This document shows positions 1-39,468 of a DNA stretch of 39,468 nt, piece by piece. The position numbers and the translations under genes are program-made. Under the pieces are notes generated by a model. It was not told the DNA's origin. It did no database searches and saw nothing but the letters and a program-made list of their open reading frames with translations. This DNA is from an uncultured Acidobacteriota bacterium (lineage in GTDB: Bacteria > Acidobacteriota > UBA6911 > CAINFC01): positions 1 through 39,468 of the forward strand of contig CAINFC010000063.1 in assembly GCA_903847975.1 (NCBI GenBank), read 5' to 3'. Each line of letters begins with the position of its first letter. Position 1 is the stretch's first letter.

Positions 1-2
1 AA

Positions 3-392
3 GTGATGACCCCCGACCCGGCCGGAATCTGCCGCCTGCTGGACGGCACCGTCATCCTGGCTTCCGGGTTCCGGGAGGTTCTCGGGGATCCGATCCGGCG
101 GAACATCCGCCTGCAGGGGAAAAAGATCCGGGTGGATGCCGTGGGCCTGGCCGCCATGCGCCTGGGCCGGGACGGACGTGTGGAGGCCATGGCTGCCGGC
201 GGACTGCGCCGCTTCCACTCGCCCGGCCTTTCCCTCGATCTGGATTCCCCGGCCGATATCGCCCTGTGGAAAGACGCCACCGGCAGGTGGTCCGGGATCA
301 TCCATCAGACCGAAGGAGATGTCCCTTCCGCCCTGAAAAAGATCACCCGGAGCTGGAAGCGGATCTCCCCGCCCCGACCCTTCCTTCCGTAA
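3..392 (+). CDS. C-terminal part of an unidentified protein (cut by left edge)
   Basis: The frame is open to the left edge and stops at TAA 390-392, so this is probably the last ~129 residues of a larger protein. The GTG at 3 and ATG at 6 have no visible ribosome site and are probably internal codons. The sequence is mixed alpha/beta in character with several Leu-Asp and Gly-rich turns and ends in a basic, proline-rich tail. I do not recognise a family. It lies upstream of a sulfatase in the same direction and may belong to the same polysaccharide locus, but a 266-bp gap with a possible promoter separates them. Confidence 0.5.
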   Translation: MMTPDPAGICRLLDGTVILASGFREVLGDPIRRNIRLQGKKIRVDAVGLAAMRLGRDGRVEAMAAGGLRRFHSPGLSLDLDSPADIALWKDATGRWSGIIHQTEGDVPSALKKITRSWKRISPPRPFLP

Positions 393-529
393 TCCGGCTG
401 ATTTCCAGATACGGGCTGCCATTCTTGCGTAAAAAAATAACCATTCCATAAGAAGGCAGTTACGCGGGGATCCAAGCCGATTTTTCATGAAGCGGCGGAT
501 CCGAAAGTGGATGTCCTTGATTGGCTTCC

Positions 530-559
530 TTGATTGCCTCCCGGGAGGCGGGGTAAGGT
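530..559 (+). promoter_or_regulatory. Possible promoter with palindromic operator before the first sulfatase
   Basis: TTGATT at 530-535 could be a -35 box, with TAAGGT at 554-559 as a weak -10 after an 18-bp spacer. The spacer is largely the perfect 14-bp palindrome GCCTCCCGGGAGGC (536-549). A palindrome between -35 and -10 is a common repressor position. The assignment rests on pattern only and the -10 is poor. The rest of 393-658 holds nothing else I can name. Confidence 0.25.
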
Positions 560-658
560 TATGGGAATAATGTTTACAAAATCGCCATGGATAACGCTTT
601 CTCTTCCATTGATTCCCTTCCGATCGGAACCGGGCGGAATCTTCATTGAGGGACGACG

Positions 659-2086
659 ATGAACAGAAGATCTTTTTTCCGGGAAACGCTTTGCACCGGC
701 TCGGCGGCGGCCGGGTGGATGGCCCCGACGGCCGTCCCGGGCCGGCACCCCAATATTCTCTGGCTCATTGCCGAGGATATGGGGCCGCATCTCGGCTGCT
801 ATGGAGCCAGAGAAGTATGGACCCCCAACCTGGACCGCCTGGCCTCGGAAGGGGTGCGCTACGAGCGTTTTTACACCACGGCACCGGTATGCTCTCCAAG
901 CCGCAGCTCCTTCATGACCGGAATGTTCTCCATCACCATCGGCACCCACAACCACCGCTCGCATCGCGATGACGGATACGCGCTGCCGCCCGGAGTTCGG
1001 GTGCTGACCGACTGGATGCGCGATGCCGGCTACTTTACCGCCAACCTGGTCCAGCTCCCGGAGAACTTCGGATTCAAGGGGGCCGGCAAGACCGACTGGA
1101 ATTTCACCTATTCCGGCAAGCCTTTCGACACCGACCGCTGGGCCGACCTGAAAGAACACCAGCCCTTTTTCGCCCAGATCAACTTTCAGGAAACCCACCG
1201 CAAGTTTCATGCTCCCCGGAAGGCGGATCCCGCCAAAGTCGAGATTCCGCCCTATTATCCGGATCACCCGGTCACCCGCCGGGACTGGGCGGAGTACCTG
1301 GACGCCGCCACCGAGCTGGACCGCAAAGTGGGCCTGGTTCTGCAGCAGCTGGAGCGGGAAGGGCTGGCCGACAGCACGATCGTGGTGTTCTTCGGCGACA
1401 ACGGTCAGGCGCATGTCCGAGGCAAGCAGTTCTGTTACGAAGAGGGCCTGCACGTCCCGCTGATCGTCCGCTGGCCCGCCGCTTTTCCGGCTCCCAAGGG
1501 TTTTGTTCCGGGAACTGTCGACCGGCAGCTCCGCTCCTCCATCGACCTGGCCCCTACGATGCTGGATATCGCCGGGGCCGGGAAGCCAGAAAAAATGGAG
1601 GGCAAAATCATGTTCGGCGCGCGCCGCGCCGCGCCGCAGGCTATGGTCTTCGGGGCCCGGGACCGCTGCGACGAAACCGTGTTCCGCTTCCGCACCGCCC
1701 GGGACCAGCGCTACCGCTACATCCGCAATTTCACCCCCGACCGGCCTTTCCTGCAGACCAACGCCTATAAGGAAAACTCCTATCCGGTGTGGAACCTGCT
1801 GAAGGAGCTGCATGCCCAGGGCCGGCTGACCCCGGTGCAGGAGGCGCTTTGCGCCCCCACCATGCCGGAAGAGGAGCTCTACGACATGGAAAAAGATCCC
1901 CATCAGATCCGCAACCTGGCGCAGGAGGCCGCCCACCGCCGGACGCTTCTGCGGATGCGCAAGGCCGTGGAGGAGTTCATCGCCCGGACCGGGGACCGCG
2001 GAGCCGTTTTGGAGTCCCCGGAGGTGGTGGCGAGAAAGGGAATGACCAGACCGGAATCCGCTCCCAAGACCCCGGCCCGACCGTAA
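659..2086 (+). CDS. Formylglycine-dependent sulfatase (family S1), exported
   Basis: Predicted type I sulfatase that hydrolyses sulfate esters, probably from a polysaccharide in the periplasm. The N-terminus has twin arginines (NRRSFF) followed by a small-residue stretch, resembling a Tat signal. The alkaline-phosphatase-like fold starts at about residue 31; metal ligands lie in AEDMGPHLG (~38-46) and GDNGQ (~244-248). The modification motif is Cys78-Ser-Pro-Ser-Arg82, so the nucleophile would be formylglycine made from Cys78. The AEDxGPHLGCYG style resembles subfamily S1_8-type enzymes of Planctomycetes and Verrucomicrobia. At 475 aa it is full length. The ATG at 659 follows a GAGGG ribosome site. 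An NHL-propeller gene starts 56 bp downstream in the same direction. Substrate cannot be read from sequence. Confidence 0.93.
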   Translation: MNRRSFFRETLCTGSAAAGWMAPTAVPGRHPNILWLIAEDMGPHLGCYGAREVWTPNLDRLASEGVRYERFYTTAPVCSPSRSSFMTGMFSITIGTHNHRSHRDDGYALPPGVRVLTDWMRDAGYFTANLVQLPENFGFKGAGKTDWNFTYSGKPFDTDRWADLKEHQPFFAQINFQETHRKFHAPRKADPAKVEIPPYYPDHPVTRRDWAEYLDAATELDRKVGLVLQQLEREGLADSTIVVFFGDNGQAHVRGKQFCYEEGLHVPLIVRWPAAFPAPKGFVPGTVDRQLRSSIDLAPTMLDIAGAGKPEKMEGKIMFGARRAAPQAMVFGARDRCDETVFRFRTARDQRYRYIRNFTPDRPFLQTNAYKENSYPVWNLLKELHAQGRLTPVQEALCAPTMPEEELYDMEKDPHQIRNLAQEAAHRRTLLRMRKAVEEFIARTGDRGAVLESPEVVARKGMTRPESAPKTPARP

Positions 2087-2142
2087 TCGGCATCCGGCTG
2101 GAACCGCTGCGAACCAAAAACCAAATGGCAGGAGAAACCCAT

Positions 2143-3252
2143 ATGCAAAAAGGAAAAAAATGGATCCGCTGCTTCCTGGCAGCCTTGGTCCTTGTCCCGC
2201 CGGCCTTCGGCGGAGCGCCGCCCGGGGAAAAAGGAGGGGAGGAGGAGACCGGACCTTACACCGTCGTTGCCGGCTGGCCGCAGCCGCTCCCCGGCCACGA
2301 GGGCTGGACCTGGGGATCGACAGGTGGCATTTTCGCCGAGCGGGCCGACCGGGTTTTTATTCTGCAGCGCGGCGAACTGCCGGTGCCCAAGGACCTGGCC
2401 CCCGGCTCCCCGGTCATTTACGGAGCCCCCGGACGGCCCGCCACCGAGGGAACCCCACGCATGGAGCACTTCCTCCTGATCGCCAATGCCGAAGGGAAAA
2501 TTACGGACACCTGGCCCCAGCACGATTCGCTGTTTCTGGGCGGGCGGGGGCCTCACAAAATCAAAATCAGCCCCTACGATCCCGAGAAACGGATATGGAT
2601 TGTGGATGACAACCTTCACCAGGTGTTCCAGTTCTCCAATGACGGCCGGAAGCTGCTGCTCACTCTGGGAGAGAAGGGCGTTGCCGGAAATGACGAGCGG
2701 CACTTCGGAAGGCCCACGGACATTGCCTGGCTGCCGGACGGCACTTTTTTCATCAGCGACGGCTATGTCAACGCGCGGGTTGTCAAGTTCGACGCCAGTG
2801 GGAAATTTCTGATGAGCTGGGGCCGGCCGGGAACCGGCCCGGGCGAATTCAACCTGGTCCATGCCGTCGACACCGACGCCCAGCGCCGGATTTATGTGGC
2901 GGACCGCTCCAACAGCCGGATCCAGGTGTTCGACGAAAACGGGAAGTACCTCGACCAATGGCCCGACATCCGTATGCCGATGGATCTGCTGATCACCGCC
3001 CGGCAGGAGGTCTGGGTGCTGGACGGAGCAACCAGCAAGGTCCTGAAATACGACCTTGGCGGACGGCTCCTCTCCTCCTGGGGAACCTACGGACAATTTC
3101 CCGGCGGGCTCTGGGGTGGCCACCAGATGAGCGTGGATCCGGACGGAAACCTCTACATCTCGGAAGTATTTAACGGACGGGCGCAGAAGTTCCGGCCCCG
3201 TCCGGGAATCGATGCCAGCCGGTTCGTCGGTCAGCCCCCGCGGCAGAAATAA
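2143..3252 (+). CDS. Secreted NHL-repeat beta-propeller protein, PAL-like
   Basis: This 369-aa protein has a basic N-terminus and hydrophobic core (residues 5-24) typical of a Sec signal peptide. The body is a series of NHL-type blades, including FGRPTDIAWLPDGTFFISDG, then GEFNLVHAVDTDAQRRIYVA with DRSNSRIQVFD directly after it, and a last blade near GGHQMSVDPDGNLYISE. The arrangement resembles the lyase domain of peptidyl-alpha-hydroxyglycine alpha-amidating lyase, but bacterial homologues are mostly uncharacterised, so enzymatic function is uncertain. I chose the ATG at 2143 because AGGAG lies nine bases upstream and a signal peptide follows; the same frame is open much further upstream only because it overlaps the sulfatase. 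Probably co-transcribed with the sulfatase; a role in carbohydrate or ligand binding is inference. Confidence 0.85.
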   Translation: MQKGKKWIRCFLAALVLVPPAFGGAPPGEKGGEEETGPYTVVAGWPQPLPGHEGWTWGSTGGIFAERADRVFILQRGELPVPKDLAPGSPVIYGAPGRPATEGTPRMEHFLLIANAEGKITDTWPQHDSLFLGGRGPHKIKISPYDPEKRIWIVDDNLHQVFQFSNDGRKLLLTLGEKGVAGNDERHFGRPTDIAWLPDGTFFISDGYVNARVVKFDASGKFLMSWGRPGTGPGEFNLVHAVDTDAQRRIYVADRSNSRIQVFDENGKYLDQWPDIRMPMDLLITARQEVWVLDGATSKVLKYDLGGRLLSSWGTYGQFPGGLWGGHQMSVDPDGNLYISEVFNGRAQKFRPRPGIDASRFVGQPPRQK

Positions 3253-3258
3253 ATTCAA

Positions 3259-3284
3259 GCCCGGCCGCGGGCGCCCCGGTTTTT
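3259..3284 (+). terminator. Possible rho-independent terminator after the propeller gene
   Basis: Just after the stop at 3252 a GC-rich self-complementary stretch (GCCCGGCCGCGGGC at 3259-3272, then GCCCCGG) runs into TTTTT at 3280-3284. It lies between convergent genes, where a terminator is expected. The stem is short and could fold in more than one way. Confidence 0.35.
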
Positions 3285-3416
3285 CAGAAATTTCAGACGT
3301 GTGACTTTTTGCAGCTTCGTCGTTCCAGTGCAAATACGATATCCGCTATTTCACTCCGCGCGGCACACACGCAAGTTTCGTTGGACGGAAAAAGAGGGAC
3401 CCGATCTCCGGCCCGC

Positions 3417-4943
3417 CTAGGGCGCCTGGTAGCGGGGATTGTACTCCCCTTCCTTGCTGAAGCCGCCCAGCTCCGGGCGCGTAGGAGAAAAGCGCGGATA
3501 GCTCTCCCAGATGTCCCCGTGAGAGGTCATCCGCGGATCCCCCTGGCGTCGAAGCTGATCCTCCAGTGTCTTCCGCAATTCTTCCAGGGTCTTTCGATGT
3601 TCCGGCTGCGCGTTGAGATTCTTCATGCATCCGGGATCCGCCTGGATATCGAAGAGCTCTTCCGACGGCTTTTTCCCGAAAGACGGACCCCAGAAAGGCT
3701 GCACCAACGGTTCCTCCCTGTGCTCCATCATCCAGGTTTTGGTGGGCCCGTCGTCGATGTCATAGTAATAGGGGGGATCTCCGGCAGGCCACCGGTCGGG
3801 GGCAAAATTGCGGACGTAAAGGAACTGTGAGGTCCGCAGGGCGCGCGCCGGATATCCGAGCAGGTCGCGCCGGGCATGAGAGTGGCGCTCCCGGCCGGAA
3901 AGCACGAAGGACCGCCCGTGCGGCTTCCCGCCGCTCAGCAGGGGAAGGAGGCTTTGCCCCTCGAACTCTTTCGGGGCGCTCACCCCGGCAGCATCCAGGA
4001 AGGTGGCGGCAAAGTCGATAAAACTGACCAGCTCCGCACAGACCCTTCCGCCGCTTGCTCTCTCCGGCCAGGAGACAGCCAGCGGCATGTGGATCCCGTA
4101 TTCGCGCATCATCGCTTTCGAGCCCGGAAAGGACATGCCATTATCCGCGGTTACCACCACCAGAGTATTGCCCAGTTCATCCGCTTTTTCGAGGATATCC
4201 AGCATCCGCAGCAGGTGCCCGTCGTAGTATTCGATCTCGTAAAAATAATCGAGAATGTCACTGCGGACTTCCTCACAATCGGGTAGAAACGGAGGAACGA
4301 CGACCTCCTCCAGCTTCTTTCCCGAACGCCGGCCGATTCCCCGGTCGTACGTCCGGTGCGGCTCGTGGGTACCGAACCAGAAGCAGAAAGGCTGATCCTT
4401 GCTCCGCTCCGACAGGAATCCGCTGAAGTTGGCGGCATAGTCTTCCTTGCCCAGTCCCTTGGGGGGATTCTTCACCTCGAACCGGTCAAAGGCAGGGCCT
4501 GCGGGGTTATTCGGCCAGCCGGGCGTTTTGAAATTACACGGCCCGGCTCCTTTCCCCGTCAGGCCCACCCGATACCCCGCCCGGGCCAGCAGTTCCGGGT
4601 ATACCGGCAGCGAACGCGGAAACAGGCTGGCGTGCGTACCGGCTTCCTTGAGCTGCCACGGATAGCGTCCCGTTAACATGGCTGCCCTGGACGGTGCGCA
4701 GCCCGGAGAGCAGCAGATGGCCTGGGTGAACCGGACCCCCATGGAAGCGACCCGGTCGAAGCCCGGCGTCCTCACGACACGGTCTCCCGAAGCACCGGTG
4801 TGCATCCAGGACTGATCGTCCGCCACGACAAACAGGACGTTGGGTCTTCGGGCCGATGCCCCGCGTGCCATGGCCGGAGCGGCCATGGCCGCAGCCAGGA
4901 ACTCGCGCCTGGAAGGAGTGGGGAAATCGCACATTTTGGACAT
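3417..4943 (-). CDS. Formylglycine-dependent sulfatase (family S1), Tat-exported
   Basis: Second predicted sulfatase, 508 aa. The N-terminus has a Tat-like signal (PSRREFLAAAMA, residues 10-21). The sulfatase core begins at about residue 34: metal ligands in VADDQ (~40-44), modification site Cys82-Ala-Pro-Ser-Arg86, and a later TADNGMSFPG motif. Its C-terminal third has the DIQADPGCMKNLN segment typical of family S1. I chose the ATG at 4943 because GAGGGAG lies six bases upstream; an in-frame ATG at 4958 lacks a ribosome site. It begins 24 bp after the pentaheme cytochrome stop, so the two are probably one leftward operon with the cytochrome-barrel gene at its head. The sequence differs clearly from the sulfatase at 659, suggesting a different sulfate position or substrate. 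Confidence 0.93.
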   Translation of the reverse strand: MSKMCDFPTPSRREFLAAAMAAPAMARGASARRPNVLFVVADDQSWMHTGASGDRVVRTPGFDRVASMGVRFTQAICCSPGCAPSRAAMLTGRYPWQLKEAGTHASLFPRSLPVYPELLARAGYRVGLTGKGAGPCNFKTPGWPNNPAGPAFDRFEVKNPPKGLGKEDYAANFSGFLSERSKDQPFCFWFGTHEPHRTYDRGIGRRSGKKLEEVVVPPFLPDCEEVRSDILDYFYEIEYYDGHLLRMLDILEKADELGNTLVVVTADNGMSFPGSKAMMREYGIHMPLAVSWPERASGGRVCAELVSFIDFAATFLDAAGVSAPKEFEGQSLLPLLSGGKPHGRSFVLSGRERHSHARRDLLGYPARALRTSQFLYVRNFAPDRWPAGDPPYYYDIDDGPTKTWMMEHREEPLVQPFWGPSFGKKPSEELFDIQADPGCMKNLNAQPEHRKTLEELRKTLEDQLRRQGDPRMTSHGDIWESYPRFSPTRPELGGFSKEGEYNPRYQAP

Positions 4944-4966
4944 AGGGTACTCCCTCATGAATGTTT

Positions 4967-6607
4967 CTAATCCACGGTAAAAGACTTTTCCGCCAGCACC
5001 AGCGCCGATACCGGTGCCATTTCGCCGTAATACCGGGTAAAGCGCCGGCTTTCCTCTTCTTCTCGCCCGGCCAGGTTTCTGGCCCACCGGAAGCCGATCG
5101 ACTGATAATAAAGTTTCGCCTGAATGGTAAATGGACCCTCGGCCCGGGAAACATCGACGGAATATCCCAGGCGGTCTCCCCCCTGCTCAAAATCGGGATC
5201 GGAGAGAGCCGCGCCGTGGACCGCCACTTCCGGGGAAGCCTGCCGCTTGTCGAATCCCCTCGGTAGCAGGCGGTTGTCTTTGATATACCGGACGGCGGTA
5301 AGAAGCCCGGTGGTTACGGCTCCCTTGGGGTCCCCCAGTATCGATTCGTAAATCTGCACCTGCTCGCCGGTGGTTATTTCGGCATAATGCGGCTCGTAAG
5401 CCGTGCCATCCGCATCATTGTCGTTTCCGACGATCCGGCCATCCGCGGAAGGAGCGCCGGATTCCAGCAGAACCTTCTGGTCCCGGTCCCGAACCACCAG
5501 GTGGATCCAGGCGCGACGCGAAGGGTAGGCGGTGGGCAGCTTGTGGCCGGCCAGGTTGTCAATCCGGACCTCTGCCCGCAGCCGGCCCGCCGGCTGTCGC
5601 ACAGCGGACAGCCGGAGATCCGCTGCTTCGGAGGCCAGGTGTTTCTCGGTGCGTATGACGGCCGCTTCCAGCTCTTCGGGCAGAGCCTTGACGGCCAGCT
5701 CGCGGCGAAACCGGTTGAAGATTCTCATCATCAGAAAATTCCCGCCGAGAAACGAATGGGCCGACAGGTGCTCCCGCGGTTCCCCCAGCACGGGAGACAA
5801 GGAAACCTTCTCGTTGGCCGGCGGCATGTGGCACTCCTGGCAGGCCATGCTGTTTCCGTAGCTGCTGTGCTTCCATTCCAGGTAGGGAACCTGTTCCGGG
5901 AGCTGGCCGGTAACTTCTCCGCTGGCGCCATAGGCCGTGGTGATGAGCGTGTGGCAGCCGGCGCAAAGAGCGGCCTCCCGGATATGAGCCGCCTGGGCCG
6001 GCTCGAATTCCGAAGAGGAGGACATGATCCGCTTCCGTCCGGCATCTACCTCATACGGTCCGTGGATCTGCGGGGCGCGCGAAGACGTCTGCGGGGCGGA
6101 AAGCCGAAATCCCCCGTTGTACATCGAGGCCTGCCCGAGACCCTCCGTGGAAATCTGGTGGCACACGGTGCAGGATACCCCGTCGGCGGCCAGTTCGGCG
6201 TGGTTCGCGGACGATTTCGCCATGGGCAGCAGGGAAAAAACTTCGCCATGGCCTCCGGCGGCCTTGGCCAGGTAACGCGCCATGGGCATGTGGCAGGCGC
6301 TGCACTCGTCCTCGATCTCCGCCCGATGGGAGGAATGCTCCTGGACCTCACGGCGCACGGAAGCGATCCAGTAGGGGTCGCGGCTGGAATGGGCCATCAT
6401 TCCGGCCCGCCAGAGCGCGGCAAAGGAAAGATCCTGACCGGATGGCGAAAGGATCCCGGTGTGACAGGAGATGCAGGATTCGGCCGCCCTGAGTTCGGGC
6501 AGCGCCTTGCTTCCGGGAGAACCGCCCGGACCCTGCGCCGACAAAGCCGGCATAACCGCCATCCCGATTGCAATCCAAATCGTGAAGCAGACCATCTGTT
6601 TTCTCAT
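4967..6607 (-). CDS. Periplasmic pentaheme cytochrome c family protein
   Basis: 546 aa with an N-terminal signal peptide (residues ~5-24). Five CxxCH heme-attachment motifs are visible: CISCH (45-49), CSACH (102-106), CTVCH (146-150), CAGCH (215-219) and CQECH (256-260), all in the N-terminal half. After about residue 310 there are no more hemes; the rest looks beta-rich, with a conserved-looking AGHKLPTAYPSRR segment, and may be a sandwich domain. Related multiheme proteins are common in Acidobacteria, Planctomycetes and Deltaproteobacteria and mostly uncharacterised. It lies 11 bp downstream of a gene that joins a monoheme cytochrome to a barrel, so it is a natural periplasmic partner for electron transfer at the outer membrane. 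What the electrons have to do with the adjacent sulfatases is unknown. Confidence 0.88.
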   Translation of the reverse strand: MRKQMVCFTIWIAIGMAVMPALSAQGPGGSPGSKALPELRAAESCISCHTGILSPSGQDLSFAALWRAGMMAHSSRDPYWIASVRREVQEHSSHRAEIEDECSACHMPMARYLAKAAGGHGEVFSLLPMAKSSANHAELAADGVSCTVCHQISTEGLGQASMYNGGFRLSAPQTSSRAPQIHGPYEVDAGRKRIMSSSSEFEPAQAAHIREAALCAGCHTLITTAYGASGEVTGQLPEQVPYLEWKHSSYGNSMACQECHMPPANEKVSLSPVLGEPREHLSAHSFLGGNFLMMRIFNRFRRELAVKALPEELEAAVIRTEKHLASEAADLRLSAVRQPAGRLRAEVRIDNLAGHKLPTAYPSRRAWIHLVVRDRDQKVLLESGAPSADGRIVGNDNDADGTAYEPHYAEITTGEQVQIYESILGDPKGAVTTGLLTAVRYIKDNRLLPRGFDKRQASPEVAVHGAALSDPDFEQGGDRLGYSVDVSRAEGPFTIQAKLYYQSIGFRWARNLAGREEEESRRFTRYYGEMAPVSALVLAEKSFTVD

Positions 6608-6618
6608 TTTCTCCTCCT

Positions 6619-7749
6619 TTACCAGCCCTGCCGGATGCCGCCGTCAAACCAGTCCCAAAGGAAATAAAAAACCAGCCGGGCTGCCCGAGGGCCGGCATCC
6701 GTCAGTGGCAGGTTTAGCCCCACGTTCATCCGGATGTGCTGCCGCGTGCTCAAGGTAACCTGCATCTGGGGTACGATGTCCCAGGCGATTTTTTCCCCCT
6801 GGATCAGCTCGCGTGCCGCGAGAAATTCCACCATGGGAGACCAGGACCGGCCCCAACCGCCCTGCGAAAAGGTCTTCCCCACGGCCAAGCGCCAGAAAGC
6901 TTCGTTGGCCGCCGGCCCGTTGAAAGGAAATCCGAATCCTCCCTGAAACTGAACGAAGCTCTCCGCAGGCAGTGCCTGTCCGAACAGAACGGCCGTCTCC
7001 AGTACGGAGTATCCGTTGCCAAACCCCAGCTCCTCCCGCCCGGTAGGAAGACCCAGCTCTCCTACCATGCTGACAATGGAGCCCTTGGAGCGGCTGTGCG
7101 CCAGCACCCTCTTGAATGCCATGGCCAGGTCGCCGATGCCGCCGTCCCAACGGTTTTCGAGGCTGTGCGCGGCGATCGGCAGAATAAACTCCACCTGATT
7201 GCGGGCCCGGAACCTTTTTTCATAAATAATCTTGGTGGTCAGCTCTCCGCTGCCTTCCACGGCCATATTGGAAACCACCAGCAGCTCATCTTCCGGAAAA
7301 GCTTTTTCGGTAAAGACGGCCTTGGGGAAATTCAGTTCCCCACGCGGCCAGGCGTGTTCCGTGCAAAAGGTGTGCACATGGTGGAGCACCTGCTGGATTT
7401 CCTCGGCCGACAAAGCCTCTCCAAAAGCCGGCATGGTGCGATGGAACCCGCGGGCCGGTCCGCCGTTGCGAATCACGGCGTGCCAGTCATGCTCCGCTTC
7501 CCGGGGAGCAAAGCGGCAGTCCGTAAAATCCGGCACAGGCACCGGCAAAGAGAGGCGGTCCGCGGGAACCCCCCGCCCGTCCGTGCCATGGCAGTGGGCG
7601 CAGGCTGCCAGGTAAATCTGCTCCGGGGTGCGCAGCGGCTTTCCGTTGCCAGATGGGCCGGCCCGCCCGGCATCGGGAAACAGCAGGAATGTCGCCAGGC
7701 TCAGGAACCCGATTTCGACCAGCCGCTTCAGGGGTTGGGATCGTTTCAT
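6619..7749 (-). CDS. Monoheme cytochrome c fused to an outer-membrane beta-barrel-like domain
   Basis: 376 aa. A signal peptide (residues ~8-30) is followed by a class I-like cytochrome c domain (~42-133) with heme motif CAHCH (50-54) and a probable axial Met106 in TMPAFG. From about 150 to the end the protein has no further cysteine heme motif and shows alternating strand patterns, glycine-rich turns and an aromatic C-terminus. The segments GGIGDLAMAFK and GELGLPTGREELGFG resemble MetA-pathway/transporter-type barrels (PF13557). The ATG at 7749 is preceded by GGAGGGAAAA; an earlier in-frame ATG at 7773 is less well placed. It heads a leftward operon with the pentaheme cytochrome and a sulfatase. 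The domain reading is confident for the cytochrome and moderate for the barrel. Confidence 0.78.
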   Translation of the reverse strand: MKRSQPLKRLVEIGFLSLATFLLFPDAGRAGPSGNGKPLRTPEQIYLAACAHCHGTDGRGVPADRLSLPVPVPDFTDCRFAPREAEHDWHAVIRNGGPARGFHRTMPAFGEALSAEEIQQVLHHVHTFCTEHAWPRGELNFPKAVFTEKAFPEDELLVVSNMAVEGSGELTTKIIYEKRFRARNQVEFILPIAAHSLENRWDGGIGDLAMAFKRVLAHSRSKGSIVSMVGELGLPTGREELGFGNGYSVLETAVLFGQALPAESFVQFQGGFGFPFNGPAANEAFWRLAVGKTFSQGGWGRSWSPMVEFLAARELIQGEKIAWDIVPQMQVTLSTRQHIRMNVGLNLPLTDAGPRAARLVFYFLWDWFDGGIRQGW

Positions 7750-7983
7750 TTTTCCCTCCGCAATGGAATTCATGGAGTTGAACTTTCCTTTGTTTCCTGG
7801 AAAAAGCAGACCACCCAATATTAACCGATAACGGACCGTTTGGCACCCGCTTTTCTGTCGGCCCATCCCGCCCCCCGGCCGCATGCCCCACGACAAAACA
7901 ATTCGGGCTGAGGAAACATTCTCCCGGAGGGGGACCAATCCCATGAAAACTCCACAGGCATCACCGCCCGAATCGGTCCATAT

Positions 7984-8011
7984 TTGATTTTTTGCCGTGT
8001 CGTAGTATATT
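7984..8011 (+). promoter_or_regulatory. Sigma-70-like promoter for the alginate-lyase/GH88 operon
   Basis: TTGATT (7984-7989) and TATATT (8006-8011) are separated by 16 bp and lie about 60 bp before the start codon at 8073. This is the best -35/-10 pair in the 323-bp divergent gap 7750-8072 between the cytochrome-barrel operon and the lyase operon. I see no clear operator palindrome, and no comparably good promoter on the minus strand. Confidence 0.4.
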
Positions 8012-8072
8012 CCAGTCCGGGCCGTAGCGTCTGGCGAACGGGCTGCTTCCGGCCGGAATGGAGCAGGCTTAT

Positions 8073-9323
8073 ATGATGCTTGACACACTGCGAAAGTCGG
8101 TTTTTCCGGCACTGGCCGCGTGGCTCCTGCTGTGCAGCGGGGCAAAAGCGGGAGGCTTTCTGCTGCTGACCCGCGAGGAAGCGGCCGCCATTCGCGATTC
8201 GATCCGGCAGTCCAAACCGGAAACGGACGCGCTGGCCAAACGGCTGCGCAAAGAGGCGGACCGCGCCATGCTGCGCGGGCCCTGGACGGTCACCCGGGAG
8301 AGGCCCAAGGATGTACCCGGGCTGGGAAAACAGGATTTTTACAGCGAAGGACCTTACTGGTGGCCGGACCCGGCACATCCCGGCGGGCCGTTCATCCGGC
8401 GGGACGGGGAACGATATCCCGGACGGTTCGTAGCCAACGACAACGACATGGGCGAAATGTGCGATGCCGTCTTCGCCCTGGGGATGGCCTCCTATTTCCT
8501 CTCCGAGCCAGGCTCCGCCTCCCGGGCGGCGAAGGTGCTTTCGGTCTGGTTCCTGGAGGAGTCCACGCGGATGACCCCGCATCTCGAGTTCGGCCAGGCG
8601 ATCCGCGGGGTTACTACCGGGCGGGGCACCGGCATTATCGATACCTGCCAGCTGATCCGGGCCGTTCAAGGGATGATGTTTCTGGAAAACAGCGACAGAG
8701 GACCGGAGGATACAGTTCGCGAAGTAAAGTCCTGGTTTTCCCGGTATCTCGAATGGCTTACCACCAGCAAAAAGGGGTTGGATGAAAAAAAGAGCGGCAA
8801 CAACCACGCCACCTGGTGGACCGCCCAGGTAGCCGCCTATGCCACGTTCGTCGAGGATCGGGATCGGCTCGCAATGGCATGGAGTCAATACCGGAACTAC
8901 CTGGTACCGCACCAGATCCGGGGCGATGGAAGCTGCCCGCTGGAAGAAGCCCGTACCAACAGTCTGGGATACTCCTCCATGAACCTGAACGGATTTTCCA
9001 TTCTCTGCCGGATAGCGGAAGTGAACGGAGAAGCGCTGTGGGCCTTTCGCACCCCGGACGGCTTGTCTCTTGGCCAGGCGGTCCGCTATCTGACGCCGTT
9101 CATCATGGATCCGGGCCGCTGGAAAAAAAAGCAGATCCAACCTTATAAAAACGGCAACGCCTATTTTCTGCTGCTTTCCGGCCTGGGCCTGGGAAAACCG
9201 GAATACTCCGACCTGTATTGCCAGTTGAGTCCCAGCGATGATCTGCTCCGTCTCGAGTGGGAACTGCTGGCCGCCAGCAGGAAGATCTGTACCAAGAACC
9301 ATCAATCACAGGGAAACTTATGA
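8073..9323 (+). CDS. Alginate-lyase-family protein (PF05426-like), exported
   Basis: 416 aa. A signal peptide covers residues ~1-27. The rest has hallmarks of the (alpha/alpha) toroid alginate lyase superfamily: EGPYWWPDP (92-100) followed by GGPFIRRDGERYP, NDNDMGEM near 122-129, and SGNNHATWW (241-249), where Asn244 and His245 are the expected catalytic pair. Such enzymes cleave uronate glycosidic bonds by beta-elimination, but family members act on several polyuronates and many are uncharacterised. Two adjacent ATGs (8073, 8076) follow GGAG at 8060; the ATG at 8058 lacks a ribosome site. The stop overlaps the next start (ATGA at 9320-9323), so it is translationally coupled to the GH88 gene, whose substrate would be the unsaturated product of a lyase. 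That coupling supports a lyase role. Confidence 0.85.
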   Translation: MMLDTLRKSVFPALAAWLLLCSGAKAGGFLLLTREEAAAIRDSIRQSKPETDALAKRLRKEADRAMLRGPWTVTRERPKDVPGLGKQDFYSEGPYWWPDPAHPGGPFIRRDGERYPGRFVANDNDMGEMCDAVFALGMASYFLSEPGSASRAAKVLSVWFLEESTRMTPHLEFGQAIRGVTTGRGTGIIDTCQLIRAVQGMMFLENSDRGPEDTVREVKSWFSRYLEWLTTSKKGLDEKKSGNNHATWWTAQVAAYATFVEDRDRLAMAWSQYRNYLVPHQIRGDGSCPLEEARTNSLGYSSMNLNGFSILCRIAEVNGEALWAFRTPDGLSLGQAVRYLTPFIMDPGRWKKKQIQPYKNGNAYFLLLSGLGLGKPEYSDLYCQLSPSDDLLRLEWELLAASRKICTKNHQSQGNL

Positions 9324-10534
9324 AAACCAAACGAGCTGCATGCTTCGTACTTCTGCTCTCCTTTCTGTTTGCCACGCTGTCCGCCTTCTCCGCTGATAAA
9401 ACGGCGATGAACAAGAAAAAAGCACAGCAGGCCCTTTCCTACGCTCTCGGCCAGATTACGGCAACGGCCCAGAACGGCAAAGAGGGGCTCTTTGCCCGCA
9501 CCACCGAGCCGGATGGCTCCTGGCGCTGGGTAAAGCCCAACGACTGGACCAGCGGCTTCTTTCCCGGGCTGCTCTGGCTGCTGCACGAAAGCAGCGGTAA
9601 AAAACAGCTTCGGGAATGGGCCGAAAAGTGGACCGCCGCCCTGGAGGATCAGAAAAACAATGTCAAAACCCACGATGTAGGCTTCATTCTGAACAGCAGC
9701 TTCGGAAACGGTTTGCGGATCACCGGACGCAGCGAATACCGGAGCGTGCTGCTGGCCGGCGCCAAATCCCTCTCCTCGCGCTTTAATCCCACCATCGGCT
9801 GCATCCGCTCCTGGGATCACGGCACCTGGACCTTTCCGGTAATCATCGACAATCTGATGAATCTGGAACTTCTTTTCTGGGCGGCCCAAAACGGCGGCGA
9901 GCCGCGGTTCCGGGAAATCGCCGTCAGCCATGCCCTGAAGACCATTGCCGAGCACATCCGGCCGGACGGCGGGACCTTCCACGTGGTCGATTATGATCCG
10001 GTCAGCGGAGCGGTCAAGCAGAAAAAAACGCACCAGGGATACCGGGACGACTCCACCTGGACCCGCGGCCAGGCCTGGGGCATTTATGGCTTTACCATGT
10101 GTTTCCGGGAAACAGGCGACCGGCGCTTCCTGGAAGCGGCCACACGGCTGGCCAACTACTTCCTCGATCGCCTGCCACCCGATTACGTCCCCTACTGGGA
10201 TTTTCAGGCCCCGGGCATCCCCCAGGAACCCCGCGATTCGGCGGCCGGTGCCATTGCCGCCAGCGGGCTGCTGGAGCTCTGTCTGCGAACCCCGGATGCC
10301 GCGCTGCAATCCAGGTATCGACAGGCTGCGGAAAAGATCCTGGACTCCCTTTGCTCGCCTGCCTATCTGACGCGCGGCACGCCGATGAAGTCCATTCTGG
10401 CGCATGCCACCGGCTCCAAAGCGGCTAACTCGGAGGTGGATGTAGCCTTGATCTACGGGGATTACTACTTCGTAGAAGCGCTGCTTCGCTATCTGCACCC
10501 GGAACGTATTCCCAAGCCCGCAGCCGCACGGTAA
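9320..10534 (+). CDS. GH88 unsaturated glucuronyl hydrolase
   Basis: 404 aa with a lipoprotein-free signal peptide (~3-25). It removes the 4,5-unsaturated uronic acid left at the non-reducing end by polysaccharide lyases, by hydrating the double bond. Family marks: catalytic Asp119 in THDVGF, Asp177 in IIDNLMNLELL (equivalent to the general acid/base of characterised enzymes), and GYRDDSTWTRGQAWGIYGF at 240-258. Length fits GH88 plus a signal. The start ATG at 9320 overlaps the stop of the lyase-family gene. Together with the lyase and nearby sulfatases it points to a sulfated uronate-containing glycan such as a glycosaminoglycan- or ulvan-like polymer; the exact polymer is not decidable here. 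Confidence 0.93.
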   Translation: MKTKRAACFVLLLSFLFATLSAFSADKTAMNKKKAQQALSYALGQITATAQNGKEGLFARTTEPDGSWRWVKPNDWTSGFFPGLLWLLHESSGKKQLREWAEKWTAALEDQKNNVKTHDVGFILNSSFGNGLRITGRSEYRSVLLAGAKSLSSRFNPTIGCIRSWDHGTWTFPVIIDNLMNLELLFWAAQNGGEPRFREIAVSHALKTIAEHIRPDGGTFHVVDYDPVSGAVKQKKTHQGYRDDSTWTRGQAWGIYGFTMCFRETGDRRFLEAATRLANYFLDRLPPDYVPYWDFQAPGIPQEPRDSAAGAIAASGLLELCLRTPDAALQSRYRQAAEKILDSLCSPAYLTRGTPMKSILAHATGSKAANSEVDVALIYGDYYFVEALLRYLHPERIPKPAAAR

Positions 10535-10676
10535 TATGGGTCCGATCTCCAGAGGAACGGAGCCTTTCCTTCGGCAGGCCTCCGCTTCCTTTGGGGCGCG
10601 GCAGAATCACAGACAAATCGCCTCTTGGCGACCGATTCGAAGCAGATAATTTCGCATAAAATCGTTTTTTCGTCCG

Positions 10677-11123
10677 GTTCTGCCGTCCCGATGGGACTTG
10701 CCCCATGCTGGAGCCAACCCGGCAATGAATTGCCGGGCCACAATCCTGCCGTCCCTGACGGGACTTTGCCTGGGAATAACAGCGCCGCAAAAAGTAGCCG
10801 GAACCCCGAAAAGGGTTCCGGATCACAGCCCGGGGTTGCGCCGCAGGCGCTACCCCGGGTAGGCGGATTCGTTTGAAAATCAGCCCTGAAAGGGCTGCGC
10901 AATCATCTGCCATGGCTGGATTTTGCGCAACCCTTTCAGGATTGTCGCCTGCGGGTATCCCTACCCGGGGCCCTGCCGTCCCTGACGGGACTCCTGTCCC
11001 GGCAGAAAGATCCCATGCAGGTTTAAGCAGGGCCTCGCAAGGCAATGACGGAACATGGCTTAACGATATCCGATTTTCCGTCCCCAGCGGCTCGCGCACC
11101 AGTCCCGTTCGGGACGGCAGAAC
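10677..11123. repeat. Hairpin-rich intergenic element with 14-bp inverted ends
   Basis: The 700-bp gap 10535-11234 has no convincing gene and is dominated by this element. Its ends are inverted copies of GTTCTGCCGTCCCG (10677-10690 and 11110-11123). Inside are strong hairpins: 10718-10737 (9-bp stem, 2-nt loop), 10798-10821 (9-bp stem), 10829-10859 (13 bp with one mismatch) and 10885-10940 (17 of 18 bp). The GTCCC-N(3-4)-GGGAC unit recurs at 10685, 10751, 10978 and 11102. The left 60 bp closely match a second copy at 28131-28202. Non-autonomous MITE/REP-like element is the likely reading; no transposase is nearby. The flanks 10535-10676 and 11124-11234 show nothing further. Confidence 0.75.
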
Positions 11124-11234
11124 ATAATGAAATATCAGCTTTTTACCGGACCGTCAAAGCAGAAAAGCCTGCAAAAGCAGGGCCTCATGCGGGGAATGCC
11201 CTGCCTGCTTCCTCCACCCTTCCCGATCTATCGG

Positions 11235-11765
11235 TCAGTTTTCCGGAGCTGTTTCCTCGGCAGGCGCTGGCGCAGGCAGGATTCCCAGACCGACCATTCT
11301 CTCGGTTAAATCCTTGCGCAGGCAGGCAAACACTTTTTCCATATAGTATTTTTTCGCCTTGGTTCCGATGATTTGGTCCGAGAAGAAATGGATAATGACC
11401 CACAGGGACCGGTAGGCTTTTTCCAGGTCGGGCACCAGTTCCGCCAGGCGAACGATATGGTACGGAATTTCCACTTTCGGCAGGCCGATCTCCGTGAAAA
11501 TCTTCAGGTAGCGGGCCGTGGCCAGGTCGGGAACGAAAACCGTATGCAGCACTTTGGTCTTGACAATCGAAATCTCGAAGCCGACCAAGGTATTGTAAAT
11601 TTCCGCCCTGCAGGTCTTGCCGTGCAGCTGTACTGTCCGGGTTCTTTGCCGGGACACGGCACCTTCGCACAGGTCACAGAAAAGCCGATACGCTTCTCCA
11701 CGGCAGGTTTCCTCCACCATGGACTGCCACTCGTCCAGGGGCTTCAGTGGCGGCATACCGGGCAT
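11235..11765 (-). CDS. Conserved-looking protein of unknown function
   Basis: 176 aa, no signal peptide or membrane segment. It has a cysteine-bearing N-terminal part (ETCRGEAYRLFCDLCEG, residues ~19-35), a central alternating strand/helix region and a helical C-terminal half with LWVIIHFFSDQIIGTKAKKYY, ending in an Ala/Pro/Glu-rich tail. I do not recognise a family. It lies 13 bp after the HEAT-like gene and downstream of the rodZ-like gene, all in one direction, so it is probably the last gene of that operon. ATG at 11765 has only a weak ribosome site (GGGAAAAAG); an ATG at 11756 is an alternative. Confidence 0.7.
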   Translation of the reverse strand: MPGMPPLKPLDEWQSMVEETCRGEAYRLFCDLCEGAVSRQRTRTVQLHGKTCRAEIYNTLVGFEISIVKTKVLHTVFVPDLATARYLKIFTEIGLPKVEIPYHIVRLAELVPDLEKAYRSLWVIIHFFSDQIIGTKAKKYYMEKVFACLRKDLTERMVGLGILPAPAPAEETAPEN

Positions 11766-11778
11766 TTTCTTTTTCCCG

Positions 11779-12861
11779 CTAATGCGTTTCTCCCTTCAGG
11801 ACCAGGATCCGTTGTGCGCTGCGACGAACCACATCGGCCACAGCGCGGTCCTTGGCCAGAAAGCGGATATCCCGGTCCATCAGGCGCGGCAGCAGGTGCA
11901 GGGCGGTAGCCATCGGCGTCTTACCGTTCTTGACCAGGTTGCAGACGATGGCGTAATTCTTAATCCAGGCCCGATTCTCGGCAATGAGCCGGAGTATCTC
12001 CTCCGATACGTTGCGCATGGTGGAAAAAACGCCGATTTCCTGCTCCGAAATTTTCGGGCTTTTCAGCACCATGGTCGAAACCATCCGGTTGGTGTCGCGG
12101 ATCAGGATTGCCCTCTCTTCGCGGGATCCGAGCAGCGCCCGCTTGATTTTCTGGGAGGTATTGAGCGTTGCCAGCCGACGGTAAACCCCCATCTCCTCCT
12201 GCCCGGCTATTCCCAGCTTCTGGAGATCCATTTCCTCGAGAACCTCCAGCGGCTCTTCCCCCACCGCCGGGACGGGCATCTCCTCCGGCAAAACATCGAA
12301 CTCCTGCTCCGCCAGCCCGGCGTCCTTGGGCAGAGCCTGCAGGGATACTTCGCTGATTGGCATTTTGCCGAAAAATTCCTCCCGGATTTCCGTGGTCAAC
12401 CTTCGAATGGTGGTATCCGCGTTCGGATTTTCCAGGATATTCTGCAGGATAAGCGGGTATCGGATCAGCCGCACCTGATTGAAGAGAATGATCTGCAGCA
12501 GAGGAATATCCGCGACCAGCGCCAGATCGGCGACCGTGGCATCCGGTGTGGAATTATTTTTAGCAACGGCTTCCAGGATCGTCCGGCTGCGACCCAGAGC
12601 GAAGCAGAAAAAGGAAAGAATCAGCTTCGGACAATCCGGGTCGCTGAGCAGCGGCAACAGTTGCTCATCCGGCATCGCGGTCAGCGTCTTATCGGCCTGC
12701 ACGCATACCTGCTGGTCGGGATCGGCAGTCAACCGTATCAGGACGCGCAGCTGGTCCTTCATTTCCATGGGCACCAGGCCCTTGGCAGCGGCCAGGCGCA
12801 ATTGTTGCGGCCCCCGGCCGGCCAGAAGCAACGTGGAGAGATCCGGTGCCGTTTCACTCAT
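11779..12861 (-). CDS. HEAT-repeat-like protein of unknown function
   Basis: 360 aa, soluble, strongly helical. The N-terminal ~130 residues look like degenerate HEAT/armadillo repeats (LRLAAAKGLVPMEMKDQLRV, then LIRLTADPDQQVCVQADKTL). A low-complexity acidic, Pro/Glu-rich linker at ~190-225 follows, and then a conserved-looking helical domain: YRRLATLNTSQKIKRALLGS, REERAILIRDTNRMVSTMVL and ENRAWIKNYAIVCNLVKNGK. I recall the C-terminal pattern from conserved proteins of Acidobacteria and Deltaproteobacteria without known function; that is memory, not a search. It lies 18 bp downstream of the rodZ-like gene and probably shares its transcript. A scaffold role at the cell envelope would be a guess. 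Confidence 0.75.
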   Translation of the reverse strand: MSETAPDLSTLLLAGRGPQQLRLAAAKGLVPMEMKDQLRVLIRLTADPDQQVCVQADKTLTAMPDEQLLPLLSDPDCPKLILSFFCFALGRSRTILEAVAKNNSTPDATVADLALVADIPLLQIILFNQVRLIRYPLILQNILENPNADTTIRRLTTEIREEFFGKMPISEVSLQALPKDAGLAEQEFDVLPEEMPVPAVGEEPLEVLEEMDLQKLGIAGQEEMGVYRRLATLNTSQKIKRALLGSREERAILIRDTNRMVSTMVLKSPKISEQEIGVFSTMRNVSEEILRLIAENRAWIKNYAIVCNLVKNGKTPMATALHLLPRLMDRDIRFLAKDRAVADVVRRSAQRILVLKGETH

Positions 12862-12879
12862 AAGCTGATATGGAATCGT

Positions 12880-13719
12880 TTAAGGGGAAGGAGTTGCCTC
12901 GGATTCCGCGAGATATTCGCGGTAGTTGTCAGGAGTAAATATCAGCCGCTTCACTTCGCCAAGAGACCCGAGCCGCCGCAGAGGCGATCCGTTAATCTGT
13001 ATGCTTACCCCACCCGCATTCCCCAGGATAAGGGCAATCTGATTGTTGGCCCGGAAAGGCAGCTTTTCCCCACGATAAAATTCCTGCCGGGTCACCTGCC
13101 TCCCGTCGACATTGACCGATACCCAGCAGGGAGCCTGGAATTCAATCCACAGGTTTAAAGCATAAGGCGCACCGTTATTGTTGACCGGCGGCAGGGTAGC
13201 AGGGACAGACGTCCCCGGCAGCGTGGAGGAGGGAGCGGCCGGATCGGGCGCCTGGGTCGTAGTGGTAGCCAGAAGCAGCGGCAGGTCCTGAAGATTTGCC
13301 GTCTGCGCGGCCGTCTGGGCATTTTGAATTTCGGCCTGACGGGAAACAATTTCATGATACAGGCCCAGCCCTCCCAGTACCAGCAGGAGAATGGTAACCA
13401 GACTGGTAAACAGAAACCGAAAAAAAGGCCGGTGGGCAGCAATCCGGTTTTGCTTCGGTGCCGTGCGGGCTTGGGATGGATGCGGCGTGCCTGAAATCAC
13501 CCGGTAGCGATGATAGAGGTTCTCTGTGTCCAGATCCAGAATCTGGGCGTACTGACGCAAAATAAGCCACCGCAATTCTCCACCCGGCAGCTGGTCCAGT
13601 CGATCTTTCTCCAGATTGTCCAGGTGACGCCTGCTTATGTGCGTCTGCTCGGCAATTTCATCCAAGCTTATGTTCTTTTTCTGCCGGGCAGCCAGCAGCT
13701 CTTCACCTATACTTCCCAT
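12880..13719 (-). CDS. RodZ-like transmembrane helix-turn-helix protein
   Basis: 279 aa from the ATG at 13719. Residues ~1-70 form an Xre/Cro-type helix-turn-helix (GEELLAARQKKNISLDEIAE, then QTHISRRHLDNLEKDR) as in RodZ and HTH_25 proteins. After a basic linker there is one membrane helix (~101-121), then an Ala/Thr/Pro-rich periplasmic linker, and a C-terminal beta domain resembling DUF4115 (ALNLWIEFQAPCWVSVNVDG, ending near LIFTPDNYREYL). This order is the RodZ layout; RodZ links MreB to the envelope and helps set rod shape. No mreB is in the window. The frame extends upstream to a TTG at 13764, but the HTH begins at the ATG. It heads a leftward three-gene set. Confidence 0.85.
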   Translation of the reverse strand: MGSIGEELLAARQKKNISLDEIAEQTHISRRHLDNLEKDRLDQLPGGELRWLILRQYAQILDLDTENLYHRYRVISGTPHPSQARTAPKQNRIAAHRPFFRFLFTSLVTILLLVLGGLGLYHEIVSRQAEIQNAQTAAQTANLQDLPLLLATTTTQAPDPAAPSSTLPGTSVPATLPPVNNNGAPYALNLWIEFQAPCWVSVNVDGRQVTRQEFYRGEKLPFRANNQIALILGNAGGVSIQINGSPLRRLGSLGEVKRLIFTPDNYREYLAESEATPSP

Positions 13720-13770
13720 CTCGAAGATATTATTCAAGATTCCCTTCCTTGTCAACAACCACAATGCATG

Positions 13771-13816
13771 AGCCTGGGAATGAGGATTTGTTTCCAGGCT
13801 TGACGGAACATGGCTT
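13771..13816. repeat. Hairpin plus fragment of the intergenic repeat, between rodZ and BMC genes
   Basis: In the 179-bp divergent gap, AGCCTGGGAA (13771-13780) pairs 9/10 with TTTCCAGGCT (13791-13800). Directly after it, 13801-13816 (TGACGGAACATGGCTT) is identical to 11046-11061 inside the large repeat element. No T run follows, so it is not a convincing terminator. It is probably a decayed copy of the same repeat. A 10-bp palindrome GGAATATTCC lies at 13861-13870. Confidence 0.4.
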
Positions 13817-13898
13817 CCAAGATTAGTATGCTAGCGGACCCCAAACAAGGAGAGGACAAGGGAATATTCCGGGTTTTTCATCGAGTCAGGCCGATATT

Positions 13899-14204
13899 AT
13901 GTCATGGGATGCATTGGGAATTATTGAAACGGTAGGCTTTCCGGCCGCAGTGGAGGCCGCCGATGCGATGGTCAAAACGGCACATGTCGTGCTCGTAGGC
14001 CATCAGTATGTCGGTGCGGGGCTGGTGTCCGTCCTGGTGCGCGGAAGCGTCGGGGCAGTGAAAGCAGCCGTAGACGCCGGAGTTGCCGCCGCCCGCCGGG
14101 TGGGGGAAGTTTCCTCGATCCTGATTATTCCCAATCCGGATGAAGAATTAAGCAAGATGATACCGGATGTTGCAAGCAATATTATAAGAAATAACTTTAA
14201 CTGA
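13899..14204 (+). CDS. Bacterial microcompartment hexameric shell protein (BMC-H)
   Basis: 101 aa, a single BMC domain of the CcmK/PduA/EutM type: it opens with DALGIIETVGFPAAVEAADA and continues with the central VGHQYVGAGLVSVLVRG and VGEVSSILIIPNPDEEL. These proteins form hexameric tiles of protein organelle shells with a small central pore. Length fits a single-domain shell protein without extensions. No pentameric vertex protein, second shell gene or typical encapsulated enzyme (aldehyde dehydrogenase, lyase) is in the window, so it appears to be an orphan. A YqaA-like membrane protein gene follows 22 bp downstream. The ATG at 13899 has a poor ribosome site. Confidence 0.93.
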   Translation: MSWDALGIIETVGFPAAVEAADAMVKTAHVVLVGHQYVGAGLVSVLVRGSVGAVKAAVDAGVAAARRVGEVSSILIIPNPDEELSKMIPDVASNIIRNNFN

Positions 14205-14226
14205 TTACACGATTATCCAACCAGGT

Positions 14227-14850
14227 ATGGGCATTTTAAAAACTATCGGCAACTGGCTTCTGGCGCTGGCCAACACCATGGGTGGCCCGGGGCTTTTGCT
14301 GATCGCCATCGCAGACTCCTCTTTTCTTTCCTTGCCGGAAGGAAATGACCTGCTGATCGTCGTCCTGTCCATCGGAAAGTCCTGGGAGGTGATGTCATAT
14401 TATTGTGTTATGACCACGCTCGGCTCGGTTATCGGCTGTCATCTGCTATTCTGGGTGGGGAAAACCGGCGGCCGATCCGCCCTGGAGAGCCGCTTTAAAA
14501 AAAGTACCGTGGAGCGGGTGGAGTCCTTCGTGAGCCGTTATGGTGTTTCCTCGGTGATGATACCGTCCATTATCCCTCCACCTATGCCCTTCAAAGTTTT
14601 TGTCCTTACGGCCGGGGTTTTCCAGATGGATAGCTGGAAGTTTCTCGTTGCGGTTCTGGCCGGCCGAAGCATCCGTTATTTCACCTGGGGAATCCTGGCG
14701 GTTCTTTACGGAGAAAAAGTAAAAAATTTCATGGCCACCAATTTGAAACTGGTGGGCATTCTCACCTTACTGGTCCTGGTGCTGATTGTTGTCATGATGG
14801 CTTTCCGAAACTTCCGGGGAAGAAGAAGCGGCAGCGCAGCGCAGGCATAG
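14227..14850 (+). CDS. YqaA/DedA-like VTT-domain membrane protein
   Basis: 207 aa, mostly hydrophobic with about five membrane segments (roughly 5-27, 45-70, 108-135, 140-160, 173-193). The central part has the VTT/SNARE-associated pattern (PF09335): a re-entrant glycine-rich stretch near GSVIGCHLLFWVGKTGG, and SIIPPPMPFKVFVLTAGVFQ, followed by Arg in GRSIRYF. Relatives are inner-membrane proteins; several DedA members flip lipids or affect proton-motive force, but this subgroup is not characterised. It follows the BMC gene by 22 bp and ends 65 bp before glgB. The very basic C-terminal tail is cytoplasmic by the positive-inside rule. Confidence 0.85.
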   Translation: MGILKTIGNWLLALANTMGGPGLLLIAIADSSFLSLPEGNDLLIVVLSIGKSWEVMSYYCVMTTLGSVIGCHLLFWVGKTGGRSALESRFKKSTVERVESFVSRYGVSSVMIPSIIPPPMPFKVFVLTAGVFQMDSWKFLVAVLAGRSIRYFTWGILAVLYGEKVKNFMATNLKLVGILTLLVLVLIVVMMAFRNFRGRRSGSAAQA

Positions 14851-14915
14851 CGCGAATTTTCGGACCGCTCCCGGCCGCCGGGAAAAAGTCCGGGAACGTC
14901 AAAGAGGGCGCCATT

Positions 14916-16883
14916 ATGGCTAATGTCAAAAAAGAAGGCCGAGCCCGGACAAAAAAACAGCCGCTGGCAGCCGGCCCCAGTCTTTTCAGCAGCGACGATC
15001 TTTATCTTTTTAATGAGGGAAGCCATTTTCACCTGTTCGAAAAGCTGGGCTCCCACCTGATGCATCACCCCGAACAGGGGGACGGAACTTATTTTGCCGT
15101 CTGGGCTCCGGATGCCCTCCGTGTCTCGGTTATGGGAGATTTCAACGGCTGGGACCGCGAGCGAAATCAACTTCGACCGCGCCAGTCCTCCGGAATCTGG
15201 GAAACGTTCCTTCCGGGGCTTGGGAAAGGCACCATCTACAAATTTTATATACAGTCCCGCTATCACGGCCATTCCGCAGAAAAGCAGGACCCTTATGCTT
15301 TTCTTCATGAAATACCACCTAAAAGCGCATCCGTAGTGTGGGATTTGGATTTTGAATGGAACGACCAGTCCTGGATGCAGGAACGGAAAAAACGCAACAG
15401 CCTGCAGGCCCCCATGTCGGTTTACGAAATGCATGTCGGATCCTGGATGCGCACTCTGGACCGTTCCCTGCACTCTCTTTCCTACAGGGAACTGGCTCCG
15501 CGCCTGGCGGAATACATTCGGAATATGGGTTTCACCCATGTGGAATTCCTCCCGGTTATGGAGCACCCCTTCTTCGGATCCTGGGGCTACCAGGTTACCG
15601 GCTTCTTTGCGCCTTCCAGCCGCTACGGGACTCCCCAGGATTTCATGTATCTGGTCGACTACCTGCACCAGCAGGGCATCGGCGTTATCCTGGATTGGGT
15701 CCCCTCTCACTTCCCCACCGACGGCCACTCCCTGGGTTTTTTCGACGGCACCCACCTGTATGAGCATTCCGATGCCCGACAGGGAATCCACCCCGACTGG
15801 AACAGCTATATTTTCAATTACGGAAGAAACGAAATCCGGAGTTTTCTGCTGAGCAGCGCTTTTTACTGGCTCGAGCATTACCACGTGGACGGCCTGAGGG
15901 TCGATGCGGTCGCCTCCATGCTGTACCTGGACTACTCACGCAAGGAAGGGGAATGGGTTCCGAATGAATACGGCGGCCGGGAAAACCTGGAGGCCGTTTC
16001 CTTCCTCCAGCGGATGAATAAGGAAATTTACAAAAATTTTCCCGATGTTCAGACTTTCGCCGAGGAATCCACTTCCTGGCCGATGGTTTCCCGCCCCACC
16101 TACCTCGGGGGGCTGGGGTTCGGGCTGAAGTGGGATATGGGCTGGATGCACGACACCCTGAAATACATGCAGCAGGACCCTGTTTTCCGTAAATATCACC
16201 ATAATCTCCTGACCTTCCGCATGCTGTACGCCTCCACGGAAAACTTCATTCTGCCCCTCTCGCACGATGAAGTCGTTCATGGCAAGGGCTCGCTGCTCAA
16301 CAAAATGCCCGGTGACCTCTTCCAGAAGTTTGCCAACCTGCGGCTGCTGTTCGGCTACATGTTTTCGCAGCCCGCCAAGAAACTCCTGTTCATGGGAGCG
16401 GAACTGGGACAGTGGCACGAATGGCAGCACGATTTCATGCTGCAATGGGAGCTGCTGGGGTACGACTCGCACTCCGGGGTGCAAAAGTGGCTTGCCGACC
16501 TGAACCATTTCTACCGCCGCGAACCGGCCATGTACTATCTGGACTGCGATCCCGCCGGATTCGAATGGGTGGACTGCAACGACTGGGAAGGAAGCACCCT
16601 GAGCCTGCTGCGCAAGGGCCCTACGGCAGCGGACGTGGTACTGGGTGTTTTCAATTTTACCCCGGTGGTCCGCAGCGGGTATCGAGTCGGAGTTCCTTTC
16701 GGAGGCTTCTGGCAGGAGGAACTGAACTCGGATGCCCGAATCTACGGCGGCAGCGGCCAGGGAAACCTGGGAGGGAAAGGCGCCCTGCCCATACCTCAGC
16801 ACGGCCGGCCCTATTCCCTGGAATTGACATTGCCTCCTCTGGCTGCTCTTTTCTTCACCCCGAAGTTCGGCAGCTCCCTGTAG
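14916..16883 (+). CDS. glgB: 1,4-alpha-glucan (glycogen) branching enzyme
   Basis: 655 aa. It transfers short alpha-1,4-glucan chains to O-6 to make branches in glycogen. A CBM48-type N-terminal domain covers ~45-140 (GTYFAVWAPDALRVSVMGDF, then NGWD), followed by the GH13 barrel (MSVYEMHVGSW, GYQVTGFFAPSSRYG), with nucleophile Asp330 in DGLRVDAVASML, acid/base Glu383 in TFAEEST and transition-state Asp in LSHDEVVHGKGS, and then a C-terminal beta domain. Length is typical of shorter GlgB forms lacking the extra N-terminal CBM48. GAGGG lies ahead of the ATG. The GH57 gene starts 13 bp after the stop, so the two are one transcript. Confidence 0.95.
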   Translation: MANVKKEGRARTKKQPLAAGPSLFSSDDLYLFNEGSHFHLFEKLGSHLMHHPEQGDGTYFAVWAPDALRVSVMGDFNGWDRERNQLRPRQSSGIWETFLPGLGKGTIYKFYIQSRYHGHSAEKQDPYAFLHEIPPKSASVVWDLDFEWNDQSWMQERKKRNSLQAPMSVYEMHVGSWMRTLDRSLHSLSYRELAPRLAEYIRNMGFTHVEFLPVMEHPFFGSWGYQVTGFFAPSSRYGTPQDFMYLVDYLHQQGIGVILDWVPSHFPTDGHSLGFFDGTHLYEHSDARQGIHPDWNSYIFNYGRNEIRSFLLSSAFYWLEHYHVDGLRVDAVASMLYLDYSRKEGEWVPNEYGGRENLEAVSFLQRMNKEIYKNFPDVQTFAEESTSWPMVSRPTYLGGLGFGLKWDMGWMHDTLKYMQQDPVFRKYHHNLLTFRMLYASTENFILPLSHDEVVHGKGSLLNKMPGDLFQKFANLRLLFGYMFSQPAKKLLFMGAELGQWHEWQHDFMLQWELLGYDSHSGVQKWLADLNHFYRREPAMYYLDCDPAGFEWVDCNDWEGSTLSLLRKGPTAADVVLGVFNFTPVVRSGYRVGVPFGGFWQEELNSDARIYGGSGQGNLGGKGALPIPQHGRPYSLELTLPPLAALFFTPKFGSSL

Positions 16884-16896
16884 AAAGGAAGCCTTC

Positions 16897-19347
16897 TTGA
16901 ACCGCTTCGTCTGTATCCATGGCCATTTTTACCAGCCGCCCCGTGAAAATCCCTGGCTGGAAAGCATAGAATTCCAGGATAGCGCCGCCCCTTATCACGA
17001 CTGGAATGAGCGGATCAATGCCGAATGCTACGCCGCCAACGTGGCATCCCGTATTCTGGATGAACAGGGTCGCATTCTCTGCATCACCAACAACTATTCC
17101 CGGATCAGCTTCAATTTCGGGCCGACCCTGCTCTCCTGGATGGAAAGGCAGGACCCGGAATCCTACCAGGCCATTCTTCAGGCCGACCGGGACAGCCGGG
17201 CGAGGTTCTCCGGCCACGGATCCGCGATGGCGCAGGTATACAATCATATCATCATGCCCCTGGCCAATCTGCGCGACAAATATACCCAGGTGCGTTGGGG
17301 CATCCAGGACTTCCGCCACCGCTTCGGGAGGATGCCGGAGGGAATGTGGCTGGCGGAAACCGCAGCCGATGGGGAAACTCTCTCGGTTCTCGCCGAAGAG
17401 GGAATCCGGTTCACGATTCTCTCCCCCTACCAGGCCCGAAGAGTCAGACCGCTGGGGAAAAGCGAATGGCAGGATGTGACCTCCGGCCGCATCGATCCCT
17501 CCCAGGCCTACCTTCATCGGCTGCCTTCCGGGCGTAGCATTGCCCTGTTTTTCTACGACGGGCCCATTTCCCAGGCCGTGGCCTTCGAAGGCCTGCTGAG
17601 CCGCGGGGATCTTCTGGCCGACCGGCTGATGGGGGCTTTTTCCCCGGATCGCACCGCCCGGGCGCAGCTTTCGCATATCGCCACGGACGGGGAAACCTAC
17701 GGACACCACCATCAATTTGGAGACATGGCCCTGGCGTATGCCCTTTCGCTGCTGGAAAACCGCGGCGACGTGCGCCTGACCAATTATGCGGAATTCCTGG
17801 AAAAATGCCCTCCCGCCATGGAAGTGGAAATTTTTCCGGAGAGCTCCTGGAGCTGCAGCCACGGGGTGGAGCGGTGGCGAAGCGACTGCGGCTGCCGCAC
17901 CGAAAACACTCCCGGCTGGAACCAGTCCTGGAGGGCGCCTTTGCGCAACAGCCTGGACTGGCTGCGGGACGCCCTGATCCCCCGCTTTACCCGGCGCGCC
18001 CGGTCCTATTTTCCCAATCCCTGGGAAGCCAGGGACGCCTACATCTCCGTGATGCTGGACCGCTCTGCGGGCTCGGTGGATGCCTTTCTGGCCCATTATG
18101 CCGTCCCGGATCTGAGCCCGGCAGGCCGGATGACCGCCCTGAAGCTTATGGAGCTTCAACGGCACTGCCTTTACATGTTCACCAGCTGCGGCTGGTTTTT
18201 CGACGAAATTTCCGGCATCGAGGCCTCCCAGGTCATCCGCTATGCCGGCCGCGTGATCCAGCTGGCGGAAGAGGTCCTGGAATGCAAAATAGAAAGCCGC
18301 TTCCTGGACAAGCTGCAGGACGCCAAAAGCAACATTCCCGCCCAGGGAGACGGGGCCCAGATCTACCGGAAAGAGGTCGAGGCCTCCCGCATTCAGCTGG
18401 AGGATGTCGCCGCCCACTACGCCATCAGCTCGGTTTTCCAGGAATATCCGCTGCAAGCCCGGATTCACTGCTACCGTATCGAGATCCTGAGCCGCCGTCA
18501 GTACGTTCTGGGAAAGCCCCGGCTGGAGGCCGGCCGGCTGAAAATCGGATCGGGAATTACCGGGGAGGAAGCCCAGCTGGCCTGGGGCGTTCTGCACTTC
18601 GGCGATCACAACATCCTCTGCGGAGTGCGCCGCCTGGCCGCGGAAGAGGAGGCGGACGGGATCCTGGACATCTGGAAAACTCCGGTCCAGCAGGCCGACC
18701 TGACCCGCATCATCCGGATGCTGGAACAGAACTTTCCCGGGGCGGTCTACTCGGTCCGCTCCCTTTTCCGGGACGAACGTCGAAGGCTGATCCATCTGAT
18801 TCTGCAGACCACCATCGAAGAAACCAGCTCCGTGTACCGGAAAATCTACCAGGAAAACGCCCCGCTGATGCGGCTGCTGTCGGAGCTGGGGATCCCCCAG
18901 CCGCCCAGCTTCCGGGCCGCGGCGGAATTTGCGCTCAACGCCCGGATGCGCCAGTGCATCGAAGCCTCGAACGGAGACCCGGAGCCGGTTCGCAGCGCCC
19001 TGCAGGAAGCGGTGACCTCCGGCGTTCAGCTGGATTATCCCGCCCTGGTTCGCGACCTGGAGGAAAAGCTGGGCGAGCGTATGAAGCAGGTACAGGAGAA
19101 TCCCGAAGACCAGGAAAAGATGACCCAGGTGCGCCAATGGGTGGAAATGACGCGTCAGTGGCCGGTGCCGGTCAGCCTGCATCGCGCCCAGAGCATTTTC
19201 GGCCGGCTGCTGACGGCCCATGGAAAAACAGCGAACCTCGCCCGGAGCGCCGCGGCCGGGGAAGGGCCGAAAACGGAATTTCAAAAGCTCGGCGAAAGCC
19301 TGGGGTTCAGCCCGGCTTTATTCCGGCCGCTTTCCGACAAACCTTAG
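16897..19347 (+). CDS. GH57-family protein with DUF3536
   Basis: 816 aa. The N-terminus has the GH57 opening [13 protein letters not shown] (8-20), the [18 protein letters not shown] segment and the EGMWLAETA motif, where a GH57 catalytic Glu is expected; the rest corresponds to DUF3536. Relatives are annotated as GH57 alpha-amylase/glucanotransferase-like proteins of unclear activity. The start is TTG at 16897, preceded by AAAGGAAG with good spacing; there is no nearby ATG. Tight linkage to glgB supports a role in alpha-glucan (glycogen) metabolism, either processing or branching. The 3' end is 28 bp before hutU, which looks like read-through into a functionally different set. A long minus-strand frame opposite this gene is a GC-bias shadow. 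Confidence 0.9.
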
Positions 19348-19375
19348 TGGAATCATCCAGGGGGGGAAAGAAGTC

Positions 19376-21043
<1,668 letters not shown>

Positions 21044-21061
21044 CCTGGCCCCGATCCGGAT

Positions 21062-22306
21062 ATGGACCTCATCCTTCGAAACATCGGCCAGCTGGTCACC
21101 GTCGCCGCCGGCGGCCGGCGATGCAAGGCCGGCCCGGCCATGGCCGAGCTGGGAATTCTCGAGCAGGCCGCCCTGCAGATCCGCGGCGACCGGATCGCCT
21201 GGTGCGGGAAGGACCGCGATCTGCCGTCGCAGGGATGGTCGCACGCCGAAGAAATCGACGCCCGCGGCATGGTAGCCACGCCCGGATTCGTGGATGCCCA
21301 CACCCACCTGGTGTTCGGCGGCAGCCGGGACGGGGAATTCGCCATGCGCATCGGGGGGTGCACCTACCAGCAGATCGCGGAACAGGGCGGGGGCATTCTG
21401 CACACCGTCCGGTCCACCCGCGCCTGCTCCGCGGAGGAGCTGTTCCAAAAGGCCCGCCGGTACCTGGAGGGTATGCGGAGACTGGGAACCACTACCGCGG
21501 AAGTCAAATCGGGCTACGGCCTCGAATGGGACACCGAGCGTAAAATGCTGGAAGTGGTCCGCCGGCTGTCGCGGGAGCAGCCGGTGGAGCTGGTGGCCAC
21601 CTTCCTCGGGGCTCATGCCTTTCCGCCGGAATACCGGCTCCGGCCGGAAGAGTTCGTGCAGCAGATCTGCGAAGAAATGCTTCCGCTGGTGGCGGGCCTG
21701 GGCCTGGCGGCGTTCTGCGATGTGTTCTGCGAGCATGGCTACTTTTCCGTCGACCAGGGACGGGAAATTCTTCGCCACGCCCGGTCGCTGGGCCTGGCGG
21801 GAAAGGTTCACGCCGACGAGCTGTCCGCTTCGGGCGGATCCCGCCTGGCGGCGGAAACGGGCGCGGTGTCTGCCGACCACCTGGAGCACATTCTTCCGGA
21901 GGACCGCCTCGCATTGCGCGATGCGGGAACGGTCGCCGTACTGCTTCCGGGAGTGGATTTTTTTCTGGGCCACCGTTATGCCGACGCCCGGGCCCTGATC
22001 GAAGCCGGTGTGCCCGTGGCTCTGGCCACGGACTTCAACCCCGGATCCTGCATGTCCTACTCGATGCCGCTGATGATGACCCTGGCCTGCACCCAGATGC
22101 GAATGACCCCGGAAGAGGTCCTTACCGCTTCCACGCTCAATGCGGCCGCAGCTCTCGGCCTTTCGGACCGGATCGGAAGCCTGGAGCCCGGGAAGCAGGC
22201 CGACATCCTTCTTCTGGATATTCCTCACTACCGGTTTCTGCCTTATCACTTCGGCGAAAATCATGTCGCCCGGGTGATCAAAAAAGGCGTCCGACAGGAG
22301 CCCTGA
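21062..22306 (+). CDS. hutI: Imidazolonepropionase
   Basis: 414 aa, amidohydrolase superfamily. It hydrolyses 4-imidazolone-5-propionate to N-formimidoyl-L-glutamate. The metal-binding motif DAHTHLVFGGSRDGEFAMR is clear, as are EVKSGYGLEWDTERKML, the later metal His in GAHAFPPEY and HADELSASGGSRLAAE, and the Asp in ALATDFNPGSC. Length is typical. The stop at 22304-22306 is two bases before the ftcD start, so translation is coupled. The ribosome site ahead of ATG 21062 is weak. Confidence 0.97.
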   Translation: MDLILRNIGQLVTVAAGGRRCKAGPAMAELGILEQAALQIRGDRIAWCGKDRDLPSQGWSHAEEIDARGMVATPGFVDAHTHLVFGGSRDGEFAMRIGGCTYQQIAEQGGGILHTVRSTRACSAEELFQKARRYLEGMRRLGTTTAEVKSGYGLEWDTERKMLEVVRRLSREQPVELVATFLGAHAFPPEYRLRPEEFVQQICEEMLPLVAGLGLAAFCDVFCEHGYFSVDQGREILRHARSLGLAGKVHADELSASGGSRLAAETGAVSADHLEHILPEDRLALRDAGTVAVLLPGVDFFLGHRYADARALIEAGVPVALATDFNPGSCMSYSMPLMMTLACTQMRMTPEEVLTASTLNAAAALGLSDRIGSLEPGKQADILLLDIPHYRFLPYHFGENHVARVIKKGVRQEP

Positions 22307-22308
22307 AT

Positions 22309-23334
22309 ATGCCGCCGATCGTCGAGTGCGTACCCAATTTCAGTGAAGGCCGGAACCGGGAGACGGTGGAGGCCATTGCCGACGCCATCCGCCAGGTGCC
22401 CGGGGTCAAGCTGATGGGAGCCGAGCCGGACAAGGACTACAACCGCACCGTGGTCACCTTTGCCGGTGCGCCCGAAGCGGTGCTGACCGCCGCCCTGGAA
22501 GCCACCCGCGTCGCCGTGGAGCGCATCGATATGTCCCTGCACCGCGGCGAGCACCCGCGCCTCGGGGCGGTGGACGTGGTCCCCTTTGTCCCGGTTTCGG
22601 AGACTACCATGGAGGAATGCGTGGAGCTGGCCCGGCGCTACGGGCGCCGCATCGCCGAGCAGTGGGCTATTCCGGTCTATCTTTACGAATATGCCGCCAC
22701 CTCGCCCCGGCGAAAAAACCTCGCCGACATACGCAAGGGAGAGTATGAGCGGCTCCCGGAGAAACTCCGCGAGCCGGACGGGAAGCCCGATTTCGGGCCG
22801 GCGGAGTTCAACCCGAGATCGGGAGCCACGGTAACCGGAGCCCGGAAATTTTTAATTGCCTACAATGTGAACCTGGCTACTCCCGCGATCGAGTCGGCCC
22901 GGGACATTGCCGAGCGCATCCGCGAAAGCGGCCGGGTGGTCCGCGACGCCCAGGGGAACCCCGTCCGGAACGAAAAGGGCGAACCGGTCCGCATTCCGGG
23001 CCTTTTGAAAGCGGTCAAAGCCATGGGAGTCTTCCTGGAGCGATTGCAGATCACCCAGGTCTCGATGAACCTGATCGATTACGATCTCACCCCTCCGCAT
23101 CTTGCCTTCGAGGAGGTGACCCGGGAGGCATCGCGCCTCGGGATCCGGGTGACGGGCAGTGAAATTGTCGGCATGATCCCTTTGCGGGCCTTGCGAATGG
23201 CCGGCCAATTCTACGCCGAAGGCAGTCCCATGCCGGAAGAGGAATACATCCAGCTGGCCATACGGCGCCTGGGATTGAACCGCCTGGAGCCGTTCGACCC
23301 CTCCTTGAAAGTGATCGAATATCAGCTGGTATAA
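22309..23334 (+). CDS. ftcD: Glutamate formimidoyltransferase
   Basis: 341 aa. It transfers the formimidoyl group from N-formimidoylglutamate to tetrahydrofolate, releasing glutamate. The family opening IVECVPNFSEGRNRETVEAI and later DMSLHRGEHPRLGAVDVVPF and ITQVSMNLIDYDLTPPHLAF are present; the region FGPAEFNPRSGATVTGARKF, followed by LIAYNVNL, spans the folate-binding part. Only the transferase domains are here; the cyclodeaminase that is fused to it in animals is a separate gene 19 bp downstream. AGGAG sits at the 3' end of hutI, nine bases before this ATG. Confidence 0.96.
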   Translation: MPPIVECVPNFSEGRNRETVEAIADAIRQVPGVKLMGAEPDKDYNRTVVTFAGAPEAVLTAALEATRVAVERIDMSLHRGEHPRLGAVDVVPFVPVSETTMEECVELARRYGRRIAEQWAIPVYLYEYAATSPRRKNLADIRKGEYERLPEKLREPDGKPDFGPAEFNPRSGATVTGARKFLIAYNVNLATPAIESARDIAERIRESGRVVRDAQGNPVRNEKGEPVRIPGLLKAVKAMGVFLERLQITQVSMNLIDYDLTPPHLAFEEVTREASRLGIRVTGSEIVGMIPLRALRMAGQFYAEGSPMPEEEYIQLAIRRLGLNRLEPFDPSLKVIEYQLV

Positions 23335-23353
23335 TACGTAAGGGGAAAAAAGA

Positions 23354-23980
23354 ATGCTGGTACAAATGTCTATCGGGTCCTTTCTGGAGGAGCTGGCCTC
23401 TTCTTCACCCGCTCCCGGCGGCGGCAGCGTGGCTGCTCTTTCCGCGGCTTTGGGCAACGCCCTGACGGCCATGGTTTGCCGCCTGACCCTCGGCCGGAAA
23501 AAATACGCCGGCGTGGAAGCCAGAATGGGAGAGATCCTGGCCCAGGCGGAATCCCTGCAGCAGAAAGCCGCGCGCCTGGTCGACGAGGACTGCCAGGTTT
23601 TCTGCGGAGTGATGGAAGCCTTCCGGCTGCCCAAAAACACCGAGGAGGAGGGGATCGCCCGTCATGCCGCCATCCAGGATGCCACCCGGCAGGCGGTGCA
23701 GGTCCCGCTGGAGGTCATGCGCCTGGCGGAAGCTTCGCTGCTTCTGGTCCAGGAGGTGGCTGAAGGAGGAAACCGCAATTCGATCTCGGATTCCGGTGTG
23801 GCGGTCTGGATGATACGGGCCGCCCTGGAAGGTGCCGCCCTGAACGTTCGAATCAACCTTTCCGGCCTGGACAGCCAGGACTACTGCGCCTCTGTCCGTT
23901 CGGAAATGGAAGCCATCCAGTCACGCTCCGTCCTGGCAGCCACCAGGGCGCTGGCGCTTGTGGAGGAACGGATCGGCTGA
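23354..23980 (+). CDS. fchA: Formimidoyltetrahydrofolate cyclodeaminase
   Basis: 208 aa, all-helical. It converts 5-formimidoyl-THF to 5,10-methenyl-THF plus ammonia. The family signature SSSPAPGGGSVAALSAALGN (~16-35) and the later GNRNSISDSGVAVWMIRAAL segment are clear. It follows ftcD directly, so the window carries a full route from urocanate to a one-carbon folate and glutamate. Ribosome site AAGGGG precedes the ATG; a second in-frame ATG lies five codons in. Confidence 0.95.
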   Translation: MLVQMSIGSFLEELASSSPAPGGGSVAALSAALGNALTAMVCRLTLGRKKYAGVEARMGEILAQAESLQQKAARLVDEDCQVFCGVMEAFRLPKNTEEEGIARHAAIQDATRQAVQVPLEVMRLAEASLLLVQEVAEGGNRNSISDSGVAVWMIRAALEGAALNVRINLSGLDSQDYCASVRSEMEAIQSRSVLAATRALALVEERIG

Positions 23981-24029
23981 GTCCCCGGATCCGCCCCCTT
24001 TTTTCACCTGATTTCGAGGAATCATCGCT

Positions 24030-24956
24030 ATGAATCAATCCTGTTGCTCCCGTCGTTCGTTCCTGAAAATCTGCCCGCCGGCCGCCTTTCTGGGAACTTC
24101 TTTTCTGCAAAGCTCCCCTGCCTCTCCTTCCCTTTCGATGGCCGGGTCCGAATCCGGTTTCCTGACAGACCTGGGCGTGGTCGCTCCCGCGGAGCATTAT
24201 GATTTGGCCATTCGGTCGGGATACCGTTTTATCGAGGAAACCGTGGGAAGATTCCTGGTTCCCGACAAGCCCGAGGAGACCTTTCGGGCCAACCTGGACC
24301 GGGCGCGCCAGACATCCCTGCCTTTCCCGGCCGTGAACATGTTTCTCCCTGCCGAACTGAAATCCGTGGGCCCTTCCGTCAATGAAGACGCCATCTTGAA
24401 ATGGGCCGACATCGCCTTCCGGCGCATGCAGACGGCCGGAATCGGGATCATGGTTTTCGGCAGCGGCGGATCCCGCCGGATTCCGGACGGCTTTGACAAG
24501 GCCAAAGCGCAGCAGCAGTTCATCCAGCTGAATCGCCGCCTGGGACCCGTGGCCCAAAGGTATAAGGTCACCATTGTGCTCGAGCCTTTGAATTACGGGG
24601 AGACCAATCTGCTCAACACAGTGGAAGAGGGGCTGGCCATGGCCCAGGAGGTCCGGCATCCGAACGTGAAGCTGCTGGCCGATATTTTCCACATGCTGCG
24701 CAACGGAGAAAGCCCCGAAGGCATTATCAAAGCCGGCTCCTGGCTGAAGCACGTCCACGTGGCCGAAAAGGAAAAACGCACCGCGCCGGGCGTGCAGGGG
24801 GACGATTTCCGGCCTTATTTCCGGGCCTTGCGAAAAATCAAGTACCCGGGCCGCCTGACCATCGAAGCTTTCCAGTGGGGCAACCGGGAGAAGGAATTTC
24901 CGGCTGCCCTTCAGGAACTGCAAAAGCAGATCCGCTCGGTGCAGGAAGAGTCCTGA
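24030..24956 (+). CDS. Tat-exported TIM-barrel isomerase/epimerase-like protein
   Basis: 308 aa. The N-terminus has SRRSFLKICPPAAFLGTSFL, a likely Tat signal (twin Arg at residues 8-9). The body is an AP-endonuclease-2/xylose-isomerase-like TIM barrel (PF01261) as in hydroxypyruvate isomerase and sugar-phosphate epimerases: VFGSGGSRRIPDGFDKAKAQ, metal ligand Glu in IVLEPLNYGETNLLNT, DIFHML, KHVHVAEKEKRTAPG and a final LTIEAFQWGN. Secreted members of this fold are frequent in sugar-using Planctomycetes and Acidobacteria, with few known substrates. It starts 49 bp after fchA in the same direction but is functionally closer to the sulfatase genes on its other side. Convergent with the sulfatase at 25005. 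Confidence 0.85.
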   Translation: MNQSCCSRRSFLKICPPAAFLGTSFLQSSPASPSLSMAGSESGFLTDLGVVAPAEHYDLAIRSGYRFIEETVGRFLVPDKPEETFRANLDRARQTSLPFPAVNMFLPAELKSVGPSVNEDAILKWADIAFRRMQTAGIGIMVFGSGGSRRIPDGFDKAKAQQQFIQLNRRLGPVAQRYKVTIVLEPLNYGETNLLNTVEEGLAMAQEVRHPNVKLLADIFHMLRNGESPEGIIKAGSWLKHVHVAEKEKRTAPGVQGDDFRPYFRALRKIKYPGRLTIEAFQWGNREKEFPAALQELQKQIRSVQEES

Positions 24957-25004
24957 GTTCCCGGAGCGGCTTTCGCCCGGCTGCGCTTTCTTCCCTGTTT
25001 CCTT

Positions 25005-26507
25005 TTACGGAATGGATCCGCCGCCGGGCGGACGGGAGGGTGACTCACCCTTTTCCCGGCCGCGCTGTGATCCGGTTCGACCCGCCGGCGGTCCATAATA
25101 TGGCATCCGGTCGAAAGCGTCGTCGTCCTGCCGGATCCGCGGATCGGCGGTGCGATGTCGCCAGTCCTCGAGTCGCCGGCTCAGATCCTGCTTCTCCCTG
25201 GCATAAGAGACCTCCGCCGCCACGTTGTGCGTCTGGCCGGGATCCCGGCGTAAATCGTACAGCTCTTCGGGCGGACGCCTGGCAAAGCACAACTTGAACG
25301 AGAGACGAACTCCGGCTTCCTCGCGGTGCGCCAGGATCAGTTCCTTGGTCGGAGACGGATCGATGTCCCCGTAAGGGCCCACCGCGTAAGCGAGCTCCGG
25401 GTCGCCGGCCGGCCAGCGGTCGGCCCTCAGATTCCGGATATAAAGAAAGTCCCTGGTGCGAACAGCCCGAACCGGGTAGCCGGCATGCCCTTTTCTCACA
25501 TCGGCGTGGCGTTCCCGTTCCAGAAAAACGGCGTCCCGATTCTTCTGCCGCCCGCCGCGGGCCAGGGGCAGAAGGCTGCGACCGTTCATGGCCATGGGAA
25601 CCGGCAGCCCCGCCGCTTCGAGAAAAGTGGGCGCCAGGTCCTCCAGGCCGATGAATTCCTCCACCCGCTTCCCGGAGGGCAGCCCGGATCCCCAGCGCAT
25701 GGCGAAGGGAACGTGTACTCCATCATCGTAAACATGGGCCAGGCCGCGGGGCATCTGCCAGCCGTTATCCGCGGTCATGATGACCAGGGTGTCCTCCAGG
25801 ATACCCCTCTGCTGCAGCAGTCGCACGGCCTGGCCGGCCTGTTGATCGAACGCCTGCACCTCGCAATAGTAATTCAGAATATCATCGCGGACCTGCGGAT
25901 GATCCGGAAGATGCGGCGGAATCCGAACCAGGGATGTATCCATGCCCGTCTTGCCGGAGCGCCCTTCCTGCCAGGGGGTGTGCGGCAGCTGGCTCCCCAG
26001 CCAGAAGCAGAAAGGCTGTGCCCCCTCTCCCGCAGCAAGAAACTCCTCGAAGGAGCGAAAGGCGGGGCCGGCCGGGTTGCGGCCACGGCCGCTTTCGGCA
26101 ATCGCTCCCGGCCCCCACCCTTTTCCGGCAAAGCCCAGGCGGTATCCCGCTCCCTCCAGCAGGTCCGTATAGCAGACCAAAGGGCCGGGCAGCGTACCCC
26201 ACAGATTGGCCCCTTCGCCCAGGCGATGGGATGACTGTCCCGTCAGCAGGGAAGCGCGCGAGGGGCTGCAGGAGGGGGTCGTGCCGAAGGCCCGGGTGAA
26301 AAGAATTCCCTCCCGCGCCAGACGATCGAAAGCCGGTGTCCGGACGACAGGATCGCCCTGGATGCCGGCATGTTTGGCATGCCAGTTGTCCCCGAGAATC
26401 AGAAGAATATTAGGCCGCGTGGCCTTCCCCGCGCCCGCCATCGCAGTCATTCCCGCAGCGGTGCCGGAAAGCCATTTTCTTCGCGTCATGCCATGGGACC
26501 TGTGCAT
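25005..26507 (-). CDS. Formylglycine-dependent sulfatase (family S1), Tat-like signal
   Basis: 500 aa, third sulfatase of the window. The N-terminus MTRRKWLSGTAAGM (7-20) resembles a Tat signal. The core has LGDNWHAKHAG (38-48), where the second Asp of the usual metal-binding pair is Asn41, the modification site Cys80-Ser-Pro-Ser-Arg84, and MTADNGWQMPRG. Its layout and C-terminal DLRRDPGQTHNV are close to the sulfatase at 3417. ATG 26507 has AGGAG five bases upstream, embedded in the stop region of the propeller gene before it, indicating translational coupling. The C-terminus ends in a low-complexity Arg/Pro/Gly tail. Confidence 0.92.
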   Translation of the reverse strand: MHRSHGMTRRKWLSGTAAGMTAMAGAGKATRPNILLILGDNWHAKHAGIQGDPVVRTPAFDRLAREGILFTRAFGTTPSCSPSRASLLTGQSSHRLGEGANLWGTLPGPLVCYTDLLEGAGYRLGFAGKGWGPGAIAESGRGRNPAGPAFRSFEEFLAAGEGAQPFCFWLGSQLPHTPWQEGRSGKTGMDTSLVRIPPHLPDHPQVRDDILNYYCEVQAFDQQAGQAVRLLQQRGILEDTLVIMTADNGWQMPRGLAHVYDDGVHVPFAMRWGSGLPSGKRVEEFIGLEDLAPTFLEAAGLPVPMAMNGRSLLPLARGGRQKNRDAVFLERERHADVRKGHAGYPVRAVRTRDFLYIRNLRADRWPAGDPELAYAVGPYGDIDPSPTKELILAHREEAGVRLSFKLCFARRPPEELYDLRRDPGQTHNVAAEVSYAREKQDLSRRLEDWRHRTADPRIRQDDDAFDRMPYYGPPAGRTGSQRGREKGESPSRPPGGGSIP

Positions 26508-26509
26508 AC

Positions 26510-27691
26510 TTACTCCTGTGTCATGGTTTGAAGCGTACCGTGAACCAGTCTGCCGTGAGAAGCCAGGACCAACCGGGATCCGTCGATATTCTGCCTGGTG
26601 CTCGTGGCATCGTTGGCCGGGCCCGGGATCAAAATCCGGCGGGCCCCGAACGATATGCGGGAAACGGAGGATTCCCTGCAGACAATATCCCCGGCACCCT
26701 CCCTGCTTGTGTAAATGACCATCACCGATCCGGCGGTTTCATCCAGCAGAACAATAGCGCGGGTTCCGGCCTGATCCACCTCATAGAGAGGGTCCCACGT
26801 TCCGGAAGGCCTGCGGATCAGCAGGGCAATTTTCGGGTAACCTGGCGTATCGTAGCTGGTCTTTACGGCCGCATAAAGGGTTCCGTCCGAGCCAACCGCC
26901 GCATGCATATGATCATCGGCCATTCCTTTCCCGGCGCGCAGAGCCGATTGCGATGCGGGAATTTCGTCCGGCGACCAGCTGGTTGGAGATGCATCATCCC
27001 GATGAACCCGGAAGCCGAATTTTCCGGCATACTGATTGGACCAGAAAACTCCCACCTTCCGATCCTGCAGGGCGACGACCATGGAAATGTCGTCCGGATG
27101 GATCCCATCCGCCAGAAGAATCGGCCCCTGCCAGGTTTCATAGGGAGCATCGCTGTAGCGGGCATGAACCTGCTCGACCGCATCGGAAGCCATCCACATG
27201 CGCCCCCGGGAATCAAGGTCGATGGTGGCCGTCTCGATCCCCGCATCCAGTTCCTGGATCACATTTCGCGGACGATTGGCCCAGGGACGGTAGCTCTTTC
27301 CATCCGGGTCGTACTGGGCCGATACCAGTTCCGAACGGCTTCCCTCCAGCAGAAGGATATGCACCAGTCCCCCCGCAGGGAGGACATCGGCGTGGCTTCG
27401 GGTGGACGGGGAGATTTTATAAACGCTATGCCATCGTGTCCCGTCCAGCCTCCGGATCCAGGTTCCCGAGGAATCCGGCAAGACACACCACCATTTCCCG
27501 GCATGATTCCAGACCTTGGATTGAGGCTTCTCGCCCGTACCCGCGGTTGTGGAAATGACCTGCAGGCGGATCCCGACGGGTGGGATGGTCGCATCGGGAT
27601 GGATGGCACCCGGCATCAGGATGCCGGCACAAACGGCCAGACAGAAAAGCAGGAACTTACGTTCCGTCGTTTTGAAAAACGGTGGCCTCAC
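26510..27691 (-). CDS. Secreted BNR/sialidase-like beta-propeller protein
   Basis: 393 aa starting with GTG at 27691; an in-frame TAA lies just upstream, so the start cannot be much earlier. A signal peptide spans ~10-33. The rest is a series of propeller-like blades: KVWNHAGKWWCVLPDSSGTW, IETATIDLDSRGRMWMASDA, GKGMADDHMHAAVGSDGTLY and GYPKIALLIRRPSGTWDPLY. I recognise this pattern from sialidase-fold repeat proteins that occur alone or in large surface proteins and have no assigned activity. I do not see the Asp-box sialidase motif set needed to claim neuraminidase. It is coupled to the sulfatase that follows. Confidence 0.75.
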   Translation of the reverse strand: MRPPFFKTTERKFLLFCLAVCAGILMPGAIHPDATIPPVGIRLQVISTTAGTGEKPQSKVWNHAGKWWCVLPDSSGTWIRRLDGTRWHSVYKISPSTRSHADVLPAGGLVHILLLEGSRSELVSAQYDPDGKSYRPWANRPRNVIQELDAGIETATIDLDSRGRMWMASDAVEQVHARYSDAPYETWQGPILLADGIHPDDISMVVALQDRKVGVFWSNQYAGKFGFRVHRDDASPTSWSPDEIPASQSALRAGKGMADDHMHAAVGSDGTLYAAVKTSYDTPGYPKIALLIRRPSGTWDPLYEVDQAGTRAIVLLDETAGSVMVIYTSREGAGDIVCRESSVSRISFGARRILIPGPANDATSTRQNIDGSRLVLASHGRLVHGTLQTMTQE

Positions 27692-28130
27692 GTCGACGTG
27701 TTACAGCTCCTTTTCAGGCATGGCAACAATTATTCCAGTTGATTCCGTATTGTATCACGGTGATTATCACAGGCCATCTTATTTCCGGAAAAAGCCAAGG
27801 GCCACTGGCCCGGCACACGATAGCCCGCAGGTGGAACGAAAAGTCCGTCTCCCCATCGCCATACCCGGTCCCGTCTTCCTGTGAAAACAAAGGGCTCACA
27901 GGAAGAAAGGAAGAGCGGGAAGAAAAGCGGAAGGGTCTATAACCAGGAGACGGTGATTTCTTACAAATTTGTTATCGATGATGGCCCGGCAAAAATCCGA
28001 GAAACACCCGAAAACAAACTTACAAACCAAAGCCGTTTTGAGTTCAGCCTTCAGGCTGCGCGCTGCAAGCAGAATTCCGCTTGTGCCGCGCAAGCGGTAG
28101 CTTGTACTCGGAACAAAGAAGATTTTTTTC

Positions 28131-28306
28131 GTCCGGTTCTGCCGTCCCGATAGGGACCTACCCCGTGCTGAAGCCAACCCGGCACTGAATTGCCGGGCCA
28201 CAACGAAGGGCCTTCCAAGGCCATGACGGAGCACAACGGTTACCTATCCGCTAATTCGCCCTGCGCAGTAAACACGCAGTACCCGCAAGGGACGGCAGAA
28301 CCGGAC
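28131..28306. repeat. 176-bp element with perfect 18-bp terminal inverted repeats
   Basis: GTCCGGTTCTGCCGTCCC at 28131-28148 is exactly inverted at 28289-28306. The left 70 bp match 10671-10742 with a few changes and one indel, including the CCCGGCACTGAATTGCCGGG hairpin (28178-28197). The right end touches the stop codon of the histidine kinase at 28307, so transcripts of the large leftward operon would run straight into this inverted repeat and it could act as a transcript-end structure. The rest of 27692-28130 holds only short imperfect hairpins (for example 28045-28058) and no gene I can support. Confidence 0.8.
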
Positions 28307-30766
28307 TCAACGACGACTGTCTGCCGGGCTATTTTCCATAATCTCCCGGATTTTTCCGGCCATCTCCCTCAGGGTATACGGCTTTTGGATAAAGTGAATG
28401 CCCGGCTCCAGGACGCCGTGATGGGCGATGACATCCGCCGTATATCCCGACATGAACAGGCATCTCAGCTGCGGGAAGATCTCCAGCAGCCGAAAGGACA
28501 AATCCCGGCCGTTCATTTCCGGCATCACGACATCGGTGATGGCCAGGTGAATCGGCCCGGCGTGCTCCCGGGCCAGGCGGATCGCCTCCCCTGGAGACAG
28601 GGCCGCAAGCACCGCGTACCCCAGGTGTTCGAGCATTTGGGCGGTCAGCTGCAGCATGGCCGGCTCGTCTTCGACCAGCAGGATCGTCTCGTGCCCCATG
28701 GGAAGAGAATCCTGCTCGCTGTCATGATGCTCCTCCAACCCGGAGGTCAGATAACGTGGAAAGTAGACTTTAATGGAGGTCCCTTCCCCAATCTCGCTAT
28801 TTACTTTGATGGTCCCATAATTCTGCTTCACGATGCCGAAGACCGTGGAAAGGCCCAGGCCGGTTCCTTTTCCCTTTTCCTTGGTGGTGAAAAAGGGTTC
28901 AAATATATTCTCCCGGGTTACCCGATCCATGCCGCATCCGTTATCGGTTACCGAAAGCATCACATATTCGCCGGGCGCATATCCGAAAGGATCCGCAAAT
29001 CCGCCGGCTTCCAGCTCCACGTTGGCCGTTTCGATGATCACTTTCCCGATGCCCTGAATCGCATCCCGGGAATTGATGCACAGATTCGCCAGGATCTGGT
29101 TCAGCTGCGAGGGATCCATGCGAACCGACCACAGGCTTTTTCCCGGCTGCCAGATGAGGTCGATGTCCTCGCCGATCAGGCGCCGCAGCATTTTCAGCAG
29201 ACCTTCCATGGCCGCGTTGATATCGACCACTTTGGGTTCGATCGCCTGGCGGCGGGCAAACGCCAAGAGCTCACGGGTCAGATCGGCGGAGCGATGGCCG
29301 GAGGTGATTATTTCCTGGAGTGCGGTATAGATGGGATGTGAGGAATCGAGGGACATGCTGGCCAATTCCGCCTGCATCAGGATCACGCCCAGCATATTGT
29401 TAAAGTCGTGGGCTACTCCTCCGGCCAGACGCCCCACCGCTTCCATCTTCTGAGCCTGCAGCAGCTGGGCCTCGAGCTTTTGACGCTGAACCTCGGCCTC
29501 TTTGCGCTCGGTTATGTCCCGGCAAAGAATCACGATGGCGCCCACATCCCGATTATGCAGAAGGTTCTGTGCCGATCCCTCGACCCAGCGCATCACTCCG
29601 TCCCTACGTCTTATCCGGTATTCCGCACTTTGTGTGATTCCCGGATGCCCTACGACCTGCTGCCAGACTTCCGATAACCGCGCCCGGTCTTCGTCCTGCA
29701 CGATTTCGAATCCGCTCCGACCGATTCTCTCCGCCGCATGAAATCCGTTGATGCGGCTCATGGACGGGCTCTCGTAGAGAACCCTGCCCTCCGCATCGGT
29801 AAAAATGAAACCGTCGATACTGTTCTCGACCACGGCTCGAAATTTGGCTTCGCTGGTTCGCAAGTCCTCGACCGCTTTCTTACGCTCGGTAATATCGCGC
29901 ATGAAAGCGAAAACCAAACCGCCGTTTTCCGCCACGTACTGCAAGCTGACTTCCACGTCATAGGAGGAGCCGTCCTTTCGCCGATACCTGCTTTCGAACC
30001 GATCCGCGCCGGTTTGGCTGAGGTCCGCAAGGCGCCGGGCTGTTTCACCGGGGGACTCCGCCACTTCCAGGTCGGAAATGCTCATCTGCAGCAGGGACCC
30101 CAGGCGGTAGCCGCTCATCCGGCACAGAGCCTCATTGGCTTCCAGTAACCTGCCCTGCATGTCCAGGCAGCAGAATCCGTCGAGTGCGACCCGGGAAATG
30201 GTATCCGCCCGTTTTTCGAAAAGGGCGATCTTCCGACGGCTCTCGATCTCCCTCATTTTTTTCAGGCCGCTCTCGCACAGAATGGTAATCAGTCCTTTGA
30301 TGAAAAACAGGTAGTGGTTGAGCTGATCCTGGGTCCAGACCGGGACCTTCTTCACGGCAGAAAGATAGTCTTCTTCGTCAAATCCGAACTTCCGGGCCTG
30401 GGACCGGAAAAACTCCATATCGGGTTCTTCCAGGAAGAACTGGCCGGTAAAGTAGTTGCCGTAATGGACTGATTCGATGATGATCGGCGTGGCGTTGTCC
30501 ACCAGGCCGTGCGGACATCGATAGGTGACCGCGGGGTTGGCTTCCTCCAGGTGGCTGAGGATATACTGATCGCTCTTGATGCACTCGCGCTCGCAATCCG
30601 GATGTTTGCGGTGAAACCGGGTGCAGATTTCCTGCCAGGCAGTGGCCGTGAGCACGTTGCCTTCATTGTCGATCAGGGAGGCAGGAAAGGAATAGATCTC
30701 ATTGAGCCGGTCCTGCAGGATCTGCAGCTGCGGAATGTCGATTAAATCCTGGAGCCGATAGGCCAT
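28307..30766 (-). CDS. PocR-PAS-PAS hybrid histidine kinase with receiver
   Basis: 819 aa, soluble. Domains: PocR ligand-sensor (~1-165) with [10 protein letters not shown] and YRCPHGLVD cysteine motifs; PAS1 (~185-300); PAS2 (~305-425); HisKA with phospho-acceptor His453 in [11 protein letters not shown]; HATPase with N-box Asn565, [24 protein letters not shown]; and a receiver (~693-810) with phospho-Asp745 in ITDVVMP. PocR domains are thought to bind small organic ligands; here the ligand is unknown. AAGGAG lies five bases before the ATG at 30766, which fits better than the GTG at 30769. It is the last gene of the operon that begins with the hydrogenase genes, 18 bp after the HAMP protein. 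No separate DNA-binding regulator is adjacent. Confidence 0.93.
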
Positions 30767-30784
30767 CACCGCTCCTTTTCCGAA

Positions 30785-31351
30785 TCAGCTTAGAGGGAGG
30801 CGGTACCGGGAAAGAAGTTCGTGCATGGATTCCACAACCTTCCGGCTTTCCTGGCCTTCCGCCGTCGAGGAAAGCAGCTGTCTCAGCCTTCCGGTTCCAT
30901 CCGCCAGCCGGCGAAGATCGTCGCCAAGGACCTCGGTCGTTTGCTTGAGCGAAAGGGAAAGAGGGTGCAGCTGATCCTTCTCGCGAATCGAGGTGATGGT
31001 CTGGAAATTGCGCTTCCCCAGCTCGTCGATCCAGATCTGGAACCGGTAGAGCGGACCGGCGATCTTATGGCTGGCAAAAAGCACAAAAATAAAGATCAGG
31101 ATGGACGAAAGGAAAAGGTTCAGCAGCCCGAGAGTGAGCAGAATCGGCAGGATCATCTGCCAGACGGAACGGTAGGTGGCATGGGCGGAGGCCAGGTTGG
31201 TTTTCAGCTCATCCCCGAAAAAGAGGTAGGTGAAACAGGTGAAAAGGACCAGCATAAACAGGTTGATGGCCATGAACAGCGCAATCTGCCGAAACTGAAA
31301 TGTCTTGTCGATCAATACCCGCGTTCTTCTTTTATGATTGTCTTGTTCCAT
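30785..31351 (-). CDS. Two-TM HAMP-like membrane protein
   Basis: 188 aa. Two membrane helices (~22-45 and ~66-93) enclose a short periplasmic loop of about 20 residues; the second is followed by a HAMP-like segment (SHKIAGPLYRFQIWIDELGK) and a helical cytoplasmic tail ending at LLSRYRLPL. The SHKIAGP signature is one I associate with short signalling proteins of Geobacter-type bacteria. There is no kinase or methyl-accepting domain, so it must pass its signal to another protein; the histidine kinase 18 bp downstream is the obvious candidate. It lies 12 bp after the tetraheme cytochrome gene, so its loop could sense cytochrome state; that is inference. Confidence 0.75.
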   Translation of the reverse strand: MEQDNHKRRTRVLIDKTFQFRQIALFMAINLFMLVLFTCFTYLFFGDELKTNLASAHATYRSVWQMILPILLTLGLLNLFLSSILIFIFVLFASHKIAGPLYRFQIWIDELGKRNFQTITSIREKDQLHPLSLSLKQTTEVLGDDLRRLADGTGRLRQLLSSTAEGQESRKVVESMHELLSRYRLPLS

Positions 31352-31363
31352 CTTTTGTCCCTC

Positions 31364-31825
31364 TCAATGGCAGGACCGGCAGAGCTGGCCGGAATTGTTT
31401 TTCTGAACCAGAAAATAGGTGTTATGGCGTGCGGAGCGCCGGAACATGCCGGAAAAAAGGCTGGTGCTTTTCCAGGGCTCGGAGTCGAACCTCGGTCGGG
31501 TCAGGTCGTGGCAGGTGATGCAGGCGGTCTGCCCCTTGCTGTTGAGCCGCAGGACGGCGGGCAGCCGGGCATCGATCAGCGAACCGACGGAGTGATGTCC
31601 TTCCACCACATTCTTATGGCACTTAAGACAGAAAAAGCTGCAGGCCCGGGCCAGGAAGTCCTTCGAGGGATCGGGCCCCGGAGAAGGATGGCAACCCCCG
31701 CATTCCGCAGCCGGCTTGGAAAGGAAGGGCATAACCGCCATGGCCTCCCGGTCCGGCAGCTGGCTGAACAGAATTCCGGTGGCACTGATAAGCAGCAACA
31801 AGGAACCATGGATCGTCCATTTCAT
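31364..31825 (-). CDS. Small tetraheme cytochrome c
   Basis: 153 aa with an uncleaved-anchor or signal-type N-terminal hydrophobic stretch (residues ~7-22). Four heme motifs: CGGCH (42-46), CLKCH (66-70), CITCH (102-106) and CRSCH (149-153); additional His residues (for example HH at 77-78 and His134) can serve as distal ligands. The final heme motif is the very end of the protein, so the C-terminal residue is the heme-ligating His. It sits 12 bp after the outer-membrane barrel gene, suggesting a barrel-cytochrome pair for electron transfer at the outer membrane, or a periplasmic carrier serving the membrane sensor just downstream. Confidence 0.9.
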   Translation of the reverse strand: MKWTIHGSLLLLISATGILFSQLPDREAMAVMPFLSKPAAECGGCHPSPGPDPSKDFLARACSFFCLKCHKNVVEGHHSVGSLIDARLPAVLRLNSKGQTACITCHDLTRPRFDSEPWKSTSLFSGMFRRSARHNTYFLVQKNNSGQLCRSCH

Positions 31826-31837
31826 CGGAGTGCCTTC

Positions 31838-33157
31838 TTAAAAAACGAATACGACCTGACCGAAAATGGAATGCTTTCCGATCTCCATCTCCTGGCGGAG
31901 ATCCGCATCCCCTCCCAGGGCCTGCTGGTATTCCAGCTTGAACTGAAAAGCTTCCTTCCAGCTCCAGTGCAGCCCGGCAACCAGGCGGTTGATCCGCTGC
32001 CACTGCCATGAGTCTGCGTCGCTCCCGGTCATCATGGCGTCGGCCGGTGATTCCGGTGCCATCGGGGTTCGGCGCTGAAACCGGTCGAATCGGCAAAAGG
32101 AGCTCAGCGGCGACTTCACGGGCAGCGGCAGCCGGTAAATCCAGGTGACATGAAATCCGTTGAGGCGCAGCAAATGCTCTTCCCAGTCGATCCCCTGGTT
32201 GTCTCTCTGCATGAACTCGCCGACCAGATGCGAGCCGCCCGATTGCACATCAAAATCGAAGGCCCAGGCCCGCTCCTGGAAACCGTTCTGCCCGTTAATG
32301 TCGTACAGGTAGGAAAAGCCGACTTCCAGGGGATGCGATTCCATCCGCCGGCTCAGAGAAAAAGGATTGGTGAACGGAGTGAACCCGATCCGGCCTCCAT
32401 AGGAACTCCCGGCGCCCACGCCCTGCAGAATCATGAAAACATAATTGTAGGAAGGGGCGGCGCCGAAGGCGCGCAGGCCCCACTCATTGTAGCCGCCGTT
32501 CATCACCAGATCGGTGGTCCAGGGCGGGGAAACTGTGATGCGGTCCTTGTTGGCAAAATAAAGCCAGTCGTTTCCGAAAGGAACGTCGAAGCGGCCCAGC
32601 TGCAGGTGGAATCCCTTCTCCACGAAAATTTTTCCGCGCGGCGCCACCGACTTTCCGCCCAGGTAATAATCCACAAAGCCGACGGTCAGCTCCGGCGCAG
32701 AATCGTTTTCGAACACCACCGCCGCCGAGGCGCTCAAATTGGGAGCGAAGTCCCGGTCCAGGTCCACCTCCAGGTTGCCGAAGGTGGCGTAGTGCGGCAG
32801 GTTGGCCGGATTGGAGAACAGGACATCGGCAAAGCCGTAATAGCGGATCCCGGTTTTTTTCTCCACCCAGTTTTGACTGGCGACGATCCTGCCCTGAAGC
32901 TTTTCGATCACCCCGGGAGCAGGCTCTGCGGCAGGGGCCGTTGCCGGCTCCTGCGATCCGGGTGCAGCGGGCTCGTCCGGCCGGGCGGCCGTGGGCGAAC
33001 CTTTGCTTTCGCCCGGTGGTTTCTCCTGTGCCTCCTGTTCGGCGGCCCGACCATACATTCCCAGGGAAAAGGCTAACCATAAGAAGCAGGCAACCGCAAA
33101 AATACATCCCTTGCCCGCTTTGGATACCCATTCGCGCCAGGTAAAAAAGGAATCCAC
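31838..33157 (-). CDS. Outer-membrane beta-barrel (porin-like) protein
   Basis: 439 aa starting at GTG 33157, with GGAGGAG five bases upstream. An N-terminal hydrophobic segment (~15-38) is a signal peptide or anchor; residues ~40-80 are an Ala/Pro/Glu-rich linker, followed by a short helical piece and then repeated amphipathic strands with aromatic girdles (GIRYYGFADVLFSN, LEVDLDRDF, FHLQLGRFDVPFGNDWLYFA), ending in FGQVVFVF, a typical barrel C-terminus with terminal Phe. No heme motif. It looks like a substrate-unspecific or electron-conduit porin. A 95-bp gap separates it from the chemoreceptor upstream, the largest gap in the operon, and I see no terminator in it. Confidence 0.8.
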   Translation of the reverse strand: MDSFFTWREWVSKAGKGCIFAVACFLWLAFSLGMYGRAAEQEAQEKPPGESKGSPTAARPDEPAAPGSQEPATAPAAEPAPGVIEKLQGRIVASQNWVEKKTGIRYYGFADVLFSNPANLPHYATFGNLEVDLDRDFAPNLSASAAVVFENDSAPELTVGFVDYYLGGKSVAPRGKIFVEKGFHLQLGRFDVPFGNDWLYFANKDRITVSPPWTTDLVMNGGYNEWGLRAFGAAPSYNYVFMILQGVGAGSSYGGRIGFTPFTNPFSLSRRMESHPLEVGFSYLYDINGQNGFQERAWAFDFDVQSGGSHLVGEFMQRDNQGIDWEEHLLRLNGFHVTWIYRLPLPVKSPLSSFCRFDRFQRRTPMAPESPADAMMTGSDADSWQWQRINRLVAGLHWSWKEAFQFKLEYQQALGGDADLRQEMEIGKHSIFGQVVFVF

Positions 33158-33252
33158 GCCTTCTCCTCCTTCGAATCGACCGAATCGTCCTTCCTTTTCT
33201 TAATGGACCCTGCGGCCCCAGTGCTTTCAGATTTCCCGTCCACCGCATCCTT

Positions 33253-34875
33253 TCAGGCGGTACGAGCCTGCGGTTCGGACGAAGAGGAGGCTCCCAGCTG
33301 AAACCGGTCCACCATCCGGTAAAGCTTTTGCATTTCGGCATCCAGCTCTCCTGCCGCCTGCTGCAATTTCTCGGCACGAACGGTGTTCTGCCGGGTGACA
33401 TCGCGGACCGATTGCACCGAGTGGCTGACCTTCTCCACACCGTGGGACTGCTTCTGACTGGAATCGGCCACCTGGTTCATCAGCGTGGCCACTTCCTGTA
33501 TCTCTTCCGTGATCCGCTCCAGGATCCGTCCGATCTGCTGCGACTGCCGCTCGCCGTTCTGCGCCAGGTCCACGGATCGGCTGGTCATGGCCTGGGTCTT
33601 GTTGGAGGCCTCCTTGGTACGCCGGGAAAGCCCGCGAACTTCTTCGGTAAACTGCTCGAACCCGGCTACCGCCTCCCCGACATGGGCCGCTTCCACGGCG
33701 GCGTTCAGGGATAGAAAATTCGTTTTCATGGCGATCTCGTCGATCTGGCTGCGGATCTTGAGCAGCTGGGCCACATCCAGGCCTTCCTTCTGCTTCTCCC
33801 CGCCGGAGGCGCTCCCTCCGGAAACCGCAATCGTATCGCCGATCTTTTCCGCCGCCTCCTTCATCTGTCGGGAGAGCCGGCGCACCTCCTCGGCCACCAC
33901 GGAAAATCCGCGGGCGGAAGCAGCCACCTTGGATGCCTTGCTGGCCGCGTCTCCGGCAATGCTGTCGGTCTTGACCGAAATGTCGTTGATCTCCCCGAGA
34001 ATGCTGGAGGTTTCCCTGGCCGCCTCCGAAAGGACGCTCATCTCCTCCACCATGGCCACCGCGGCGCGGTTTCCGTCGCGGATGATCCCGTTGGCCTCCT
34101 CGGTAATCTTCCGGGTCTTCCCGGTAATCTGCTCGTTTTCCCGGCAGATGCCGATGATCGTTCCGATTTCCTCTGCGGTCTGGTCCAGGCAGCGGGTCTG
34201 CACCCCGGCCCCTTCACCCAGTTCCTGGGCGCTTTCTCCGATATGCTCGCTGACGGCGGAAACGCTGATCACCGATTCCGCCATCTGGCTGACGGCCGAA
34301 TGGAGTGCCCCGCCTGTGGAATTCAGGGCTTTCTTGATGCGGTTGTGATCGCCCCGATAGCTGCCGGTCATTTTGGCCGTCAGGTCGTACTGCGCCAGGC
34401 TGCCCAGCACCACGCTGGCCGCCTGCACCGGCTCAATAACCGCATCCAGCGTTTCATTCACGCCGCGGATCAAATCCTCCCACTTCCCCTTGTAATCCCA
34501 GCTGTTGCCCCGCGTGTTCAGTTTTCCCTCCTGAACCGCTTTGGTGAGGTACTGGGTTTCCTGATGCATACCGTACATAATGGCCAGCAGGGTATTCAGA
34601 TTCCGCTTGATGCGGTCATACTCCCCTTCATAGTTTTCAATGATAAAGTCGGGCAGCACCCCATGAGCGATCTGGTCAATATAGTCGGCGGTTACCCGCA
34701 GCGGCCGGATCAGCACATCCAGCATCTGGTTGAGAAGCGCCATCAGCTCGGCCTCCGGGCCGGAAAATCTGGCCACCTCGGCCCGCGCGTTCAGGTCGCC
34801 CTTCATCATGGCGTCGATCAGCCGTCGAATCTCCCGGATGCTGTCATCCGACTGCCGTATTTCCTGCATATCCAT
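33253..34875 (-). CDS. Soluble poly-HAMP chemoreceptor (methyl-accepting protein) with two hairpin tips
   Basis: 540 aa, without any membrane segment. Residues ~14-195 look like a chain of about four HAMP-type units. The signalling part contains two copies of the coiled-coil hairpin tip: copy 1 at ~292-338 (EINDISVKTDSIAGD...ARGFSVVAEEVRRL) and copy 2 at ~377-423 (QIDEIAMKTNFLSLNAAVEA...FEQFTEEVRGL), separated by a Gly/Ser-rich, Lys/Glu-rich stretch (352-366). Copy 1 has lost the NAAxEAA core but kept the return arm; copy 2 keeps the core but has a diverged return arm. AAGGAG, inside the protease gene end, precedes ATG 34875, so it is translationally coupled to hydrogenase maturation. Position suggests cytoplasmic sensing of hydrogenase state. 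No CheA, CheW or CheR gene is in the window. Confidence 0.9.
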   Translation of the reverse strand: MDMQEIRQSDDSIREIRRLIDAMMKGDLNARAEVARFSGPEAELMALLNQMLDVLIRPLRVTADYIDQIAHGVLPDFIIENYEGEYDRIKRNLNTLLAIMYGMHQETQYLTKAVQEGKLNTRGNSWDYKGKWEDLIRGVNETLDAVIEPVQAASVVLGSLAQYDLTAKMTGSYRGDHNRIKKALNSTGGALHSAVSQMAESVISVSAVSEHIGESAQELGEGAGVQTRCLDQTAEEIGTIIGICRENEQITGKTRKITEEANGIIRDGNRAAVAMVEEMSVLSEAARETSSILGEINDISVKTDSIAGDAASKASKVAASARGFSVVAEEVRRLSRQMKEAAEKIGDTIAVSGGSASGGEKQKEGLDVAQLLKIRSQIDEIAMKTNFLSLNAAVEAAHVGEAVAGFEQFTEEVRGLSRRTKEASNKTQAMTSRSVDLAQNGERQSQQIGRILERITEEIQEVATLMNQVADSSQKQSHGVEKVSHSVQSVRDVTRQNTVRAEKLQQAAGELDAEMQKLYRMVDRFQLGASSSSEPQARTA

Positions 34876-34876
34876 T

Positions 34877-35350
34877 TTACTGCTCCTTGCAACTGATTCG
34901 GTACCTGCCGACTTGCCTTTTCACTTCTGCGACCGCTTCGGGGATGGCTGCCGCAACTTCCCCGGATAACGGCGCGCCCAGTTCCGAGAAGTTCCGGCCT
35001 TCCACTCCCACCAGCACTACTTCCCTTGGCATTCTTTCATTATATAAAATCCGGCCCAGTTCGATCACTTCCCGCACCCCCAGGCCGTGCGGCGTAACCG
35101 CCGCTCCCCCCGGCCGGGGCAGCCGGTCCCAGTCCAGTACGTGAATGGTCCCCGGCGGTTGCCCCAGCTGGACGGCATCGACGATGACCAGCAGGTCGTC
35201 GGCCTCCAGCAGATCCAGCAGTTGAATCCCGCTGGTTCCCAGCAGGAAAACCTTTTCCCGGTGGCCCAAGCCTTCCTTCATCAGCGCTTCGAATACCGCG
35301 CCGCCCGCCGCATCGTCACCAGCCAGCGAATTCCCGATGCATACGATCAT
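34877..35350 (-). CDS. [NiFe]-hydrogenase maturation endopeptidase (HyaD/HybD-like)
   Basis: 157 aa, typical length. It removes the C-terminal peptide of the hydrogenase large subunit after nickel insertion. Visible family marks: GNSLAGDDAAG at the N-terminus (metal-ligand acidic residue in GDD), IVDAVQLGQPPG in the middle (second acidic ligand), TPHGLGVREVIELG (the metal-binding His and LxxxL region), and VGVEGRNFS near the end. Its expected target is the large subunit encoded 736 bp upstream in the same operon. The stop codon is one base before the chemoreceptor start. The ribosome site of this gene is weak, but it lies only 22 bp after the previous stop. Confidence 0.92.
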   Translation of the reverse strand: MIVCIGNSLAGDDAAGGAVFEALMKEGLGHREKVFLLGTSGIQLLDLLEADDLLVIVDAVQLGQPPGTIHVLDWDRLPRPGGAAVTPHGLGVREVIELGRILYNERMPREVVLVGVEGRNFSELGAPLSGEVAAAIPEAVAEVKRQVGRYRISCKEQ

Positions 35351-35372
35351 GGCTGTTCTATTCCGGACCGCA

Positions 35373-35834
35373 CTACTGCATTTCCAGGTCGATCCGGCAT
35401 TCTTCTCCGACCGACTCGATGTTCGACTTGGTGGGCCGGGAAGTCAGCTCATTCAATACGCCGTCGAGGTAGGCGTGAAACAGGCGGCAGAGGGTTCCCC
35501 CCAGCGGAAGATCCCTCGACTGGCAGACTTTGCGGATGACGCAGCGGCGAAAGTGAATCCTCGCTCCGGAGGGGGTGCAGTTCTCACCGTTGAAATCGAA
35601 CCCCCGCTGCATCTGCCGGGCGGCGGCCTGCACCACCTCTTCGAGACGGGGATCGGGAAAATAGACCGGCATCTTTTTTCCGTGGTTACGCCCGGCAATC
35701 CTCCCCACCGGCGCGATAGCCCCGCCCATCAGGTCGTCGATGGTGGCAGCGAAAATGTCCATCAGGAAGGACACTTCGGTCATGGCCATTTCGTGATCCT
35801 TCCGGCTCAGATTCTGCGGTGTGGCCGCGCTCAT
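35373..35834 (-). CDS. Cysteine-bearing V4R-like protein, paralogue 2
   Basis: 153 aa, soluble. The C-terminal half has the look of a V4R/small-ligand-binding fold: FRRCVIRKVCQ, LPLGGTLCRLFHAYLDGVLN, and VGEECRIDL. It is clearly related to the 170-aa protein encoded at 38437-38949, sharing four cysteine positions (here Cys98, 104, 116, 146) and an N-terminal helical segment ending in a Gly-rich turn. The start overlaps the ferredoxin stop (ATGA). I cannot name a function. Four shared cysteines suggest metal or Fe-S binding, or thiol redox; position between ferredoxin and maturation protease suggests a hydrogenase-specific accessory or sensory role. Confidence 0.75.
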   Translation of the reverse strand: MSAATPQNLSRKDHEMAMTEVSFLMDIFAATIDDLMGGAIAPVGRIAGRNHGKKMPVYFPDPRLEEVVQAAARQMQRGFDFNGENCTPSGARIHFRRCVIRKVCQSRDLPLGGTLCRLFHAYLDGVLNELTSRPTKSNIESVGEECRIDLEMQ

Positions 35835-36082
35835 AGGAAAGCCTCCTTTTTCCTGCAGAACTGCAGGTCCCGATAAAAATTCTTAACCACAGGAAAGTCG
35901 GAGTGGGTAATGGATTTGGAAGGGCACAGGTAGCTGCAGCTTAGGCACCCGATGCAGTCTTCGCTCTCGCGGACCCGCGCCTTGCGTGCCGGCTCGTCGA
36001 ACTCAAAAACCTCGGTGGGGCAGATGTCCACGCACATGCGGCAGCCGCGGCATCCGGATTCGTTGATCTCCACATGAACCAT
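35831..36082 (-). CDS. 2[4Fe-4S] ferredoxin
   Basis: 83 aa. Two 4Fe-4S motifs: CRGCRMCVDICP (residues 11-22) and CIGCLSCSYLCP (42-53), each CxxCxxCxxxCP. After the second cluster there is a ~30-residue extension ending in basic residues. The strong ribosome site GGAGGTGAAGT precedes ATG 36082, and the gene follows the hydrogenase large subunit by three bases. It probably carries electrons to or from the hydrogenase small subunit, filling the role that diaphorase or MvhD-type subunits have elsewhere; that role is inferred from position. Confidence 0.93.
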   Translation of the reverse strand: MVHVEINESGCRGCRMCVDICPTEVFEFDEPARKARVRESEDCIGCLSCSYLCPSKSITHSDFPVVKNFYRDLQFCRKKEAFL

Positions 36083-36085
36083 ACT

Positions 36086-37498
36086 TCACCTCCGCACCGT
36101 TTGAACGATTTCCTGATTGTGCCGGAAAACGATTTCCAGGGGCATTCGCCCGATGGCATGCGTGGCGCAGGACAGGCACGGGTCATAGGTGCGGATGGCA
36201 TATTCCACCGCATTGAGCAAAGCGGGATCGCCTTTTCCGACGGCGAAGGACTGCGCCGCCTGCAGGATCGACTGGTTGATGGCATCGTAATTCTGCTGGG
36301 TGGCCACAATCAGGTTGGCGGAGCGGACAATCCCCTCCTCGTCCACCTCGTATTCATGGAACAGGCTGCCGCGCGGCGCTTCCACGTGCCCCACCGCCTT
36401 CCCGGCACGCAGCTTGACCGCCACCCGGGGCTCGCCCCAAATCGCCGGACTGCGCAGGATTTCCGCCGCTTTTTCGCAGGCGTACAGCAGCTCGATAAAG
36501 CGGGCGTACATCTGCAGAAGGGTCTTGTGACAGGGATTCCCGAAAGATTGCCGGAATTCCCGGAATTCCTTGTCGGCCTCCTCGGTTTCCATGCCGTCGG
36601 CGCAGTTGATGCGTCCCAGCGATCCGACCCGGTAAGAGCGGCTTTCCTGGCCCTGGCGGATGCGCACCTTTTTCATATAAGACCACTCCACGACCGACTC
36701 CACCAGGTACTTGCTGTAATCCCGGCTGGGGAATTCCGCTACCGGAACTCCGTTTTCATCGGTAATCCGCAGCAGCCCGTCATAAAAATTGACCTTGCCG
36801 CCCTGGACGGTACCCATCATCCAGGCGGGCATGGACCAGCTTCCCAGCTTGTCGGAGTGCTTCTCCAGCTGACGCAGCAGCAGCTCCTTACCCACGGCCA
36901 GCAGCTCCCGGACCAGGCGCAGCGCTTCCGCGGCCCATCCCTCCAGCGTCGCATGGTTTTCCTTGTCGAGGGCAAAGGTGATCCCGCCGGGAACGGCAGT
37001 CACCGGATGCACGCCGCGCCCTCCTACCATTTCGTTGATTTTCTGCCCCAGAGTCCTCAGCCGCAGGGCCTTCCGGGTCAGCTCCGGCGCGGCTTCCGCC
37101 ATGGCGGCGATATTCCGCACCGCAGGGTCGGCATCGAATCCCATGATCAGATCGGGTCCTTCCAGGGCGAAAAGCGCCAGGGCGTGGGAGTGAATGAAAT
37201 GCCCCATGTAGAGCAGCTCCCGCAGCAGACGTCCGGCCGGCGGCGGGTCGACTCCTGTCAGTGCATCCAGCGCCTTGGCTGCCGCCAGGTGATGAGCCGA
37301 GGGGCAAACCCCGCAGATGCGGGCGGTAATCAGCGGCATCTTGTCCGCCTCCATTCCCACCAGGATGCGCTCAAAGCCGCGCAACTCGTTCACCACCAGT
37401 CCGGCGCCGGCGACCGACCCATCGTCGGTCATGTCCAGGAACACCTTGGCGTGCCCCTCAATCCGGGTGACCGGGTCGACAAGAACCATTCGTTTCAT
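36086..37498 (-). CDS. [NiFe]-hydrogenase large (catalytic) subunit, group 3-like
   Basis: 470 aa. It holds the Ni-Fe(CN)2(CO) site that splits or makes H2. Four nickel-site cysteines are present: RICGVC (Cys62, Cys65) and DPCLSC (Cys441, Cys444), with the VDPVTRIEGHA opening at residues 7-17. After ATH447 a 23-residue extension (AIGRMPLEIVF...) remains, the expected peptide removed by the maturation protease. Sequence style matches cytosolic group 3 (Mvh/Hox-like) enzymes: no Tat signal on the partner subunit. The ATG at 37498 overlaps the small-subunit stop (ATGA) and has GGAGG upstream; an in-frame ATG nine codons earlier is inside the small-subunit gene. No hypA-F genes are in the window. 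Confidence 0.95.
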   Translation of the reverse strand: MKRMVLVDPVTRIEGHAKVFLDMTDDGSVAGAGLVVNELRGFERILVGMEADKMPLITARICGVCPSAHHLAAAKALDALTGVDPPPAGRLLRELLYMGHFIHSHALALFALEGPDLIMGFDADPAVRNIAAMAEAAPELTRKALRLRTLGQKINEMVGGRGVHPVTAVPGGITFALDKENHATLEGWAAEALRLVRELLAVGKELLLRQLEKHSDKLGSWSMPAWMMGTVQGGKVNFYDGLLRITDENGVPVAEFPSRDYSKYLVESVVEWSYMKKVRIRQGQESRSYRVGSLGRINCADGMETEEADKEFREFRQSFGNPCHKTLLQMYARFIELLYACEKAAEILRSPAIWGEPRVAVKLRAGKAVGHVEAPRGSLFHEYEVDEEGIVRSANLIVATQQNYDAINQSILQAAQSFAVGKGDPALLNAVEYAIRTYDPCLSCATHAIGRMPLEIVFRHNQEIVQTVRR

Positions 37499-38430
37499 AA
37501 GCTTTCCTCCACTTCCGCAATCCACTTCCGGATCAGGAAGGTCGATTTTTCGCCGATCATGCGCGAGGCCATGGCATAGGAATAGTGCGACTTGGCCGAC
37601 CGCTCCATCGCCTTGATAATGACCGGCTGCTCCAGCCGGGTCAGTCGGGCCATCCGGTCGGCAACCTCGGTGCGGATGTCCCGGTTGGGTTCGGTGAGAA
37701 TCTCCATCGTCGGACCGGCGCAGCCGGTGCAGGGTACTCCGTTTTTCGGGCAGGGCGCCAGGCAGCGGTCCAGGGTTACCGATCCGAGGCAGACATATCC
37801 CTGGCTCAGCAGGCAGAGGCTGGGATCCGGGATTCCTTCGTGGTAGGACTGGATGCGGTCCGTATCGCAGCGGTCCATGTTCCTCTGGCAGTGGGCGCAG
37901 ACCGCCTGGTCCTGGGCCTTGGGCGCCCGCCCTTCGATCAGCGCCAGAAGGGCGTCAAAGATGAAGGTCGGATGCGGCGGGCAGCCTGCCAGGTAGAGAT
38001 CCACATCCACGACCTCGTCGATGGGCGTTACGATTTTTTCCAGGGAATCGATCATCTCTCCCGGCGGGACGGACGTTTCCGTGGTTGGGTTGTTCCGGTA
38101 GGCCCGGTCCAGCAGCTCCTCGCGGGTGTGCGCCAGGGCGGCCCCGGGGATACCCCCATAGACCGCACAGGTCCCGAAGGCAATCAGGCTTTTGCAGCTT
38201 TTGCGCATCTTCTCCGCGGCATGGCGGTCATGCTCGTTCCGGATAGCTCCGGTGAGGATTCCCACATCGGCGGGAGGATAATCCTTCTGGTCGGTCAGCA
38301 CCGGACAGCGCTGGATCTGCACATAGCCCAGCACGTCGAGTATTTTTTCATGCAGATCCACGATGGCGCAGTGGCACCCGCCACAGGCGCTCAGCCAGTC
38401 GGTATTCAGGCGGACTTTATTGTTTTCCAT
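37495..38430 (-). CDS. [NiFe]-hydrogenase small subunit with extra Fe-S motifs, group 3-like
   Basis: 311 aa, no signal peptide. It carries the electron-relay clusters. Proximal-cluster ligands: SACGGCHCAIVDLHE (Cys16, Cys19), then FGTCAVYGG and LAGCPPHP. The C-terminal part has a cysteine-rich block (CAHCQRN, CDTDR, CLLSQGYVCLGSVTLDRCLA, PCPKNGVPCTGCAGP) consistent with two more clusters, as in MvhG-like group 3 small subunits. The last ~60 residues form a helical tail. It starts six bases after the V4R-like gene at 38437 and overlaps the large subunit start by four bases. The ribosome site is weak, so coupling to the preceding gene is likely. Confidence 0.95.
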   Translation of the reverse strand: MENNKVRLNTDWLSACGGCHCAIVDLHEKILDVLGYVQIQRCPVLTDQKDYPPADVGILTGAIRNEHDRHAAEKMRKSCKSLIAFGTCAVYGGIPGAALAHTREELLDRAYRNNPTTETSVPPGEMIDSLEKIVTPIDEVVDVDLYLAGCPPHPTFIFDALLALIEGRAPKAQDQAVCAHCQRNMDRCDTDRIQSYHEGIPDPSLCLLSQGYVCLGSVTLDRCLAPCPKNGVPCTGCAGPTMEILTEPNRDIRTEVADRMARLTRLEQPVIIKAMERSAKSHYSYAMASRMIGEKSTFLIRKWIAEVEESL

Positions 38431-38436
38431 GGCAAC

Positions 38437-38949
38437 CTACGCAGGTAATGGATTCTGTTTGCGGAACAGGGTCAATCGCTTGTAACAGGCGTTCTCCCCG
38501 GCATGAACAATCTCCAGCCGGGAGGAATAGCCGGTGATGTTTTTCAGGGCTCCGGAAAAAAAGCCGAACATCATATTGCAGAGCGATCCTTTCTGCGGAT
38601 GCCCGTAGCAGAAAAGAGACTGGCGGATCATGCAGTCGCGGAAAACCAGCATGATCTCTTCCCCCTCCTGGCTCAGGTGTACCATTTCCTTCTCGGATTT
38701 CTTTTTGAACGGTTCGAAGGCCCAGAGACAGTGGTTCTTATAAAGAATGGAAGATACTTCCTGTAGCGCGTCCTGGAGGTCGTCCACACGGTTGGCGCCC
38801 GAGGAAAACTGCAGGCCGAGCTTTTCGCCGGCCAGATAGGAAATGCTTTTGGAGGGATCTCCCAGCGCTTCCTCCAACCCGGCCGCCATGGCTCCCAGGA
38901 AATTCATGGCTTCCAGCAAATCGCTGCGCAACGAATCTGTTTCCGACAT
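38437..38949 (-). CDS. Cysteine-bearing V4R-like protein, paralogue 1 (first gene of the operon)
   Basis: 170 aa, soluble. An N-terminal helical part (SDLLEAMNFLGAMAAGLEEA) leads to a domain with FRDCMIRQSLFC, QKGSLCNMMFGFFSGALKNI and HAGENACYKRL, i.e. Cys106, 114, 124 and 155 at positions matched in the protein encoded at 35373-35834. The spacing of a Cys pair, an LC motif in a helix and a final Cys before a strand resembles V4R/hydrocarbon-binding domains, an assignment I make with moderate confidence. GGGAGGG stands four bases before ATG 38949. It is the leading gene of the leftward hydrogenase operon. Function unknown; a redox or ligand sensor, or a hydrogenase accessory protein, is plausible. 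Confidence 0.75.
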   Translation of the reverse strand: MSETDSLRSDLLEAMNFLGAMAAGLEEALGDPSKSISYLAGEKLGLQFSSGANRVDDLQDALQEVSSILYKNHCLWAFEPFKKKSEKEMVHLSQEGEEIMLVFRDCMIRQSLFCYGHPQKGSLCNMMFGFFSGALKNITGYSSRLEIVHAGENACYKRLTLFRKQNPLPA

Positions 38950-39257
38950 CTAACCCTCCCACTTGCAAGAGACTTGTGCGCAACACCGTCCTGGCAGCCG
39001 CTCCGGTATTCAAAGAGGAATTTCGTCCCCTTTCTACCGTTTCCAGTTCCTGCTCTCTGCTTATTCCGGACCGAAGGTGCGATGTTGCGCAGAAGGTACT
39101 ATTTTCCCGAACGAACCAGCGGTGTGAACCGCTTTCTCCCTCCCGGCGGATATGCGGGAAAGAATACTCTTTCTGAAGACTATTTTTTATAACCTCGACA
39201 GGGAGGCAAAATCAACTGCTTTTTTCTTTTTCTGAGAATATCGAATGGGGAATAAAC
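38950..39257. other. Non-coding leader region upstream of the hydrogenase operon
   Basis: No gene is supported here. It should hold the promoter of the leftward hydrogenase operon, but I see no clear -35/-10 pair. TGCGCAACA (38977-38985) and its inverse TGTTGCGCA (39083-39091) form a 9-bp inverted repeat 97 bp apart, possibly two operator half-sites or a long-range stem. The stretch 39181-39235 is AT- and T-rich compared with the flanks. Confidence 0.35.
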
Positions 39258-39305
39258 CCGGCGAAGAGCCGGTCGTCCGGGGCACGCCAGGGCGTGCCCC
39301 GGACG
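39258..39305 (-). terminator. Double-hairpin terminator of the right-edge gene
   Basis: A perfect 15-bp stem (CGTCCGGGGCACGCC 39274-39288 with its inverse 39291-39305, 2-nt loop) starts 24 bases past the stop at 39330. Reading leftward it is followed by a second small stem (GCCGG / CCGGC, 39258-39272) and GTTTATT. The location just after a stop codon supports a terminator, insulating the right-edge gene from the hydrogenase operon; the T tract is imperfect. Confidence 0.6.
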
Positions 39306-39329
39306 ATTGAAACGGTATGGTTTACGCTG

Positions 39330-39468
39330 CTAGAAGGACTCCATGGTGGCCTTGTCCTCCTCGTCGTTCAGGGGAATGGCCGACGGAGCCGCCAGCCTCC
39401 TGGGTGCCGGCCGCGCCGCGGCGGGTGCTGCCGCGGCCCGACGGGGCGCCGCGGGAACCGGAGGCAGG
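39330..39468 (-). CDS. C-terminal tail of a protein entering from the right edge; possibly a chemoreceptor
   Basis: Reading leftward from the window edge gives 45 residues, Ala/Pro/Arg-rich (LPPVPAAPRRAAAAP...), then an acidic end with NDEEDKATMESF and stop TAG at 39330-39332. Composition and frame bias are those of a real gene end, and a strong hairpin follows the stop. A long Ala/Pro linker ending in an acidic, aromatic tail is common in chemoreceptors of Deltaproteobacteria and relatives, where it can tether the methyltransferase, but other proteins end this way too. The family call is tentative. Confidence 0.6.
   Translation of the reverse strand, partial: LPPVPAAPRRAAAAPAAARPAPRRLAAPSAIPLNDEEDKATMESF

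Follow-up and report, generated by a model that had tools for sequence, protein, structure and literature searches.

The stretch of DNA analysed here, a window of 39,468 nucleotides, encodes an MCP-like protein that, judged by its sequence, corresponds to a canonical receptor with one additional 82-residue unit, and several features of the gene point to a tandem duplication of the receptor tip inside the gene. Few segments in bacterial signalling are as strongly conserved as the receptor tip, and in place of the single near-invariant hairpin tip expected of PF00015 this protein has two altered ones (Table 1). We favour, with a probability of about 40%, a reading in which the protein would form one longer antiparallel hairpin whose turn has moved to the linker between the two tips, and in which it would act as a non-adapting signal rod or as a scaffold.

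Table 1. Positions in the window of the MCP-like gene, its parts and the genes upstream
Feature	Position	Strand	Residues or size	Basis or remark
Upstream genes, same tightly packed run	34877..38949	(-)		170-aa ORF, hydrogenase small subunit, large subunit, ferredoxin-like, 153-aa ORF, maturation protease
MCP-like gene, soluble product	33253..34875	(-)	540 aa	ORF intact
Four HAMP-like units	34297..34842	(-)	about 12-57, 58-103, 104-150, 151-193	Pfam and sequence scan
Coiled coil N-terminal arm	33994..34314	(-)	188-294	sequences aligned by eye
Tip copy 1	33838..33993	(-)	295-346	tip profile; straight helix in AlphaFold2
Insertion relative to single-tip relatives	33748..33993	(-)	82 residues (295-376)	comparison with relatives
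Linker SGGSASGGEKQKEG, glycine-rich	33781..33822	(-)	352-365	predicted loop, proposed new turn
Tip copy 2	33592..33747	(-)	377-428	core retained, return arm altered at its start
C-terminal arm	33295..33591	(-)	429-527	without methylation-site consensus

A soluble MCP-like protein encoded by the last gene of a hydrogenase operon

PF00015 (MCPsignal) of Pfam matches the protein in two stretches with 109.9 bits, against a cut-off of 34.6, and a genome-wide search also listed the two stretches separately. The Pfam scan of the protein matched HAMP_2 twice, gave a weak HAMP match at residues 12-53 and detected no PAS domain; together, residues 12-193 make up four HAMP-like units. No transmembrane segment was detected, the highest 19-residue Kyte-Doolittle mean being 1.36, which bears out the description in the initial annotation of a fully soluble protein with about four HAMP-like units.

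The gene is the last in a tightly packed NiFe-hydrogenase operon, whose genes overlap or are separated by short gaps. The hydrogenase small subunit matches VhuG best and the large subunit VhuA, and because both matches lie under the curated cut-offs we regard the hydrogenase as related to VhuG/VhuA without assigning it to them. Two small ORFs of the run (38437-38949 and 35373-35834) look related in their C-terminal parts, with 30% identity over 50 residues, and the 153-aa ORF has a weak ATC_hydrolase match only. Downstream of the MCP-like gene on the same strand, 28307-30769 encodes a PocR-PAS-PAS histidine kinase with a receiver domain. A probable c-type cytochrome, small and with CxxCH motifs, is encoded at 31364-31825, downstream of a 439-aa protein without a Pfam match. 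A conserved linkage between hydrogenase and MCP is ruled against by tblastn, which found no MCP beside 13 related hydrogenase loci, some of them short and three of them located elsewhere in the same genome; the position of the gene suggests a functional link of the MCP-like protein to the state of the hydrogenase, which is conjecture. The genome has chemosensory systems, as indicated by 15 CheW-domain matches. On a different contig from the MCP-like gene (C103, 11260-12279), a 1077-aa frame carries three CheW matches and possibly encodes a multi-CheW or CheA-CheW protein.

Two copies of the receptor tip within one gene

A tip profile made from 93 other MCP tips, 52 residues in length, gave two full-length matches in the protein, at residues 295-346 (32.7 bits) and 377-428 (54.8 bits), with copy 2 following copy 1 at an offset of exactly 82 residues and without gaps. 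The local score of copy 1 against copy 2 was 110, compared with a mean of 28.7 (sd 5.4) and a maximum of 53 in 2000 shuffles. These results confirm the two tip-like segments that the initial annotation had reported and also their location, although the residue numbers given there were a few residues off (295, not 292). Since both segments match the tip profile, the possibility that one of them is plain coiled coil unrelated to the tip is ruled out, as is a frameshift in copy 1, because the other reading frames yield no tip. An artificial duplication through an assembly or sequencing error, a concern raised at the outset, is likewise ruled out: the two 52-codon tip segments are only 54% identical in DNA, and the third-position GC of codons is even along the gene.

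Relatives align to the protein up to about residue 292 and resume from about residue 372. Compared with a canonical paralogue, the N-terminal arm runs gapless into tip copy 1 over residues about 226-303 in an alignment made by eye (the automatic alignment places small gaps at the N-terminal arm and tip 1), and compared with canonical relatives the C-terminal arm is ungapped from tip 2 onward. Six residues (K8, V23, S41, R42, K45 and K50 in tip numbering) are common to both copies, each being present in no more than about 5% of the 93 other tips, and these shared rare residues favour an intragenic tandem duplication over capture of the insert from another MCP gene.

Distribution of the double tip

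A protein search spanning both tips in 396 genomes of the phylum returned only the MCP-like gene itself at E up to 1e-11, and neither a plasmid search with the double-tip segment nor a viral contig search with the whole protein gave a match, so that the search for double-tip homologues proposed in the initial annotation came back empty in these collections. An exact DNA pattern search of the phylum's genomes also matched only the MCP-like gene, and a slightly relaxed pattern was absent from 398 genomes of a second phylum, which is a weak bound because the stricter form of the pattern would detect only 42 of 125 known tips. A scan of the genome collection gave two distant relatives, each with one tip by motif scan, and the nearest relatives among the searched genomes belong to the same class. 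In four genomes (G099, G061, G064 and G076), ORFs of about 2200 residues repeatedly match the HAMP part of the protein and encode very long poly-HAMP proteins.

Losses in the two tip copies

Near-invariant tip positions are changed at 14 of 29 sites in copy 1 and at 10 of 29 in copy 2, as against a mean of 0.45 and a maximum of 3 in the 93 other tips. In copy 1 the NAAxEAA core is gone, as are both turn glycines (residues 295-320), and the return arm (321-346) is preserved; copy 2 has kept the NAAxEAA core and is altered in the return arm near the turn. Changes confined to copy 1 fall within tip positions 6-24, a span that takes in the ascending core together with the first turn glycine. Those confined to copy 2 are at position 13 and at 32-34, the majority of them in the return arm, and positions 8, 22, 23, 27, 31 and 41 are changed in both. 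At position 27, the second turn glycine, copy 1 has A and copy 2 has V; the invariant turn glycines thus show G-to-A at both sites in copy 1 and G-to-V at one site in copy 2, where the G-E turn sequence is retained. The numbers are small, and this pattern is suggestive of decay mostly in complementary halves rather than proof of it, in agreement with the initial annotation, which had described each copy as degenerate in a different half.

No methylation-site consensus was found in the arms of the MCP-like protein, whereas most relatives have 1 to 4 matches to it and about two sites, each of ten residues. In addition, near-invariant tip residues, contact residues among them, are altered in each copy, which may bear on binding to CheW/CheA and on the assembly of trimers of dimers. 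The missing methylation sites and the altered contact residues argue against an ordinary array receptor, and the protein is probably no longer an ordinary methylated receptor.

The same losses could signify a receptor gene in decay, disabled by the tip duplication and with its tip, methylation sites and contact residues eroding without selection. The 10 to 14 near-invariant tip residues lost per copy, the complete disappearance of the methylation consensus and the empty search for a close homologue among the searched genomes of the phylum are all consistent with such erosion, yet we consider it unlikely in view of the intact frame of 540 codons, the even codon usage and the place of the gene in a tightly packed operon, and because the losses are split between the halves of the tip rather than spread evenly.

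Position of the turn

Two AlphaFold2 models were obtained, both of single chains. The model made without an alignment, for residues 186-505, consists of helices 187-352 and 360-504 joined by a low-confidence loop at 353-359 (mean pLDDT 81.3, pTM 0.48). With a 50-sequence alignment, the full protein was modelled with a helix at 226-353, a low-confidence loop at 354-365, a helix at 366-399, a break at 400-402 and a helix at 403-523 (mean pLDDT 69.7, pTM 0.40), the block-mean pLDDT being about 86-91 through copy 1 and 43-69 for residues 361-400. Both models run a straight helix across copy 1 and place a loop in the linker, and they disagree on the turn in copy 2. Within the coiled coil, helix propensity is lowest in windows of the linker, which is located near the midpoint (about 361) of the old turns at 319/320 and 401/402. 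By Foldseek, the model made without an alignment resembles long chemoreceptor hairpins (for example 9a65 chain B, TM-score 0.57, and 2ch7, 0.46-0.49) and other coiled coils as well. From these models, at most one tip copy looks able to turn. The initial annotation was right that a normal single antiparallel bundle with one tip is impossible without change; a two-tip receptor, or the longer, two-tip array that it offered as an outcome, finds no support, with copy 1 devoid of turn glycines and straight in both models.

In the arrangement that we favour, the helix would pass straight through old tip 1, reverse in the linker (about 353-365) and return through old tip 2. For the C-terminal arm to lie beside the N-terminal arm the number of reversals must be odd, and therefore copy 2 should be straight if copy 1 is straight and the linker reverses. 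With the linker as the sole turn, residues x and y would pair at x+y of about 722, which would set the conserved return arm of copy 1 alongside the conserved core of copy 2, upside down though in the canonical register, and would leave the two decayed halves to pair with each other below as ordinary coiled coil. Because the conserved halves would pair with each other in such a one-hairpin fold, each copy could lose a different half, and because the linker is close to the midpoint between the old turns, the register of the arms would be kept. A rod of this kind, without methylation sites and with altered tip residues, would be non-adapting and might relay the signal of the HAMP stack to a partner, or serve as a scaffold. 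Several observations stand against a relocated turn: the turn at 400-402 in copy 2 of the alignment-based model would clash with a single turn in the linker, a conflict that persists even though the alignment leans toward such a turn; both copies retain the hydrophobic phase of a canonical hairpin, in which nothing points to adaptation to a straight helix; G-E is kept in copy 2; the pTM values are moderate; no second example that would show conservation was found; and the linkage to hydrogenase genes was not seen in relatives. The fuller proposition, that the tip duplication moved the turn to the linker and left a full tip signature lying inverted within a longer rod, in a hydrogenase operon, we hold to be doubtful; if true, it would mean that the part of the receptor superfamily that is conserved most has undergone a topological switch in nature.

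The turn at 400-402 could instead be the only one, with copy 1, its return arm and the linker protruding as an extra arm or bulge from the N-terminal side of an otherwise canonical hairpin. Copy 2 has kept the core and part of the turn, and the best Foldseek match of the alignment-based model is the canonical Tsr hairpin 3zx6 (TM-score 0.68 by target length). In this arrangement, however, about 80 residues of amphipathic helix would have nothing to pair with, and the alignment behind the model consists of single-tip receptors and leans toward that very turn, in a region where pLDDT is low (43-69 at 361-400). MAFFT assigned every tip to copy 2. We regard a sole turn in tip 2 as quite improbable.

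A third arrangement would have both old tips turn, with the linker as a third turn, such that one chain builds the four-helix tip of two subunits and the dimer forks into two such tips, one face being specialised in each. It would account for the canonical hydrophobic phases, the full length of the copies and a glycine-rich linker near the midpoint, and natural soluble single-chain MCP signalling domains have been reported (PMC4692393). For two hairpins to pack as a four-helix tip, however, copy 1 would have to turn, and it has lost both turn glycines and forms a straight helix in the two single-chain, moderate-confidence models, which makes a forked dimer of this kind a rather unlikely outcome.

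Comparison with known systems

The poly-HAMP MCPs of the same genome and class (for example loci L003, L005 and L012) resemble the protein in their HAMP repeats and in arms that run gapless to each tip, but they have one canonical tip and methylation sites, where the protein has two altered tips and no sites. Aer2 (NCBIfam NF041847) is likewise a soluble poly-HAMP receptor, and its model matches the protein in three stretches with 228.7 bits; the match is far under the curated cut-off of 1200 bits, and the PAS domain was not found here by Pfam.

DosM receptors, which span two array layers, have two signalling domains (PMC9321776, PMC7534058), and like the protein described here they carry a pair of MCP signalling tips on a single soluble chain. 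In DosM, however, a domain is located at each end of the rod, whereas here only an 82-residue tip piece is doubled in place of two complete tandem signalling domains, and the neighbouring genes are hydrogenase genes rather than the triple-CheW cluster of the F9 system. A rod of the DosM type, with each end bearing a functional tip and two array layers linked by it, has a precedent in the DosM of the F9 system, a soluble receptor with a tandem pair of signalling domains (PMC9321776, PMC7534058). It would be a most improbable form for this protein, in which the tips are only about 82 residues apart, less than the length of either flanking arm, so that the arms would run past both tips, and in which copy 1 does not turn in either AlphaFold2 model.

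Soluble single-chain MCP signalling domains are known, for example from Rhodospirillum centenum, and have been engineered as Tsr~Tsr (PMC4692393); these also carry two tip hairpins per polypeptide. In the engineered Tsr~Tsr, whole subunits are joined end to end, while the repeat described here is internal, short and decayed, a form of tip duplication not found in the literature searched, whose scope did not take in the survey of Wuichet and Zhulin (2010). Double-signalling-domain receptors and natural single-chain receptors are thus already known, and the protein is a variant of that kind and a natural counterpart to the engineered single-chain receptors, in which the complementary halves shed by a natural duplicate would show which residues act as a unit and how a hairpin changes its turn.
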